The notes below the pieces were generated by a model. The model was given only the letters and a program-made list of their open reading frames with translations, was not told where the DNA came from and made no database searches. This document shows, in pieces, positions 1-64,000 of a stretch of 64,000 bases of DNA. Made by a program: the position numbers and the translations under genes. This DNA is from Mechercharimyces sp. CAU 1602 (GTDB lineage: Bacteria > Bacillota > Bacilli > Thermoactinomycetales > JANTPT01): the NCBI RefSeq assembly GCF_024753565.1, contig NZ_JANTPT010000001.1, forward strand, positions 1,815,336 to 1,879,335, read 5' to 3'. Position 1 is the first letter of the stretch; each line of letters opens with the position of its first letter.

Positions 1-33
1 TATTCCTGCATCTAATCCTTTTTGATTATTCAT
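1..33 (-). CDS. Start of a leftward gene cut by the window edge (11 codons visible)
   Basis: An ATG at 33-31 reads leftward off the window. It is preceded on the minus strand by a strong purine-rich ribosome binding site (GGGGGAGG, about 36-50), which is why I accept it as a real start. Eleven codons (MNNQKGLDAGI) are too few to name a family. It lies 35 bases downstream of the metallo-hydrolase gene on the same strand, so the two may be cotranscribed. Confidence 0.5.
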   Translation of the reverse strand, partial: MNNQKGLDAGI

Positions 34-68
34 TCGCCGCCTCCCCCTTCCCTAACTTGACCACGCCT

Positions 69-1034
69 TTATGCCAAATAAACGTAGTGATCATCGATCC
101 ACTTACGACTTATCTCATCAGCCAATCGTAAATACTCTAAGTGAGCTAGTGTTTCCGATAAGGCAAAGCGCAAGTTATGAATGGAGAGTCGGTCACCAAA
201 GTGTTGAAAGCAACATTCTACCGCTGTCATGCCCCCCTTTGATTGAGACAAAATCCCCTTCATATGGTCAAGTCGTTCACGATGATGTCGTTCTAGCTCC
301 TCTATTCGTTCGCGATAAGAATGAAACACAGTGCCGTGAGCAGGAAAAACCGTTTGCACCGGAAGTTCCTTCATCTTATTTAATGACTCCATAAATAATC
401 GAAGTGGGTTTGGATGCCCGCCCGGCCACATACTAATATTAGGCGTAATTTTAGGTAACAAAAAATCCCCCGCCAATAACCACTCCCGTTCACGATCATA
501 AAAACAGAGATGACCATCCGCATGGCCAGGTGTATGCATAATCTCATACTGGCGATCTCCTAAACGGATCATCTCCCCTGCGGCAATAAAACTAGGTGTG
601 GGATGCGGCTCTACCCACGGACGAAAATGTTCAATATGCCCTGGAATCTGCTCCACCCATTGTGACGACAAGCCATTTTCTCCATACGACTTTACCAAAC
701 CCTGAGCAAAAGTGCTGCCTGCGCCGACAAAATTATGAGCTTGTTCATAATCGATGCGTGACAAATAGACTGGAGCCCCAGATTGAGCCTGCATCCACCC
801 TGCCAAGCCATAATGATCAGGGTGATAGTGTGTAAGTACAATCTTCTCTACATCATCCCACCCCCATCCCATTTTCCGTTGCGCTTCCTCCCAAACATGA
901 ATACTATCAGCTGTATGAAGACCCGTATCCAGCACCGTATAACCATATTCGCCACGAAGCAAATACGCATTAATTATTTTTAAAGGAAAGGGTAACGGCA
1001 ATCGAATCTTCGTAATTTCACTCCAACTATTCAT
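69..1034 (-). CDS. MBL-fold metallo-hydrolase
   Basis: About 321 residues of the metallo-beta-lactamase superfamily. The metal-binding signature reads THYHPDHYG (HxHxDH class) near residue 70, followed later by a GHADGH-type histidine and a GDFLLP aspartate, and a PAHG near the C-terminal third. This set of ligands suggests a two-metal hydrolase of the glyoxalase II/RNase Z-like type; the substrate cannot be read from sequence. I chose the ATG at 1034 because GAAGGAGAG lies at the right distance upstream; an earlier TTG would swallow that site. A methyltransferase gene ends 33 bases upstream on the same strand, so these probably share a transcript. Confidence 0.85.
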   Translation of the reverse strand: MNSWSEITKIRLPLPFPLKIINAYLLRGEYGYTVLDTGLHTADSIHVWEEAQRKMGWGWDDVEKIVLTHYHPDHYGLAGWMQAQSGAPVYLSRIDYEQAHNFVGAGSTFAQGLVKSYGENGLSSQWVEQIPGHIEHFRPWVEPHPTPSFIAAGEMIRLGDRQYEIMHTPGHADGHLCFYDREREWLLAGDFLLPKITPNISMWPGGHPNPLRLFMESLNKMKELPVQTVFPAHGTVFHSYRERIEELERHHRERLDHMKGILSQSKGGMTAVECCFQHFGDRLSIHNLRFALSETLAHLEYLRLADEISRKWIDDHYVYLA

Positions 1035-1067
1035 AATGAATCTCTCCTTCAAATAAATGCGTTATGA

Positions 1068-1796
1068 CTAGCGAGCAGTACCCACAAAAATCATGCGTGC
1101 ACTCTCTTCTTTATACATCTTCCCTTCATAATCACCATACACTGCATCAATCGCTAATCCAGCTTGTCCCATCATCTGCACCATCTCATCTCTCGTGTAC
1201 ATCTTCACCCGTTCTTGATAGGTACGCGTCCCTTCATTATCAGTAACTGTTATTTTCTTATGTACAAATGGGCCCTCAATTTTGCGTTCCTCTACAATTA
1301 GAGTATCCTCTTCCTGCCTACGGCTCTCCGGAATTAAGTGCTTCTCAACCGAGTAGCGATTAAGAAAATCGATCACAAATTTCCCACCCGGTTTTAATAC
1401 CCGCTTAATTTCGGTCAAGACTTTGCTATTTTCATGATCTTCTATAAAGTAGCCAAACGAAGTAAATAAGTTCATAACTGCATCAAAAGAGTGATCAGCA
1501 AATGGAACTTTCCTCATATCTCCCTGCACATAATGTACATTTTCATGTTGATTACACCTGCGCCCATGTCGCAACAGGGTAGTCGACAGGTCCATCCCCG
1601 TTACATGTAAACCTTTATGCGCCAGTTCAATTGAATGACGTCCCGTTCCACAGCAGAGATCCAGTACAGTCTCCCCTCCACCTAATTCCATCCATGTACA
1701 GATCGCATCAATTTCCTTAGATGCATGAACCTGATCACGATGCCGATATACAAGTAAGTAATCTTCTCCAAAACTTTTTTCATACCATGGTGACAT
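1068..1796 (-). CDS. Class I SAM-dependent methyltransferase
   Basis: About 242 residues with a Rossmann-type methyltransferase core. The SAM-binding motif I is VLDLCCGTGRHS near residue 50, followed by the acidic motif II (TGMDLS) and a motif around VQGDMRKVPF, which is the usual order for the Methyltransf_25/11 families. The acceptor is unknown. The ATG at 1796 is preceded by GGAAGGAG at good spacing; an upstream in-frame ATG would begin before that site. It sits just upstream of the MBL-fold hydrolase in the same orientation. Confidence 0.85.
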   Translation of the reverse strand: MSPWYEKSFGEDYLLVYRHRDQVHASKEIDAICTWMELGGGETVLDLCCGTGRHSIELAHKGLHVTGMDLSTTLLRHGRRCNQHENVHYVQGDMRKVPFADHSFDAVMNLFTSFGYFIEDHENSKVLTEIKRVLKPGGKFVIDFLNRYSVEKHLIPESRRQEEDTLIVEERKIEGPFVHKKITVTDNEGTRTYQERVKMYTRDEMVQMMGQAGLAIDAVYGDYEGKMYKEESARMIFVGTAR

Positions 1797-1843
1797 CGAG
1801 CTTACTCCTTCCATTTCAATACCTATTTTATCATACTATTCGC

Positions 1844-2278
1844 TTAAAGCGCCTCTTTCTCCAATTCTTTAGCAAGATAGCTTTGTATCCACCCTCGATA
1901 CGAAGAAAGTACATCCGTGCGGTTCAACCACTCCCATACTTCATCGGCCTTCATTTCATGATAGTAACGAACCAATCGTTCACGAAAATAAACCAATGCC
2001 TTTAGTTCGGCTACGCTTTCCACAGGAATGACGCGTTCATCCTCTAAAATATCAATAATATCTAAATATCCTCCTGGATCCCTCATAATAAAACCATCAA
2101 TTAACGAATTCCCTACATCTATTACACTTTCAACCGCTAGATGAATAGCACGCGCTACCGCAAACTGCTCCATCAAGTCTCTATTTCCATTTTCTTTTAC
2201 TTCTTCCATCACAGTAAGTGCAGTTTGTAAAATGTCACACTGAGCGTTTATACGGGTCGTATCCACTTCGTACATCAT
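1844..2278 (-). CDS. yutE: DUF86 / HepT-like protein (YutE family)
   Basis: About 144 residues, almost all helical, matching the DUF86 family of B. subtilis YutE. HepT-type members of this fold are RNases with an R-x4-H-x-Y motif and are usually paired with a MNT nucleotidyltransferase antitoxin. Here the corresponding segment reads RERLVRYYHEM, so the motif histidine is arginine (codon CGT, one transition from CAT). No MNT gene is adjacent. This looks like an orphan member with a non-toxic role or a lost activity. Start ATG at 2278 (tandem ATGATG) follows a GGGAGAAG site. The symbol rests on family resemblance and on yutD, yutC and lipA lying nearby. Confidence 0.75.
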   Translation of the reverse strand: MMYEVDTTRINAQCDILQTALTVMEEVKENGNRDLMEQFAVARAIHLAVESVIDVGNSLIDGFIMRDPGGYLDIIDILEDERVIPVESVAELKALVYFRERLVRYYHEMKADEVWEWLNRTDVLSSYRGWIQSYLAKELEKEAL

Positions 2279-2545
2279 GCCTTCTTCTCCCTTCAAATAG
2301 GACTTCTTTGCCTCTTCACCGACCTTATCACTTTATCTCTTTTTGTAAGTGGATGCAATGAATCTTCTACCCTATACCCCCATTTCAGGGCTCAATTATA
2401 TTCCATATTAAGTGATCTATTCAAAAAGAAGGGGGTTGTTTTCTATCCCTTCACTCTTTAAAATATTATTTATTCATTTATTGAAACAAATGAGTTAAAC
2501 TTTCCATTACTATATATAGATTCTTTACAAGGAAGGGGCAACATC

Positions 2546-3595
2546 ATGAGCACCTCAAACGAGTCACGCAATGCTTTCTTTGATAATGCCAAGTTCTTGC
2601 TTATCTTTTTGGTCGTACTAGGACACGCCATCCGACCTTTGGCAGATCAATTTGATAGCATGAACGCATTGTATTTATGGATTTATTCCTTTCATATGCC
2701 TTTGATGATCTTTATTGCGGGTTATTTTTCTAAAAACATTCACAAGAAGGGGCAATATCAAAAACTGATTGCAACCGTTCTTGTTCCATACCTCTTATTT
2801 GAATTTCTTTACGAAGTTTATCAATCTTTCATCTATGCACCTGACTCTAATAATCAACTTGATTTATTATCACCCTATTGGCTTATGTGGTTTATGTTTA
2901 GTTTATTTTTGTGGAAGACACTGCTCCCATACTTTCTAAACTTAAAATATCCTCTCATGATCTCTATTGCACTTGGGTTACTGATTGGGTTTACAGATGC
3001 AGATAAATTTTTGTCCTTCCATAAGACGATTGCCTTCTTCCCATTCTTTATCCTGGGCTATTTCACCAGCGCAGAACTAATCACCAAACTACAAAGAAAA
3101 AGCGTACGCACCATCTCTGCACTTATTCTTATTTTTAGTTTTATCACACTCTATCTAATGGAACTTCATTATCTACCTTTTCATATGGAGATCCGTAAAT
3201 GGTTATACTTTTCCACTCCATATGTGGAACTTGGGAAAAGTGTTGGTGTTGGTGTGCTGTATCGTTTTATCTTGTATGGTATTTGTATCGTCATGTCGCT
3301 CAGTTTTCTCGCCGTTGCACCTACAAAGAAAACATTTTTTACCCACCTAGGAACAAGAACATTATATGTGTACTTGTTACATGGTTTCTTGATCAGAACC
3401 CTCTTCACCTTAGAGATTTACGAGCAAGTAGATTCTAGTTGGTCCATTTTATATGCGGTTCTGCTCTCTATTTTGATCACCTATATTTTATCGACCGCAT
3501 GGACACTTCGTTTAACAAAGCCACTCGTACAACCTCGGTTGCACTGGCTCCTAGGGAAACCTAAACATGGCTCCATCAATATTCCCTCCACTTAA
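2546..3595 (+). CDS. Acyltransferase family 3 membrane protein
   Basis: 349 residues with about ten hydrophobic segments. The N-terminus carries FDNAKFLLIFLVVLGHAI, the typical start of acyltransferase family 3 proteins (OafA/YrhL/fucose-4-O-acetylase type), in which the histidine of the first helix is the proposed catalytic residue. These enzymes O-acylate cell-surface sugars. The start ATG follows AAGGAAGGGG. It is monocistronic: the 250 bases upstream hold no gene and a strong terminator follows. The acceptor sugar is unknown. Confidence 0.85.
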   Translation: MSTSNESRNAFFDNAKFLLIFLVVLGHAIRPLADQFDSMNALYLWIYSFHMPLMIFIAGYFSKNIHKKGQYQKLIATVLVPYLLFEFLYEVYQSFIYAPDSNNQLDLLSPYWLMWFMFSLFLWKTLLPYFLNLKYPLMISIALGLLIGFTDADKFLSFHKTIAFFPFFILGYFTSAELITKLQRKSVRTISALILIFSFITLYLMELHYLPFHMEIRKWLYFSTPYVELGKSVGVGVLYRFILYGICIVMSLSFLAVAPTKKTFFTHLGTRTLYVYLLHGFLIRTLFTLEIYEQVDSSWSILYAVLLSILITYILSTAWTLRLTKPLVQPRLHWLLGKPKHGSINIPST

Positions 3596-3606
3596 ACAGT
3601 GAAACA

Positions 3607-3658
3607 AAGAAACGACAAGAGGCGCGCAAGTATTCCTTTGCTCCTCTTGTCGTTTCTT
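3607..3658 (+). terminator. Rho-independent terminator after the acyltransferase gene
   Basis: Perfect 16-bp inverted repeat (3607-3622 with 3643-3658), 20-base loop, starting 12 bases after the stop codon. The T-rich right arm and following bases fit termination of rightward transcription. Confidence 0.85.
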
Positions 3659-3778
3659 ATTTTGTCAATTCACTTCTCTGTTTGTCATAGCCTGACATCC
3701 TTTGTCACGCATGAAGGAATTGCACTCTAAGTTAAGAATATGAGGAGGAGAGAGTTTCTTGTATCAAGGGGTTGATGC

Positions 3779-4420
3779 ATGATGTCAAAAGAAACTTATA
3801 TTACTACTGCTGAGGCTGCAAGTCAGCTTCACGTTCATGCTCGTACCATCCGTAAATGGATCGATACTTTCGCTGAATATATTCAACCAGAAACAAACGA
3901 GCGCGGTCATTATTTACTCACACAAAGCGGCCTTGAACGCTTAGAAGAAATCCAACGACGACTACAGGAAAAAAATCGTTCTATGCGTCAGGTTCGGGAA
4001 CTCCTAAAGGAAGAAGGGAAAATTCGCGGTCTATCGCATCCCTCCAATCTAGCAATTCCTTCTCCTCCTCATCTACCGCCGAAGGTAGAAGCCACTATGG
4101 ATCAAATCATGGAAAGCATGACAAACATGGAAAAATGGATAGAGTCTTTGACAAAACGGATGGAGCGCATTGAAGATCATGTATTCGATTTGTTTGACGC
4201 GTTGGAAGAAGTAGAGCATCGCATTCACCAATCTAATCATGAATACGCGAAAACCGAAGAGGTCTCTGCTATGTTTGAGGAGATCAGAAGAAAACAAGAT
4301 CAATTAAAAATCGAATTGCGTCAAGCCACCTTCTCTCATCGCTTAGCTGCCGCTGCTGTTTCTCCGGCAGAATTAGGACCACGGAAGCAGAAAAAGGGAA
4401 GCCGTTTTCTTCTATTTTAG
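3779..4420 (+). CDS. MerR-type HTH protein with C-terminal coiled coil
   Basis: 213 residues. Residues about 5-55 form a MerR-like winged helix (ITTAEAASQLHVHARTIRKW), and the remainder is charged and helical with heptad-like spacing in residues 55-85 and 105-180, suggesting coiled-coil dimerisation. This layout resembles the DNA-binding/coiled-coil proteins related to RacA and similar MerR-like Bacillus proteins rather than a metal sensor: there is no effector domain or cysteine cluster. The start is one of two tandem ATGs (3779 or 3782) after AAGGGG. The DNA target and function are unknown. Confidence 0.75.
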   Translation: MMSKETYITTAEAASQLHVHARTIRKWIDTFAEYIQPETNERGHYLLTQSGLERLEEIQRRLQEKNRSMRQVRELLKEEGKIRGLSHPSNLAIPSPPHLPPKVEATMDQIMESMTNMEKWIESLTKRMERIEDHVFDLFDALEEVEHRIHQSNHEYAKTEEVSAMFEEIRRKQDQLKIELRQATFSHRLAAAAVSPAELGPRKQKKGSRFLLF

Positions 4421-4472
4421 AATATGCTAAAATAATGAATAATGGCGAATAATGGTGGCAAAGGAGTCGCGT

Positions 4473-4751
4473 ATGACAACAATGAATGATGGTCTCTTTT
4501 TTTTATATGATGAGCAAGAGGATACTTCAACTCGCTTTCTAAGCTTTGTTGGAAAAAGCAATCGCTTTGATCTAGCTCTTGTGCAAACAAGTCGCTTTTA
4601 TGGGAAAATGATGGTGCTCGATTTACAATCAAATCGTTTTGCTCTTATTGGATCTGACGATTTGGAGGAAGAGGGAAACCTCGAGTATGCGTTTCAAATC
4701 AATCACGAAGAAGCAGATGAATTGCGTTCATTTCTCAATACTCTGCTCTAA
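4473..4751 (+). CDS. DUF3055-like small cytosolic protein
   Basis: About 92 residues, without signal peptide or membrane segment. The sequence pattern (short N-terminus, LYDEQED, RFYGKMMVLDLQ, acidic C-terminus) matches my recollection of the DUF3055 family, conserved across Bacillales without a known role. The ATG at 4473 is preceded by AAAGGAG at 6 bases, so an upstream in-frame ATG at 4452 is less likely. It stands between the HTH gene and another small acidic protein on the same strand. Confidence 0.7.
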   Translation: MTTMNDGLFFLYDEQEDTSTRFLSFVGKSNRFDLALVQTSRFYGKMMVLDLQSNRFALIGSDDLEEEGNLEYAFQINHEEADELRSFLNTLL

Positions 4752-4831
4752 TCAAGTGCTTCTTGTTCACCTCATCGATGGACCGAATATCTTCTATGCT
4801 ACTCGCTCACACTAGCGATGAGGTGATCAAA

Positions 4832-5134
4832 ATGCATAACAAACCGTCCCCACCGCCTGAAGAGAGTAACAAAAAACGGAATAGGGATGACGAGGAAGAA
4901 AACTTCCAGGAACTAGATACTGTCATTTCACAGCGAAGTGAGCTTGTACCAGAAGAGTTTGCAGATGGTCCATATGGAGCCGCTCATAATGAAGAGCATC
5001 TGGGAAAGAGAACCCCTTGGTACAAGAATCAACACGCTTCCCCCCGCTTTACCTATGAAGATCGGCAATTCCACGAAGGTATTCCTAGACAAGATCCTGG
5101 TAGTCATCACATTCACGATGATGAGGATACGTAA
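4832..5134 (+). CDS. Small hydrophilic acidic protein, possibly DUF3905-type
   Basis: 100 residues, rich in charged residues, His and Pro, with no hydrophobic segment. The N-terminal third is low-complexity (PSPPPEESNKKRNRDDEEE). The C-terminal half has a patterned block with PEEFADGPYG, TPWYKN, FTYEDRQFHEG and an acidic His-rich tail, which looks like a conserved small Bacillales protein; I only weakly associate it with DUF3905. The ATG at 4832 follows GAGGTGATC. A bidirectional hairpin separates it from convergent yutD. No function can be assigned. Confidence 0.6.
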   Translation: MHNKPSPPPEESNKKRNRDDEEENFQELDTVISQRSELVPEEFADGPYGAAHNEEHLGKRTPWYKNQHASPRFTYEDRQFHEGIPRQDPGSHHIHDDEDT

Positions 5135-5150
5135 AAGTACCTCATTATAT

Positions 5151-5206
5151 AAAATGAAAGGATCTAAGCTCAGTGTTGTCTCACACTAGCTAGATCCTTT
5201 CATTTT
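5151..5206. terminator. Bidirectional terminator between the acidic protein gene and yutD
   Basis: 16-bp inverted repeat (5151-5166 with 5191-5206) flanked by A-rich and T-rich tracts, placed between two convergent genes, 16 bases after one stop and 4 bases after the other. It can serve both strands. Confidence 0.85.
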
Positions 5207-5210
5207 ATTT

Positions 5211-5501
5211 TTATATGCGCTCCTTTTTCATCTTGCGGAGAATAAAATACGAACAGCCAAAGTTACAGTACTCTGTAAGGTATTCTTGGAGGTGATGAAT
5301 ATTTGTCTCCCTCGTCACGCGCGGACTCCCTGCTTCATAAAACCCTTTTAATCGCAGTTGACCGTAACCCCAATCCCCCACAATATAATCGTATTTCCCT
5401 AATATCTCACTATATCGTTTATGGAAGATCTCACTTTTCCATCCTTCTTTATGATCCGTCAGCAGTTCGTATACTTGTTGTTGAATGTGTACCATACCCA
5501 T
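5211..5501 (-). CDS. yutD: YutD family protein (DUF1027)
   Basis: 96 residues from the ATG at 5501. The core RYSEILGKYDYIVGDWGYGQ with LRLKGFY following, and the C-terminal YLTEYCNFGCSYFILRK, are characteristic of the YutD/DUF1027 family, whose function is unknown. The open frame extends upstream to 5648, but that extension would overlap the start of the divergent yutC-like gene and does not look conserved, so I trim it. ATGs at 5546 and 5567 remain possible starts. Its neighbours (yutC-like, lipA, lytH) match the B. subtilis neighbourhood as I remember it. Confidence 0.85.
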   Translation of the reverse strand: MGMVHIQQQVYELLTDHKEGWKSEIFHKRYSEILGKYDYIVGDWGYGQLRLKGFYEAGSPRVTRETNIHHLQEYLTEYCNFGCSYFILRKMKKERI

Positions 5502-5636
5502 CTTGTATGCCTGCTTTCTTCCGTTCTTACTTCCATAGTACCACATCTTTACCCATTTTTGATACATGCCGTTATTTTCATTATCTTCATAGCTACGCTC
5601 ATCAGCGGGCACATTAAGAGACAGGAGGTGTTCATC

Positions 5637-6218
5637 TTGACGAAACATCGTTCACTGCTTCTGTTTCTATGCCTATCCCTCTTCGTAACTGCCTGTTCCA
5701 ATCAGGCTCGCTCCAATGATAGCGATCAAGAATCTAACTATAAAGATGGGCGTGAGGATAAAAACCATGTTCAATACCTAGGGACCGGGCTAAGTAACCC
5801 CTCTCATCTGAACAAAGAAGAAAGTAAGCTCGGCTATATTCGTTTCAAAGCATCTCAACATCGGGATGATAAACAACCTGATGCGTTTATCGACCGCAAC
5901 GTCCTTGCCCGTCAAATCGGAGAGTTAGTAACACGCCTATCCAAAGTAGATGAATGTACGGTTCTCGTAACAGACGACCACATCTTTGTAGGGCTAGATC
6001 ACCCTACTTCAGAAAGCATAAGTGCGGCTGAACGAACGACTGCTAGTATCAGTCCTCGCTACTTCGACATCCATGTGACCGGAGACCCACATTTACGATC
6101 TAAAATGGAGCAAATCGGTGAACAAGTGAAAAAGGGTGAGACCACAAGCGAAGAAAGTGACAACATCAACGATTTGCTTCGCCAAATGGGAGATCACACC
6201 CCTCCCATTCAGCAGTAA
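5637..6218 (+). CDS. yutC: YhcN/YlaJ-type sporulation-related lipoprotein (YutC-like)
   Basis: 193 residues from a TTG start at 5637 that is preceded by a perfect AGGAGG (5623-5628). The N-terminus is a lipoprotein signal peptide ending in LFVTAC (lipobox), so the mature protein is anchored at Cys. The remainder (a QIGELVTRLSKVDECTVLVTDDHIFVGL segment, described here in two parts: QIGELVTRLSK and VLVTDDHIFVGL) fits the YhcN/YlaJ family of small lipoproteins, several of which are linked to spores. The longer frame beginning at 5421 is an artefact that overlaps yutD. The gene is followed by a terminator shared with lipA. Confidence 0.8.
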   Translation: MTKHRSLLLFLCLSLFVTACSNQARSNDSDQESNYKDGREDKNHVQYLGTGLSNPSHLNKEESKLGYIRFKASQHRDDKQPDAFIDRNVLARQIGELVTRLSKVDECTVLVTDDHIFVGLDHPTSESISAAERTTASISPRYFDIHVTGDPHLRSKMEQIGEQVKKGETTSEESDNINDLLRQMGDHTPPIQQ

Positions 6219-6222
6219 CCTC

Positions 6223-6266
6223 AAAAAACCAACCACTCCCTCACAATGGGAATTGGTTGGTTTTTA
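6223..6266. terminator. Bidirectional terminator between yutC-like gene and lipA
   Basis: Inverted repeat AAAAACCAACC / GGTTGGTTTTT around 6223-6266, between convergent stops at 6218 and 6283. A-tract on the left and T-tract on the right allow it to work in both directions. Confidence 0.8.
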
Positions 6267-6282
6267 ATACCATCTCTCGTGC

Positions 6283-7191
6283 TTAGCCTTCATTTACAGC
6301 AGCGATGTTTGTCTGTGCCGACTGTACTTGTTCATGCGCGTGATAGGAACTCCGTACAAGCGGACCTGATTCCACATGGCTAAATCCACGCTTCAATCCT
6401 TCTTCTTTTAACATCACAAATTCATCCGGCATATAGTACCGTACAATCTTCAAATGCTTAAATGTTGGCTGTAAGTACTGTCCAATGGTCATAATATCGA
6501 CATGATGTGCTCGCAAATCATCCATAGTCTCTAAAATATCCTCAATTTCTTCTCCTACACCAACCATCAAGCTTGACTTTGTCGGAATAGAAGGTTGCAT
6601 CTCCTTTGCCCGCGATAGTAATTCCAAGGAACGAGGATATTTCGCTTTAGAACGAACACGATCGGAAAGACGTCCAACCGTTTCAATATTATGGTTTAAG
6701 ATATCGGGTTTCTCATCCATAACTACTTTTAATGCATCCCAGTTCCCAAGAAAGTCAGGAATCAATACTTCTACCGAAGTTCCTGGGTTACGTTTGCGGA
6801 TCGCGCGTATAGTAGCAGCAAAGATAGCTGCACCGCCATCAGCTAAATCATCGCGTGCAACCGATGTGACAACAGCATGCTTTACTTCCATCTGCTCTAC
6901 CGCTTCTGCCACTCTCTCAGGTTCTGCCCAATCTAATTCAGTCGGCAATCCTGTCTTTACTGCACAAAAGCGACATGCCCGCGTGCAAATATCGCCTAAA
7001 ATCATAAAAGTTGCTGTTCCATGAGACCAGCACTCATATAAATTGGGGCATCGTGCTTCCTCACACACCGTATGAAGGGTCTTACTCCGCATCATTTTCT
7101 TAAGCTTGCCGAAGTTTTCCCCCGTATTTAATTTTACTTTCAACCACTCGGGTTTTCGTTGCGGTCGTTGGTGACGACGATCTTTCTTCAA
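6283..7191 (-). CDS. lipA: Lipoyl synthase
   Basis: 302 residues. Radical SAM enzyme that inserts two sulfurs into protein-bound octanoyl groups to make lipoate for pyruvate and 2-oxoglutarate dehydrogenases. Both iron-sulfur sites are visible: the auxiliary cluster [12 protein letters not shown] and the radical [11 protein letters not shown]. Length is typical. The start is a TTG at 7191 preceded by CAAGGAGG; the upstream ATG at 7233 would place that ribosome binding site inside the gene. It is divergent from the lytH gene. Confidence 0.95.
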
Positions 7192-7364
7192 GTATATTCC
7201 TCCTTGAAGGATGACTTCAGTTTTATGATACAAGTCTTATATTACCACAAAAAAGCTTTTTTCACGCTTGATAAGATCCATCGATGTTGGGCACATTATG
7301 TGTGAACCTACATTTTTTTACATCCTCATCAATACTTGACTCATATTAAAGCGGTGATATTAGC

Positions 7365-8366
7365 ATGTTCAAACAAGGCTTTATGGTTCTTCTGTCCACT
7401 ATCATCTCTTTCTCTCTGACATCTTCTGTCTTCGCAGTAGGAGAAAATGATAACAAGGCATCAAACGAAAGTGATGCACGAAAAGCGCTCTTTGAAAGTG
7501 TAGAACTCGTAACAGGAGTGCCTTGGAGTGTCTTGGCTGCCATAGATCAATATGAACGTAATTTACAACGTGTCCGCCGAGATTTGAGTGAAAAAGAGGG
7601 TCTTATTTCCATCACTATCCCTCCCTCACGCTGGTCAGGAGAATTAAATCCTGATTCTGCTGATAACGAGCCAGCATCCATTCAATTTTTCACTGGTATC
7701 GGACAAGACGGGGATGGAGATGGTAAAGCGGATCAAGGAAATGAAGTAGATGTTACCTATACTATTGCTCGTTACCTAAGCTCCTACGGGGTAACAGCAG
7801 AGAACATACGTATCGGACTTTGGCAATATTACCAACATCCCCTCGCTGTAGACATCATTACTCATATGAGTAAAGTATATCAGCAATTTAATTCCCTCGA
7901 GTTGGATGAACGCACATTCGTCATGCCTATGCGCTATAACTATACTTATCATAGTACATTTGGTGATCGTCGGGGCTTTGGTGGACTTCGTATCCATGAA
8001 GGAACAGACATTTTTGCCGATTATGGTACCCCAGTTCTCAGCCCTTGCTATGGTTACATTGAGCTGAAGGGATGGAACCGGTTCGGGGGATGGCGAGTTG
8101 GCATACGGGATTTAAATAATAACTATCACTACTTTGCTCACTTGAGCAGTTTTGACAAGAAGATTGCTCAAGGGCAAGTTGTTGAACCCGGTTCAATTTT
8201 AGGGTATGTGGGCTCATCTGGTTATGGACCTCCTGGAACCTCAGGGAAGTTTCCTCCCCATTTGCATTATGGCATATACAAATTTAATGGCAAGACCACC
8301 TACGCTTTTAATCCCTATCCTTACCTAAGAAATTGGGAACGTGCTTCCAAACGTCGTTCCCTTTAA
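7365..8366 (+). CDS. lytH: M23 family peptidase, LytH/YunA-like
   Basis: 333 residues. N-terminal signal peptide (MFKQGFMVLLSTIISFSL, then a cleavage region near FAVGE) and a C-terminal M23/LytM domain with both zinc motifs: HEGTD (HxxxD) near residue 215 and HLHYG (HxH) near residue 302. The central region, including ELNPDSADNEPASIQ and a DGDGDGKAD-like acidic stretch, is typical of B. subtilis LytH (YunA), an L-Ala-D-Glu peptidase that matures spore cortex. Adjacent to divergent lipA as in B. subtilis, from memory. A sporulation promoter was not resolved. Confidence 0.85.
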   Translation: MFKQGFMVLLSTIISFSLTSSVFAVGENDNKASNESDARKALFESVELVTGVPWSVLAAIDQYERNLQRVRRDLSEKEGLISITIPPSRWSGELNPDSADNEPASIQFFTGIGQDGDGDGKADQGNEVDVTYTIARYLSSYGVTAENIRIGLWQYYQHPLAVDIITHMSKVYQQFNSLELDERTFVMPMRYNYTYHSTFGDRRGFGGLRIHEGTDIFADYGTPVLSPCYGYIELKGWNRFGGWRVGIRDLNNNYHYFAHLSSFDKKIAQGQVVEPGSILGYVGSSGYGPPGTSGKFPPHLHYGIYKFNGKTTYAFNPYPYLRNWERASKRRSL

Positions 8367-8389
8367 ACAAACTACCACTCCATTAAAAC

Positions 8390-8430
8390 AAAAACACCCC
8401 CTAAGGAGCTATATCCCTTGAGGGGTGTTC
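8390..8430. terminator. Hairpin between lytH and the symporter small subunit
   Basis: Inverted repeat AACACCCC ... GGGGTGTT with a second inner arm (CTAAGG/CCCTTG), flanked on the left by an A-rich tract. It lies between the convergent stops at 8366 and 8453; the U-tract is better for leftward transcription. Confidence 0.75.
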
Positions 8431-8452
8431 ATGCCATTTCTAGCGTAACACC

Positions 8453-8569
8453 TTATTTCGCTCTTCCCTTTTTCTTATCTGTCCGCAATGCCGATGTGAG
8501 AAAGAATAGAAACCCTCCCCACAATACGAGCGCTCCGATTAAAAACATAATCCATGCTCCACCACTCAT
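8453..8569 (-). CDS. MetS family small subunit of the NSS transporter
   Basis: A 38-residue protein: a short N-terminus, one membrane segment (MFLIGALVLWGGFLFF) and a basic tail (DKKKGRAK). This matches the MetS-type small subunit described for the Corynebacterium methionine/alanine transporter MetPS. Its ATG overlaps the stop of the large transporter subunit (ATGA at 8566-8569), implying translational coupling and stoichiometric synthesis. The overlap and composition make it convincing despite its size. Confidence 0.85.
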   Translation of the reverse strand: MSGGAWIMFLIGALVLWGGFLFFLTSALRTDKKKGRAK

Positions 8570-10092
8570 GATGCATGCTCCTTCCCTTCCTCACGTTTGA
8601 AGGATATATCTGTTTTCCATTTCATCCCTTGTAGCACAAAGCCAAGTACGAGTGCCAATCCTAGTGAACCCAGACCAAACACAAGCATTCCACCTAAGCT
8701 ACCTCCATACGGTTCTCCAGCAGAAATCTCGCCATACAAGGTTTTGGCTGCCAATCCACCTAGAATGAGGGGGGTGATAAAGAGAATCCATTTCCACCAC
8801 GCACCTAATCGAATATCAGATACATAGTTGATATGAGTGTGCATGAAACCGAGTTGCTTTGTCACCCACGCGATCGCTATTACTTCTAGCAAAGCACCGA
8901 TTAACAATCCATACTGATTGGTAAAATGGTCTACCACATCGAGGAAGTAAATTCCCCCTCCTGTTGAATACAACACACTAACTAAGGCAGCAATACCACA
9001 AAGCCAGTTTACAGCTTTGGTACGGCTAATCCCCAACTTATCACGTAGTGCCGCTACTCCTGGCTCCAACAAGGAAATGGCAGATGTAAGCCCTGCAAAA
9101 ACAAGCGATCCGAAGAAGAGAACACCAAACAAAGAATTAAATCCTGGGAAAGCATTAATAATTTGTGGGAATACCACAAATGCCAATCCGATCGACTGCG
9201 ACACTACATTCTCAACATCCGTTCCAGTGGTTGCCGCTAAGAATCCTAATGCACCAAAAATTCCGATAGCTGCTAAAAATTCAAACCCACTGTTTGCAAA
9301 CGCCGCAATCAGGCCGCTGTTTGTTAGGTCTTGATCTTTCTTCAAATAGCTAGCATACGTAATCATTGTTGCAAAGCCGATACTAAGTGAGAAAAATACT
9401 TGTCCGTAGGCTGCAATCCAAACGTCGAAGTTGGTCAGCATACTAAAATCTGGGGTAAAGAGAACATTAAGACCCTCAGAAGCACCTTCTAATGTTACTC
9501 CACGAAGGGTAACGATTAAGAGCATCAAGACGAGCAGTGGCATTAGAATTTTAGCTGCTTTCTCAATACCACTCCGAGCACCTCGACGCATAATGGCGTA
9601 AGTAACTGCCCAGATAATAGCCACCGATATGAGTACTGGCCAAGAAATCGAGCCTGTCGACCAAAAAGCTTCCCCTTTTGTATCCATAGCCAAGAAATCG
9701 TTAAAGAAGAATGACTCGGTATCCGTCCCCCACTTTGTTCCAAAGGAGAAGTAACTATAACTTAATGCCCATCCAATGATAACCATGTAGTAGGAGACAA
9801 TAACGAATGATAAGAGAACTTGAAACCATCCAAGCCATTCCCAATTTTTCGATAGCCGTCGATAGGATAAGGGAGCTGAACCACGAAAACGATGACCCAG
9901 TGTATATTCTAGCAATAGTATAGGAATACCCGCTGTTAAAAGAGCAATGAAATATGGAACGAGGAAGGCGCCTCCTCCATTTTCATACACTACATAAGGA
10001 TATCTCCATATGTTGCCCAAACCAATCGCTGATCCAACTGCTGCAAGGATAAACCCCGCTCTACTGCCCCATTGTTCCGATTGTTGCTTCAT
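8566..10092 (-). CDS. Neurotransmitter:sodium symporter family transporter (MetP-like)
   Basis: 508 residues with about twelve membrane segments. The N-terminus (WGSRAGFILAAVGSAIGLGN, then WRYPY) is the NSS/SNF family signature in TM1, which carries the sodium and substrate site. These transporters import amino acids with sodium. Association with the MetS-type small subunit suggests methionine/alanine-type substrates, but specificity is inferred only. The start ATG follows AAGGAGGG. No SAM or T-box riboswitch is visible upstream. Confidence 0.9.
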   Translation of the reverse strand: MKQQSEQWGSRAGFILAAVGSAIGLGNIWRYPYVVYENGGGAFLVPYFIALLTAGIPILLLEYTLGHRFRGSAPLSYRRLSKNWEWLGWFQVLLSFVIVSYYMVIIGWALSYSYFSFGTKWGTDTESFFFNDFLAMDTKGEAFWSTGSISWPVLISVAIIWAVTYAIMRRGARSGIEKAAKILMPLLVLMLLIVTLRGVTLEGASEGLNVLFTPDFSMLTNFDVWIAAYGQVFFSLSIGFATMITYASYLKKDQDLTNSGLIAAFANSGFEFLAAIGIFGALGFLAATTGTDVENVVSQSIGLAFVVFPQIINAFPGFNSLFGVLFFGSLVFAGLTSAISLLEPGVAALRDKLGISRTKAVNWLCGIAALVSVLYSTGGGIYFLDVVDHFTNQYGLLIGALLEVIAIAWVTKQLGFMHTHINYVSDIRLGAWWKWILFITPLILGGLAAKTLYGEISAGEPYGGSLGGMLVFGLGSLGLALVLGFVLQGMKWKTDISFKREEGKEHAS

Positions 10093-10252
10093 CCAAGTCC
10101 CTCCTTATTCACCCTAACTTCAGAAATATAAGTCTCATCTTTTGATTCTTTAGATTCGGAAAATTAACTTAAAAATAGCTGATTCCACTCTCCTCTATAT
10201 CTCCTCCTTATCGGATTTATAGTCTGCTTCTTAATGCAAATATATTCGTCAT

Positions 10253-10294
10253 CTATGTGAATCTTTCCTGCTTGGGGAAGAAAGATTCACATAG
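10253..10294. repeat. Perfect 15-bp inverted repeat downstream of the peptide-transporter operon
   Basis: The arms at 10253-10267 and 10280-10294 are exact complements around a 12-base loop. It lies 39 bases past the glutaredoxin stop codon and 160 bases before the symporter start. There is no U-run on either side, so it is an unusual terminator; it could protect the 3' end or be a regulator site. The rest of 10093-10333 is AT-rich and holds no gene. Confidence 0.7.
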
Positions 10295-10333
10295 AAATAT
10301 ATCCAATATAAAGGTAAAATTATCTATTAATAT

Positions 10334-10567
10334 TTATTTCTCTTTCCCCAATAAGCGTAAAATCTCGTCTGGATCTAGACCTTGTACCGATTGCCCGTCG
10401 ATTACGGTGACAGGAACCCCTAAGTAACCCATCGCTTCTACGTCTTTTAAATACTCTGGATAGAGAGAGCAGTTCCGTTCCTCATACTTTAAACCTTGAT
10501 CATGTAAAAATCGTTTCAAGACATTGCATTCGATACAGTGGGAGCGTGAATACAACGTAATTGCCAT
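10334..10567 (-). CDS. Glutaredoxin family protein
   Basis: 77 residues with the thioredoxin fold order beta-CxxC-helix. The redox site is SHCIECNVLKRFL (CIEC, residues about 10-13), then the cis-proline GVPVTVIDG and the C-terminal GLDPDEILRLL helix, as in NrdH/YruB-type glutaredoxins. The ATG at 10567 follows AAGGAGGGG; an earlier in-frame ATG at 10597 overlaps the preceding gene. It is the last gene of a leftward operon with the metallo-hydrolase and peptide transporter, so it may reduce a partner protein of that system (inference). Confidence 0.85.
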   Translation of the reverse strand: MAITLYSRSHCIECNVLKRFLHDQGLKYEERNCSLYPEYLKDVEAMGYLGVPVTVIDGQSVQGLDPDEILRLLGKEK

Positions 10568-10568
10568 A

Positions 10569-11528
10569 CTACCCCTCCTTGCGGGCTTTTTTATCAATGT
10601 AATCCTTAATTCCTAATGCGCAGATTGGTAGATCTAAAGTTAATGTTTGGAATAGAGGAGACTCTTTTTCCACTCCGAACTCTCTTACGTACGAGGCGAT
10701 CGATTGCAATAGTCGTCGTTCTATTCCAGCTGCTCCTTCTCCTGCCTGAAGTGCTTCAACTCCTGCTTCTACAAAACGTGGAATCCAGTAAGTTACTTCA
10801 TCTAAAGCTTTATCCACCTCGTCGCTCATTCCAAAGTGCCCAAAGAAAAGCCGTTGCGGAGAAAATGAGCGAAGACGTTCTATAGAGGCTATCATAGCTT
10901 CCGGATCAAATTGGTTAGGTGATGTAGAAGGAAGAAAAAAGTCCCTTCCTTCCCCCAATCCATCCACGTAACGTACTCCCGCTGTATCTCCTGTAAATAC
11001 CCCCTTTGACACGTTATCATAGATTGAAAAGTGATGTTTCGCGTGCCCTGGAGTATCGATAAAGTAGAGCTTTCTTTCCGCACCTAATCTTAATACATCC
11101 CCTTCTCCTTTAACCAGTACCCGATTTGCCTCCACGGGAAGGACAGGATCGAACAAATCATCAAAAGCATCTTGATACACTTGCCGTGCCCCCATAATCA
11201 ATCTACTGGGATCTATTAAGTGTTTCTGTCCTCGCTCATGCACAATTATTTCAGCCTGAGGACAGCTTTTCATCAATAATCCTGCACCACCAGCATGATC
11301 CAAATGAATGTGAGTCACTATGATATAACGGACATCAGCCGAATCGATATCGAGACAGGCCAAACCCTTTAGCACATGAGGCACTGAAATACTAGGCCCT
11401 GTCTCAATCAATGTAACCGCTTCTTTTATTCGCAACACATATATCCCTGTGCGCTCCGGTTGATACAAGTCAAAACCATCAATCATATATAGTTGCTCAT
11501 GCAGCTGCTTAGGGGTATGCTCTCTCAT
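10569..11528 (-). CDS. MBL-fold metallo-hydrolase, tail of transporter operon
   Basis: About 319 residues. The metal motif THIHLDHAGGAG lies near residue 75, followed by the PGHAKHHFS histidine and FTGDTAG aspartate, then HFG near residue 235. Fold and ligand order match YflN-like hydrolases of the metallo-beta-lactamase superfamily. Two starts compete: GTG at 11534 and ATG at 11528; the purine-rich GGAAAGGGAG upstream is better spaced for ATG. It is separated from dppC by 27 bases, so cotranscription is likely. Substrate unknown. Confidence 0.85.
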   Translation of the reverse strand: MREHTPKQLHEQLYMIDGFDLYQPERTGIYVLRIKEAVTLIETGPSISVPHVLKGLACLDIDSADVRYIIVTHIHLDHAGGAGLLMKSCPQAEIIVHERGQKHLIDPSRLIMGARQVYQDAFDDLFDPVLPVEANRVLVKGEGDVLRLGAERKLYFIDTPGHAKHHFSIYDNVSKGVFTGDTAGVRYVDGLGEGRDFFLPSTSPNQFDPEAMIASIERLRSFSPQRLFFGHFGMSDEVDKALDEVTYWIPRFVEAGVEALQAGEGAAGIERRLLQSIASYVREFGVEKESPLFQTLTLDLPICALGIKDYIDKKARKEG

Positions 11529-11555
11529 CTCCACTCTCCCTTTCCTTCACACAAA

Positions 11556-12470
11556 CTACTGTTTCATGCGGGGATCAAGAATATCACGTAATCCATCCCC
11601 CAACAAGTTAAAGCCCAGTACCGTGAGCATAATTGCCAATCCTGGAAAGATCATTGTCCACGGCGCTAATTGAATGAAATTACGAGCATCCGCTAGCATT
11701 GTTCCCCATTCTGGCTCAGGAGGTTGAGCGCCTAGACCCAAGAAGCCAAGGGCAGCAGCTTCAATTACCGCAATCGCAAAACTTAATGTGCCCTGTACCA
11801 TAACAGGAGTCCAGCAATTAGGCAAAATATGATGGAGGAGAATCCGTCGATCTTTCATACCGATCGACCTTGCCGCCAAAATAAAATCTTCCTCTTTTAC
11901 ACTGAGCACACGCGAGCGCAATAAGCGTCCAAATGTCGGAACATTAATGATTGTAATTGCGATAATCGCATTTTGTAAACTAGGGCCCAAAATGGTCACA
12001 ATCGCGATAGCAAGCAAAATACTTGGAAACGCTAACAGCATATCAAACATGCGCGAAATCAATGTATCCCGAACCCCACCATAGTAACCAGCAATTAACC
12101 CCAAGATTGAGCCCACTAGTATAGAGCCTGTCACAGCGAAGAAACCTACCATCAATGAAAGTCTTGAGCCATATAAAATGCGAGTAAAAACATCTCTCCC
12201 AAGGTCATCTGTACCAAACCAATGCTCTGCAGAAGGTGCTTGCAAGCGAATGTCCGCATCGATTTCATTATATCCATATGAGCTAAGGAAAGGAGCTAAA
12301 ATTGCTAACAGCACAAAAGCACTTATAAGAATTAAGCCAATCATCGCAGACTTATGCCGACGGAACGAACGCCAAAAGTCAAAGAAAGGGCGATTTTGCT
12401 GTTCTGAGTCTGGTTGGGGAGTAGGAGATGGGGTCATAGGTGTAGGTTGTGCTTCTAGTGTAGACATCAT
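11556..12470 (-). CDS. dppC: Peptide ABC transporter permease (DppC/OppC type)
   Basis: 304 residues with six membrane segments. The N-terminal cytoplasmic stretch (FFDFWRSFRRHKSAMIGL) is typical of OppC/DppC proteins, and the coupling EAA-loop reads EAAALGFLGLGAQPP (the family pattern) near residue 230. It pairs with the B permease two bases upstream on the same strand. Substrate class is di- or oligopeptides or nickel-like complexes; peptide is most likely from the binding protein. The symbol denotes family, not proven specificity. Confidence 0.9.
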   Translation of the reverse strand: MMSTLEAQPTPMTPSPTPQPDSEQQNRPFFDFWRSFRRHKSAMIGLILISAFVLLAILAPFLSSYGYNEIDADIRLQAPSAEHWFGTDDLGRDVFTRILYGSRLSLMVGFFAVTGSILVGSILGLIAGYYGGVRDTLISRMFDMLLAFPSILLAIAIVTILGPSLQNAIIAITIINVPTFGRLLRSRVLSVKEEDFILAARSIGMKDRRILLHHILPNCWTPVMVQGTLSFAIAVIEAAALGFLGLGAQPPEPEWGTMLADARNFIQLAPWTMIFPGLAIMLTVLGFNLLGDGLRDILDPRMKQ

Positions 12471-12472
12471 TT

Positions 12473-13483
12473 TTACTCCTTTCCGTACTGGATTCGTGGG
12501 TCAATGGTTGCGTAAAGTAAATCAACGATCAAATTAATGATGACAAATAGCGTGGCGATAACCAAGATACCCGATTGGATCACCTGATAATCTCTCGTTC
12601 CTATCGCTTCATATACATATCGACCAATTCCTGGCCAACTAAAGATCGTTTCTGTCAGAATAGCGCCCCCTAAAAGGAGTCCCATCTGTACACCGATAAT
12701 TGTCAATACTGGAATAAATGCATTTTTCAATGTATGTTTATACACAATCCAAAATTCTGACACTCCTTTAGCACGGGCCGTCCGTATATAATCAGATCGC
12801 ATCACTTCCAACATGCTAGAGCGAGTCATGCGCGCAATCATCGCCATTGGAATGGTTGCCAATGCTACTGCAGGTAGCACTAAGTGCTTCCAAGCATCCT
12901 CAAAAACGTACCAGTTTCCCGTAAGAAGCGCATCTAACGTATATATTCCCGTAATCGGATCAAACAGCGTACGGGCATCTAATCTACCATTAGAGGGAAG
13001 CCACCCTAATTCCTGTGCAAACACCCACTGTTCCAATAAACCAAGCCAAAAGACCGGCATTGAAATACCTATTAGTGCAATCAACATCGCAGAGTAATCT
13101 AACCATGAATTTTGTCGCCATGCCGATAGGATCCCTAAGTTCATTCCGAAAAAAGTGGCCAATGCCAATGCAACAAATGCCAATTCTGCCGTTGCCGCCA
13201 AATAGGGGAACATTTCCTCTCCGATATCCCGGTTAGTCAAGTATGATTTTCCTAAGTCCCCTTGAAATAAATTTTTTACATAGTCCACATACTGCATCAC
13301 CAATGGTTCGTTTAAGCCTAGCTCTTCACGCACTTCCGCAATTTGTCCAGCTGTCGCTTTCGTGCCTAAAATTGCGCGAGCAGGATCACCCGGAATGGCA
13401 TGTACAATTGAGAATGTAAGGAGCGATATGCCGAACAGTACTGGGATGAGTTGTAATAATCTACGGATGGTGTAGCTCAACAT
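12473..13483 (-). CDS. dppB: Peptide ABC transporter permease (DppB/OppB type)
   Basis: 336 residues with six membrane segments. N-terminus MLSYTIRRLLQLIPVLFGIS and the ARAKG / LTETIFSWPGIGRY region near the C-terminus are hallmarks of DppB/OppB permeases. Start ATG at 13483 follows AAAGGAGG; an upstream in-frame start would include that site. It ends 2 bases before dppC. A stem-loop separates it from the upstream solute-binding protein gene. Confidence 0.9.
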   Translation of the reverse strand: MLSYTIRRLLQLIPVLFGISLLTFSIVHAIPGDPARAILGTKATAGQIAEVREELGLNEPLVMQYVDYVKNLFQGDLGKSYLTNRDIGEEMFPYLAATAELAFVALALATFFGMNLGILSAWRQNSWLDYSAMLIALIGISMPVFWLGLLEQWVFAQELGWLPSNGRLDARTLFDPITGIYTLDALLTGNWYVFEDAWKHLVLPAVALATIPMAMIARMTRSSMLEVMRSDYIRTARAKGVSEFWIVYKHTLKNAFIPVLTIIGVQMGLLLGGAILTETIFSWPGIGRYVYEAIGTRDYQVIQSGILVIATLFVIINLIVDLLYATIDPRIQYGKE

Positions 13484-13516
13484 TTGGTTAAATCCTCCTT
13501 TGCTCAATCACAAAGA

Positions 13517-13543
13517 GGTGGCACGCGATTGGCGCTTGCCACC
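13517..13543 (-). other. Intercistronic hairpin between binding protein and permease genes
   Basis: GGTGGCA / TGCCACC (13517-13523 with 13537-13543) plus an inner CGC/GCG pairing forms a stable stem-loop 14 bases after the dppA stop codon. No U-run follows. Such hairpins in binding-protein operons stabilise the upstream transcript segment or attenuate downstream genes, giving excess binding protein over permease; that role here is inference. Confidence 0.7.
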
Positions 13544-13557
13544 CCATCCTTTAGTAC

Positions 13558-15171
13558 TTACTTTTCAATCGAGACATTTTCTAAACTTTCACTTCCCGTC
13601 GGATGCGGTATAAACCCTTTCACGTACGATTGGGATGCAAGTGGTGGTGTAGAATGAACCATAGGAACCCAAGGAGCATCTTTTTTAATCACTTTTTGAG
13701 CTTCTTTATACAATTTGGCACGTTCTTCTTTGTCAGATAAGCCTTGCGCTTTTGACAAAAGTTTATGCAATTCTTCGCTTTTATAAAATGCGATGTTCCC
13801 CGCATCAGGACCTTTGGCATTCGTTTGATCCAACAGAACATACAAGAAGTTGTCTGGGTCACCATTATCACCCGTCCAACCTAAGAGTGCAGCCTCATGT
13901 TCACCCTTACCGGTTTTCTCAAGATATGTTTGCCATTCCATGCTGATAATCTCTACTTCAATCCCCAACTTTTCAAAATCAGCACTTAAATACTCAGCAA
14001 TTTTCTTACCATCCGGCATATATGGACGTGGCACTGGCATCGCCCACAATTCCATTTTAAAGCCATCTTCGTATCCTGCTTCTTTTAACAATTTTTTCGC
14101 TTGGTCAAGATCATACTCGTAATCAGTTATCTCATCATTATAGCCCCACAATGAAGGTGGCATTGGATTTTTTGCTGGTTCAGCCAACCCATTGTAGAAG
14201 CTTTTGATCAACCCTTCTTTATTTACCGCATGGTTGAGCGCCTGGCGCACTTTCACATTATCAAAAGGTTTCTTTTCCGTGTTAAAAGCAAGGTAGCCAA
14301 CATTCATAGGTGGACGGGTATAAAGACTAAGTTTGTCATCATCTTCAATCGATTGGGTTGCATCAGGATTTAATCCATCCATCAAATCAATATCCCCTGA
14401 TTTTAATGCTGTCAGTCTCCCTGCATTATCTGGAATAGAACGGAAGATAACTCGATCCAGAGATGGTTTTCCTTCATCCCAATACTCCGTATTTTTCTTC
14501 AACGTGATGCTATCTTCTTTCTTCCATTCTACAAAGGCGAATGGACCTGTACCAACTGGATTTTCACCAAACTTCTCAGGATCTTTCTTTACTGCTGTGG
14601 GTGAAGCGATCCCAAAAGCCGGCATTCCTAGGTTATTCAAAAACGGACCTTGAGGCTTCTCTAATGTAAATTCAACGGTATAATCATCCATCGCTTTTAC
14701 GCTTTTAATGACGTGGCCTTCATCCCCTTTATAACCACCAAACATATATCCGTAGTAAGGGAATTCTCCGCCCTTATGATATTCGTTATTCTTATCCATC
14801 CAGCGGTTGAAGTTGAACACAACGGCTTCTGCATTAAAGTCGGTGCCGTCGTGAAATTTTACACCTTCACGCAGTTTAAATGTCCAGGTAAGTCCATCTT
14901 CCGATGGTTCCCATTCCGTCGCCAATCCAGGTTCTACTTCCGTGTTTTCTTTCTTATATTTCACCAGTGTCTCATACAAATTTTGTGTCACTTTAATCGA
15001 TTCACCATCTGTCACCTGAGCAGGATCCAATGAATCAGAGTCTCCCCCACGCCCAAATACCAGAGTGCTTCCTTGATCCGCTTGTTGTTCAGAAGAGCCG
15101 CACGCGGCTAGGATGGTGGAAAGAATAAATAATAAGGCAAGCGTTATGATCAGATGCTTTCGTCTCGGCAT
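13558..15171 (-). CDS. dppA: Peptide-binding lipoprotein (SBP family 5, DppA/OppA type)
   Basis: 537 residues. Lipoprotein signal peptide ending ILAACGSS (lipobox LAAC), then the family-5 solute-binding fold with the usual start (SDSLDPAQVTDGES), internal YETLVKY and the WTFKLREGVKFHDGT motif near residue 105. It is anchored outside the membrane and delivers peptides to the B/C permease. The gene lies between the ATPase and permease genes, an order (D,F,A,B,C) seen in Bacillales operons. Exact ligand not readable. Confidence 0.9.
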   Translation of the reverse strand: MPRRKHLIITLALLFILSTILAACGSSEQQADQGSTLVFGRGGDSDSLDPAQVTDGESIKVTQNLYETLVKYKKENTEVEPGLATEWEPSEDGLTWTFKLREGVKFHDGTDFNAEAVVFNFNRWMDKNNEYHKGGEFPYYGYMFGGYKGDEGHVIKSVKAMDDYTVEFTLEKPQGPFLNNLGMPAFGIASPTAVKKDPEKFGENPVGTGPFAFVEWKKEDSITLKKNTEYWDEGKPSLDRVIFRSIPDNAGRLTALKSGDIDLMDGLNPDATQSIEDDDKLSLYTRPPMNVGYLAFNTEKKPFDNVKVRQALNHAVNKEGLIKSFYNGLAEPAKNPMPPSLWGYNDEITDYEYDLDQAKKLLKEAGYEDGFKMELWAMPVPRPYMPDGKKIAEYLSADFEKLGIEVEIISMEWQTYLEKTGKGEHEAALLGWTGDNGDPDNFLYVLLDQTNAKGPDAGNIAFYKSEELHKLLSKAQGLSDKEERAKLYKEAQKVIKKDAPWVPMVHSTPPLASQSYVKGFIPHPTGSESLENVSIEK

Positions 15172-15275
15172 AGCATACTCCTCCTTAAATTCTCTATATT
15201 ATTCAGTCTGCAAGAACAGCTAACATCATACCTACTTTGGTCTATCCTTTGTTTTCCCCAACACCTCCTTTACGG

Positions 15276-16247
15276 CTACAGCAAGTGACACGCGGCAAAA
15301 TGCCCATTGCCATGATCCTTGAACTCTGGACGGGTGGTGCGACAAACTTCCATCACATGGGGGCAACGCGGATGAAAAGCACACCCATTCGGTGGATCAG
15401 CCGGGCTTGGTACATCCCCTTGTAAAATAATTCGCTCCGACTTAGCCTCCGGATTGGGGATCGGGACGGCTGATAACAATGCTTGCGTATATGGATGTTG
15501 GGGATGATCGTACAGCTCATCGCGGTCTGCCAACTCCACCAAACGCCCCAAATACATGACCCCAACTCGATCTGCGATATGGTGTACCACACTAAGATCA
15601 TGGGCGATAAAAAGATAAGTTAGGGCATACTTTTCTTGCAAATCTTCCATCAGATTAAGTACTTGGGACTGTACCGACACATCTAGCGCTGATACTGGTT
15701 CATCTGCTACGATCAATTTGGGATGAACACTCAACGCACGAGCAATTCCAACCCGCTGTCGCTGACCACCACTAAATTGATGTGGATATCGGTTAGCATA
15801 ATCACCTTTTAATCCAACTACTTCTAATAATTCTCGCACGCGTTCCTGTCGCTCTAACTGATTAGCCCCCAATCCATGCACCTTCATCGGCTCTTCTAAG
15901 ATGCTTTTAATCTTCTTCCTTGGATTGAGGGAAGCAAATGGGTCCTGAAATACCATCTGCAGGTTTCGTCTCTGCTTTCGCATCTCCTCCGTATTTAATC
16001 CCATCAATGAGATGCCATCAAATTCAATCTCTCCGCTAGTGGGCTCGATCAATCTCATCAACGCCCTGCCTGTGGTGGACTTTCCGCAGCCACTCTCTCC
16101 CACTAAACCCAATGTTTCTCCTGAGCGGACGTTAAAGGATACATCTTCAACTGCTTTTACTTCTCCAACCTTTTTCCCCCATATACCTCCTCTAATAGGA
16201 AAGGACTTCTTGAGATTACGAACTTGCAAGAGCGTTGCTGATTCCAT
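15276..16247 (-). CDS. dppF: Peptide ABC transporter ATP-binding protein (DppF/OppF type)
   Basis: 323 residues. Walker [13 protein letters not shown] signature [13 protein letters not shown], Walker B LIVADEP, H-loop FIAHDLSVV, and the C-terminal oligopeptide/dipeptide cysteine segment ([14 protein letters not shown]) are present. It lacks nothing expected. The frame runs upstream to 16334, but the ATG at 16247 follows GAGGAGG and gives the usual N-terminus ([12 protein letters not shown]). It overlaps the end of dppD by 32 bases. The 100 bases before dppA hold no gene. Confidence 0.9.
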
Positions 16248-17235
16248 TTTTGTCTGCTTCCTCCTCTGCTCCATATAACCAACAGCGACTATAATGTTGA
16301 GTATCTGATTCAATGAGTGGTGGGGCTTCTTCAATGCACTTACTCATCACATGTTCGCAACGGTCGGCAAAACGACATCCCGTTGGCATCTGAATAGGGC
16401 TTGGCACTTGTCCCGGGATAGAGTACAAGCGCTCGCTCTTCTTGTTATTAATATTCGGAATGGATTTTAGTAGCCCTTGTGTATATGGATGAGTAGGCTT
16501 TTGAAAGAGCTGCCGACTTTTCGCCTCTTCCACGATCTGTCCGGCATACATCACCACGATGCGATCACACATCTCTGCCACAACACCCATATCGTGTGTA
16601 ATTAGCATGATAGCGGTTTTAAATTCCTGATTTAACTCACGCATCAAATCCAAAATTTGCGCCTGAATCGTTACATCCAGTGCAGTGGTTGGTTCATCAG
16701 CAATTAACAATCGTGGCTGTAAAACCATCGCCATCGCAATCATCACTCGTTGTCTCATGCCACCAGAGAGCTGGTGTGGATACTCCTTTAAAATCCCTTT
16801 ACGTGTGATCCCGACTTTATCCAACATTTCCAGCGCACGTGCACTCGCCTCTCGCTTAGACACCCGTGTATGTATGCGAATCGTTTCGATCATCTGATCA
16901 CCAATCGTAAACACAGGGTTAAGAGAAGTCATTGGTTCTTGAAAGATCATCGCGATCTCATTACCGCGCAATGCGCGCATTTTTCTATCTGAAACTCTCG
17001 TTAAATCTTCATTATTAAAGCGGATCGATCCCGTTATCTCACCTGGTGGTTGCGGTACCAAGCCCATTATCGAAAGAGAGGTAACACTCTTTCCACACCC
17101 TGATTCGCCAACAATTCCGACGATCTCAGTCTCTTGCACAGTTAAATCCACACCATCGACAGCCTTCACTTTCCCCTTGTCTGTATGAAAATGGATCCCT
17201 AGCTGCGAAATTTTTAATAGTGCTTGCTCAGACAT
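16216..17235 (-). CDS. dppD: Peptide ABC transporter ATP-binding protein (DppD/OppD type)
   Basis: 339 residues and the first gene of the transporter operon. Walker [10 protein letters not shown], signature [14 protein letters not shown], Walker B LLIADEP, H-loop LITHDMGVV, and the C-terminal Cys segment ([14 protein letters not shown]) place it in the OppD/DppD family. The ATG at 17235 is preceded by GAGGTG; an earlier in-frame ATG at 17250 has no site. About 250 bases separate it from the divergent ThyX-like gene, so both promoters should lie there, although I could not resolve clear -35/-10 pairs. Confidence 0.9.
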
Positions 17236-17492
17236 GTCGATACACCTCAATTAAACAAAAGTCTTATAGTACTGAAAGAAAATATGATATGAAATAGTCT
17301 ATTAACTATTATTTATTCGATATAACTTATAAAAACCCTTCCTCTGATGAATAATTTTTTCGATCTCCTTTCTTCGTATAGTCACTCTATGCAACAATCT
17401 TGACACTAGAACAAGCAATACATCCCTGTAAAATCAAGGTAGAAGATTATCCTCATGTGGAGCTACGAATCTGGTAAAATAGATAGTATTGA

Positions 17493-19073
17493 ATGTTATT
17501 TGTTTGCCCATCCCTATATATGGAGGTGTTTAGACGGGAGTTCCATCTTACAGTTACAAATGGCACAACACCGTCTTTTCTCATGTCATCAAATTCAACT
17601 AATACAATCGACCTGTCCCAATATGTGTCCAATCTTGATGAAAACGTGTATACGATTTTCAACCTGCCCGAAGAAGTGATCGCAGTCATATTTGCCTATG
17701 TTAGTCGTAGTTCGGCTAGTTTTCGAGACAATCTGGCCAAACTTTTAGCCGACGAAGAATTGGCAGTCTCTGATCACCATGCCCACGGTGCACGGCTCGT
17801 TTCACAAAAAGCTTCTCGTTTCCATGAGAAATGGGTAGTAGGTTATGGTCACTCTAGCGTAGCTGAGCACGCAATTGCCCATATCGGCGTAGAAAAGATT
17901 AGTCGTCTCGCCTCGGCTGAGTTAGAGCTGGCCAATTCCTTTAATAGCTTCACCGAATACAGTCAGCGCTACCAGCGTCCTAAACGGGGAGAGTATTACC
18001 TTCCTCCGGAACTAGAGAGCGATCCCCAAACAAAAGAAACGTATATTCGACTAAACGAAGAGGCATATACCGTATACGAACAACTGTTGACCCAACTTAT
18101 CCCTCACCTTAAGAGCACCCTGTCGCAAGGAGAAAAAGAAAGTGAACGGGCATTTCAATCACGCATAGAAAAAATTGCTTTTGAAGATGCTCGTTATGTC
18201 TTAACTCTTGCCACACAAACAAGCTTAGGGATGACAGGCAATGGCCGTGCTTTACGCGATACGCTCGTACGCCTTCTAACCAGTCCCTATCCTGAATCAC
18301 AGCGACTAGCTCATGCATTGGAAAAAGAGATATCCCAAGTGATACCTACATTATTGCGCCATGTAAAACCTAATCAATATCTGCATCACTCTCGGCAAGC
18401 ACTAGCAAAAAGAGAAGCTGCTCCTACAGAACAGATTAGTGGGACAACCCACCAACCCAGTGCTCGTTTTACCGAGCTACCCGATTATGAAACAACATTA
18501 AACAAACTGATGGAGCAACTTTTGATTCATTTGGGCTATTCCTATGAGGAAGCACATACACATTCCAAGTCTCTTACTATCGGAGAGAAGGAAGAAAGAA
18601 TGCAAGATGCTCTTCAGCATTTACAATTCTTCGATAATCCGATGGAACTGTTCCAACATGTCCACTATCAAGTGGAGATGAAAATCTCTGAAGCAAACTG
18701 GCATCAGTTACTGCGTCACAACCGCGGAGCCCGCTTTACATATGGGGAACCCACCACGCGCTTTGGATATACCATTCCCCCTCATATTAAAGAAGCGGGA
18801 CTTACAAAGCTTTACTCTTCCTTTATCGAGCAAGCTACTACGATACAGCAGCAGCTGGCACAATCTCATCCTCTAATCGCACCATACTGTGTCACCAATG
18901 CACATCACCGTCAAATCACGATGACTGCTTCGATGTGGGAAATGTATCATCTGATCAACCTCCGCACTTCTCCTGAAGCACAGTGGGATATTCGTATTGT
19001 ATTTGAAGAGTTGCTCTCAACCTGGTCAAATCAACATCCTATACTGGCTCGATATGCCAAACGGAGATTATAA
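17493..19073 (+). CDS. Tandem ThyX-like protein (FAD-dependent thymidylate synthase family)
   Basis: Up to 526 residues, about twice a normal ThyX. Half 1 has GHSSVAEHA (119-127), a degenerate signature NSFTEYSQRY (151-160) and GNGRALRDTL (249-258). Half 2 has RHNRGARFTYGEP (408-420) and an LRTSPEAQWDIR-like C-terminus. The ThyX signature RHRxxSxNExSxRY is therefore incomplete in each half: half 1 lacks RHR, half 2 lacks the NExSxRY part. ThyX makes dTMP with FAD; whether this protein does is doubtful. Start uncertain: ATGs at 17493, 17520 and 17583 all lack a well-spaced ribosome binding site, and conserved sequence begins near residue 50. Monocistronic with its own terminator. Confidence 0.75.
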   Translation: MLFVCPSLYMEVFRREFHLTVTNGTTPSFLMSSNSTNTIDLSQYVSNLDENVYTIFNLPEEVIAVIFAYVSRSSASFRDNLAKLLADEELAVSDHHAHGARLVSQKASRFHEKWVVGYGHSSVAEHAIAHIGVEKISRLASAELELANSFNSFTEYSQRYQRPKRGEYYLPPELESDPQTKETYIRLNEEAYTVYEQLLTQLIPHLKSTLSQGEKESERAFQSRIEKIAFEDARYVLTLATQTSLGMTGNGRALRDTLVRLLTSPYPESQRLAHALEKEISQVIPTLLRHVKPNQYLHHSRQALAKREAAPTEQISGTTHQPSARFTELPDYETTLNKLMEQLLIHLGYSYEEAHTHSKSLTIGEKEERMQDALQHLQFFDNPMELFQHVHYQVEMKISEANWHQLLRHNRGARFTYGEPTTRFGYTIPPHIKEAGLTKLYSSFIEQATTIQQQLAQSHPLIAPYCVTNAHHRQITMTASMWEMYHLINLRTSPEAQWDIRIVFEELLSTWSNQHPILARYAKRRL

Positions 19074-19086
19074 CGCAATCAACAGC

Positions 19087-19122
19087 AAAGCGCCAGCGTA
19101 AGTTTAACTTCGCTGGCGCTTT
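19087..19122 (+). terminator. Terminator after the ThyX-like gene
   Basis: Perfect 12-bp inverted repeat AAAGCGCCAGCG / CGCTGGCGCTTT (19087-19098, 19111-19122) starting 13 bases after the stop. It may also serve the convergent methyltransferase gene. Confidence 0.85.
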
Positions 19123-19156
19123 ATGTAAGCCTCTCTATATTACCCTTCTTCTTCAT

Positions 19157-19720
19157 CTATCTCCGCCAATACAAAAAACGGCGACGTGTTTGCATCTCTT
19201 CCAAATAAGGAGTCTTAGCTATTAAAGCCTCCTCTTCCACAGGCACACGAACAAACGTCGTAACTGCTGCATGCAACAATGAAAATGTAACAGCCGTCCC
19301 ATATGCACCGAAAATGAGCGGTAACGCTAGCATTTCAATTCCCACTATGACATAGTTTGGATGCCGCATATATTGATAAGGCCCTTTGGTAACTGGCTGG
19401 TGTCCAGGTACAATCCAGATACGTGTATTCCAATACTTACCTAATGAAAGTAAACACCATATACGTAATCCCTGCGCCAACACAAACAAAGATGCCGCCA
19501 ACATCCACCACGAGGGGATTATGGTGCTCCCCATCCCAGCTTCAATCCATAAACTGAGAAAGAAACAAACATGAAGCACCACAATCAGAGGATAATGTTG
19601 CCTTCCTACCTCGTATCCCCCTTCTGACTTCATCCAATCTGCATTTTGTTTCGATATCCACAACTCCACAAGCCGCTGCACCACGACTATCCCCACGATG
19701 ATATAAAACCACTCATTCAT
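19157..19720 (-). CDS. ypbQ: Isoprenylcysteine carboxyl methyltransferase family protein (YpbQ/BpsB-like)
   Basis: 187 residues with about four membrane segments and the ICMT-type C-terminal region (GPYQYMRHPNYVIVGIEMLA) that binds SAM in this membrane methyltransferase family. B. subtilis YpbQ (BpsB) O-methylates the alkylpyrones made by the adjacent type III polyketide synthase BpsA (known). Here the synthase gene lies about 125 bases upstream on the same strand, so the same two-step pathway is the likely role. The ATG follows TAGGAGGGTG. Confidence 0.88.
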   Translation of the reverse strand: MNEWFYIIVGIVVVQRLVELWISKQNADWMKSEGGYEVGRQHYPLIVVLHVCFFLSLWIEAGMGSTIIPSWWMLAASLFVLAQGLRIWCLLSLGKYWNTRIWIVPGHQPVTKGPYQYMRHPNYVIVGIEMLALPLIFGAYGTAVTFSLLHAAVTTFVRVPVEEEALIAKTPYLEEMQTRRRFLYWRR

Positions 19721-19844
19721 ATCTCACCCTCCTAGCAACCACGATTATATACTGAAGCAATGACTACTCATCCGTCTTTCTCCTATGTAAAGTCCGATCA
19801 GATCACTCCACACACGGGGCTTTACTCATCACTGACAACACTTC

Positions 19845-20909
19845 TTACCGCCATTGCAATAATACTTGCTCCGCACTAAAACCAGGACCTAAAGCAGATA
19901 ACAGCCCATACTGACCTGCCTTAGCAACTTGCTTGCATTCCTCTTGAAGCACAAAAAGTACAGTAACCGAAGACATATTGCCATAAGAGCGCAGTACCTT
20001 TTGTGCAGACTCTAACTTTCCCTCGCCCAGTCCGAGCGCTTGTTGATATGCTTCTAATACCTTTGCCCCTCCAGGGTGGGTGACAAAGCGGCTAATATCG
20101 TTTAATGTCAGCTTTGAACGCTCTAAAAATTGCTCCACCACCGTAGGGATGGATCTCCGCACAATCGTAGGGATATCCCGTGAAAAAACAACTTTAAGTC
20201 CATCCTCATTTACTTCCCATCCCATCACATCTAAAGAATCCTCCCATGTCTGACTCATACTATCCACAATATGAGGAACAGGTGTAGAAGAACGATTCTC
20301 AACTTCTTCGCCTACTATCAACACTGCGGCCGCTCCATCTGCAAAGAGCGATGTAGCAATCAAGTTGCTTTTCGACCGGTCTCTTCTTGAAAATGTGAGG
20401 GTACATAATTCCACCGCTAGTAGTAGAATTCTACTTTTCGGATTCGCTTTAGCAAAATCAAAAGCGCGTGCCAGTCCCACAGCGCCCCCCGCACATCCTA
20501 ACCCCCAGATTGGGGTCCTTTTGAGATGAGGGGAAAATGAAAGCTGATTTATCATATGAGCATCAATACTTGGAGTTGCGATGCCTGATGTGGAAACAAA
20601 AACGAGATGATCCACTTCACTTACACCTATCTTCGCTTCATCTAAACATTGACGAATTGCCTTCTCTCCCAATTGACACGCTATTTCTATGTAAGCTTGA
20701 TTACGTTCGGAAAACGACCGCTCCTGTTCAAACCACGAGCGCGGACGACTCATATATCGTTGTTCTATATGTGTTCGATCAAACACACGCAGTAAACGAT
20801 CCACATCAGAAAATACTTCGTGAAACAACGTTCGGGCAAATTCCTTTGCCTCCCCTTGTGTCAAACGATATGGAGGGACAGCTGTTCCTACAGCTTCAAT
20901 CCGAGACAT
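19845..20909 (-). CDS. bpsA: Type III polyketide synthase (BpsA/BcsA-like, chalcone synthase family)
   Basis: 354 residues from the ATG at 20909, which follows GGGAGG. The catalytic triad of type III PKS enzymes is intact: Cys139 (WGLGCAGG), His278 (VTHPGG) and Asn311 (SYGNMSS). In Bacillus the homologue extends long-chain acyl-CoA with malonyl-CoA to triketide alkylpyrones; chain length here is inference. It lies upstream of the ypbQ-like methyltransferase, forming a bpsA-bpsB pair. A lone cobyrinate diamide synthase gene precedes it. Confidence 0.92.
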   Translation of the reverse strand: MSRIEAVGTAVPPYRLTQGEAKEFARTLFHEVFSDVDRLLRVFDRTHIEQRYMSRPRSWFEQERSFSERNQAYIEIACQLGEKAIRQCLDEAKIGVSEVDHLVFVSTSGIATPSIDAHMINQLSFSPHLKRTPIWGLGCAGGAVGLARAFDFAKANPKSRILLLAVELCTLTFSRRDRSKSNLIATSLFADGAAAVLIVGEEVENRSSTPVPHIVDSMSQTWEDSLDVMGWEVNEDGLKVVFSRDIPTIVRRSIPTVVEQFLERSKLTLNDISRFVTHPGGAKVLEAYQQALGLGEGKLESAQKVLRSYGNMSSVTVLFVLQEECKQVAKAGQYGLLSALGPGFSAEQVLLQWR

Positions 20910-20977
20910 AATAAACCTCCCACTAAAAATGGATAGCCTTAACATGCCCTTTTATAACCAATCATATCCATATAGCG

Positions 20978-22381
20978 CTATACCTCACCTTGCTTATATT
21001 TTCGATATGATGTGCACGCTTCCAACCATCGATATGCGATCACAGGATAGGAAGGAAAATACAAGTGGATATAACTCCCTAACACGTTCCCCCTTTGATA
21101 CCCCTCACACACTGCTTTTTCCCCTTGAAAAAACGTAAATGCATCTTGCCAGTCTGCTTCTTTTTCAATATAAGAATAGCGAAACTCATGACCTCTCACT
21201 TTCTCCCCCTGTTTGAGTAAAAGCTGATCTCCAATTGCGATTACCTCACGATATCCCAGCGCTTGTAATCGCTTCTCCATCTGTATATGTGCAGGAATAA
21301 TCCCCACCATCGGATAGCGTTCTCCTGCGATCGTCGTCAATGAATGCGACAAATACATATAGCCGCCACACTCGGCATATATAGGCATCCCCTCCTCGTA
21401 AGCGCGTTTAATTGAATGCCTCGTCTGTTCTGCCGTGCTTAGTTGCCTCACATATTCTTCAGGAAACCCTCCACCAATATATAAACCATCCGCTTCTATT
21501 GGTATTTCTTCTCCTGCAACTGGACTGAAGTAAGTAATCGTTGCCCCTGCTCTAGTTAGTAGTTGTAAATTATCATGATAGTAAAAATGAAAAGCCTCAT
21601 CCTTCGCGACTGCAATAACCACTTCAGGATATTTATTTTTTTCTAGCGATAAACTTTCTTCCTTCACCTCTATTATTGGGGCACCTTCAGCAATATCAAG
21701 GAGTACATCCAGGTCAATACTCTGCTCGACCACTTCAGCCAGGTGAGTAAAAAAGGAGTTTAAATCTCCTCGTTCGATCGTTGGGACTACGCCCAAGTGT
21801 CTTTCCGGGATGGCAAGCGAAGTATCATACTTAAGATATCCCACAACTGGCACATGAGCACATTTTTCAATAACCGCTTTTACCTCGGTATAGTGCCCAT
21901 CACTCCCTACCCGATTCAACACCACTCCAGCCAATTTCACTTTCCGATTCAGCTGTTGAAAACCCATTACTACCGCCGCTGCACTCCGTGACATATTCCA
22001 CACATCAACGATCAATACCACAGGTGAATCCAACAGCTGTGCAATCTCAGCAGTACTTCCCTCTTCCGTTAGCGTATTCACCCCATCATATAATCCCATC
22101 ATTCCCTCAATAACAGAGATGTCAGCCTCTTCACTCCCCGTAATTAGAATAGATTGTACCTTCGTCCTCCCTACCATCCACGAATCTACATTGCGCGCAG
22201 GAACCTTTGTTACTGCCGTTTGATATGTAGGATCTAAATAATCCGGACCACACTTAAATCCCTGTACACGGAGGCCTCTTCGCTGAAAAGCCGCCATTAT
22301 TCCCAAAGTAACTGTCGATTTCCCTACACCACTTCCCGTCCCTGCAATCAGAATGCGCGGACGTGTATAAGAACAACCCAT
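20978..22381 (-). CDS. cbiA: Cobyrinate a,c-diamide synthase (CbiA/CobB)
   Basis: 467 residues. N-terminal dethiobiotin-synthetase-like ATPase with P-loop AGTGSGVGKST, and C-terminal class I amidotransferase-like domain with nucleophile Cys in YAECGGYMYLS. CbiA amidates the a and c side chains of cobyrinate with glutamine and ATP. No other cobalamin gene and no cobalamin riboswitch appears within reach, so the pathway may be elsewhere or this may be a salvage or paralogous enzyme. The start ATG follows GAGGGGAAA. It is 68 bases from the polyketide synthase gene. Confidence 0.88.
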   Translation of the reverse strand: MGCSYTRPRILIAGTGSGVGKSTVTLGIMAAFQRRGLRVQGFKCGPDYLDPTYQTAVTKVPARNVDSWMVGRTKVQSILITGSEEADISVIEGMMGLYDGVNTLTEEGSTAEIAQLLDSPVVLIVDVWNMSRSAAAVVMGFQQLNRKVKLAGVVLNRVGSDGHYTEVKAVIEKCAHVPVVGYLKYDTSLAIPERHLGVVPTIERGDLNSFFTHLAEVVEQSIDLDVLLDIAEGAPIIEVKEESLSLEKNKYPEVVIAVAKDEAFHFYYHDNLQLLTRAGATITYFSPVAGEEIPIEADGLYIGGGFPEEYVRQLSTAEQTRHSIKRAYEEGMPIYAECGGYMYLSHSLTTIAGERYPMVGIIPAHIQMEKRLQALGYREVIAIGDQLLLKQGEKVRGHEFRYSYIEKEADWQDAFTFFQGEKAVCEGYQRGNVLGSYIHLYFPSYPVIAYRWLEACTSYRKYKQGEV

Positions 22382-22409
22382 CTTATTTCCCCTCTCCTCT
22401 CAAAGCAAA

Positions 22410-22447
22410 CCGGGAGAGTAGAAGGTTTTGACCTTCCATTCTCCCGG
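22410..22447 (-). terminator. Hairpin downstream of the acyl-CoA ligase gene
   Basis: 17-bp inverted repeat with two G-U-type mismatches (CCGGGAGA... and ...TCTCCCGG) 53 bases past the ligase stop and 29 bases before the cbiA start. The following U-tract is weak, so partial read-through into cbiA is possible. Confidence 0.65.
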
Positions 22448-22499
22448 TAAATACCCACCATAATAACTTCAATGAATGACATACTGAGACTACATTACT

Positions 22500-24113
22500 C
22501 TATTCCCAGTTCCAATTTTTATATTGCTCCCGCAAAGCACGCTTAAGAAATTTACCTGCGGAAGAGCGTGGGATTTCATCTACAAATACGTAGGCATCTG
22601 GAATCATCCAACTTTCAAACTTCGTGCTGAGGTAGTCATTTAATTCTTCTACAGTCGGCTTCTTCCCTTCTGCTGGAACTGCAACAACCAGAGGCCGCTC
22701 CTGCCACTTGGGATGTGGAACTCCAATGGCAGCCGCTTCGGCAATATCTGGATGACCCATCAAGGTGTTCTCCAGAGCAACAGAACTGATCCACTCCCCA
22801 CCCGATTTGATTAAATCCTTGGTTCGATCCACAATATTAATATATCCATCCTTATCAATCGTCGCCATGTCACCCGTTTTAAACCAACCATCTTCACTCC
22901 AGGAATGTTCGCTTCCCGGGTGATTGTAATAACTTGCCGCGATCCATGGACCACGTACCTCCAACTCACCTATTGATTCACCATCCCAAGGCTGTACTTT
23001 ATCTTCTACTCGAATACGAGTATCGACAAATGCAACAGAATACCCTTGAGTAGCTCGTAATTGATAAATTTTATCCTCATCATTCTCTATGAGGTGGGGC
23101 TTTATTATCGCTCCCGAGCCCAATGGACTTGTCTCTGTCATCCCCCAGCAGTGACGCACTTCCAAGCCATGTTTGTCTAATCCACGAATCAATGACTCAG
23201 GCGCTGCTGAGCCACCTACGACGAGTCGCAGATTGTCCACCAAACTCCATTTCCCAGGAAATTTATTTAAAGCTTGAAGGATTCCCAGCCAAATCGTCGG
23301 TATACCTGCTGTCATCCCCACTTTCTCTGCTTCATACAAGTCCAGCAAACTAACTGGATCTAGATGTGGACCTGGGAACACCTGTTTCACACCTATCATG
23401 GTGCAAGTAAACGGTAATCCCCATGCATTAACATGGAACATCGGTACTACTGCGCAAACAGTATCTGCTTGGCTCACCCCTAATGCGTCTGGAAGAGCAG
23501 ATGCGAAAGAGTGTAAGATAGTAGATCGGTGAGAATAAACAACCCCCTTTGGTTGGCCTGTCGTGCCAGAGGTATAGCACATTCCTGCTGGCTCATTCTC
23601 TTCCAACTCGGGATACGTAAACTCACCTGTCGCTTCTTCTAATAGACTCTCGTAATTTTCATATCCTTCTGGAATGGGTTGGCCCGTTAGAGGAACAACA
23701 AATACCCGCTCCACCTTTACCTGCGACTTTATCGCTTCATAAAGTGGGAGAAGAATATCATCTACGATCAAGAAGCGATCTTCTGCATGATTTATAATGT
23801 AAGCGATTTCACTTGGATGCAAACGAATATTTAACGTATGCAAAACGCCACCTGCTACTGGAATTCCAAAGTAAGCTTCGAGGTGAGCATAATGATTCCA
23901 CATAAGAGTACCCACTCGCTCCCCGCGCTTCAATCCAGCTTTCTGCAGTGATTCTGCCAAAGCACGTGTTCTCCGATAGAAATCCCCATACGTATGCCGA
24001 TGTAATGATTTATCAGGCATACGACTTACAATCTCCGCTGCTCCAAATTGCTCGCCTGCTCGCTCTAACAAATGAACCAAAGTTAATGGATACTCCATCA
24101 TCGTCGCTTTCAT
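22500..24113 (-). CDS. Long- or medium-chain acyl-CoA ligase (AMP-forming)
   Basis: 537 residues of the ANL superfamily. The AMP-binding motif is [15 protein letters not shown] near residue 185, followed by the [11 protein letters not shown]5 motif, [10 protein letters not shown]7 and the C-terminal lysine region [12 protein letters not shown] (A10). It activates a fatty acid to its CoA thioester, and could supply starter units to the nearby type III PKS (inference). Start chosen at 24113, eight bases after GAGGGGG; an ATG at 24119 is too close to that site. Confidence 0.9.
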
Positions 24114-24265
24114 AACCATCGCCCCCTCAGCTCTAAATACAGAATAATACGATAACCCTATATTAATCGAATTTTAATTCCCTTCCATTTTATATTAAAA
24201 TACCTCATTTGTGTAGTGGATTTAATCAATTTGTAAGATGAAGGAAAAAGAACGAAAGACTTATT

Positions 24266-25960
24266 TCAAAAATATCGCTCTATCATCTTTTCAGCAGTTC
24301 GCACGGCGAGAGCTTGTGTCGTCAATGTCGGATTTGGGCCACCCAAAGAATTTGTATGAACACTATTATCTGCCACATACAACTTCTTCACTTGATACGC
24401 CTCCCCATACGAATCCACCACATATCCCATGCGCATCGTGCACTGCAAATGGATAAAAGAGTTTCCCCAATCACTATCAATGATCGTCTCTGCCCCCGCT
24501 TGTTGCAATAGAGAAATCGCTATCTTAGTTAATCGTTGACGACGTCTGATAGTGGTTGTAGTCGGTACATATCGAACGACTGGAATCGGTCCGTGTTCAT
24601 CACTTATAGATGAGTTAATTCTAACATGGTTAGCAGGATCTACTTCATCATCTGTAATGACTGCCATCCCGAGGGACTGTCGATAACGTGCCATCAACTC
24701 CTTCATCTTTGCCCCACCCATACGTCCACGATACACCCCCTCTGTGGGATGCGGTTTCTCTACCCACGGAGAATCAGATCGCCCATATCCATATGTAAAA
24801 GAGGAGAATAGCGTTGGATCTAAACCCGCTACAGTTACTGATCCCAGCCCAGGAATATCTAAGCGCCCACCTGAAGAAGGACCGACGAACGGGGACACCT
24901 CTGGCTTTCCCAGCAAGCGGATTAATTGTTGCTCTGAGAAGATACCTACAATCCAATTCATGTAGTGACTCGTGAGTCCCCTACCCACCCACTCATTAAA
25001 TGGTAAGTCTGAATTTAACCACAATCGTGGTGACTCAATTCCACCTGCAGCCATCACAACCACCATGCTAGTAAGTTTTTCGTTCTTCCCTGTCCACGTA
25101 TCACGTATCGTTACACCCGTTACATGTATATTCCCATCAGCTTTACGTTCACTCCATATCTTTGTCACAAATGTGTTGGGACGAATGACCACATTACCAG
25201 TGCGCATAGCGAGCGGAATATAACTTACATTGGTAGAACGCTTCGCTGATTTTTCTAGCGAAGGTCCAACAGCACAGCCACTCTCACAATGTCCAGCTAG
25301 TGTACACCCTTCCATATGTGCTAGTTGAGAGAGTGAGTATTTCGGGTTCATCAGCTCTTTATTAGGCGGAAGAATCGCATTCGGCTGTGGACGATATCCA
25401 GCCTCTGTCACGTTTAATGTAGGAGTAAAGTTCCACCCTGCCTTCTTTGCCGCATAATAAAAAACCTCTTCTTTAGAGGTCGTCGGTGCAAAATGGACAG
25501 GAAGGGTTGCCTCCACCCGTTCATAGTAAGGGAGTAGATCATCGTAAAAAAGCGGCCATTCACCATCGATACGCAAGGGAAAAGCACGAGGGGAATTTGC
25601 AGTGTAATGAAGCGTCGTTCCTCCCACGCCCGCACTCTGCCAAATACCCATCCCTTCTCTTCCTACTCGCATCCATGGGGCTCGATGACGATTGGCCGGC
25701 CCCCACCGAAAACGCCCATACGTATAGTCATTCATGTTATACTCCAATGCATTTAACTGTGATTTATATAGTGCGCCATCCAAATCATTGTAATCCCAAC
25801 TAGATTGTGCTCCCCTTTCATTTTCCGGACGCTTCCATTTTTTATTTCCATACCACGGACCTGCTTCTAACACCAATACTTGAACTCCTCGCTCCCCTAA
25901 TTCCTTTGCTATAACGGCTCCGCCCCCACCTGCACCAATCACAATAACATCCGCATCCAT
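24266..25960 (-). CDS. GMC family oxidoreductase
   Basis: 564 residues. FAD-binding N-terminus ADVIVIGAGGGGAVIAKEL (Rossmann GxGxxG), GVGGTTLHYTANSPRAFP, and the C-terminal NPTLTTQALAVRTAE with QCTMRMG just before it: the GMC pattern (glucose-methanol-choline). Such flavoproteins oxidise alcohols or sugars. It follows a gluconate 2-dehydrogenase subunit 3-like gene by 4 bases, matching the large/small subunit pair of membrane sugar dehydrogenases, but no cytochrome c subunit is present. Substrate unknown. Start ATG follows AGGAGATGAG. Confidence 0.9.
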   Translation of the reverse strand: MDADVIVIGAGGGGAVIAKELGERGVQVLVLEAGPWYGNKKWKRPENERGAQSSWDYNDLDGALYKSQLNALEYNMNDYTYGRFRWGPANRHRAPWMRVGREGMGIWQSAGVGGTTLHYTANSPRAFPLRIDGEWPLFYDDLLPYYERVEATLPVHFAPTTSKEEVFYYAAKKAGWNFTPTLNVTEAGYRPQPNAILPPNKELMNPKYSLSQLAHMEGCTLAGHCESGCAVGPSLEKSAKRSTNVSYIPLAMRTGNVVIRPNTFVTKIWSERKADGNIHVTGVTIRDTWTGKNEKLTSMVVVMAAGGIESPRLWLNSDLPFNEWVGRGLTSHYMNWIVGIFSEQQLIRLLGKPEVSPFVGPSSGGRLDIPGLGSVTVAGLDPTLFSSFTYGYGRSDSPWVEKPHPTEGVYRGRMGGAKMKELMARYRQSLGMAVITDDEVDPANHVRINSSISDEHGPIPVVRYVPTTTTIRRRQRLTKIAISLLQQAGAETIIDSDWGNSFIHLQCTMRMGYVVDSYGEAYQVKKLYVADNSVHTNSLGGPNPTLTTQALAVRTAEKMIERYF

Positions 25961-25964
25961 TTAT

Positions 25965-26609
25965 TTACTCATCTCCTTCTTTACGTGTCGGTGGAATCAA
26001 ATACCCCCGCAAATCACGGTAACCATCAGCGGGGCCGGGATAGCCCGTTTGTAACCAACTTATAGGAATTTGATGAAGCTTTAGCTCGAGCGGCATGTGA
26101 TGTGCTCCAGTCTGATACCCTGACCACTCTGAATAGTATCCAATAAATACAAGTCGAAACAAGGTTTCACTTGCCAATGTGACGAGCTCCTTATACTGTT
26201 GAAATGGCCAAGCAAACATCACATGTGGAAATTGGTCATTCATAAGTTGATAAAAACAGTCCATGCGATTAAAAGGAGGTAGTTCTGCAAATAACCTTCT
26301 ATCTATCCTCTCGTTAACCCTTGACTGAATGTTCTTATCTTGAATATAATATTTTGCCGCCATATTTAACATCGCAGCAGTTGGTAGAGCGAGTGGGACA
26401 TTTACCATTCGCTCTGACACCTTTATCGCAAACAACCGGTTCATCTCCCAGATCAGAAACTCATCAATCCGTTCTGCCGCTGCCCCGCTCGCTTCCCACT
26501 TCCGATCCTCGCTGCTCGGTGTATATGGGATCACCGTTTCAGCAAAAGCTTGATACGTTTCTTTCATAAAAAAATAAGGTTGAAGCAAGGGGAGAACATG
26601 CGTGTTCAT
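25965..26609 (-). CDS. Gluconate 2-dehydrogenase subunit 3-like protein
   Basis: 214 residues, first gene of a two-gene operon with the GMC oxidoreductase (4-base gap). The early FAETVIPYTPSSEDRKWEA and a helical body fit the subunit 3 family, which are small partner chains of FAD sugar dehydrogenases. I see no Tat twin-arginine signal, which many members of this family carry; export would have to depend on another feature. The start ATG follows CGAGGAGTAC. The region to the right (26610-26807) holds no gene I can support. Confidence 0.75.
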   Translation of the reverse strand: MNTHVLPLLQPYFFMKETYQAFAETVIPYTPSSEDRKWEASGAAAERIDEFLIWEMNRLFAIKVSERMVNVPLALPTAAMLNMAAKYYIQDKNIQSRVNERIDRRLFAELPPFNRMDCFYQLMNDQFPHVMFAWPFQQYKELVTLASETLFRLVFIGYYSEWSGYQTGAHHMPLELKLHQIPISWLQTGYPGPADGYRDLRGYLIPPTRKEGDE

Positions 26610-26807
26610 AGATGTACTCCTCGAGAGCTATGACATCGTAATATGTATGTATTAGCTCAAATGCACTGATATACCTAGTAAGATCTAAATCACGTAACTG
26701 CTGGCTGAACCTACATGATTCACTACATTACAACTACATCATTTTGTTTGAATTACGCAAGCTTAAGAGCATGAACTCACATACCGTCAGTCACATGCCC
26801 TCATCCG

Positions 26808-27308
26808 TCACAACGATAACACCATCCACTCCTCATCTATATAACGTTGACCCACTTTCATCGCTCCCGGTTCAACACCCCATGACCGGAATCCACAACG
26901 TTCGTACAACTTCTTTGCTCCATTATTCCAACTTCCAACCGCTAATTGTATCTGTTCCACTCCTTCTATGGCACGTGCGCGCGCAATCACCTCTTCTAAC
27001 AGCGCTTGCCCCACTCTACTCCCTCTCAGTTCTGGAATGATATACATGCCCCATACCACCGCTTTATGATTGATTTTTCTCCCCTCCTCACGCTGAAAAC
27101 CAACCATCCCCACTAAATCTGTTCCTTGAAAAGCCCCTAAGATAAAATGATGACAGTCCGATTCAATCTCCCTTTCTAACCGCTCACGTGACTTTCGAGC
27201 AAAATCATCTTCATCCTCACAAAACGCGTCGGGATGCTCACGCAGTGCTTGCATACGTAAATGTAAAAATGAGTAAACATCTTCCTTAACAAGCATTCGC
27301 ATTTTCAT
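26808..27308 (-). CDS. GNAT family N-acetyltransferase
   Basis: 166 residues with the acetyl-CoA binding motif A region (YIIPELRGSRVGQALLEEV, residues about 95-113) and a C-terminal SWNNGAKKLYERCGF motif B. The acceptor cannot be predicted. Monocistronic in appearance, oriented leftward; an ATG start preceded by AGAGGTAAT. Confidence 0.85.
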   Translation of the reverse strand: MKMRMLVKEDVYSFLHLRMQALREHPDAFCEDEDDFARKSRERLEREIESDCHHFILGAFQGTDLVGMVGFQREEGRKINHKAVVWGMYIIPELRGSRVGQALLEEVIARARAIEGVEQIQLAVGSWNNGAKKLYERCGFRSWGVEPGAMKVGQRYIDEEWMVLSL

Positions 27309-27425
27309 TTATTTATTACCTCTTTCCCATCAGCCATCGTCATTCATTTTTCACGAAGGATTACAAACAACCCACCGCAGAGATGACTTCGTCGCGCTGG
27401 GTAATTAATCTAAACACTGAAATAC

Positions 27426-27989
27426 CTATCCCTCAATCGTACCTCGATTCTTCCACTCTGACGCCAACATTCTAAAAATTAATCTATCTTCATATTCCCC
27501 ACCCACAGGTGTTCCCTCTTTAATCGTCCCCTCTAAACGGAAACCTAAGCGCTCAGCCACAGCTCGGCTCGGTTTATTACATTTCGCACAACCGATGCTT
27601 ACCCGATGAAGCCCCCGCTCATAAAAGCACTCGTCGAGTAATGCTTGTACCGCACGTGTGATAATCCCTCTGCCACAATGCTCTTTGGAGAGCCAATATC
27701 CGATCTCGCCAGAATTCTCTAGATGATCAAATCTATTAATACCAATTGTACCGGCGATTTCACCATCTACCCATATTCCAAGCTGTAACGAGCCCCCTCT
27801 TGCAAACTCTGCTAATGAATAGTTAATAAAGCCTCGCGTATCCTTTACTTCTAGTGTCGTCCTCTCCCACGGCATATACTTGCGCAGGTGCTCACGATTT
27901 TGATCGACCAGGTGGAATAATGCTTCTGCATGCCTTGCCTCTAGTAATCTCAAATACGTATTTTGTCCAATATCAAATTGAAATAACAT
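27426..27989 (-). CDS. RimJ/RimL-type GNAT acetyltransferase
   Basis: 187 residues. Conserved EIGYWLSKEHCGRGIITRAV (motif A) and NKPSRAVAERLGFRLEGTIKEG (motif B, described as NKPSRAVAERLGF and EGTIKEG) are those of ribosomal-protein-serine acetyltransferase-like proteins such as YdaF and RimL. Substrate unproven. I chose the ATG at 27989 over a GTG at 28001 because AAGGAG precedes the ATG by about 11 bases and would be abutting the GTG. Confidence 0.85.
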   Translation of the reverse strand: MLFQFDIGQNTYLRLLEARHAEALFHLVDQNREHLRKYMPWERTTLEVKDTRGFINYSLAEFARGGSLQLGIWVDGEIAGTIGINRFDHLENSGEIGYWLSKEHCGRGIITRAVQALLDECFYERGLHRVSIGCAKCNKPSRAVAERLGFRLEGTIKEGTPVGGEYEDRLIFRMLASEWKNRGTIEG

Positions 27990-28042
27990 GATACTCCACA
28001 CTCCTTAAACCCCACATAACCTCTATATTTCTCCCATTATAC

Positions 28043-28079
28043 AAAAAAGAGAAAAAAGAAGATAGACTATCTTCCTTTT
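28043..28079 (-). terminator. Terminator downstream of the DUF3298-like lipoprotein gene
   Basis: GAAGATA / TATCTTC 7-bp stem (28058-28064, 28068-28074) with a 3-base loop, followed on the minus strand by a T-rich tract. It lies 65-100 bases past the stop at 28144. Confidence 0.7.
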
Positions 28080-28143
28080 TCTTCAGGGCCCATTCTATAG
28101 AGAAGTATCCATGATCAGCGTAAGGAAACCCTGTTCACTCCCC

Positions 28144-28992
28144 CTAATAACCTAAAATAGCATATTTAAACCCATGTTCTTTATTCACAAACTCCCTAAT
28201 ATCACTATAATTAACCTCTACCTCCATATGGTCTCCACGGGCGTGATTAACGGGAAAACTTAGCCCAAGCCTATTCTGGGTCAGATAGGAATAAACAGAA
28301 CCCTCTTCATTCTCAATCATATCAGCACTTTGCAGAAGTCTCTTCAACTCCTCCTCATCATACTCGTCTAAAACTGCTGGATCCCCTTTTAACCCTGCAC
28401 CACTTTTTAATGCTTTAATAAACGCATCATTAACTGTAATATAGTCAGCTAAGCGCACCTTACGATCTACCACTAGATCTATATTGCTCGAGTATAGAAG
28501 ATTAGTTGGGTAGGCTGCTCCTTTCACATAGGCTACACCCGTATACAGAATGCTAAGTGAATTACCACTAGCAAAAGAAGCTTGATATCTCACATCGATC
28601 TTTACATCTTCATCTAGATAAGAGTAGAATTGGATGATCTGCAGAGCCTCATCTTTGATTAATAGGTTTACCTTATCCAATTTATCAATCAACTCTTCTC
28701 CTTCTAAAAGGGAGTGAGGCGCAGCTGGATTAATAATCTCAGGATAAACAATCGAAATATCCCCCTGTTTGTACTTCTGCTCCTTTAAGTCATAGCTAAA
28801 CGCCTCCTGACTACCCTTTTCCACCTCTGCTCCTAATCCACTATCCCCCTCATCCATTCCTGCTTCATTACCCTCTCTTCTCTCTTCTACCTCTTTTCCC
28901 GTTTCCTTTGCAGTATCATTCTCAACAGACCCACAGCCGTATCCCAAAAAACTTATCGTAAGCAACAAGATTACTACTATCGTCTGTTTCAA
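28144..28992 (-). CDS. Lipoprotein with C-terminal DUF3298/RsiV-like domain
   Basis: 282 residues from a TTG start at 28992 that follows AAAGGAGCGGG. Signal peptide ends in the lipobox LGYGC, so the frame's upstream extension is not coding. An acidic low-complexity spacer (about residues 25-65) leads to a C-terminal domain with RKVRLADYITVND and a VEVNYSDIREFV end that matches the DUF3298/DUF4163-type fold found in RsiV-like proteins and PdaC. No adjacent sigma factor is present, so a signal-transduction role is not supported. A surface-binding lipoprotein is the most I can say. Confidence 0.7.
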   Translation of the reverse strand: MKQTIVVILLLTISFLGYGCGSVENDTAKETGKEVEERREGNEAGMDEGDSGLGAEVEKGSQEAFSYDLKEQKYKQGDISIVYPEIINPAAPHSLLEGEELIDKLDKVNLLIKDEALQIIQFYSYLDEDVKIDVRYQASFASGNSLSILYTGVAYVKGAAYPTNLLYSSNIDLVVDRKVRLADYITVNDAFIKALKSGAGLKGDPAVLDEYDEEELKRLLQSADMIENEEGSVYSYLTQNRLGLSFPVNHARGDHMEVEVNYSDIREFVNKEHGFKYAILGY

Positions 28993-29255
28993 CTTTCCCG
29001 CTCCTTTAATCAAGGTACTTCGTTGTGATTCAATTTTGTGTGTTACATGATTATGACGGTACATCCAAAACATATGCATATATTGGTATATTATTGTAAA
29101 ATATGATCAAGAAGTTATAAGTCGACCGTTATCTATAGCAGAGAAGAATACATCTTGTAGTTGGAATTATTCGATATTTTCGTTTTATAAACCTCCTGGC
29201 TCCAGCTAAAAAAGGGGATTACAATATTAAAGAACAGAGAAAAATTCCCTGTTCT

Positions 29256-30071
29256 CTACTCTCTACCTCTCACTTGATCCAACCAATCTACCCATTTGTC
29301 TAGATGCATCGGATGGCAAGCGGTCAGATATGGTTCGGACACCTTATGTAAAGTCGACAAAGGCTGTCCATCATAATCCGTAATCACAATTCCTGCTTCT
29401 TTTGCTAATAACAAACCCGCATACAAATCGGTTCCTTCTGAATTATACAAAATAACCCCACCTAAATCTCCTCGGGCTAACATGCTCCATGCAATTGCAG
29501 GTGCCCACAGACGCAATACGCGTTTAAAATCATTCTCCAAGTGACGCCTCAACTGAGCTGCTTCTGGATCGTTTTGCACCATATGACCTTGAATCCAACT
29601 TATTGTTTGCCGATGAAACGGAACAGGTGGATGTGTAGGAATTCGCAGTTGCACTCCATCACAAAATGCCCCCTGATTCCGTACAGCCCAGTATAGCTGT
29701 GCACGATGAGAATCATAAATTACGCTCATAACAGGCTCATCATGATGCAACAGGGCGATACAAACTCCATACAGGGGCAAGCCGATCGCAAAGTTATTCG
29801 TCCCATCCAATGGATCCACCTGCCATAGCCATTCCCCTTCCTCTCCGATCATGCCAGCTTCTTCACTTTCGATTTGATGAGTCGGGAAATATTGGCGAAG
29901 ATAGTGAAGAATCACTTCTTCAGCTAAAAGATCTACCTCAGTTACTACATCGCCGTCCTCACCCTTTTCCACTATAGAGAATGAACCTACAAACCTCTCC
30001 TTTGCGATCTTTCCTGCCTCAGTAGCAGCCACCATGGCTACTTTTCGTGCTTTCTCCAATATCGCTTCCAC
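29256..30071 (-). CDS. Inositol monophosphatase family protein
   Basis: 271 residues. Metal-site motifs: IESEEAG near residue 69, VDPLDGTNNFAIG near residue 88, and GTDLYAGLLLAKEAG near residue 215, where the usual Trp of WDxAAG is Thr but the metal-binding Asp remains. This family includes IMPase, CysQ and SuhB relatives; substrate undetermined. A GTG start at 30071 is the only good in-frame start, and the GGAAGGGG site is rather far (about 13 bases). The preceding 180 bases (29080-29255) hold no gene. Confidence 0.85.
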   Translation of the reverse strand: MEAILEKARKVAMVAATEAGKIAKERFVGSFSIVEKGEDGDVVTEVDLLAEEVILHYLRQYFPTHQIESEEAGMIGEEGEWLWQVDPLDGTNNFAIGLPLYGVCIALLHHDEPVMSVIYDSHRAQLYWAVRNQGAFCDGVQLRIPTHPPVPFHRQTISWIQGHMVQNDPEAAQLRRHLENDFKRVLRLWAPAIAWSMLARGDLGGVILYNSEGTDLYAGLLLAKEAGIVITDYDGQPLSTLHKVSEPYLTACHPMHLDKWVDWLDQVRGRE

Positions 30072-30129
30072 TTACAATATGGCCCCTTCCTTAATAAAAA
30101 ATAACTAATAAGATTATATACCCCTGAAA

Positions 30130-31110
30130 CTATCTATCCACGATCCCCCTTCCCTCCTTTGAAAACCATAAGGCAGCAGGTCCAGGAGAAAGGTAGCTTT
30201 GCTTTAATGCCCACGAAACCTGATATTTTTGTAGCACTTCCTTTAACGCTAACCAGGGTGATCGTAGCGATTCTTGTTCCTGTCGATATGCTTCAATCGA
30301 TGACAAGATTGCTGTCCTTTCTTCTGTTGAGGCTATACTTTTGATATGCCCGTAAAAGTGATAAAGAACATCCGTATGCTTTTTTCGCGTCGCTGGAACT
30401 TGTAGTCCAGCAAATAGCACTTGTCCGTACTCCTGTAATCGATCTTCAAATCCGACTCCACCACCTTGAGCGACTAACTTACCCATCTTTGTTAGGTGGG
30501 GACGACTGTGTGCAAGCAGTTTCATTTTATAACGACTGTGAAAAGAACCCCAACGGGTGGGGGTGAACCCGTCGGCATAAATTGCCGCCCACTCTTCATA
30601 AGCGACCACCTGTTCAGCAAACGAAATTAATACCTCTATAGAGCCAAGATCGCTTTCCTCAACTATGGGCATATTAGGAAAAAAAGACCGTAGCGCATGA
30701 ACAAACAATCCACTTCCTTCATCTACTTTCTCCCCTTCCTCATTATATAACGGAACCCCTTCAATCCCACAGGAAGGAGATCCTTTTTTAAATATATAAC
30801 CACTTACACACGCTCGTGCCAGCTCGGGCATCGTCTGTTCACATACTGCTTGCATAAGTGTAGTGAGGTTCCGCTTACTCTTAACAGTAACCAGCTCCAC
30901 TCTGCCATCCCGCGGTCGAACCAGATTCATCGGTTCACGCGGCGCTCCTAAACCCATCTTCATTTCAGGACAGACAGGTATAAAGGAAAAAAGGGGGGCT
31001 AAATTCTCCACAATCCTGGGATTATATTTGTCCCGTCCATCATAACGAACTTTCTCTCCCAGTAAACAGCTACTGATAGCTATCTTTACCATCGGGGGAC
31101 GTGGAATCAT
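30130..31110 (-). CDS. DUF523 and DUF1722 fused protein (YbgA-like)
   Basis: 326 residues. N-terminal DUF523 (KIAISSCLLGEKVRYDG, with early Cys and the GSPSCG loop near residue 115) is joined to a C-terminal DUF1722/YbgA domain (WGSFHSRYKMKLLAHSRPHLTKMG). This fusion is a known architecture in bacteria; function unresolved, although DUF523 has been linked to thiouracil metabolism. Start ATG at 31110 follows AAGAGGAGATA. Lies close after the TIGR01777 gene but on the same strand, 44 bases downstream of it. Confidence 0.85.
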   Translation of the reverse strand: MIPRPPMVKIAISSCLLGEKVRYDGRDKYNPRIVENLAPLFSFIPVCPEMKMGLGAPREPMNLVRPRDGRVELVTVKSKRNLTTLMQAVCEQTMPELARACVSGYIFKKGSPSCGIEGVPLYNEEGEKVDEGSGLFVHALRSFFPNMPIVEESDLGSIEVLISFAEQVVAYEEWAAIYADGFTPTRWGSFHSRYKMKLLAHSRPHLTKMGKLVAQGGGVGFEDRLQEYGQVLFAGLQVPATRKKHTDVLYHFYGHIKSIASTEERTAILSSIEAYRQEQESLRSPWLALKEVLQKYQVSWALKQSYLSPGPAALWFSKEGRGIVDR

Positions 31111-31153
31111 TGCTGTATCTCCTCTTTTTACTTATTAGCCTTGCTTTACTTAA

Positions 31154-32059
31154 TTAGCCTTGCAGTTCATGTTTTAACGCAGACTCTAGCTCTGGATAAC
31201 GGAATTGATACCCGGATGATTTCAACTTTCCAGGTTCAATACGACTACCTGTTAAGAGCACTTCTTCCCCCATTTCCCCCAGTAATAGCTTAATTAATCC
31301 TGCAGGTTTGGGAAATAACGCTGGACGTCCTAATACTTTTGCTAATATACGTGAGAACTCCGCATTAGTAACGGGGTTAGGACTAACCATATTAACCGGG
31401 CCAATCACTTCCTCATGCTGAATCAAGTGATGGATGATGTAAGGAATTTCATCAAGTAAAATCCAACTCGTAATCTGCTTCCCACTTCCCATTCTTCCTC
31501 CCAGTCCCACACGGAAGAGCGGCAACATCTTAGCAAGCGCACCACCTTTTCTGCTCATTACCACCCCTAAACGCATATTAACAACCCGAATTCCAGCTTG
31601 CGCCGCAACTTCTGTCTCCTTCTCCCACTCTTTTTCTACCGATGCGAGAAAACCTTTCCCCAGTGGGCACGATTCATCTACTGGTGTCCTTCCTGACGTA
31701 TCCGCATATTCTCCACCTGAAGCAGATAAGAGAAGTGCTGGTGGTCGCGATAACTCAGTTAGGGCTTGTGCCAGCAGAGAAGTTCCCAGTTGCCGACTCT
31801 TTAAAATCTCATATTTACGCTCTCTCGTCCATTTTCTTGCAGCAATGTTAGCTCCCGCCAGATGAATCACTACATCTTGTCCCTCCAACCCTTCCTTGCT
31901 GATTTCTCCCTTAGTCGGATTCCAATAAATAGCAGGTTCATCATACTCGCTTCCGCTTTCACCGCGCACAAGACGTGTAACATGATGTCCCTCCTGCCGA
32001 AAATGATTTACCAATCGATTCCCAACCATCCCTGTCGAACCGGTAATGGCGATTCTCAT
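31154..32059 (-). CDS. TIGR01777 family NAD(P)-dependent oxidoreductase (YfhF-like)
   Basis: 301 residues, an extended SDR-type fold: GxxGxxG cofactor loop in ITGSTGMVGNRLVNHF, the VVIHLAGANIAARKWT segment and a C-terminal DUF1731-like tail (LPKPAGLIKLLLGEMGEEVL type). Close relatives include YfhF of B. subtilis and SULA; substrate unknown. ATG preceded by AGGGAGTT. An ordinary single gene. Confidence 0.88.
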   Translation of the reverse strand: MRIAITGSTGMVGNRLVNHFRQEGHHVTRLVRGESGSEYDEPAIYWNPTKGEISKEGLEGQDVVIHLAGANIAARKWTRERKYEILKSRQLGTSLLAQALTELSRPPALLLSASGGEYADTSGRTPVDESCPLGKGFLASVEKEWEKETEVAAQAGIRVVNMRLGVVMSRKGGALAKMLPLFRVGLGGRMGSGKQITSWILLDEIPYIIHHLIQHEEVIGPVNMVSPNPVTNAEFSRILAKVLGRPALFPKPAGLIKLLLGEMGEEVLLTGSRIEPGKLKSSGYQFRYPELESALKHELQG

Positions 32060-32139
32060 CTTTTATAACTCCCTTCGTTATGTAACCGCTTATCTTCTTC
32101 TATGTTTTAATGGAGTTCCGATGGTCAAACCGTTGGATT

Positions 32140-32511
32140 TTATCTCCATAACTGCATCCGTTGATTTAAATTTCCTGTGTATAGTTCTAATTCCGTCCCG
32201 TCGGGATCGAGAAAATTGACCACCTGCCCTCCTCCTCTTTCTGTTGGACCCCGAATAATTCTTACTTTATTTTCTTGCAAGGTGTGTACTGCTCCTGAAA
32301 AATGATCCTCTCTCATCGAAAAAGCAATATGATCAACACCATAACCCTCTGTTGGTTGAGAAAATACACGTTCTAACAAGCAAATCCACACTCCGCCCCA
32401 CTCCAGGTAGGCATCACTATTTCCTAGATGAATTCGTTTCATACCCAGCACTCCCTCATAAAAAACAAGAGCCCGCTCTAAGCAGGAAACACGGATTGTA
32501 ATATGGTTCAC
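32140..32511 (-). CDS. VOC family protein resembling FosB/FosX
   Basis: 123 residues counted from the GTG at 32511. Two betaalphabetabetabeta modules of the vicinal-oxygen-chelate fold with metal ligands His3 (NHITI), His61 (DHIAF) and Glu109 (ELELYTG). The LYTGNLNQRMQLWR tail resembles FosB/FosX fosfomycin-modifying enzymes. The frame continues in-frame five codons upstream as IEITG before a stop, and an AAAGGGTG site stands at good distance from an ATA codon at 32526, so the true start may be ATA rather than GTG. Fosfomycin resistance is a hypothesis only. Confidence 0.7.
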   Translation of the reverse strand: MNHITIRVSCLERALVFYEGVLGMKRIHLGNSDAYLEWGGVWICLLERVFSQPTEGYGVDHIAFSMREDHFSGAVHTLQENKVRIIRGPTERGGGQVVNFLDPDGTELELYTGNLNQRMQLWR

Positions 32512-32578
32512 TCCTGTTATCTCTATATTTTTTCACCCTTTCTTAAACATCCTCGGTTCCCGCTCGTCCGTTAACAAT

Positions 32579-32618
32579 AAAAAAGGAGGCGCAGCTCTTT
32601 CGCTCTCCCCTTTTTTAT
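32579..32618 (-). terminator. Terminator downstream of the DUF3891 gene
   Basis: A-rich/GGAGG...CTCC-rich inverted repeat (AAAAAAGGAG and CTCCCCTTTTTT with a bulge) lying about 35 bases past the DUF3891 stop. T-run present on the minus strand. Confidence 0.65.
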
Positions 32619-32651
32619 ATGAGAATCTCCCCACAATAAGCTGCTTTTCAC

Positions 32652-33359
32652 TCATGATTCCGTATCATTCCCCAGTATCACAACCTGGTAACTTCCCCTG
32701 TTCAACCACTCTCTCTTCTTGTTAACACGCTGATATGGAATAGTAAGGGTAAAGCTTTGACGAAATGGGTTAGGCTGGAGTCGAATAGAATATTTCCCCT
32801 CCCACTGCGGTAACCATGTCTCTCCCTGATATAATATGCCTTCCTTATACCAGGGGAAGTGATTAACCCCTGGTTCATTTAAGCAGATGAACAGGGAGAG
32901 ATCGTCACAAAACTGAAGTAGTTTATAATTAGCAGCCACTGTCTGCCACACGCACTCACCTAAACAAGTACGAAGTTGTTGTTGACGCTCTTGTTCACTT
33001 CGATAAAAGCGGATCGCTTCCTCTTCAACGGCTGTAGAAAAAAAAGAAGCGAAGTGAAGACTACATAAGGCACCTGCATATGCATCTTCCGCTTGTATAC
33101 GGTCAATCCCTCGCTTATATGCCGGTAGTTTAGGTACCAATGGGAAATCAATAAATGAATAAGGCGCCCCTGAATCCTCATTCCAACAAATCTCCTTATC
33201 CAGCTCCCTCCATGCCACATCGTGATAAGCAATAGCAAACAAGGTGGATGTCATTTGATCCAGTTGGAATCTCCAATTAACTGCGAATTCACCTGCCAGC
33301 AATCCGTGATCATGCTGAGTAATCAGCAGATATTCATCTCCCTGTTCTCTTACAATCAA
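32652..33359 (-). CDS. DUF3891 family protein
   Basis: 235 residues. Starts with MIVREQGDEYLLITQHDHGLLAGEFA, a typical DUF3891 opening (described here as MIVREQGDEYLLI and TQHDHGLLAGEF), with further conserved acidic/His segments (AYHDVAWRELD). The His-Asp pattern (HDHG, HD) resembles HD-like metal-binding helices, but activity is unknown. TTG start at 33359 is 8 bases after GGGAGG. Confidence 0.75.
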   Translation of the reverse strand: MIVREQGDEYLLITQHDHGLLAGEFAVNWRFQLDQMTSTLFAIAYHDVAWRELDKEICWNEDSGAPYSFIDFPLVPKLPAYKRGIDRIQAEDAYAGALCSLHFASFFSTAVEEEAIRFYRSEQERQQQLRTCLGECVWQTVAANYKLLQFCDDLSLFICLNEPGVNHFPWYKEGILYQGETWLPQWEGKYSIRLQPNPFRQSFTLTIPYQRVNKKREWLNRGSYQVVILGNDTES

Positions 33360-33515
33360 TCACACTGCCTCCCAACCCTGCTTCGGATCTTATTGTTAGT
33401 ATATATATTCCACTCCTATTCAGTTGCTTAAACCTCTGTCCACCTTCCTACACTGTTAAGGAACTATAATCAGCGCGAGTCGATGGTTCTTATATAAGCT
33501 TAGTTAAATCAAAGA

Positions 33516-33534
33516 AGCGGGGTTATCCCCCGCT
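33516..33534 (-). terminator. Terminator overlapping the end of the ABC permease gene
   Basis: 7-bp stem AGCGGGG / CCCCGCT at 33516-33522 and 33528-33534, overlapping the stop codon of the leftward permease gene (ends at 33523); pyrimidine-rich tract on the minus strand follows. Confidence 0.6.
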
Positions 33535-34392
33535 ATTGCCCCACCTTTGCCAACGCAATGGAGAAAGGAAATAGATGCTAAATAGTAAGAGCACCACACC
33601 CAGTAACGAGTAGGTACTGGTAAAAATAAAAAATCCACTCAACTGATCTTCCCCTTGAAATACATAGAACATAGAGGTATTAAAATATGTTTCAATGAGG
33701 GACATTATCGGGTTTAACCCTTCCAACCATTCTAAAATTAGTGAATGCTCTTGTATCTTCCCCTCATTCATCCGACTCCGATCCATCCACATCGTAACGA
33801 AGCGATGAGCGATAAATCCTCCTACCCCAATAACCGCTACTGATATATAAGTAACAACGGTAGCTATGGCAGACCGTTTAATCAAGCTAGAGAAAAAAAT
33901 ACCTAAACAGCCCATGAAAAAAATTGAAACGATCAGATGAGCGATGACGCGAATTAACTGAAAAACAGATGTACCTCCGAAAAGGAACATGATCGCATAA
34001 AGCGGAACTGTAGCGATGAGCAAAATCACCATAAAACTGAGGGACGATATTAATTTACTCATTACAATACTGGTTGAACTAAGTGGAGTAGTAAGCAACA
34101 CTGGAAGCGTCTGCCTTTCTCTTTCTCCGCTAATCAAACCAGCTGTAAGTCCCGGTATGACAAAAGCCATCATGACCAACTGAACCACAGCTAGTACCAA
34201 AAAGAGCATCTGACTTTCGTCAGGACGCAAAAATTGTCCATCCGGTGTAGACAAATAGGCGAATGCGAATGAAATGACACCAGTAATGAGTAAATAGAGC
34301 GCCACCAGCCAAGGCGTTCTCCTACGCCGCATCCGTTGGCGAAACTCTTTTTCGATGACGGGGTTACGGAGAAATCGATTCCACCACTTCAT
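33523..34392 (-). CDS. ABC transporter permease (ABC-2 type)
   Basis: 289 residues with six predicted membrane segments. Its N-terminus (NPVIEKEFRQRMRRRRTP) is the cytoplasmic lead of ABC-2/YhaP-like or GldF-like permeases. It starts within a 4-base overlap with the ATPase gene (34389-34392), so translation is coupled. Together with the upstream ATPase and the 761-residue membrane protein it forms one operon. Exported substrate not readable. Confidence 0.85.
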   Translation of the reverse strand: MKWWNRFLRNPVIEKEFRQRMRRRRTPWLVALYLLITGVISFAFAYLSTPDGQFLRPDESQMLFLVLAVVQLVMMAFVIPGLTAGLISGERERQTLPVLLTTPLSSTSIVMSKLISSLSFMVILLIATVPLYAIMFLFGGTSVFQLIRVIAHLIVSIFFMGCLGIFFSSLIKRSAIATVVTYISVAVIGVGGFIAHRFVTMWMDRSRMNEGKIQEHSLILEWLEGLNPIMSLIETYFNTSMFYVFQGEDQLSGFFIFTSTYSLLGVVLLLFSIYFLSPLRWQRWGNSGG

Positions 34393-35324
34393 GCTTGCTC
34401 CTCCTCTTCCTTAGCTGTAATTTGCAAAAACAAATCTTCCAAATCAGTCGTAACCTTTTTAAAGTCCAGAACCGGAATTTCATCTCTTATTAATGCTTGT
34501 AATACTTCTACTTGTTCTTGTTCACCACCGTGAAGGTGCACCTTCAATGTCTCACCTACATGATAAACAGAGACTACTTGGGGATAATTTTGTAACAACT
34601 GGCGTGCTTTCTCTCCGTTAGACAGCACGCTAATCTCCACTCCATGTCCCCCGTTCAGTTGCGCACCTATATTATCAACACGATCACTGGCTTTCAACTT
34701 GCCCTCTTCCATCACACCAATCTGATCACACAAATGTACTAACTCGGGTAAGATATGCGAACTAATCATAATTGTCTTACCCATGTTTCTCAACTCGTGT
34801 AATACATTTCTAAACTCAATGCGTGCACGTGGATCTAACCCTGATGCCGGTTCATCTAAAATGAGAAGTTCAGGATCATGAACCAATGCACGCGCTAACC
34901 CTAATCGCTGTTTCATTCCGCGCGAAAGATTATCTACGTATGCATCACGCTTATCACTCAAATTGACTAGTTCTAGCAGTTCATTCGCCATTTTCCGTCT
35001 CTGTTCCAGCTCTATTCCATAAGCAGCAGCATAAAAACAAATATATTCTAATGCTGTCAAGCGGTCGTAAACTCCAAAAAAATCAGGCATATAGCCGATA
35101 ATATGCCGGACTTCCTGCGCTTGTTTCACAACATCCAATCCGTCGATCCAAGCTCTTCCGCCTGTTGGGGCGAGTAATGTAGCTAATATTTGCATCGTTG
35201 TTGATTTTCCCGCTCCATTAGGACCGATAAAGCCAAACACACTACCCTTTTCTACATCTAGATTTAGATCTATCAATGCATTCGTTTTACCATAAGCTTT
35301 ACTCAAGTTTTCTGTTCGAATCAT
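34389..35324 (-). CDS. ABC transporter ATP-binding protein
   Basis: 311 residues. Walker A GPNGAGKST, signature LSRGMKQRLGLAR, Walker B LLILDEP, H-loop ISSHILPELV. This is the ABCA/NatA-like family used by ABC-2 exporters. The start codon overlaps the stop of the upstream large membrane protein (35321-35324, ATGA), so the three genes are translationally coupled. Confidence 0.92.
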   Translation of the reverse strand: MIRTENLSKAYGKTNALIDLNLDVEKGSVFGFIGPNGAGKSTTMQILATLLAPTGGRAWIDGLDVVKQAQEVRHIIGYMPDFFGVYDRLTALEYICFYAAAYGIELEQRRKMANELLELVNLSDKRDAYVDNLSRGMKQRLGLARALVHDPELLILDEPASGLDPRARIEFRNVLHELRNMGKTIMISSHILPELVHLCDQIGVMEEGKLKASDRVDNIGAQLNGGHGVEISVLSNGEKARQLLQNYPQVVSVYHVGETLKVHLHGGEQEQVEVLQALIRDEIPVLDFKKVTTDLEDLFLQITAKEEEEQA

Positions 35325-37606
35325 CGGCTCACTTCTCCTTTCACTTGAATCGACGGTAATTGGCCACCGTTATCTCGGAAACCACTGATCCTAATCTGGA
35401 TGCGTCGCAGTGGGGAAACATAGTTTGCAGGCTTTTTAATCTCGCTTGTCCCTGATTCTACCTTCACCCATTTCTTCTCTTTCACATTGAAAATCTCAAT
35501 ATCCAGCCCTAACATGTCCGTCTTCACCTGCAATTCTTTCACTGAAAGCTGTTCTTGCACAGGGAGATCATAAGCGAGCACCGCAACATCACTTCTTCCC
35601 CAAAAGATTCCATCATGCTCTAACATGAGCTTCCCTTGGATCACTTTTGGTTGAATTGAGCCCAAAGGCCAAAAAATCTCCCCGTTCTCCTCAGGTGAAA
35701 TGGTAATGGGTGCTGATATCAGAGTTAGATACTCCACTTTCTGATTCACAGATTCATTTCCTTCCTCTACCTCCAGCTCATAAAGAGAATCTTTCGTCCA
35801 CCCATACAGTTTCATATCCGACTGCGCTATGTGGATCATATATGCTTGAAGCAATATCTCTTTTCTCGTCATATTGGGCGATGGAGATGAAGGAGAAGAG
35901 AGGAAGAATGGATTCGGCTTCAGCTGATCCAGCTCGATCTTCACATCCTTTTCCTCACCCGCCTCCAAACCACCCACCTGTTTCTCCAGTTTCCCAATCC
36001 GTAGTACAGCATCTTCTAATGCAATCTTCGAGTTATTCCGTACCTTCCCTACTAGATCGCTACCTTTCATCCGCAATTCAACTTGAATCGGCCCTCTAAC
36101 ATCCACTTCCGTATGAATATAAGAACGAACAACCGCCCAATGACCAACGTCAGAATAGGTTACGCTATCTCCTCGATCAGTTGAGGGGCGTACCATTCCT
36201 GCACGTAACACCTCATGCTCCAACTCAAAGGGCCATAAAAATGCGTGCTCTTTTCCTGACATGGTATAATCACCACTCTTGGGCACTACTACTCCCGCAA
36301 CACCATTTACGCTAGCTACTCCGTCTTCATCGATCTCGGCATAGCCCAACTGATGCACCAACGCATCACTCCCGCGAATTTTCTCCACATATCCGTAAAT
36401 GCCACACGTAACTACTAGTCCGATGAGAGGAATCATGCCCCACATCCACACTTGTTTTTTAAAGCGTGATAATACCCAATAAATTAGAGGCCCTACGGTC
36501 GCCACATAAAGCAGAAAAATAAGCGCCATCACTTTAAGACTCGGTAGTTTTAAATGTGGCATTTTATACAGAGCCTCATTTAAAAGCCAAGAGTTACCCT
36601 CAAACAAAAGGGTATCATCCTCAACTGTATATATCTTACTGTCCTGAAGCAGAGTTGCCCATAACTCTGCATTGCCTCGCCAGTCGACGAGTGGCTCAAG
36701 AGAGAGATCATATGCAGCAAAAAATACTTTGCCTTCACCTAAAGATCGTACCGCCACGAGCGGCAGTGTTTTTGTTTTTGCTACTATTTCTCCTTCCTCT
36801 TTTACAGTTGCTTTTGTAATTTTCCATTGATCTAATGCGGGAGCTTCTCCCCATTTCTCCAAGCCCTCACTCATTCCCTCAGCTTCACTCACTCCGGCTA
36901 CCGTAACTGGCAATACGTCTTCCCAATCTTTATAAGCCGCCTTACCCTGACCACCTGCCACTACAAGTGTTCCACCATTACGCACCCAGCCCTCGATCGC
37001 TTTCCGTTTCTTCTTTTCCATCATCTCAGGACTGCGATTAATCATAATCACATCCAAACTGGCAAGGGCCCGTGATTTGTCAGGTATCTGCGATGGTGTT
37101 AATTCTACTATGACAGCTGGTGACTGATCACTTTCTATCTGCTTGATCATCCTTTTTGTCTCTGGTTGATCGCTAATTATCCCTACAAGTCGATCTTCAC
37201 TACCTAATGAAGAAGCAATAAGGTCTACTTCTTTTATCACCTCTTTTCCCACTATAAACTGAACGCTAGGTTCTTCTTCATTAAAAAGTCTAGAAGGTAT
37301 CACAAACGAAACTGCTTTTGTCCTATCTGCGGCCAATTCAACCGAGTGGCTGATTTCAGGAACATACTTAAGTGAGGTCTCTTGCGACTTACTGGTCAAT
37401 CGCAGGAGACCAGCTAAATCTTTTTTACTATTGTTTGTGATTGAGACCTTTACTGGAACCCAACCTTCCTTGTACTTACCATCAAACCCTTCTTCCACTT
37501 TTAGTTCAAGCTGTTCGTCCCCACTTGCCTCACTATTAGCAAGGGGGGTGAAGAGTAAAGCGACCATCACCATGATAACCGACATTTTACGAATCCATGT
37601 TTTCAC
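35321..37606 (-). CDS. Large exported membrane protein with GATase-like region, ABC exporter partner
   Basis: 761 residues from the GTG at 37606, which follows AAAAGGAGA; the frame upstream of it is not coding. Domains, in order: a signal-type N-terminus (about residues 1-25), an extracellular beta-rich region with SITNNSKKDLAGLLRL (CARDB-like), a Rossmann-like stretch including GWVRNGGTLVVAGGQG (GATase1/BatA-like), and two membrane segments around residues 360-410 (ALIFLLYVATVGPLIYW, GMIPLIGLVVTCGIYGY), followed by a further extracellular beta-rich half. I do not recognise a named family. Genetic coupling to an ABC-2 ATPase and permease suggests it assists that exporter or anchors it to the wall. 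Confidence 0.7.
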   Translation of the reverse strand: MKTWIRKMSVIMVMVALLFTPLANSEASGDEQLELKVEEGFDGKYKEGWVPVKVSITNNSKKDLAGLLRLTSKSQETSLKYVPEISHSVELAADRTKAVSFVIPSRLFNEEEPSVQFIVGKEVIKEVDLIASSLGSEDRLVGIISDQPETKRMIKQIESDQSPAVIVELTPSQIPDKSRALASLDVIMINRSPEMMEKKKRKAIEGWVRNGGTLVVAGGQGKAAYKDWEDVLPVTVAGVSEAEGMSEGLEKWGEAPALDQWKITKATVKEEGEIVAKTKTLPLVAVRSLGEGKVFFAAYDLSLEPLVDWRGNAELWATLLQDSKIYTVEDDTLLFEGNSWLLNEALYKMPHLKLPSLKVMALIFLLYVATVGPLIYWVLSRFKKQVWMWGMIPLIGLVVTCGIYGYVEKIRGSDALVHQLGYAEIDEDGVASVNGVAGVVVPKSGDYTMSGKEHAFLWPFELEHEVLRAGMVRPSTDRGDSVTYSDVGHWAVVRSYIHTEVDVRGPIQVELRMKGSDLVGKVRNNSKIALEDAVLRIGKLEKQVGGLEAGEEKDVKIELDQLKPNPFFLSSPSSPSPNMTRKEILLQAYMIHIAQSDMKLYGWTKDSLYELEVEEGNESVNQKVEYLTLISAPITISPEENGEIFWPLGSIQPKVIQGKLMLEHDGIFWGRSDVAVLAYDLPVQEQLSVKELQVKTDMLGLDIEIFNVKEKKWVKVESGTSEIKKPANYVSPLRRIQIRISGFRDNGGQLPSIQVKGEVSR

Positions 37607-37868
37607 CCTACACTCTCCTTTTTTTATTTTTATGTATGCTTTTAAGCTAGCACCTATCGCATTAAAAAGTTGAGTGGATACCATCTTACACTCTTCTCCA
37701 TCTTACATAGTAATTCTATGGAATAAAGGAGAAAAAATCTGAAGAAATTCTTAAGAACTGGGATGTAGTATTTCAGTGTAGAGAAACTTTTCACACGTTT
37801 ATTGCTACTAGCCTCCGGAAACACTAACGAATATAATAGGAGTATCAATAAATGAACAGGGTGAAAAC

Positions 37869-38948
37869 ATGCCACAAACAAAATTTTTCCACACTTTATA
37901 TGCGCTCATTCTCCTTGCCTTACTTATCTATCTCGGTACAAAGATCGATTTTATCTTTTTACCGATAGTTGTTACATTCCAAACACTTTTCTTCCCCTTT
38001 TTAATTGCGGGATTACTCTTTTATCTCTTTCGTCCCATCGTTGTTCTTCTACATCAATATCGCATTCCCAAAGCATTATCTATCCTCCTGATCTACCTGG
38101 CCTTCATAGGAGTAGTAACTCTAGCTGTACTCTTAATTGGACCCGTGTTACAAGCGCAGTTTACCAGCCTGATTGAGCGCACTCCTGAGCTTATTTTTGA
38201 TATTGAAAAACAGATAAATCACCTACAAAAAAACCCTTGGGTGATCGACATAATGAAACAAATCAATTTAGAAGAGTATACACAACAAGCTTCACAATAT
38301 ATTAGTGATGGACTCTCTACCATTGGCACCAATGTCGCTTCACTTATCGGAGTGATCACCAATATTGTACTAGCCTTTGTCACAGTACCCTTTATCCTCT
38401 TTTATATGTTAAAAGAAGGGGAAAAAGCGCCTGAACAAGTACTCAAACTTCTACCTACAAATCGTAGACAAGCAGGGCGTTCTATCCTTAGTGATATGGA
38501 TCGTGCGATTAGTTCATTTATTCAAGGACAGGTCACCGTTAGCTTCTTTGTCGGTACACTTGCCTTGATCGGTTATTGGATCATTGGTTTGGACTACGCA
38601 CTCTTGCTCGCCTTAGTAATGATGTTTACCAACGTCATTCCCTATATCGGTCCCTTCATCGGTACCGTTCCCGCTCTCATTGTCGGCTTTATCGATCGAC
38701 CCATCATGGCACTCTATGTTCTCATCGTGGCCGTCATTGCCCAACAGCTAGAAGGGAATTTAATTTCACCATTAGTGATGGGAAAAACGCTTAACGTTCA
38801 CCCTCTTACCATCATTGTTGTTTTATTGGTCTCAGGTAGTTTAGCTGGTTTCCTCGGATTATTATTAGCCGTTCCTACCTATGCTGTTTCCAAAGTAGTC
38901 GTCAGCCATGTGTATCAATTATGGCGCCTCCGCCTACACAGCGACTAA
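37869..38948 (+). CDS. AI-2E family transporter
   Basis: 359 residues with about seven or eight membrane helices of the AI-2E/PerM/YtvI family (conserved GxxxP-type loop and a long amphipathic helix after the third segment). Some members export autoinducer-2, others act in sodium or pH homeostasis; which applies here cannot be read. Preceded by AGGGTG and followed by a strong terminator. Divergent from the large membrane protein gene. Confidence 0.85.
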   Translation: MPQTKFFHTLYALILLALLIYLGTKIDFIFLPIVVTFQTLFFPFLIAGLLFYLFRPIVVLLHQYRIPKALSILLIYLAFIGVVTLAVLLIGPVLQAQFTSLIERTPELIFDIEKQINHLQKNPWVIDIMKQINLEEYTQQASQYISDGLSTIGTNVASLIGVITNIVLAFVTVPFILFYMLKEGEKAPEQVLKLLPTNRRQAGRSILSDMDRAISSFIQGQVTVSFFVGTLALIGYWIIGLDYALLLALVMMFTNVIPYIGPFIGTVPALIVGFIDRPIMALYVLIVAVIAQQLEGNLISPLVMGKTLNVHPLTIIVVLLVSGSLAGFLGLLLAVPTYAVSKVVVSHVYQLWRLRLHSD

Positions 38949-38974
38949 ATCACCTAAAACCACCAAACCATACT

Positions 38975-39007
38975 AAAAGCGCCCCTGAACATCAGAGGCG
39001 CTTTTTC
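38975..39007. terminator. Bidirectional terminator between AI-2E family gene and yfkAB
   Basis: AAAAGCGCC...GGCGCTTTTT arms around 38975-38984 and 38996-39006 with flanking A and T tracts, lying between convergent stops at 38948 and 39014. Confidence 0.8.
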
Positions 39008-39013
39008 ATCTTT

Positions 39014-40138
39014 CTAAAATACCGTTACCTTCGCTGCTCGCTCCATGAAATCCCAGTCATCATAATAAGTATCCGCTACCAAAATGTTTGGGCCACTACA
39101 ACGCGCCTTTGGACAAAAACAATGGTGTTTTTGGGCGAGTGGATGCTGTAACCACTGCTCAAAAACCGATGTAAGCGTATCTGTATGAATGTTCCCCAGT
39201 GCTGAGACATCAGCGAAATCTGTAACGTAAATATCCCCACTAAAAATATTCGCATTCAAGCGATTGCGACCATCAGGATCGTGGCGTACAGTCACGTTAG
39301 AGGTATGGTGCAACTTCTGCCACAACACTCGATCCGCTTCTTTTTCGCTGCAGGGATAAAAAGGCAATGTGCCTAGCAACACCCATGTATCAGGGTTGCG
39401 AATTTCCAACAATGTTTCAATCGTCTCTCTAAATTGATCTAGTGTTAATGTTTCCATCCCACTAGCGAAATCACTAGGATATAGAGGGTGAACTTCATGT
39501 CGCTGACAACCCATCTCTACCACAGTGCGATGCATCTGTTCCATATACGAGGCCGTGTATGGGCTTAACAACGATTCGGCCGATACGAAGACACCGTTCT
39601 TGGTCAATATCTGCGCGTTTTCAATCATTCGATTATATAATTTCTCAGCTTGACTCAGACTCGCTTCTCGTGAGGCATGAGCAAAGACGATACGGTGAAA
39701 ATCGTTAACATCCCGATAGTTGTAAGAGATATGTAACACATCTAGATCTTCTATCCAATCCTCATACCGAGATAGTGGTAAAGTCAAATTAGAATTTAAT
39801 TGTGTATAAATGCCACGTTCCTTCGCATATGTTAAGAGCGGTTGAATCGTCTCTTTAACCACACGTGGATTGATGATCGGCTCTCCCCCGGTTAAACTTA
39901 ACGTTTCCAAAGTATCAATCTCGTCTAAACGACGAATCAGCTTATCCACCGGAATCGGTATCCCTTCACGCTCCACTAAGCTCTCCCCTACCGCACAATG
40001 CTCACACCGTAAGTTACACAAATGAGTAACTGTGAACTCAACACTCGTCAACGCATAGGACCCTCTCTCTAAACGGTTATACCACGGATCCCACGGGTCC
40101 CATAGAGGTGAAATCTCTCTCTTCGCTGTTATTGTCAT
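39014..40138 (-). CDS. yfkAB: Radical SAM/CxCxxxxC protein YfkAB
   Basis: 374 residues. Radical SAM motif CNLRCEHC near residue 45 and the family's C-terminal CFCPKARC (CxCxxxxC). This is the undivided version of the protein that in B. subtilis 168 is split into yfkA and yfkB by a frameshift (as I recall). Substrate unknown; CxCxxxxC suggests a second Fe-S site. The ATG at 40138 follows GGGAGGG; an upstream TTG is not needed. Monocistronic, leftward. Confidence 0.9.
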   Translation of the reverse strand: MTITAKREISPLWDPWDPWYNRLERGSYALTSVEFTVTHLCNLRCEHCAVGESLVEREGIPIPVDKLIRRLDEIDTLETLSLTGGEPIINPRVVKETIQPLLTYAKERGIYTQLNSNLTLPLSRYEDWIEDLDVLHISYNYRDVNDFHRIVFAHASREASLSQAEKLYNRMIENAQILTKNGVFVSAESLLSPYTASYMEQMHRTVVEMGCQRHEVHPLYPSDFASGMETLTLDQFRETIETLLEIRNPDTWVLLGTLPFYPCSEKEADRVLWQKLHHTSNVTVRHDPDGRNRLNANIFSGDIYVTDFADVSALGNIHTDTLTSVFEQWLQHPLAQKHHCFCPKARCSGPNILVADTYYDDWDFMERAAKVTVF

Positions 40139-40261
40139 GGAATCCCTCCCCAAATGTCCATATCAAACAGAGGAGAGGCTGTCATTTTCCCTGCTCCCGA
40201 ATGTAACGATGAGCAGTGAAAACACCCTCTCGCTCTGTTCGTATTCTTTATCCCTATACCG

Positions 40262-41650
40262 TTAAGCTTTAGGAGCGATCATGTTTTCCGGACGAACCAC
40301 TTCATCAAATTTCTCCTCAGTGAGAAGCCCACTCGCCAATGCTGCTTCTTTCAGCGTTAACCCTTTTTGATGCGCATTCTTTGCTATCATCGCCGCATTC
40401 TCATATCCGATATGAGGGTTAAGTGCTGTGACCAACATAAGAGAGTTATTAAGGTACTCTGCAATCTTCTCATGGTTAGGTTCAATCCCAACTGCACACT
40501 TATCATGGAAAGAACGCATGCCGTCTGCTAAGAGGGTAGCTGATTGCAAGAAATTATATATGATGACCGGCTTGAAGACATTTAGTTCAAAATTGCCTTG
40601 ACTCGCAGCAAAACTGATCGCCGTATCGTTCCCCATTACCTGCGCTACAACCATGGTGAGCGCTTCACTCTGAGTCGGGTTAACTTTTCCTGGCATAATG
40701 GAGCTGCCCGGTTCATTTGCAGGAATAGTAATTTCACCCAAACCACAACGCGGGCCACTTGCCAACCATCGCACATCGTTAGCAATTTTCATCAAGTCCG
40801 CCGCCAATGCCTTAAGAGCACCGTGTGTATACACCACTTCATCATGACTCGTTAGTGCATGAAATTTATTAGGTGCAGAAACAAACTCTTTGCCGGTCAG
40901 TTGACTAATTTCACTTGCCACCAACTCACCAAATCGAGGATGAGCATTAATACCTGTACCAACAGCGGTACCACCTATTGCAAGCTCTTTTAGATAGCGA
41001 CTACTTTCCATAATCATCTGTTCACTTTTTTCCAGCATGCGATGCCACCCGCTGATTTCTTGTCCTAAAGTAAGTGGGGTTGCATCCTGTAGATGGGTAC
41101 GTCCGATCTTTATAATATCCCTAAATTCTTCCATCTTTTCTGCCAAGGTATCTTTCAGCAAGACCAGTGCGGGCAGTACGTTGTCTTCAATCACAATTAA
41201 AGCTGCTACATGGAGCGCAGTCGGAAATGTATCATTCGAGCTTTGCGACATATTCACATCATCATTAGGATGAAGGCGTAAGTTACTCCCCTGTTCCGCT
41301 AAAATCTGATTGCCACGATGAGCGATCACTTCATTTGTATTCATGTTGGACTGCGTTCCGCTTCCCGTTTGCCACACCACCAGGGGAAAATGATCATTTA
41401 ATTTACCGGCAATAACTTCATCCGCCGCTTGTACAATGGCGTCTGACTTCTCTTGCGGTAACTTCCCTAGCTTTTGGTTACTGATCGCCGCACTGCGCTT
41501 CAGCACTGCAAAAGCGCGAATCACTTCCAGCGGCATCGTCTCCTCACCAATTTTAAAGTTTTCTAAGCTGCGTTGCGTTTGAGCGGCCCACAATTTATCG
41601 ACAGGCACTTTCATTTCACCTAAGGTATCTTTCTCAATGCGATATTCCAT
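40262..41650 (-). CDS. fumC: Class II fumarate hydratase
   Basis: 462 residues. Contains the class II signature [11 protein letters not shown] and [14 protein letters not shown], where catalytic His and Ser of the fumarase/aspartase family lie. Converts fumarate to malate in the citric acid cycle, cytoplasmic, oxygen-stable without Fe-S. The ATG at 41650 follows GAAGGAGGAG; frame extension to 41704 is not coding. Ordinary single gene. Confidence 0.95.
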
Positions 41651-41892
41651 TGCTTCTCCTCCTTCATGTTTATGTATCCATCCGTATTTTATCATTTGTA
41701 GCACCGCAAGAAACCATCAATCGACATTTTCTTGTCCAAAGTTGTTGATGTTCTAATTTACATACTTCTTCGCATCCTTAATCTCCGAAATGATCCACTA
41801 ATGGGAAGTGATCCCTCGCATGACTTCTGCAATTCGACTGAGACTATAAACACAAATACATTCCACTATAACGAAAGAAATAAGGTGAAAAT

Positions 41893-42717
41893 ATGAGATC
41901 GACCTGTACATCCCTTGGACTGCTTTTGTTCTCTTTATTATTACTCTTCCCTACTCAAACTGAAGCTACTTCATATAGGGACATCAGCAATGTACAACAT
42001 GACTGGTACTTTAAAAAGAGCATCAACCACCAACCTGCTGAAACAGAACCTGAATTTAAAGAACTGCTTCAAAAGTACGATGGAATCTATATCGGCAATA
42101 CAGAAAAAAAAGTGCTTTACCTCACTTTTGATAATGGCTATGAAAACGGATATACACATGAGGTATTGGATACCCTTCAGGACAAACATGTACCCGCTGC
42201 TTTTTTTGTCACTGGACATTATTTACAGGATCAACCAGAGCTTGTGAAACGCATGGTAAGTGATGGCCATATCGTTGGCAATCACTCGTGGAGCCATCCC
42301 GATTTCACGGATGTTAGCAATAAACAAATTACGGAAGAATTGAAACGGGTAAAGGACAAGTTTACTGCTATCACTGGTATAAAGGAAATGAAGTATTTGC
42401 GACCACCACGTGGAGTTTTTAGTGAACGCACACTCGCGCATAGCAATGAACTAGGCTATACCAATGTGTTTTGGTCACTTGCTTATCGCGACTGGGAAAC
42501 GGATAAGCAGAAAGGATCCTCATACGCTTATGATAAAATCATGAACCAGGTTCACCCTGGTGCTATTCTACTCTTACATTCTGTAAGCAGAGATAATGCC
42601 AAGGCACTCCCCCGCATAATTGACGAATTAAAAAAAGAAGGGTACGAATTTCACAGTTTAGACCAATTTGAGCTCGAAAAAAGGCTCGATCCGCTCTTCA
42701 TGTCGCCAAACACTTGA
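41893..42717 (+). CDS. pdaA: Polysaccharide deacetylase, PdaA-like
   Basis: 274 residues. Signal peptide (CTSLGLLLFSLLLLFP), then NodB domain: motif 1 LTFDNGYENGYT, metal motif HSWSHPD (HxxxH type), and a C-terminal LLHSVS. This N-terminal DNGY and downstream sequence are characteristic of PdaA, which removes acetyl from MurNAc to form muramic-delta-lactam in spore cortex. The ATG is preceded by AAGGTG. A sigma-G promoter is expected but I could not resolve one upstream (41705-41892). Confidence 0.85.
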   Translation: MRSTCTSLGLLLFSLLLLFPTQTEATSYRDISNVQHDWYFKKSINHQPAETEPEFKELLQKYDGIYIGNTEKKVLYLTFDNGYENGYTHEVLDTLQDKHVPAAFFVTGHYLQDQPELVKRMVSDGHIVGNHSWSHPDFTDVSNKQITEELKRVKDKFTAITGIKEMKYLRPPRGVFSERTLAHSNELGYTNVFWSLAYRDWETDKQKGSSYAYDKIMNQVHPGAILLLHSVSRDNAKALPRIIDELKKEGYEFHSLDQFELEKRLDPLFMSPNT

Positions 42718-42787
42718 ATTCGTCCCTCCTCCTTCTATAATATAAAGAGGAACGCATCACTTGTTTTAAATGATTGAGGTGACGAAG

Positions 42788-43225
42788 ATGCCTTCTATCC
42801 TTCCTGAATGGACAAAATGGATTTATATTCCTTGGATTCTGTTTATGCTCTGGTTCTTTGCAACGGGTGGCTATTTTATGTTCCGAAAGTTTCTCAAGTC
42901 CATGCCCAGACAAGACGGCATATCTGATTTGGACTGGCAAGACTTCTATATTGATAAAACAAAAGACTTGTGGAGTGATGAGCAAAAAACACTGCTTAAC
43001 GAGTTGGTACAGCCTGTTCCTGAACTCTTCCGTGATACCGCTAAGCAGACCATCGCAGGCAAAATTGGTGAGTTAGCATATAAAGAGAATGCAAATACAA
43101 TGCGAGAAGACTTAATCGTACGTGGATATATTATGGCGACGCCAAAACGGGATCATAAATGGCTCATCGAAACGTTAGAAAAAAAGCAGATCGACTTAAC
43201 ACCATATCAGCAGTTACTACAATAA
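42788..43225 (+). CDS. DUF2621 family membrane protein (YneK-like)
   Basis: 145 residues with one N-terminal membrane segment (IYIPWILFMLWFFATGGYF) followed by the DUF2621 block: PRQDGISDLDWQDFY, NELVQPVPELFRD, GKIGELAYKE and the ending TPKRDHKWLIETLEKKQI. Matches B. subtilis YneK-type proteins, function unknown. The ATG at 42788 follows GAGGTGACG. Probably monocistronic; a terminator follows closely. Confidence 0.8.
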   Translation: MPSILPEWTKWIYIPWILFMLWFFATGGYFMFRKFLKSMPRQDGISDLDWQDFYIDKTKDLWSDEQKTLLNELVQPVPELFRDTAKQTIAGKIGELAYKENANTMREDLIVRGYIMATPKRDHKWLIETLEKKQIDLTPYQQLLQ

Positions 43226-43230
43226 GAAAT

Positions 43231-43272
43231 AGAAGAAGCCCTCTACATCGGATATAAAGAGGGCTTCTTCTT
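43231..43272 (+). terminator. Terminator after the DUF2621 gene
   Basis: Perfect 14-bp stem AGAAGAAGCCCTCT / AGAGGGCTTCTTCT (43231-43244, 43258-43271) six bases after the stop codon; T-rich tail. Confidence 0.85.
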
Positions 43273-43438
43273 ATATTCCCATAAAATAACAATTGATTGT
43301 CAGTACTTTATGTTCATGCTAATATTATCTGTGTGTAAAGATAGACCTTAATTTTAGAAAATCATAAAGGGTGAAGAATACGCCACTGCTTTTGATATAA
43401 TCGCTTATATTTGTGATGTTCATACATTTTTAAAGGGG

Positions 43439-44152
43439 ATGATTCCAATCCACGCTGGAATAATACTTGCTGCAGGTGTCGGCAATCGTTTTCAATCCGA
43501 CAAACCCAAACAATATTTCACTATTGATGATAAGCCAATTTTATTTTACACAATTCAATCCATGCTAAAAGCCTCCATCCTTGATCGTATTATCATCGTA
43601 TTTTCTAAACCATATCTGGAATACGGAGATAATATGATTAAAGAAACCTTTTCCCTCCAAGAGCAAACGCGCATCCATGTGTGTGCAGGTGGGGAGACAA
43701 GACAAGAGTCTCTATATAATGGGGTGCTGTATGCACAGCAGACATTTGACGCTCCTCAATTAAAAATTGTAAGCCATGATGCTGCTCGACCTTTATTGCC
43801 TGAAGAGGTAATTGATGAGAACATTGCGCTCATCCAACCTGGGAAAAGTGTAGATACGGTCAGACGTGTCTACGATACGATGTTATACAAAGACGAGAGT
43901 GGGAAAATAGATTTTATTGATCGTGATCGACTCTTTTCAGGACTAACCCCACAATCCTTTTATGCCCACGATTATCTAAACGCGTACGAACAGTTAGGTG
44001 ATACTCACAGCACCTATACATGCGCTTGTTCGCTCATGGCTGCGGCTGGGTATGAGATTCTCCTATATATAACGAATCATCCCATTCATAAAGTAACCGT
44101 GCCAGAAGATGCTACTATCATAAAACAACATTTAAAGGAGTGGGCGCTTTGA
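43439..44152 (+). CDS. tarI: D-ribitol-5-phosphate cytidylyltransferase (TarI)
   Basis: 237 residues. IspD-like fold with the nucleotide loop GIILAAGVGNRFQSDKPKQY and SHDAARPLLP near residue 120. IspD and TarI resemble one another, but the gene runs straight into a tarJ homologue (4-base overlap TTGA), so it makes CDP-ribitol for wall teichoic acid. The ATG at 43439 sits immediately after AAAGGGG with no spacer, which is unusual. A TATAAT-like -10 (43396-43401) stands upstream, its -35 unclear. Confidence 0.88.
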   Translation: MIPIHAGIILAAGVGNRFQSDKPKQYFTIDDKPILFYTIQSMLKASILDRIIIVFSKPYLEYGDNMIKETFSLQEQTRIHVCAGGETRQESLYNGVLYAQQTFDAPQLKIVSHDAARPLLPEEVIDENIALIQPGKSVDTVRRVYDTMLYKDESGKIDFIDRDRLFSGLTPQSFYAHDYLNAYEQLGDTHSTYTCACSLMAAAGYEILLYITNHPIHKVTVPEDATIIKQHLKEWAL

Positions 44153-45168
44153 AAAGCAAAAAGGTCATGCTTTATCTGCCCGAAAAATTACGTGTCGAAG
44201 AGGTAGAGATCAAAAAAAAAGGGATCATCGTTAAACCGAGCTACTTATCTGTCTGCAATGCGGATCTTCGCTATTACTATGGTGACCGTCCCAGTGAAGT
44301 CCTAAAAAAGAAATTGCCGCTCGTACTTATTCATGAAGCAGTCGGCAATGTTGTCTACAGTGATGATCCTGCTTTCGTTGAAGGTGACAATGTAGCCATC
44401 GTCCCCATCTCCCGTCATGTTTCACCACTAGCAGAAGAATACAACTACGATTATCCCGGGAGCACCTTTATGTCCAGTTCTGTTGACGGTTGTATGCAAA
44501 CCTTGCTTCCACTTACCGGTGAAAATCTAGTGAAATTTAATGATATCGAACCCCAACATGGCACTGTCATTGAGGTAGCGACGATCGCTATGCAAGCAGT
44601 GAAGAGATTAAAGCGCTTCTACAATCGCCAACCACAAAAGATTGCAGTCTGGGGAACTGGTTCGGTTGCATTTTGGACAGCCCTTCTCCTCCGAGAAGCG
44701 ATGCCAACAGCCCATATTACTGTGATTGGACGCTCGCCTAATAAATTAGAAGCCTTTTCTTTCGTTGATGAAACCATTCTTCATCAAGATATGGATTATA
44801 AAAATGAATTTGATTTGGTCGTGGAAGCTGTTGGCGGGTATGGCACACAAACCGTTATGACCAATGCGATAGATCTTGTTAAGCCCGTTGGCTGTATCTT
44901 AATGTTAGGGGTAAGCGAACAAGAAATAAATGTAAATACGCGAGGGTGGATGGAAAAAGGAATCATTATTCTTACCAGTCATCGCTCCACCTACGACGAC
45001 TTCAAAGACGTAGTAGACATGATTGAAAGTTCTTCACTCGTCAAGGAAAATCTACACAAAAGTGTTTCCTACATTCAACATGTACAACAAGTGGAAGATA
45101 TCCATGAAGCGTTTAATCAAGCTGGAAAACACCAGTTTAAAACAGTAATGAAGTGGGACCTATGCTAG
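44149..45168 (+). CDS. tarJ: Ribulose-5-phosphate reductase (TarJ)
   Basis: 339 residues of the zinc/NADPH alcohol-dehydrogenase superfamily. Starts at TTG 44149 (overlapping the tarI stop) with AAAGGAG upstream. Conserved VCNADLRYYYGDR, HEAVGN and the nucleotide fold IAVWGTGSVAFW identify the TarJ group rather than a classical ADH. It reduces ribulose-5-phosphate to ribitol-5-phosphate, the substrate for TarI. The pair therefore supplies CDP-ribitol. Convergent with the TagF-like gene, shared terminator between. Confidence 0.9.
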   Translation: MKSKKVMLYLPEKLRVEEVEIKKKGIIVKPSYLSVCNADLRYYYGDRPSEVLKKKLPLVLIHEAVGNVVYSDDPAFVEGDNVAIVPISRHVSPLAEEYNYDYPGSTFMSSSVDGCMQTLLPLTGENLVKFNDIEPQHGTVIEVATIAMQAVKRLKRFYNRQPQKIAVWGTGSVAFWTALLLREAMPTAHITVIGRSPNKLEAFSFVDETILHQDMDYKNEFDLVVEAVGGYGTQTVMTNAIDLVKPVGCILMLGVSEQEINVNTRGWMEKGIIILTSHRSTYDDFKDVVDMIESSSLVKENLHKSVSYIQHVQQVEDIHEAFNQAGKHQFKTVMKWDLC

Positions 45169-45173
45169 AAAAA

Positions 45174-45207
45174 AGAGCCAGAACCGCACATAAGCGGCTC
45201 TGGCTCT
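45174..45207. terminator. Bidirectional terminator between tarJ and the TagF-like gene
   Basis: 14-base inverted repeat AGAGCCAGAACCGC / GCGGCTCTGGCTCT with one mismatch, loop ACATAA. Sits between convergent stops at 45168 and 45216, with A and T tracts on both sides. Confidence 0.85.
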
Positions 45208-45215
45208 CTATCTTT

Positions 45216-46511
45216 TTATACAGCTTGTTCTTCTTTATATTTATATTCGATAACTTCTTCTTCTTTCCGTTGAACAATCTCTGAACCACTTCGGTTTACA
45301 AAATCAACAATAAAGTTGGCCAAGCGCTCTGAATTGTTACTTGGCACATCACCGAAGTATTCAGTAACAAACCGCTTAACTTGACTGTTGTCACCTAAAC
45401 GTTTGCTGATCTCTCTTTGCAACTCCAATTCCGTCCTACAAATAGAACCTGGGACAAACTCCTTGTAATCAAAGTAAAATCCACGACTATCTAAATAATC
45501 ATCTAAGTCCTTTGCAAAGAAAACCACCGGCTTACCGAGAAGAGCAAACTCAAAAAAAGTAGAAGAGTAATCGTTTATCAGCATATCAGCAATCAGCATT
45601 AAGTTATTTACGTGCACATTACTAATATCTAAAAACTTATGCGCGTTTCGCTCACTCGGAGGTTGATAAGACGATTTCTTCATAGAAGGATGTTTCTTTA
45701 AAACAAGTACATAGTTATCATCAAAGTGATCGAGCACTTGATCAAAATCCATAAAATGATCTGCATCCACCCGACTTGAAAATCCTCTATAGGTAGGTGT
45801 ATACAGTAAAACTTTTTTGTTCTCCAACTGAGGGTAGTTTTCATATAATCTTGCTTTTTTCTTCATCATATAATCTTCATCAAAAAGAAGATCCACACGT
45901 GGATTAAATATACCCTCAAGAATTTCCCCTTGTGCAAATGACTCTTTATACTTTTCACGGAAGCGATATCCAGGATCTAATACATAATCATATACATGAA
46001 TGATCTGCAATTCATCCTTTTCCTCATTGTCGAGACGTACCAAATTATCGACATTGGCAAGACCAAACTTTTTAAACGCACCGAGAGCATGCCATGTTTG
46101 AATAATAATTTGATCATCATTTCGATCAAGGTACTTAATTAAGCGACAAACGTCCTCCACAAGAATCACTTCGCTCGTCGCCATCAAATATGGCATTCGG
46201 ATCAGTCTGGTAACTATGCTTTGTCCAAAGTAGTTATTATATCTATACATCTTCAGACCATCATATTGCTTCAGTTCTCTTTTCAACAATCTATATTGAA
46301 CGGGACTAACCCCACCAGAACCTAATGAGAGTATCCTTCCTTGCTTGACACGCACTACTTTTTGCAAAAGCCGTGCAAGATAAGGTGTTACTTCTCTCTG
46401 ACAAAATCTCCCTAATCTTGTGTTCTGTTTCATAAAAGAGGGTCGTAAAAATATTTGCGCCAGTTTCGTTCTCACAATTTTGTTTAAAACCTTCTTCATT
46501 ATTCTTTTCAT
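45216..46511 (-). CDS. CDP-glycerol/ribitol glycerophosphotransferase family (TagF/TarL-like)
   Basis: 431 residues. Signature segments: QTWHALGAFKKFG (family GT-B-like motif, usually QTWHGTP), LLYTPTYRG, LVLKKHPSMK and INDYSSTFFEFALLGKPVVFF. This is a membrane-associated polymerase or primase for teichoic acid; whether it adds glycerol or ribitol phosphate cannot be settled from the sequence. The convergent tarI/tarJ pair makes CDP-ribitol, which favours ribitol. The ATG at 46511 follows GAGGTG. A clear sigma-A promoter lies upstream. Confidence 0.85.
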   Translation of the reverse strand: MKRIMKKVLNKIVRTKLAQIFLRPSFMKQNTRLGRFCQREVTPYLARLLQKVVRVKQGRILSLGSGGVSPVQYRLLKRELKQYDGLKMYRYNNYFGQSIVTRLIRMPYLMATSEVILVEDVCRLIKYLDRNDDQIIIQTWHALGAFKKFGLANVDNLVRLDNEEKDELQIIHVYDYVLDPGYRFREKYKESFAQGEILEGIFNPRVDLLFDEDYMMKKKARLYENYPQLENKKVLLYTPTYRGFSSRVDADHFMDFDQVLDHFDDNYVLVLKKHPSMKKSSYQPPSERNAHKFLDISNVHVNNLMLIADMLINDYSSTFFEFALLGKPVVFFAKDLDDYLDSRGFYFDYKEFVPGSICRTELELQREISKRLGDNSQVKRFVTEYFGDVPSNNSERLANFIVDFVNRSGSEIVQRKEEEVIEYKYKEEQAV

Positions 46512-46562
46512 ACGGGAACACCTCAGTATCATTAATAATAAAGCAGAGGCTCACAATAGTAC

Positions 46563-46592
46563 ATTATATTGCCTGATCGACGTTGATGTCAA
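46563..46592 (-). promoter_or_regulatory. Sigma-A promoter of the TagF/TarL-like gene
   Basis: Minus-strand TTGACA (46592-46587), 18-base spacer, TATAAT (46568-46563). Predicted transcription start near 46556, giving a 45-base leader to the ATG at 46511. The match to consensus is complete, apart from the spacer being one base longer than ideal. Confidence 0.85.
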
Positions 46593-46614
46593 TACAGATA
46601 AACCATTTAAGGTA

Positions 46615-46629
46615 TTACATTTAATGTAA
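46615..46629. promoter_or_regulatory. Palindrome TTACATT-T-AATGTAA upstream of the TagF/TarL-like promoter
   Basis: A perfect 7-1-7 inverted repeat 23 bases upstream of the -35. A second palindrome TGTAATATATTACA lies at 46710-46723. Both contain TGTAA/TTACA. They could bind a regulator of the teichoic acid gene; no regulator is identified. Confidence 0.45.
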
Positions 46630-46746
46630 ATTATTTAATTTGCGCTCTCTCCTGCTATTTAACTATGCGTTCACTTTCATTTCTGCATGAAACATTTTTG
46701 TAATCTCTTTGTAATATATTACACGATCATTTCTCTACTAGCAAAG

Positions 46747-46790
46747 AAAAAACGAAGAACTCTTTCCTATCATTTAGGTTCTTCGTTTTT
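46747..46790. terminator. Terminator downstream of the CPA1 antiporter gene
   Basis: AAAAAACGAAGAAC and GTTCTTCGTTTTT arms around 46747-46760 and 46778-46790; the A/T flanks would suit either strand. The antiporter stop is at 46804. Confidence 0.75.
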
Positions 46791-46803
46791 GACTTATTAT
46801 TCC

Positions 46804-48390
46804 TCATTTCTTTTCACTTACAGGAAGTGTGTCTCCTTCCTCTCTCCCTTCCAATAAATTGATGACCTCCTTACGCTGTTTTTCTGCCACATCGACAGAA
46901 ATCGTATGATGCTGTTCTAATTCTTGAATTGCTTCATGTTCAGCATATAATGCCTGACGAATTGCTCGCTTACTCTGTTCCTCATGCAAATCAGGGTTAC
47001 TTTCATACAAACGACGGATCGACTCCTGCACTTCTTCCAAACGCTCATCGTATTGAGTGAGTAACTCTTGATAAGTAAGTGGTGAAATCAATGCTTGTTG
47101 ACGTAGTAGTGCCAACTCCTTCTTCCCTGCTAAATAACGTTGGATTCGAGCAATTTGTTCTTCATACTTGGTTTCCTGCTCTTTCGTGTTCTTCAACTGT
47201 AGCAAGCGTGCTAGCGGACCCACTGTCATTCCTTGAATAATTAGCGAGAAAAGGACCACACTGAAACTGAGAACCAACAAATCTTCACGACCTGCGAAAT
47301 CAGTCGGCAAGCTTAAAGCTAATGCAATTGACAAAGAGCCTCTCAATCCACCCCAATTCACGATATGCTTCCACTTCCAAGACATATTTTTGAGTCCGCC
47401 TATAGTGGTATACACAGCTACGCTCCGCGCCAATAACACAATCACAATCCCTAATAAAGCCATGCCCCACTTAGCACTTACATCAATACGATTAATTTCT
47501 AATCCAACCATCAAAAAGACGAGTGAATTGGCGAGCAATGCCAATACATCCCAAAAAATGCGGATGTTTAGTTTTGTCGTTGGTGTCATTCCTCTTTTAG
47601 CCCCATAATTACCGAAGATCAGCCCTGCAGTCACAACGGCGATCACTCCGGAGAGATGAAAATGCTCTGCCACGAAAAAAACACCATAAAACAAAATCAT
47701 AGAGAAAATAATTTCTAATGGATAATCATCATAGATGCGTATCAATTGGGAGAAAAGGAATGCGAAAATAGCACCCACCGCCATTCCTCCCACTGCCATC
47801 ACGATAAATTTCCACAATCCCATTCCCAGTCCCATCACTCCTGCATCTAAATAAAGCATAAGACTCGTAGAGGAAATAGCAAACAATACAACGGCAAGAC
47901 CATCATTAACTAAACTTTCTCCTTCCATAATTGTCGATAAACGATGATCGACACCCAACCCTTTAAAAATAGATAGCACGCTTACCGGGTCTGTCGCTGC
48001 CATTAAAGCAGCAAATGTAAACGCCACTGATACAGATAAACCAATCCATTCCATCGACAGCATTCCGATCAAAATGTAAGAAATTAATGTACCTCCAACA
48101 GCAAGTAATAAGATCGGAAGTTTATTCTCCAATAAGTGAGAAAACGGGAGTTTTAACGTCGCCTCGCCCAACAACGCAGGTAAGAAAATAGAGATAACTG
48201 CAAAACGAAAAACCTCATCCTCAGCCACAAAATCCTTTAATTCTTCTAATGCTGGAATTGGAAGTATCCCAATCACTGTACCTACGATAACCAACGCAAT
48301 CGGATAAACCACATTTAGTTTTTTCGCAATCGCAGTAACAGCTGCCGCAATCGCCAGTAACAATAAGATAAGTTCAAATTGATTTTCCAT
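46804..48390 (-). CDS. CPA1 family Na+/H+ antiporter
   Basis: 528 residues: about twelve membrane segments to residue 405, then a 120-residue cytoplasmic coiled-coil tail rich in Glu and Arg. Characteristic TDPVSVLSIFKGLGV and ESLVNDGLAVVLF motifs carry the ion-binding acidic residue. Exchanges protons against Na+ (or K+) at the cell membrane; cation preference is not predictable. The ATG follows TAGGAGGATCC. A hairpin lies on each side. Confidence 0.88.
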   Translation of the reverse strand: MENQFELILLLLAIAAAVTAIAKKLNVVYPIALVIVGTVIGILPIPALEELKDFVAEDEVFRFAVISIFLPALLGEATLKLPFSHLLENKLPILLLAVGGTLISYILIGMLSMEWIGLSVSVAFTFAALMAATDPVSVLSIFKGLGVDHRLSTIMEGESLVNDGLAVVLFAISSTSLMLYLDAGVMGLGMGLWKFIVMAVGGMAVGAIFAFLFSQLIRIYDDYPLEIIFSMILFYGVFFVAEHFHLSGVIAVVTAGLIFGNYGAKRGMTPTTKLNIRIFWDVLALLANSLVFLMVGLEINRIDVSAKWGMALLGIVIVLLARSVAVYTTIGGLKNMSWKWKHIVNWGGLRGSLSIALALSLPTDFAGREDLLVLSFSVVLFSLIIQGMTVGPLARLLQLKNTKEQETKYEEQIARIQRYLAGKKELALLRQQALISPLTYQELLTQYDERLEEVQESIRRLYESNPDLHEEQSKRAIRQALYAEHEAIQELEQHHTISVDVAEKQRKEVINLLEGREEGDTLPVSEKK

Positions 48391-48460
48391 AGGATCCTCC
48401 TACCATACCAATGTTTATTCTTTATTATTTTAACTGAACGTATGGTAAAAATCTTGCTAA

Positions 48461-48492
48461 AAACCACGTCTGATATGAACAAGACGTGGTTT
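48461..48492. terminator. Terminator downstream of the class A PBP gene
   Basis: AAACCACGTC / GACGTGGTTT (48461-48470, 48483-48492), followed on the minus strand by a T-rich tract. It lies about 48 bases past the PBP stop. Confidence 0.75.
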
Positions 48493-48539
48493 ACGCAATA
48501 GATGTTCTATATACATTGCCCTGACACACACACTTTTAC

Positions 48540-51101
48540 TTACTCGCGTAGAGGTTGATCATCACTTGCATCCATGGTGTCCTCATCTGGTGGTGGCTCC
48601 GGATCTCCTTCTGTCGGTGGTGGCTCTGACTCCTCTGGCTCCTCTTCTTCTCCATCAGACTCTCCTTCTCCAGAAGGATCGATCTCTTCTTCTCCAGGAG
48701 AGTCTTCTTCCGCTCTTTCCTCAGCATTTACTTCCTCTTCTAGAGAAGATTGCTCAGACTCACCATCATCTAAATACACCATAATAGAGGGGATAGATAC
48801 TGCCTTTATCATCGAATAGTATCCCGTTGAGCTCTCTGGACCAGTCGCAACGACACGGTAGAAATAAGCAATCTGTCTTGCCCCCACTTGAGTATCTGTC
48901 AACTGACCCGCACTTGTCACACCAATACTTTTCCATGTGCGTCCATCTGTAGACCGCTCTACTCGATACATTATATCTGGGCTATAATCTTCCCAATTCA
49001 ACTTTACACTTCGACTGCTGGCAACGTATTTCAATGTTAGCCACTGGGGAGCACGAACTAAGGTAGGCTCTGGAACACCTGGGTTAACAAACACTGAACC
49101 TTGTTTATCCTTTAGAATATCCGACATCACGGTATGAAAGAGTTTGGCTGGATAATTGTCACCAGTAATCTTCGTCCCACTCAACATGTTAAATACATTA
49201 ACTGACATTAAATATTGATTGGTGTAGCCGATAAACCACCCCACAGAGCGATCACCGTTGTCACCGGTAAATCCTGCTACTTCATGTCCTTTAATCCTTG
49301 CTTCTTTACCTTTACCAACGGACACGTGATACTGCAAAATACGAGTCATATAATATGCAGTCTGCTCATCTAACTGTTGCCGTGGTTTTGTTTTAGGCAA
49401 GTGTTGTTCGTCTCCGTTATATAAAATCTTACGAATCCCACCTGCCTCTACTGCTACCCCCTGATTTGCAAAAGGAATATACGCTTCTGCCATATCCAGC
49501 GCATTTACCCCTTTTTTTGTATGTCCCATTGCTAGGGCTTCTACTGATGATTTTTCTACTGCCTCTAGCTCAAATCCGAAATTTTTAGCATAGGTGGAAG
49601 AAGTTTCTGCCCCCAGCTGATCTTCGATTGTCCATGCAGAATTGATATTGAGGGATTTGGCCGCTGCCTCTTTTAAAGGGAGATCACCATAAATTCGACC
49701 ATCCGTATTGTGAGGTTGCCAACCTTCCACTTGATACGCAGCTGGATCACGAACAACGCTATATTCATCATAATTTTCCTCTTCAATCAATGGCGCATAA
49801 ACCGAAATGGGTCGAATTGCCGTACCTGGTTGAATGTAGGTTTCCACTGTGCGTAATGGAAAACTTGGCATATAACTTGTTCCTTTAGGAAGCTGAACAG
49901 ACTCCTTCTTCTTCACAGTTTCTTTCTTATTTTTCGTTTCTGGTTGTGGCCGCATATAGTACCGCCCACCCCCGATCGCCAAGATCTCCCCTGACTTTGG
50001 ATCCACAACTGTTGCTCCCGCATCAATCTCATTATTGTGGTCAAAAATATCATCATCTTTTAACGCATGATCTAGCGATTCTTGAATTCGAGGGTCGAGA
50101 CTGGTGTATATTTCGTAACCTCCAGTCGTTACTTCTTCAGCTGTCAGTTCATACCGCTCCTGCGCTTCTAACAGAATATAGTGCGTATAGCTCTGATAGT
50201 TTACATCGAAATACTGTTCAAAGAAGGCTTTATCCACACCCAGATCCTTCTCTTGATATTTCTTCAACTCCGTTTGTGGAATAAGTCCCTCCCTTGCCAT
50301 AATAAAAAGAACAACATTACGTCTCTCCAATGCTCGCTCTGGATCATGGTAAGGGTTATAATCCGTAGGTGCTTTAGGCAAACCTGCTAATAATGCAATT
50401 TCGTGAGGCTCTAATTCCTCTTTCGTAATATCCTTACCAAAATAAACTTTAGATGCTAATTTAACTCCCATCACTTGATTACCAAAAGGAATATAGTTTA
50501 AATATGCCGTCAAAATCTCTTCCTTACTATATTGTGACTCTATCTTTTTAGAAACAATTAATTCTTTCACTTTACGCTTATATGTTTTCTGTCTTGTTCC
50601 CATCACTACATTGCGGGCTACTTGCATCGTTATCGTGCTGGCACCTTCTGCTTTACTCATCTCTTGAATATTCACCTTAAAAGCTCGGGCCATCCCTTTG
50701 TAATCGATACCACCATGTTGATAAAAGCGTCGATCTTCAACTGCCACAAACGTTTTCATCAACATCTCTTTCGAAGGCACTTTCTCCATATCTACATATT
50801 CTCGTTTCGGTCCCAATACACCGATAGCTTCATCATTTTTGTCATAGATGGTGGAGCCAAATTGAATATTATTCATCTTATCAAATGGAATCGCATCCGT
50901 TGTAAAATAGAGATATGCAAATGAAGCAAGCACGAGTAACACTCCCACTGTCATGAACAACAGGATACCCTTTATCAACTTTAAAGAAATACGCGCTATC
51001 CCCTTAATGCTCCATCTCTTTCTGATATCATCGTCCGTTTTCTTCCTCCGGCGACTCCATCTCCACTTTGCGACAGTCTTTAATCTCTCCCCTATGTTCA
51101 T
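48540..51101 (-). CDS. Class A penicillin-binding protein with degenerate transpeptidase
   Basis: 853 residues. Cytoplasmic basic tail, one membrane segment (ILLFMTVGVLLVLASFAYLY), GT51 glycosyltransferase with EDRRFYQHGG (catalytic Glu about 122), GASTITMQ and RKVKEL (second Glu about 180). In the transpeptidase domain SxxK reads TAIR (about 427-430, where PGSSFKP is usual), SxN is intact (SLN, 483-485) and KTG reads FTG (611-613). The C-terminus adds an FN3-like domain and an acidic Glu/Pro/Ser tail. The protein should polymerise glycan but probably not crosslink it. Start at 51101 after GGGATGGGGG. Confidence 0.88.
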   Translation of the reverse strand: MNIGERLKTVAKWRWSRRRKKTDDDIRKRWSIKGIARISLKLIKGILLFMTVGVLLVLASFAYLYFTTDAIPFDKMNNIQFGSTIYDKNDEAIGVLGPKREYVDMEKVPSKEMLMKTFVAVEDRRFYQHGGIDYKGMARAFKVNIQEMSKAEGASTITMQVARNVVMGTRQKTYKRKVKELIVSKKIESQYSKEEILTAYLNYIPFGNQVMGVKLASKVYFGKDITKEELEPHEIALLAGLPKAPTDYNPYHDPERALERRNVVLFIMAREGLIPQTELKKYQEKDLGVDKAFFEQYFDVNYQSYTHYILLEAQERYELTAEEVTTGGYEIYTSLDPRIQESLDHALKDDDIFDHNNEIDAGATVVDPKSGEILAIGGGRYYMRPQPETKNKKETVKKKESVQLPKGTSYMPSFPLRTVETYIQPGTAIRPISVYAPLIEEENYDEYSVVRDPAAYQVEGWQPHNTDGRIYGDLPLKEAAAKSLNINSAWTIEDQLGAETSSTYAKNFGFELEAVEKSSVEALAMGHTKKGVNALDMAEAYIPFANQGVAVEAGGIRKILYNGDEQHLPKTKPRQQLDEQTAYYMTRILQYHVSVGKGKEARIKGHEVAGFTGDNGDRSVGWFIGYTNQYLMSVNVFNMLSGTKITGDNYPAKLFHTVMSDILKDKQGSVFVNPGVPEPTLVRAPQWLTLKYVASSRSVKLNWEDYSPDIMYRVERSTDGRTWKSIGVTSAGQLTDTQVGARQIAYFYRVVATGPESSTGYYSMIKAVSIPSIMVYLDDGESEQSSLEEEVNAEERAEEDSPGEEEIDPSGEGESDGEEEEPEESEPPPTEGDPEPPPDEDTMDASDDQPLRE

Positions 51102-51301
51102 GAAACCCCCATCCCACTCATTCTCTGTGAGCATCAGATGTTTTCTCTAATCTGTCCCCCGCAATACATACGATCTAATTTTTTCTCTCTTTAATTCTTC
51201 TCTTTTTCTTTTCTACTATGTATTTGAAAAATCCTTTTTAAATATCCAAATCCACACTAATTCAACATCTTCTACAAAACTCTTTACAAATGAAATAAAA
51301 A

Positions 51302-51326
51302 AAGCGCTATAACCGTGCGCTTTTTA
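51302..51326 (-). terminator. Hairpin in the 372-base gap before yunC
   Basis: AAAAAGCGC...GCGCTTTTT (around 51297-51325) 182 bases past the yunC stop. The rest of 51135-51506 is AT-rich; apart from a 27-codon frame (51421-51504) that I reject, it holds nothing I can support. Confidence 0.55.
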
Positions 51327-51506
51327 CTTGACTCTTTCTATATATACTAATTTTATCCTAATATAGACATTGTTCACCCATTTATTCGTTTTATTTCTAT
51401 TATTCATGATTTTTTATTGATCATGTTAGGTTTACAAGCTCACACTTCGCTTTAACGAATGGAAGACGATCTTCCCGTTGGATAATCGCCTCTCCACCCC
51501 TCATAA

Positions 51507-51812
51507 TCACCCAGCCATGCGCTTTAACGCCTCACGACCGCTCATACCCACTTTAATACCGATTGATTCTGCAAAGCCCGTCACTGACTCTAGTGGTGCT
51601 GTCAATAAATCATCTAATGAGCGCACGCCTACAGCTCGTCCCGCCAAAATATTTCGGTCAGCTAGTTTCTCATTTAATAATCCGACATCTAATGCTCCAC
51701 ACATGATGTAACCTCTCTTCGTGCTGATCACCAGTAGTGTTGTCTTCGGGAGCTCCACTTCAACTCCTACCACTTGAATACCATCAACCTCTAAAGGTGT
51801 CACTCGAACCAT
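51507..51812 (-). CDS. yunC: YunC family protein (DUF1805)
   Basis: 101 residues. The sequence VDGIQVVGVEVELPKTTLLVI, RGYIMCGALDVGLLN and the ending VGMSGREALKRM are typical of the YunC/DUF1805 family, about 100 residues long, whose function is unknown. The ATG follows AAGGGGGATC. In B. subtilis yunC lies near lytH, yunB and yunD, from memory; here the uppP gene intervenes upstream. Confidence 0.9.
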   Translation of the reverse strand: MVRVTPLEVDGIQVVGVEVELPKTTLLVISTKRGYIMCGALDVGLLNEKLADRNILAGRAVGVRSLDDLLTAPLESVTGFAESIGIKVGMSGREALKRMAG

Positions 51813-51881
51813 GGCTGATCCCCCTTGCTATCCGCTATTCCATATACCATATGTAAGCGAGCGAGAAGAGGTTCGTCTATC

Positions 51882-52703
51882 TTACACCATGAGTGCAATT
51901 ACAATTGCTACACTTACGCACCAACAGTAGATTGCAAAAGGACGCAAGCGTGTATTATCCATCAGGTTCATAAACCATTTGATTCCTACTACCGCCGATA
52001 AAAAAGAGACGAGCACTGCTGTTACATAGGGACCCGCTGCAAAATAAGAGCTTCCACCCTCATCCAGGTAGTCCAATAGCTGAAGTAAAGCTCCCCCTCC
52101 AATAACCGGAATCGCTAATAGAAACGAGTAATTAAGTGCCGTTTTCTTATCTAGCCCGCGCATCAGCCCAGCCACTACGGTTGCCCCCGAACGAGAAATA
52201 CCGGGGATGAGTGCGACTCCTTGTGCCAATCCGATCCAGAGCGCATCTGATATCTTCAAATCACCTGTACGCTTCAATCCACTTTTCCCATCCAACCACC
52301 ATAAGAACAATCCTGTTACAAATAGTGAGCAAGCGATCACAGGAAGCGATTTTGCATGCTGTTCCAATATATCTTGAAAAAGAACAACCATCACACCTGT
52401 AACAACCGTACTTATTAGCAAGTAGATACCCATCATAAATGGAGTGCGATCCACTTGCTTACGGGTAAGGGGATAACGCACTAAGCCAATGATAATCTGC
52501 ACAATATCCTTCCAGAAAAATATAAATACAGCCAATAATGAACCAAAATGTAATAGTAGTTCAAACGCGAGATCGGGTTCATCTACCCCCAGTATCTTTT
52601 CCGCAATAACCAAGTGTCCAGAACTGCTGATGGGTAAAAATTCAGTTAATCCTTGAACCAACCCCAGAATAATTGCCTCAATCCATGTTTCTAAGTTGCC
52701 CAA
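51882..52703 (-). CDS. uppP: Undecaprenyl-diphosphatase (BacA/UppP)
   Basis: 273 residues, eight membrane segments. Family motifs EFLPISSSGHLVI and GISRSGATVVAGL are present with the catalytic Ser/Arg/Glu. Recycles undecaprenyl diphosphate for cell-wall and teichoic acid synthesis, giving low-level bacitracin resistance. TTG start at 52703 is preceded by GGAGAG. A possible operon with the DUF6154-like gene upstream (84 bases). Confidence 0.92.
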   Translation of the reverse strand: MGNLETWIEAIILGLVQGLTEFLPISSSGHLVIAEKILGVDEPDLAFELLLHFGSLLAVFIFFWKDIVQIIIGLVRYPLTRKQVDRTPFMMGIYLLISTVVTGVMVVLFQDILEQHAKSLPVIACSLFVTGLFLWWLDGKSGLKRTGDLKISDALWIGLAQGVALIPGISRSGATVVAGLMRGLDKKTALNYSFLLAIPVIGGGALLQLLDYLDEGGSSYFAAGPYVTAVLVSFLSAVVGIKWFMNLMDNTRLRPFAIYCWCVSVAIVIALMV

Positions 52704-52787
52704 AGCTATCTCTCCTCTATCCGTATCTATATGGTAGCAACTTCTCTATTCTATATGAAAATATGAAAATACCATAGTCTTTAATTT

Positions 52788-53042
52788 TTAATGTATTTGT
52801 GTCTGAGTAGATGATTTTTTGAAAATAGCTTTCCCATCCTGTACCATTTTCATCTTAAGCATTTCTACCAAATACACACCCACCATTTGCATCACTTCAT
52901 CATCACCCATCTCTTCAATCAAACGCAAGATATCTTCGCGAGACTGCTCCTCTAAGATACTGAGCACAATATTAACAGCTGTTTCTTCATCCCCCTCCAA
53001 TTCATCACGATAGAGTGAATACACCTCATCTACAAAACGCAT
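52788..53042 (-). CDS. Small acidic protein, DUF6154-like
   Basis: 84 residues, no membrane segment. Starts MRFVDEVYSLYRDELEGDEE and contains ILRLIEEMGDDEVMQMVGVYLVEML (given here as two pieces: ILRLIEEMGDDEV and MVGVYLVEML), which resembles the DUF6154 family of small Bacillales proteins; I am only moderately sure of the name. The ATG follows AGAAGGAGG. It lies 18 bases from the yunD stop, in the same operon-like series. Confidence 0.7.
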   Translation of the reverse strand: MRFVDEVYSLYRDELEGDEETAVNIVLSILEEQSREDILRLIEEMGDDEVMQMVGVYLVEMLKMKMVQDGKAIFKKSSTQTQIH

Positions 53043-53060
53043 ACAGATCCTCCTTCTATT

Positions 53061-54503
53061 TTATTCATCCTTTGAGACTACCCGCCAACGTTGCTTATAG
53101 CTCTCTTCAATTTCCTTTGGGTTTTGCAACGCATCGCTAAGGACATCGCGCAGAAACTCAGGTAACTCATAATCAACTTTTTTTCCTTCTTTAAGCTTAA
53201 GATACCCGATTCCAAAGGTAAACATATCGATTGTTGCCACTCGATACATCTTTTCATCCTTTAATGTATCATTTCCCAAGCAAATATGGGAGATTTTCTG
53301 GGAGGGTGGTTTCTCTGGATGATAATAAACATCGATTCCAGACACATTTAACATACCCAATCGTTTCCCTCGGAAGCCAAAGCCTTTAATTTTCTTCTCT
53401 TGAAACTCAAGAAGAAGGGACTCCTCTAACGTTTCCCTAATCTGCTTACCAGTCAATACAGTCATACACGGGTTAATCGGGTGCGGACAAATTTCATGAA
53501 TTCGCTTACGTGTAATCTTGCCTTGCTCTAAGTGATCTAAAACTTGACCCGCATTCACCAAAGCCAATTCTGCTCCAATCCATCTCCGTAGCCCATCAGC
53601 TAGTAAGTTGCCTAAGGGGGATTCGTTATACCAATCGATCGTCAAACGCTGATTTAACTGCACGAGAGGTGACGACAAGTTCTCCTCAGCACTCTTTTTT
53701 TCCGCTTCGATGATGCGCACTGTTTCCTTGTCTGCTTCCTCAGCCTCACTGGCGTAGCAAGTCCCCGTTATCGATAAAAGAGTATGAGTGGTCGCACCTA
53801 CTTCAATAACGGTATGCCCTATATGCTCGGCAAACTTACCCGCTGCAGCAATCCATGTCTGATTCAACTTCTCTGGTTCCTCCAAAAGGTGATGGGTATG
53901 CGCGCCCAATATAAGATCAATTCCTTCGATCTCCGCCGCAATACGCCGATCATGGGGTAGACCTAGATGGGAGAGCAGGACTAGTACATCTACCTCTGGT
54001 CTCAATTGATTGACATAAGCAGGTAACATCAAAAAAGGCTCTTCCACATTCCAACCTAACAAGTGATAAAACGGTTGATAGGGAATCGTAACACCAAGAA
54101 AACCTACTTTTACCCCCAATCGCGTCTGAATAGAACTTCTTAACAACCAAGATGGACGAGGTGTTCCTTCCATTTCACTCACATTGGTCCCCACTACATC
54201 GTAAGGAACCTTTTCATATAAGGAATATAAATCTTCCTTAGAAAGAGTGAGTAACTCGTTATTTCCAAGTGTAATCACTTCATACTGAGCATGCTTTAGC
54301 ACTTTTTTGTTAGCTAAACCCGCACTTCCCTCAGTAATTACATGACTGCGATCCAAGTGATCGCCTACATCTACCGTAATACAAGCATCCTGCTCGCTTG
54401 TCCATTCTTTGCGCAATCGGCGCAAACAACTTGTCACTTGTGGCATGCGAGCAAAAAAACTGTGAATATCATTCGTATGCAGCAGATGAATCCTTTTTGT
54501 CAA
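53061..54503 (-). CDS. yunD: Bifunctional metallophosphatase/5'-nucleotidase (YunD)
   Basis: 480 residues from the TTG at 54503, which follows AAGGGGGG at 8 bases. Metal motifs of the UshA/5'-nucleotidase fold: HTNDIHSFFARM, GDHLDRS, and LGNNELLTL where other families have GNHE/D. The substitution of His by Asn removes a proposed proton donor; I recall it as typical of YunD but cannot confirm. No signal peptide, so cytoplasmic or membrane-associated. C-terminal domain near residue 290-420 is the substrate-binding module. Confidence 0.85.
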   Translation of the reverse strand: MTKRIHLLHTNDIHSFFARMPQVTSCLRRLRKEWTSEQDACITVDVGDHLDRSHVITEGSAGLANKKVLKHAQYEVITLGNNELLTLSKEDLYSLYEKVPYDVVGTNVSEMEGTPRPSWLLRSSIQTRLGVKVGFLGVTIPYQPFYHLLGWNVEEPFLMLPAYVNQLRPEVDVLVLLSHLGLPHDRRIAAEIEGIDLILGAHTHHLLEEPEKLNQTWIAAAGKFAEHIGHTVIEVGATTHTLLSITGTCYASEAEEADKETVRIIEAEKKSAEENLSSPLVQLNQRLTIDWYNESPLGNLLADGLRRWIGAELALVNAGQVLDHLEQGKITRKRIHEICPHPINPCMTVLTGKQIRETLEESLLLEFQEKKIKGFGFRGKRLGMLNVSGIDVYYHPEKPPSQKISHICLGNDTLKDEKMYRVATIDMFTFGIGYLKLKEGKKVDYELPEFLRDVLSDALQNPKEIEESYKQRWRVVSKDE

Positions 54504-54525
54504 TCTCACAGCCCCCCTTATTTCG

Positions 54526-55347
54526 TTAAAGTAGTCCGTTATATACCATTCTGACAACAATCAGCACAACCAATGCAACAAAGAGATTGTAGATCATGCG
54601 GTCAGATAGATACTTAGAGAGCCAAGCTCCAAGGCGCCCACCAAACCATGCACCTGGTGCAATAAAGAGAACAGCTTCCCACAAAATATGCCCCTGATAG
54701 ATATTAATCAAACTACCGAGCAGAGAAGAGAAGAGAATAACGTACATAGAGGTTGAAGTTGCTACTTGTGTAGGGAAACGAAATATGATCAGCATCATCG
54801 GGACCAATAATATACCGCCCCCTACTCCAAATGTACCTGAAATTACCCCCACAATAAAACAGAAAGGAAGAGCGACTTTCTTACTGTATCCATAAAAGTG
54901 GATATTCCCTTCCCTATCCGTATAGCTTCGATTAATGCTCCAAGCAACATGCTGACTGGGCTGCCACTTCTTACGAAAGAAAAATATACACATATTAAAT
55001 ACCATGAAAATAGCAAAAGCGAGCGAAAACTGCTCTGCTTCAAATAAACTAGCGATATAAACACCTAAAACAGCTCCAGGTCCACATGCTGCAAAAAAAA
55101 GGGTGCCGCTCACAACATCTACTTTTTTCTGCTTGACGTACGATAAAGTAGAAGATAAAGCTGTCAATACAATCAAGGTGAGTGAAGTTCCCACCGCCTC
55201 TTGCGGGGTGAGCGAGGTATAATTAGAAAAATAAGCACCCATCATCAGCAACCCTGGCACAATGATAAAGCCTCCTCCTAATCCCACCAAACTACCCATT
55301 GTGCCCGCTATTAATCCGATTAATAGTAATACGACTAACTCTAACAT
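54526..55347 (-). CDS. yunE: TauE/SafE family transporter (YunE)
   Basis: 273 residues, eight membrane segments in two repeats with the usual GxxGSLVGLGGGFIIVP near the N-terminus and GTFGVGGGILLVPMM in the second repeat. TauE/SafE proteins move sulfite, sulfoacetate or related anions. It lies directly upstream of yunD (same strand), matching the B. subtilis order yunD-yunE-yunF. The ATG follows CGGAGGATAACC. Confidence 0.88.
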   Translation of the reverse strand: MLELVVLLLIGLIAGTMGSLVGLGGGFIIVPGLLMMGAYFSNYTSLTPQEAVGTSLTLIVLTALSSTLSYVKQKKVDVVSGTLFFAACGPGAVLGVYIASLFEAEQFSLAFAIFMVFNMCIFFFRKKWQPSQHVAWSINRSYTDREGNIHFYGYSKKVALPFCFIVGVISGTFGVGGGILLVPMMLIIFRFPTQVATSTSMYVILFSSLLGSLINIYQGHILWEAVLFIAPGAWFGGRLGAWLSKYLSDRMIYNLFVALVVLIVVRMVYNGLL

Positions 55348-55440
55348 GGTTATCCTCCGATATCTCTAACTAATACTTATCGAGCCATCTCTTGTATTAT
55401 ACCGCAATGCTGGAATGAGAGCGATTCACTTCCTGCACCC

Positions 55441-56301
55441 TTACTCCAATAAAGATAGTTGGCGTGCCGCTAATCCTTCTAATTTAATTCCAAGTACTTT
55501 TATCAATTCTTTTGCATTTGGAGCGGCATCTCCTTGTGAATTGTTGTTAAAAAGAATCGTTACTTGCTCTGCTTGCTGTTGTAATGCAAGGATATGCTCC
55601 TTCCACTCTCTTAGCTCTTCTTCACTATATCGGTACGCATACCGTACTTCACGCCAATCGGGGCGGCCTTTTCCATTCCAAGCAGCATGATTGCGACCAT
55701 GAAAACGAATTAACGCCTGGTGAGGATGAGTTGCCACTGGAACAAGTGGCACACATCCAGCGCCTGCCTGAGGTTCATCACACACCACATGGATGAGATT
55801 TTCCTGCTTTAACAAAGCAAGCGTACGTGCGCGAAAAGCAGGTGTATACCAACTTTGATGGCGAAATTCAATCGCGAGCGGAAGATTAGCATACGTTTGG
55901 CGGCAGCGACGTATGTACTGCACATGCTCTCTCGTGCAATCAAACCATGGTGGAAACTGAAAGAGTAGCGCTGTTAATCTCCCCGCATCAACAAAGGGAG
56001 TAATTGCTTCCGCAAATACATGAAATATCTCTTTCATTCCACGTTCTGGCGCACCTTTTGGTCGTCCATGTCCTGTCATCTCCCGATAAGCTTTGACAAC
56101 AAACTGAAAGGATGGTGGGGTTTCTTCCACCCAATGCTGACATCGCATTGCCGTGGGTATTGCGTGGTAACTGCTATCTACTTCTACCACCGGGAAGTGC
56201 CCCGCATAGGCGGCCAGTTTCTCATGAGAAGGAGTTCCAGGTGTATATAGGACATCATGATCCCCCCATCCACACACCCCTACCTGCACTTTATTCAACA
56301 C
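55441..56301 (-). CDS. yunF: DUF72 family protein (YunF)
   Basis: 286 residues, TIM-barrel DUF72 family. Opens VQVGVCGWGDHDVLYTPG and has FPVVEVDSSYHAIPT, YREMTGHGRPKG, EFRHQSWYT and IRFHGRNHAAWNG, all typical. Function unsettled. Start at a GTG (56301) preceded by GGGGAGAG; a longer frame starting at 56406 is not supported. A TTG at 56298 is an equal alternative. Confidence 0.88.
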   Translation of the reverse strand: MLNKVQVGVCGWGDHDVLYTPGTPSHEKLAAYAGHFPVVEVDSSYHAIPTAMRCQHWVEETPPSFQFVVKAYREMTGHGRPKGAPERGMKEIFHVFAEAITPFVDAGRLTALLFQFPPWFDCTREHVQYIRRCRQTYANLPLAIEFRHQSWYTPAFRARTLALLKQENLIHVVCDEPQAGAGCVPLVPVATHPHQALIRFHGRNHAAWNGKGRPDWREVRYAYRYSEEELREWKEHILALQQQAEQVTILFNNNSQGDAAPNAKELIKVLGIKLEGLAARQLSLLE

Positions 56302-56353
56302 TTCTATCTCTCCCCTATTTATGATAATTTCCACTATCCTATCACAAATCATA

Positions 56354-56401
56354 AATAAAAAACGCCCCCTACACACATATCCTCTGAGTGTGAAGAGGGC
56401 C
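56354..56401 (-). terminator. Terminator downstream of the sulfotransferase gene
   Basis: Minus-strand arms GCCCTCttCACAC and GTGTGtaGGGGGC, followed by a T-run (56354-56362). Stop of the sulfotransferase is at 56441. Confidence 0.75.
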
Positions 56402-56440
56402 GCCAATCACTATATTGTTTGCCGTCCTTCCGCTTTAGAG

Positions 56441-57127
56441 TCAGGTTAGCACACGATGCTGATTGATCAATTCCTCTCTACAGTGGCGATACAGTTCCAA
56501 ATCAAGCTGGTTCCGCTGTATAATGAGCCGTCTCAACCTATCTGGAACATCTTGTTTGCGTACCCTTTCAACACTTTTATTCTCCCTCGTATAGTTAACA
56601 TCTCTCCATCCATAACGCTGTTTCATCACTTCCAGCGATTCTGGATATAGATCGGTAATTCCCACTACAGAAAAGTGTCGCTGCAGATGATCCATCGCTT
56701 CGCCCAAACTAAACTTTCTTAAATCTCCGGATATTAATCGAACCTGATGATTTTGTAGAGGAACTTGAAACCGAGGGTCATCAATAAATTCCGCAAAGCT
56801 GATTTTCTTTACCGGTATATGAGCCGGATTTTGTGAGCGGCTACAAATATAGTTGTATAAAGAGACCACACGTTGAAAGGGATGACGAATAAACGTCATA
56901 TAGGTAGTAGGTCGGTGGAAACGAGTATGGATCCCATAAGGGAAGTGCCCATACATTGCCTTCACTTTTCTTTGTTCTCTTATCGAAAGTTGGTTAATGC
57001 CGTTAGCAGGAAAGTGCGGAGTGATTCGCAGAAGCTCTTTTTTACGATATTGCTTTTCCATGATCCGCCTCATGGTTACCCCACCCGTTTTCGGGACATG
57101 GAGAAAAATTAAAATCGGCTTAGTCAT
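56441..57127 (-). CDS. Sulfotransferase family protein (heparan-sulfate 2-O-type)
   Basis: 228 residues. PAPS-binding motifs: 5'-phosphosulfate loop FLHVPKTGGVTMRRI near the N-terminus and 3'-phosphate loop FIRHPFQRVVSLYNYI near residue 85. Sulfotransferase_2-like proteins transfer sulfate to sugars or hydroxyls and are uncommon in Firmicutes, suggesting acquisition. No membrane segment. The ATG follows AAGGGGATT. Acceptor unknown. Confidence 0.8.
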   Translation of the reverse strand: MTKPILIFLHVPKTGGVTMRRIMEKQYRKKELLRITPHFPANGINQLSIREQRKVKAMYGHFPYGIHTRFHRPTTYMTFIRHPFQRVVSLYNYICSRSQNPAHIPVKKISFAEFIDDPRFQVPLQNHQVRLISGDLRKFSLGEAMDHLQRHFSVVGITDLYPESLEVMKQRYGWRDVNYTRENKSVERVRKQDVPDRLRRLIIQRNQLDLELYRHCREELINQHRVLT

Positions 57128-57151
57128 AGCCTAATCCCCTTATATAAAAAA

Positions 57152-57385
57152 TTAATCCGCTTGTCGCCTCCATCCCACATGAGCAAAACCCTGAGAATAG
57201 ACGATCGCTGGCAAGTACATCTCACCTTCATCTTTTATCGTATTATGGATGTACGATGGTGGTGTTAGAGCATGTATGGATTTTACGCCAACTCCCTGAC
57301 TAATTAAAAAGATATGAAGAGCTTGACTTTTCCTTCCAACTCCATTATATTTTGATTGAGGAAATTATTTAGAACTAATTCATAT
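57152..57385 (-). pseudogene. Possible eroded gene fragment between the sulfotransferase and diiron oxygenase genes
   Basis: In this 345-base gap the minus strand keeps an open frame of about 78 codons ending at a TAA (57152-57154) but has no start codon in its first part. Encoded pieces include GVGRKSQALHIFLISQG, VKSIHALTPPSYIHN and EGEMYLPAIVYSQGFAHVGW. The same frame continues upstream through two stop codons. The composition looks protein-like. The segment GxGR...GVGVxSIxxLTP slightly recalls the C-terminal part of ribosomal protein S11, but the identity is weak. Low confidence. Confidence 0.3.
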
Positions 57386-57472
57386 TTTTTTACCTAACCC
57401 AACTATACCGAACTTTGCTCTTTCCTCATCACTATAACCGATACCATGTGCTGATACAGAGGAGGCTAAATC

Positions 57473-58417
57473 GTGATCGATCATAAGCAGAATAGGTATA
57501 AAAGTGCCTTTTCAAAGTGGGAGGAAGAATCCGCTGTACGTGCCAAGCCTAGTAGGTTTACAAAAGAAAATGAACATGGGGAATTCTTTTTCACACCTGA
57601 ATTAGTTCCCATCTGTGATCACCAACTTGTTCAAAGACGAGGGGTTCAGGCGAGCAAAAGACTCATCATTCATCATCTCTATACTCACCTCAACTTTACT
57701 GAACATTTAGAGCACGAGGTGGTAAACCATATCACCTTCCAAATCGGTAAAGAAAAGACGGGGTTAATTCTTCCACCTGCTATGATTGCGGATGCTTGGA
57801 AAATATATGTTGATGAAGCATATCACTATAAATTCTCGGCTGAATTAGTATCCAAAGTGATTTCTTTGACGGGTGTTCCACTACAAAAAGGAAGGCAACC
57901 CCAATTTCTCACCCGTCTTCACACCCTACTTGCAGATGAAACAACAGAAACGCGTTCGTGGCTCCTTCTCTTTTTCACCATAATTTCGGAAACCTTAATC
58001 TCAGGTACCCTAATGACCGTCCCTCAAGATCAGCGGGTTGTTCCCCTCGTAAGAGAGATCATCAAAGACCATGCCGAGGACGAAGTGCGTCATCATGCTT
58101 ATTTCGCTGCATTGATCGGTCATGTATGGAGTCAACTCTCCTCTTCCCTCAAGCAGAAGATCGGTCCCTTCCTCCCTGAATTTATCGTTGGTTTTTTAGA
58201 GCCCGATCTGACTGCCGTCGACGTCTCTTTACAACAAGAACGATTTACAAAAAAGGAGAGGGAGTGGATCATTGGCGAAACCTATACGAACGAGCGTATA
58301 CAGACGGATATACAAAAAGCATCAAAAGTAGCAGTGCGTCACCTTCGTAAGCATGGTGTATTAGACGAACCATATACCCAAGAAGCCTTTTTTAAGAAAG
58401 GGTTTCTCCTATCATAA
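57473..58417 (+). CDS. AurF-like diiron N-oxygenase
   Basis: 314 residues. All seven iron ligands of the p-aminobenzoate N-oxygenase (AurF) family can be placed: Glu80, Glu115-x2-His118, Glu173, and the His200-x3-Glu204-x2-His207 set (DHAEDEVRHHAYF). AurF-type enzymes oxidise amines to hydroxylamines or nitro groups; the substrate here is unknown. GTG start after GAGGAGG. It leads a run of three rightward genes, the next two being YggS and a glutamine amidotransferase, which suggests a shared role in amine or amide metabolism. Possible promoter not resolved. Confidence 0.82.
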   Translation: MIDHKQNRYKSAFSKWEEESAVRAKPSRFTKENEHGEFFFTPELVPICDHQLVQRRGVQASKRLIIHHLYTHLNFTEHLEHEVVNHITFQIGKEKTGLILPPAMIADAWKIYVDEAYHYKFSAELVSKVISLTGVPLQKGRQPQFLTRLHTLLADETTETRSWLLLFFTIISETLISGTLMTVPQDQRVVPLVREIIKDHAEDEVRHHAYFAALIGHVWSQLSSSLKQKIGPFLPEFIVGFLEPDLTAVDVSLQQERFTKKEREWIIGETYTNERIQTDIQKASKVAVRHLRKHGVLDEPYTQEAFFKKGFLLS

Positions 58418-58456
58418 TCCACCTCACGGATCACTAGCTTAGGAGGAGATCAAATT

Positions 58457-59209
58457 ATGGAGAGCGACGATCGAATCAATATAAAACAAAACCTGCTTAC
58501 AGTTCATAAGCGCATCGAGGCAGCATGTCATCGCGTCCACCGCCCACCACAAGATGTACGCTTACTATTAGCATGTAAAACGGTTCCTGCTACTCACATC
58601 TTATTGGCACATCATCTAGGGGAGCGACTTATTGGTGAAAATCGTGTTCAAGAGGCGCTCTCCAAAATAGATCATCTCCAAATCGCTCCCACATTGGAAC
58701 ACCATTTCATCGGGCACCTTCAATCCAATAAAGTAAGACATGCACTTCGCTTTGCAACCTGTATTCAATCGATAGACCGTCTCTCACTCGTTCGCAAATT
58801 GGAGCAGGAATTACAAAAGCAAGGACGCTCTCTCGATATCCTCATCCAAGTAAATACTTCATACGAAGAAAGTAAATTTGGACTTCATCCCGATAAAACT
58901 CTCGCATTTATTCGCCAGGTGTCCCAAACGGACTGTCTAAAGATCAAAGGCTTAATGACGATCGGTCTCTTCTCCTCTCAACCAGAGCCTGTGCGCACTT
59001 GCTTTCGGCGTTTGGCTACGCTAAGAGAACAAGCTAAACAACTAAATCTACCTCGGGTAGAAATGGAGACATTGTCGATGGGAATGTCCCATGATTTTGA
59101 AACAGCGATTGAAGAGGGAGCAACCATGATCCGCATCGGAAGCGCCATTTTTGGTGCGCGCTCCTATCCCGACAGTTATTATTGGAATGAAGAGGAGGAA
59201 GAAAAATGA
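58457..59209 (+). CDS. YggS/PROSC family PLP-binding protein
   Basis: 250 residues. PLP lysine Lys41 in LLACKTVPA, then GENRVQEA, HFIGHLQSNK, SKFGLHP and the C-terminal MGMSHDFETAIEEGATMIRIGSAIFG (given as MGMSHDFETAIEEG and IRIGSAIFG): the alanine-racemase-like N-terminal domain family of YggS. Usually a PLP-homeostasis protein near the division cluster; here it lies in a different setting, 39 bases after the diiron oxygenase gene. AGGAGGAG precedes the ATG. It overlaps the next gene by 4 bases. Confidence 0.9.
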   Translation: MESDDRINIKQNLLTVHKRIEAACHRVHRPPQDVRLLLACKTVPATHILLAHHLGERLIGENRVQEALSKIDHLQIAPTLEHHFIGHLQSNKVRHALRFATCIQSIDRLSLVRKLEQELQKQGRSLDILIQVNTSYEESKFGLHPDKTLAFIRQVSQTDCLKIKGLMTIGLFSSQPEPVRTCFRRLATLREQAKQLNLPRVEMETLSMGMSHDFETAIEEGATMIRIGSAIFGARSYPDSYYWNEEEEEK

Positions 59210-59931
59210 ATCCACGGTCTACTCGTATTCATATTATTCAACATGTAGATTTTGAAGGTCCAGCCGCTATCTCCCAGTGGGCATCCTCTCGTAAATATAC
59301 ACTTAGTAGCACCAAACTATATAGTGGTGAATACTTACCTTCCCTGTCCACAGTAGACATGATTGTCATCATGGGAGGACCGATGAATGTTTACGAAGAT
59401 GAGCAATACCCTTGGCTAGTACAAGAAAAAGAATGGCTCAAAGAGGCCATTCAACAGCAGAAGCTTATCCTCGGTATTTGCCTGGGGGCACAACTATTAG
59501 CCCATACCCTCGGAGCACGCATCACCCCTGGCGTACAAAAAGAGATTGGATGGTACCCTATTACACTGACAAAGGCCGGATTAAGTGATCCAATCGTGGG
59601 TCTTCTCCCTCCTGAGATGACCGTTTTCCACTGGCACGGTGATGTAGCAGCGGTGCCCGTAGGCGCAACCTGTCTGGCCACCAGTGCCGCCTGCCCCAAT
59701 CAAATCTTTCGTTATGGGAAGCATGCTTTCGGACTTCAATTTCATTTTGAGATGACCACCTCATCTCTGCATAGCATGACGAATCACTGCGCAGATGAAC
59801 TTAATTCCTCAGGCACATACATCTCTGATGAACAAGCGATTCATCAGGGTGGAAACCTCCATCTCTCCTCTAATCAGCATTGGTTATACCAATTATTAGA
59901 TGGAATCATGTCGCAGCGCATCACTGTATAG
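59206..59931 (+). CDS. Class I glutamine amidotransferase
   Basis: 241 residues. Catalytic triad of the GATase1 fold: Cys92 (GICLGAQLL), His180 and Glu182 (FGLQFHFEMT). The HWHGD segment near residue 142 also fits GMP synthase-like amidotransferases. It is a stand-alone glutaminase domain, so it must give ammonia to a partner or hydrolyse gamma-glutamyl amides. Starts in an ATGA overlap with yggS, so the two are translationally coupled. A terminator follows. Confidence 0.85.
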   Translation: MNPRSTRIHIIQHVDFEGPAAISQWASSRKYTLSSTKLYSGEYLPSLSTVDMIVIMGGPMNVYEDEQYPWLVQEKEWLKEAIQQQKLILGICLGAQLLAHTLGARITPGVQKEIGWYPITLTKAGLSDPIVGLLPPEMTVFHWHGDVAAVPVGATCLATSAACPNQIFRYGKHAFGLQFHFEMTTSSLHSMTNHCADELNSSGTYISDEQAIHQGGNLHLSSNQHWLYQLLDGIMSQRITV

Positions 59932-59943
59932 AGATCCTAAAAA

Positions 59944-59991
59944 AAGCAGTAAAAAAACAACGGCATTAATCGTCGTTGTTTTTTACTGCTT
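59944..59991 (+). terminator. Terminator after the amidotransferase gene
   Basis: AAGCAGTAAAAAAACAACG / CGTTGTTTTTTACTGCTT, near-perfect with a one-base length difference, just past the stop at 59931 and touching the convergent phosphatase stop. T-rich tail. Confidence 0.85.
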
Positions 59992-60535
59992 ACTCACCGG
60001 CCATGTTCCCCCACACTTTTCTCAGACTAACATGCCCTTGCCTCCATGTAAGTTCATATACATCGGGGTTATCCAACTTAGCCCACTGTGCATAACCCCA
60101 CTCTGGAAAAAAATGTTTTACTATTAGAGTAAGCATCCCCCCATGAGTTACTACAGCACTTGCCACATCCTTCCCTGATAAAAGCGAAGATATCACCGCT
60201 ACTCCTCGCTTCATTGCAACAACAGCTGGTTCTCCCCCAGGCTGAGAGTCTTCAATCGCTACAAAGCCTCTTTGTAAACGATCCTGCCAGTCTGAATAGG
60301 AGTAAGTACTTAATACCCACTCTGTTAACCGGGTGTCACATTCCAATTCAATCCCGCTATTCTCCACGAAAGGGGTGATCGATGCTATCGCTCTTTCCCA
60401 TGGACTGCTCACTACTCGCTTGATCGCAAACGAGCGCAACCCATTTGCCAGCTCTTTCGCTTGTCTCCTTCCCACTTTAGTTAGCGCGGCCTCCTCCCCT
60501 TGCCCCTCCGCCTGACAATGCCGTATTAAATACAC
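59990..60535 (-). CDS. Histidine phosphatase family protein
   Basis: 181 residues from the GTG at 60535. The phosphoglycerate mutase signature reads VYLIRHCQAEG (RHC in place of RHG) near the start, the SSPWERA segment near residue 42 and a distal THGG near 130. Catalytic His9 and Arg8 are kept. The GTG is preceded by AAAGGAG at 6 bases; the first in-frame ATG (60559) overlaps the end of the upstream GNAT gene. Substrate unknown. Confidence 0.85.
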   Translation of the reverse strand: MYLIRHCQAEGQGEEAALTKVGRRQAKELANGLRSFAIKRVVSSPWERAIASITPFVENSGIELECDTRLTEWVLSTYSYSDWQDRLQRGFVAIEDSQPGGEPAVVAMKRGVAVISSLLSGKDVASAVVTHGGMLTLIVKHFFPEWGYAQWAKLDNPDVYELTWRQGHVSLRKVWGNMAGE

Positions 60536-60546
60536 CCTACTCTCCT

Positions 60547-61434
60547 TTAGTGCTCCCATTTCTTCACCATCTGCACTTGCTGTACGAAGGGTAAAAAACC
60601 GGCGTTGCGCAAGGCATTCATGACCGTACGATTGGTTGCAGGAATATTAAAAGTACTCCGATTAAGTTCTTTTTTGTGGGGCTCGTAAAGATGTGTAAGA
60701 AGTAAATGCACCACTTCTTCTCGTGCTTTCCCTTTTATGCCATGTTCAATTTCGCACTGGTACAATACAGTCGCTTGATGAATACCAGTTTCAGGCTCCT
60801 GAACCCGTTTCCATAATGCATAACCGATAGGGTTACCTTCCCCTACTCTTTTCACAACAGCCGCTTCTCCATCCCGCACGCTATGCCAATGTGATTGCCA
60901 GGGGGCCTCCAGTCGATAAAAAGGAAGCTCTCCTAGTGTAGCAGGATCTACTCTATCCAGCTGAAAACCATCACTCTGTTCCCCAGACAGTGGGAGCGCA
61001 CCTCTCTTCTTATGGATAAACAGAGCATCTACCGCTTCATAACCATTGCGTCGATACAACTGAATCGCTGACTGGTTATTATGTAAGGCTTCCAACGTTG
61101 CAATATCCACAAACTCATGTTCATACAACGCTAATGTCGCCTGGACGAGCGCCTGTCCCACACCTTTACCTCTGTAGGAAGGAACCACACCTGTACCTCC
61201 ATTCCATGCCACCTTGTTTCCACCCAAACCACGAAATCCATTCATAATAAAACCAACTGCTTGTCCATCTAAAATTGCCACAACAGACTTTTCGCTATTT
61301 AACTCTTCATTTTGAATACGAACCCGTAGTTGCTCCAACGTCATCTGCACATTGAGTGCATAACCACGAAATCCCGCATTCCAAACCTGTAGGATCTCTT
61401 CCTCTGATAACGCAGATAACGGTTTGATCTCCAT
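60547..61434 (-). CDS. Double-domain GNAT acetyltransferase
   Basis: 295 residues, two GNAT-like halves: residues about 1-140 contain the acetyl-CoA motif GGTGVVPSYRGKGVGQALVQA and an LHNNQSAIQLYRRNGYE helix; the second half is more divergent (RVGEGNPIGYALWK, NRTVMNALRNAGF). Related to two-domain N-acetyltransferases of Bacilli. It ends 11 bases before the phosphatase start, so they may share an operon. ATG after GGGGAGAT. Confidence 0.82.
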   Translation of the reverse strand: MEIKPLSALSEEEILQVWNAGFRGYALNVQMTLEQLRVRIQNEELNSEKSVVAILDGQAVGFIMNGFRGLGGNKVAWNGGTGVVPSYRGKGVGQALVQATLALYEHEFVDIATLEALHNNQSAIQLYRRNGYEAVDALFIHKKRGALPLSGEQSDGFQLDRVDPATLGELPFYRLEAPWQSHWHSVRDGEAAVVKRVGEGNPIGYALWKRVQEPETGIHQATVLYQCEIEHGIKGKAREEVVHLLLTHLYEPHKKELNRSTFNIPATNRTVMNALRNAGFLPFVQQVQMVKKWEH

Positions 61435-61515
61435 GCTATCTCCCCAATCACTCTGATTACTCTCTCTTTTCAGTATAACACTTAGGGCTCGGCTATCGTA
61501 GTCTTTTCTTCAAAC

Positions 61516-61561
61516 AAAAAAGAGCAACGAAGGGCTTCTACAGCCCTTCGTTGCTCTTTTT
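61516..61561 (-). terminator. Terminator downstream of the phenylalanine hydroxylase gene
   Basis: AAAAAGAGCAACGAAGGGCT / AGCCCTTCGTTGCTCTTTTT, perfect 20-bp arms with a loop of 6, adjoining the stop at 61563. A-tract and T-tract on opposite sides allow bidirectional function, but only this leftward gene ends here. Confidence 0.9.
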
Positions 61562-61562
61562 G

Positions 61563-63323
61563 TTAGCTTCCTTTTTTCGCAAGCACTACTCCATTCTGGA
61601 TAAGCCATCCATTCTCATCATCTACCCGAATCAGCTCATCTAATTCTTTTTCCACCTGTTCTACCCATTGTGGGGCTACATTAGCTTGTACGAGGAGTTC
61701 TAAGATTTCCACACGTAGCAACCAGTCTTGTGGATGTTCTATTTGTAAGCGCTCATGGATCACTTGCAAACCTTTCATCCCTTCTTGAGAACGACCTTCA
61801 CGAATCGAGCGCACCTCATCGTATAATTTTTCTAAACTAGACCACTCCCGATCCTGACTGCTGTCTGTCACAGGCTGAAACACAATCTCTTCGCGCTCGA
61901 TATTGGCAAAAAAACGCTCCCGATCAGCTGCTCCAGCAAAAACAGAAGTAATCCGCTCTCCTACAGCCATATCAAAATCTCCCCATTCAGGTGCAAACAA
62001 AAGTTGCTCTTCAAATTGCACCCGACATTCAGTAAATGAGATCAACACCAATTTTCCAGCTTCCCGACGTATAGAGAGCACTCTACCTTCCACTTCGACT
62101 CCACTGTGGAAAGTAAGGGTTACCCACTGTCCACTTTGCACGCCTAGCTGCTTTAACTCCTGATCATCAGCTAGCTCCAGCGGTTTGTTCAACCCTATCA
62201 CACGACCGATAGGTGCTCCAAATCCATCCTGATGAGTACTCTTTCCATGCCCGGCTAACTCGTGACCATCTACCGCTAATGCTGTAGGGCCGCTCGTTTT
62301 CATATAAACAGCTTCCCCTTGTGTATCCAACACCACATCGGTTAATGTTCCTGACACTTGTAGACCTGAACTGTACTCCATAGTAGCTGTATTGTGAGAA
62401 AGTAACGCCTTATTTAAGCTTTCTGTTCCCCCCACTTTAAAAGCCATTCGTTCTGCAAACTCTTTTACCGCTGCAATCAACTGATCGAAGTCATGGCATA
62501 CGAATAATTGCGGTTGCGGGCGAGTAACATCAAAACCCGTATTGATGCAAGCATCTAAGGTAAAGGGATGCTTTGTCACCTTCTCTGATAAACAATGTTT
62601 GCTCTCACCAACGGAAGAGAGTAAACCTGCACCGTAGATCAATGGCTGGTCCACTTTTCCAATCAAACCATACTCCACTGTCCACCAGTACAAGCGTGAG
62701 ATCTGTTCTGCTTCTGATACTCCATCAATTTGCTGTTGTTTCTGTGTCAGATGGAAATGAGCTTCTGCAATTTCTTCTTCTGTTGAGCTAGGATTCTCCA
62801 TCAATTGTGATAAGTGACGCGTCGCTTCAAACGCTTCGTGCTCCTCCTTAGAGGCTAATGCTTTTGCTCCAATCTCACCAAACAACTTTACGTACTCAGC
62901 ATATTTTTCATCACATAGGATAGGCGCATGACCTGCTGCCTCATGAATAATATCTGGAGTAGGGGTGTAAGCGATGTGATCTAAAGTCCGAATATCCGTT
63001 GCGATCGGAAGTAAACCATGAGCTTGAAAATCAAAAAATGCTACCCCTGGTATTAATCCATCAATGGTGACCGCTCCCCACCCAAAGGGACGAAGACTGG
63101 CATTCATTTCTTCTACTCGCGGCAGTGATTCCACTTGAATTCCCGATGACTTTAGCCCCTCCAAAAAAGCGGGATGAGCTCGTCCTTCAAGAAAGTTCAT
63201 GTTTTGACGCATCACAAACCGCCACACAGCTTGATTAATCGGGGTGTACTGATTGTAATGTTGTTCCACCACGTACGGTTTCAAGTGAGCCGCTACCTCT
63301 TGTTTTTTCTCTGTCATTGGCAT
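61563..63323 (-). CDS. phhA: Phenylalanine 4-monooxygenase (aromatic amino acid hydroxylase) with C-terminal extension
   Basis: 586 residues, about double the bacterial PhhA (usually ~260-300). The catalytic part (residues 1-290) has the iron ligands His127 and His132 (PDIIHEAAGHAPIL) and Glu217 (WWTVEYGL), and turns Phe to Tyr with tetrahydropterin. Residues about 310-586 hold an additional region with a helical C-terminus, common in Bacillus-type PAH proteins, role unknown. The ATG follows AAGGAGAG. A T-box leader upstream places it under control of uncharged tRNA-Tyr. Confidence 0.92.
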   Translation of the reverse strand: MPMTEKKQEVAAHLKPYVVEQHYNQYTPINQAVWRFVMRQNMNFLEGRAHPAFLEGLKSSGIQVESLPRVEEMNASLRPFGWGAVTIDGLIPGVAFFDFQAHGLLPIATDIRTLDHIAYTPTPDIIHEAAGHAPILCDEKYAEYVKLFGEIGAKALASKEEHEAFEATRHLSQLMENPSSTEEEIAEAHFHLTQKQQQIDGVSEAEQISRLYWWTVEYGLIGKVDQPLIYGAGLLSSVGESKHCLSEKVTKHPFTLDACINTGFDVTRPQPQLFVCHDFDQLIAAVKEFAERMAFKVGGTESLNKALLSHNTATMEYSSGLQVSGTLTDVVLDTQGEAVYMKTSGPTALAVDGHELAGHGKSTHQDGFGAPIGRVIGLNKPLELADDQELKQLGVQSGQWVTLTFHSGVEVEGRVLSIRREAGKLVLISFTECRVQFEEQLLFAPEWGDFDMAVGERITSVFAGAADRERFFANIEREEIVFQPVTDSSQDREWSSLEKLYDEVRSIREGRSQEGMKGLQVIHERLQIEHPQDWLLRVEILELLVQANVAPQWVEQVEKELDELIRVDDENGWLIQNGVVLAKKGS

Positions 63324-63368
63324 TATTATCTCTCCTTATCTCTTACGTTTATAGGCTAAATAGCATAC

Positions 63369-63639
63369 AAAAAAACCTCGCCCCTATAGGGACGAAGCTT
63401 CGCTTCGCGGTACCACCCTACTTGGTGAATGAAGTACATTCACCCGCTCTTCGGTTTCCACCTTACTACTAACAACATGTAATTCACTCGACGCACAGCC
63501 TGGATTCACACCACCCATCCAGTCTCTTTTTGCTGCCTACACGCCTGCTACTCTATGTTGTCTAGTGGATTATTATCATAAACGCACCAAATTGTTTTTG
63601 TCGCTTAAACGCTTGTGTGCGTGTTCGCTTTTAAGTGAT
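63369..63639 (-). ncRNA. T-box leader with UAC (Tyr) specifier upstream of phhA
   Basis: Minus-strand leader of about 270 nt. The T-box AGGGTGGTACCGCG lies at 63419-63406. Stem I base pairs ACAACAT with ATGTTGT; the specifier loop reads GAA-U-UAC-A (UAC at 63481-63479), which matches the layout GAA-N-specifier-A known from glyQS. The distal loop GGGTGGTGTGA and an AAGAGA bulge fit the apical T-loop region. The terminator (9-bp stem 63376-63384 with 63389-63397, then seven U) is next to the antiterminator. Expression should rise when tRNA-Tyr is uncharged. Confidence 0.88.
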
Positions 63640-63645
63640 AAAGTA

Positions 63646-63675
63646 ACTATACTTCACTATAACACCATCTGTCAA
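63646..63675 (-). promoter_or_regulatory. Sigma-A promoter of the T-box/phhA transcript
   Basis: TTGACA (63675-63670), 18-base spacer, TATAGT (63651-63646). Transcription start predicted near 63639, just before the leader. It lies 18 bases after the stop of the rraA-like gene. Confidence 0.8.
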
Positions 63676-63692
63676 TCCCTCTTTTCTATAAC

Positions 63693-64000
63693 TCACTTCA
63701 ATTCCCGTTTCGCTACAATCATCCCATCCTGATCAGCATATACATAATGTCCAGGATGCCAAGTAATACCAGCGAATGAGAGTGGAACCCCATCCTCCCC
63801 TTTGCCTGTTTTTTTACTTTTGAGCGGAGAGGTTCCTAGCGCCAAAATTCCGAGGTCCATTTGCGCCAGTTGTGCTGAATCTCGTACACACCCATGAATA
63901 ATAATTCCCGCCAACCCACTTTGAAGTGCCAAATCAGCTACTCGATCCCCGAGTAGAGCACACCGCTTGGAGGCACCACCATCTACAACAAGAACCGTAT
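63693..64000 (-). CDS. rraA: RraA family protein, 5' part beyond the window edge
   Basis: Partial: 102 residues to the stop at 63693; the frame stays open to the window's right edge. Conserved VLVVDGGASKRCALLGD, IIIHGCVRD and DLGILALGTSPLKS, and the ending YADQDGMIV. These are the hallmarks of the RraA/HMG-aldolase fold (demethylmenaquinone methyltransferase-like). It is either a 4-hydroxy-4-methyl-2-oxoglutarate aldolase or an RraA-like fold protein of unknown use in Bacilli. Cut at the N-terminus by the window. Confidence 0.85.
   Translation of the reverse strand, partial: TVLVVDGGASKRCALLGDRVADLALQSGLAGIIIHGCVRDSAQLAQMDLGILALGTSPLKSKKTGKGEDGVPLSFAGITWHPGHYVYADQDGMIVAKRELK

Follow-up and report, generated by a model that had tools for sequence, protein, structure and literature searches.

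Class A penicillin-binding proteins (PBPs) join a GT51 glycosyltransferase domain to a transpeptidase (TP) domain, which raises the question of what such a protein does once its TP motifs are gone. A gene of this kind lies in the window, a 64,000-nucleotide stretch of the Mechercharimyces sp. CAU 1602 genome (2.93 Mb, 11 contigs), within a contig of 2.15 Mb. Its features, together with those of other degenerate cases described below, are collected in Table 1. Judged by eye, the start at Met12 has a better ribosome-binding site than the start of the longest frame.

Table 1 Features of the degenerate class A PBP gene in the window, and degenerate cases in the order
Feature	Position	Strand	Basis or remark
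Class A PBP coding sequence, longest frame	48540..51134	-	864 aa, stop-free
Probable start codon (Met12)	51101	-	By eye; GGGGG upstream
N-terminal membrane helix region, residues 43-78	50901..51008	-	Model helix 43-78 and hydrophobic stretch
GT51 transglycosylase domain, residues 109-279	50298..50810	-	Pfam PF00912, 195.8 bits
First expected catalytic Glu, E133 (AVEDRRFY)	50736..50738	-	Alignment
Second expected catalytic Glu, E191 (RKVKEL)	50562..50564	-	Alignment
Degenerate TP domain, residues 373-669	49128..50018	-	Pfam PF00905, 69.5 bits, profile positions 2-297 of 299
SxxK position, T438-A-I-R441	49812..49823	-	Codons ACG GCA ATT CGA from 49823 down to 49812 (plus-strand coordinates)
SxN position, S494-L-N496	49647..49655	-	Intact; alignment
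KTGT position, F622-T-G-D625	49260..49271	-	Alignment; relatives have T at 625
C-terminal FN3-like segment and acidic tail, residues about 695-864	48543..49052	-	By eye
Inverted repeat AAACCACGTCT/AGACGTGGTTT, then T-rich sequence	48461..48492	-	Likely terminator; by eye
Degenerate group 1			Mechercharimyces PBP (TAIR), L009 (SAIR)
Degenerate group 2, five members in family f5			L026 (TVIQ), L089 (SAIQ), L025 (TALR), L033 (TVIR), L032 (TSLR)
Degenerate group 3, one genus	L153 931-3525; L157 247-2829		SSIM/SSG (L153), SAIT/SSG (L157); SxxK lysine and SxN absent
Degenerate group 4	L048 7435-9453		L048_7435 (SILA)

A sequence-only reading had described TAIR and FTG in place of SxxK and KTG, a kept SxN and normal GT51 motifs, and the frame, translation and alignment bore out every residue it named. 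When solved class A PBPs are aligned, QPGTAIRP falls on QPGS..KP and AGFTG on AGKTG. Counting as conserved those columns that are at least 90% conserved among intact relatives, the TP domain retains 24 of 32, with the losses S438T, K441R, D527E, L536M, G538H, T608K, K622F and T625D. Among SxxK, SxN and KTG, the three motifs expected of a class A PBP, SLN alone is kept. All three are present in 99 of the 111 aligned class A PBP frames, so their loss here is not chance. A search of the sequence for an alternative active-site serine found none.

The glycosyltransferase half is preserved. The GT51 region retains 41 of its 42 conserved columns, the motifs AVEDRRFY, GASTIT and RKVKEL can be read, and both E133 and E191 are present; we take these two glutamates to be catalytic from knowledge of the GT51 family. 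The protein has the class A order of N-terminal anchor, GT51 domain and TP fold, and its GT51 domain has the catalytic glutamates expected of the class. Because of TAIR and FTG, we class it as a TP-degenerate derivative of class A PBPs and not as a bifunctional enzyme; its score against the PBP1A family model (NCBIfam TIGR02074) is 415.1 bits, below the curated cut-off of 508.75. Nor is it a monofunctional GT51 protein, which would have no TP domain, as PF00905 matches over nearly its full length.

A structural model, built on a shallow alignment of 15 sequences, predicts that the overall fold is still that of a class A PBP. Within the TP domain, pLDDT is mostly 80-97, a helix is predicted from residue 437 onwards and a strand over residues 620-625, and superposition on the TP domain of Streptococcus pneumoniae PBP1a gives a TM-score of 0.81 by target (rmsd 2.9). 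PDB matches of the model are class A PBPs, with Staphylococcus aureus PBP2 first, then Listeria monocytogenes PBP4. These two proteins (2olv, 3dwk, 3zg7) are the closest solved folds and among the closest sequences, but their TP motifs are active, unlike those of the Mechercharimyces PBP. Over the whole model the TM-score reaches only 0.39-0.47 by query; the orientation of the domains, together with the disordered tail, probably accounts for this low value. The C-terminal segment (residues about 695-864) had no Pfam match and has a pLDDT under 50. As a separate observation, PDB entry 7u4h, a match to class A PBPs, carries the label PBP1A of Chlamydia trachomatis; Chlamydiae are said to have no class A PBPs (PMC4810414), and the label perhaps needs checking.

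Six GT51 proteins are encoded in the genome, the other five with intact SxxK, SxN and KTG, alongside four class B PBPs (a TP match without GT51). Across the 41 other genomes of the order, one holds a clear relative, L009 of genome G019, which belongs to a different family. L009 reads SAIR, SLH and LAG, and its TP domain is about 43-44% identical to that of the Mechercharimyces PBP. With a profile of these two sequences L009 scores 514 bits, a value inflated by its own presence in the profile, compared with 303 for the best intact protein. In a GT51-only tree the two sequences group together with support of 98.5/99. They have K441R and the loss of the K622 lysine in common, which suggests a loss of catalysis that predates their divergence, although it may also have happened in parallel. 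A wider search, covering 400 genomes from the class and 399 from the phylum, gave no additional close relative above 310 bits. A plasmid search gave distant matches only, at less than 60% identity. The closest intact proteins of the order, the second members of a tandem pair (L016, L008 and L065), have the same layout of transmembrane segment, GT51, TP and C-terminal extension, and are 43-45% identical over the TP domain and 50-53% over GT51, but unlike the Mechercharimyces PBP they keep SxxK, SxN and KTG. The sequence-only reading had asked whether relatives share TxxR and FTG: the change of lysine to arginine and the loss of the KTG lysine recur in L009, whereas the threonine does not, as L009 keeps the serine, and the KTG position reads LAG. 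Its broader proposal, a glycan polymerase with a dead TP fold, gains backing from GT51 conservation, motif loss, the predicted fold and the existence of L009.

The degenerate TP domain looks selectively maintained. Between the Mechercharimyces PBP and L009, fourfold-degenerate sites are saturated (20-28% identical against a chance level of 23%; 28% within the TP domain). That 43% of TP residues are nevertheless identical indicates purifying selection on this domain over at least some of the period after their divergence. The only pair of degenerate proteins close enough for dN/dS is L153/L157, with 0.24 for TP and 0.12 for GT51; the intact pair L017/L018 gives 0.11 and 0.10, respectively. The TP domain of L153/L157 is under somewhat relaxed purifying selection, a value that belongs to this pair and not to the Mechercharimyces PBP, whose synonymous sites are saturated. 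The ratio of TP to GT branch length is 1.76 for the Mechercharimyces PBP, 1.56 for L009 and 2.0 for their stem, compared with a median of 1.08 for intact proteins; set against intact branches, these ratios rank at the 80th-92nd percentile, which makes the acceleration modest and none of the three significant by itself.

A census of 42 genomes of the order counted 241 GT51 genes, with 233 distinct frames read and 229 of them longer than 400 aa. Degenerate TP domains occur in ten of the roughly 229 genes of bifunctional length. All ten have lost the SxxK lysine, most have also lost SxN or the KTG lysine, and the GT51 motifs are kept wherever they were aligned. On the GT51-only tree the ten cases occupy four places. 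In AU tests with constrained trees from a fast search, a single origin of all cases was rejected (p=0.0007), as was a clade uniting the Mechercharimyces PBP and L009 with the five-member group (p=0.0039). Support for the deeper placement of L153/L157 is weak, and the cautious count is therefore three to four origins; judged from these sequences, TP function appears to have been lost at least three, and probably four, separate times. Five other proteins flagged by a motif regular expression (L163, L231, L244, L268 and L317) were intact on reading, and two more (L164 and L166) proved to be truncated frames.

Two side observations concern further GT51 genes. One genus carries 11-12 GT51 genes per genome (G031:C45 11-23 kb, G035:C52 44-56 kb and G040:C12 1-9 kb; L048, L047 and L072), and its tandem class A PBP arrays include short GT51-only genes as well as the degenerate gene of group 4. 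In addition, IMG/VR contigs, several of them 200-512 kb long, encode GT51 proteins in which the N-terminal part is long and a TP domain went undetected (L191-L210); either the contigs are mis-assigned or these are unusual glycosyltransferases of phages.

We consider it probable that the Mechercharimyces PBP acts as a lipid II polymerase only, with the inactive TP fold kept as a structural, regulatory or docking part. As judged from its sequence, the protein would sit in the membrane and its GT51 domain would polymerize glycan strands. The TP fold would form no acyl-enzyme with a stem peptide or a beta-lactam, the nucleophilic serine, the SxxK lysine and the KTG lysine all being gone. Cross-linking would be left to the other PBPs of the genome. 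In this proposal the TP domain is retained for a role that its fold still has, most likely positioning or regulating GT51 and docking partner synthases. A glycosyltransferase-only function is plausible by analogy with Clostridioides difficile PBP1, whose glycosyltransferase is needed for septum synthesis and whose TP activity is dispensable for division, but not for growth (PMC12539705). A TP-deficient PBP1 mutant shows that septum synthesis can still be driven by a class A PBP confined to polymerization, and in the same organism a class B PBP acts without catalysis of its own (PMC12539705). The C. difficile protein is a laboratory mutant, and growth requires both activities of its parent enzyme, whereas the loss in Mechercharimyces is natural.

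The main rival is simple decay, in which the TP domain lost its function after duplication and is on its way out, leaving a plain monofunctional glycosyltransferase. Degenerate TP domains do evolve faster than intact ones, and the domain can be lost, as shown by related genera with GT51-only frames, in some cases adjacent to tandem class A PBP genes. Yet the 864-aa frame is open, three-quarters of the conserved TP columns survive (24/32), and both the TP identity to L009 at saturated synonymous divergence and the dN/dS of the other degenerate pair point to constraint. We regard decay as disfavoured by this evidence for selection and, overall, as unlikely. An error of sequencing or assembly has nothing in its favour: the codon changes involve several bases, the frame is open on a long contig, and an independent genome (G019) has a matching loss; we give this explanation almost no weight.

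Two further readings, both very improbable in our view, leave the pocket a function. In one, Thr438 or some other residue would still give the domain some catalysis or covalent ligand binding, though its specificity would have changed. Exchange of serine for threonine is conservative, SxN is kept and the serine persists in L009, which makes a degree of residual ligand binding possible; in the known TP mechanism, however, the SxxK serine is the nucleophile and key residues of three motifs are needed (PMC4810414), and with both lysines absent from the Mechercharimyces PBP and L009 alike, residual acylation is unlikely. In the other, the fold senses a stem peptide or beta-lactam non-covalently and switches GT51 activity. 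SxN and the fold of the pocket persist, the domain is constrained, and partner proteins regulate the polymerase activity of the class A PBP1b (PMC6325244). Against it, SxN is missing from L009 and most other degenerate cases, and we consider a ligand-sensing pocket possible but unsupported. The preferred reading therefore stays that of a polymerase with a retained, inactive TP fold, for which we infer polymerase activity, a regulatory or docking role and insensitivity to beta-lactams.

Loss of SxxK in a class A PBP is not unprecedented, given the Streptomyces cases and nine more in this order. In Streptomyces, 13 of 100 class A PBP sequences have no SxxK; SxN and KTG are mostly conserved in them, and the author judges these proteins able to function as PBPs (PMC6273383). 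They resemble the Mechercharimyces PBP in combining GT51 with a TP domain that has no SxxK, but the latter has lost KTG as well, and we assume that the two arose independently. In a literature search whose scope took in few subscription papers, the Streptomyces remark (PMC6273383) was the only account of natural TP-dead class A PBPs that we found. Monofunctional GT51 glycosyltransferases likewise carry out glycan polymerization only, as predicted for the Mechercharimyces PBP, but they have no TP domain, whereas it retains one that is predicted to fold. Three points are new here: the nucleophile and both motif lysines (SxxK and KTG) have clearly been lost together, TP degeneration recurs within a single order, and there is evidence that a degenerate domain is under selection.

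A wider reading, which we put forward as speculative and on balance doubtful, is that TP-dead class A PBPs are recurrently evolved and selected polymerases that offer a docking or regulatory platform and make glycan despite a beta-lactam block. Because they would not be acylated by beta-lactams, glycan synthesis could continue when the bifunctional synthases are blocked. The fusion of polymerase and cross-linker in class A PBPs, and any non-catalytic role of the TP domain, are usually probed with engineered point mutants; repeated natural loss of catalysis with the domain kept offers a direct test of that role. Natural TP-dead PBPs also allow one to ask whether exposure to beta-lactams could favour the loss of catalysis.

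The inverted repeat 3′ of the gene was missed by the terminator scan, which had a loop limit of 8. By eye, a terminator-like repeat also lies 5′ of the gene, at about 51300-51325, and with repeats on both sides the gene is probably transcribed alone. Simple promoter scans gave no convincing sigma-70 or ECF site. Upstream lie DUF1805, uppP/bacA, DUF6154, 5′-nucleotidase-like and TauE-like genes; downstream are a Na+/H+ exchanger and a CDP-glycerol transferase-like gene. No gene neighbourhood common to the Mechercharimyces PBP and L009 was found, and as their neighbours differ, no partner can be named from context. The conserved class A PBP locus of this genome holds a single intact gene (L058), whose flanks match those of the tandem-pair locus in related genomes; the gene described here is thus unlinked to that locus. 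Separately, a probable teichoic-acid cluster adjoins the PBP region at positions 43439-46532 of the window; it comprises an IspD/TarI-like cytidylyltransferase, a TarJ-like dehydrogenase beside it and a CDP-glycerol transferase-like gene.
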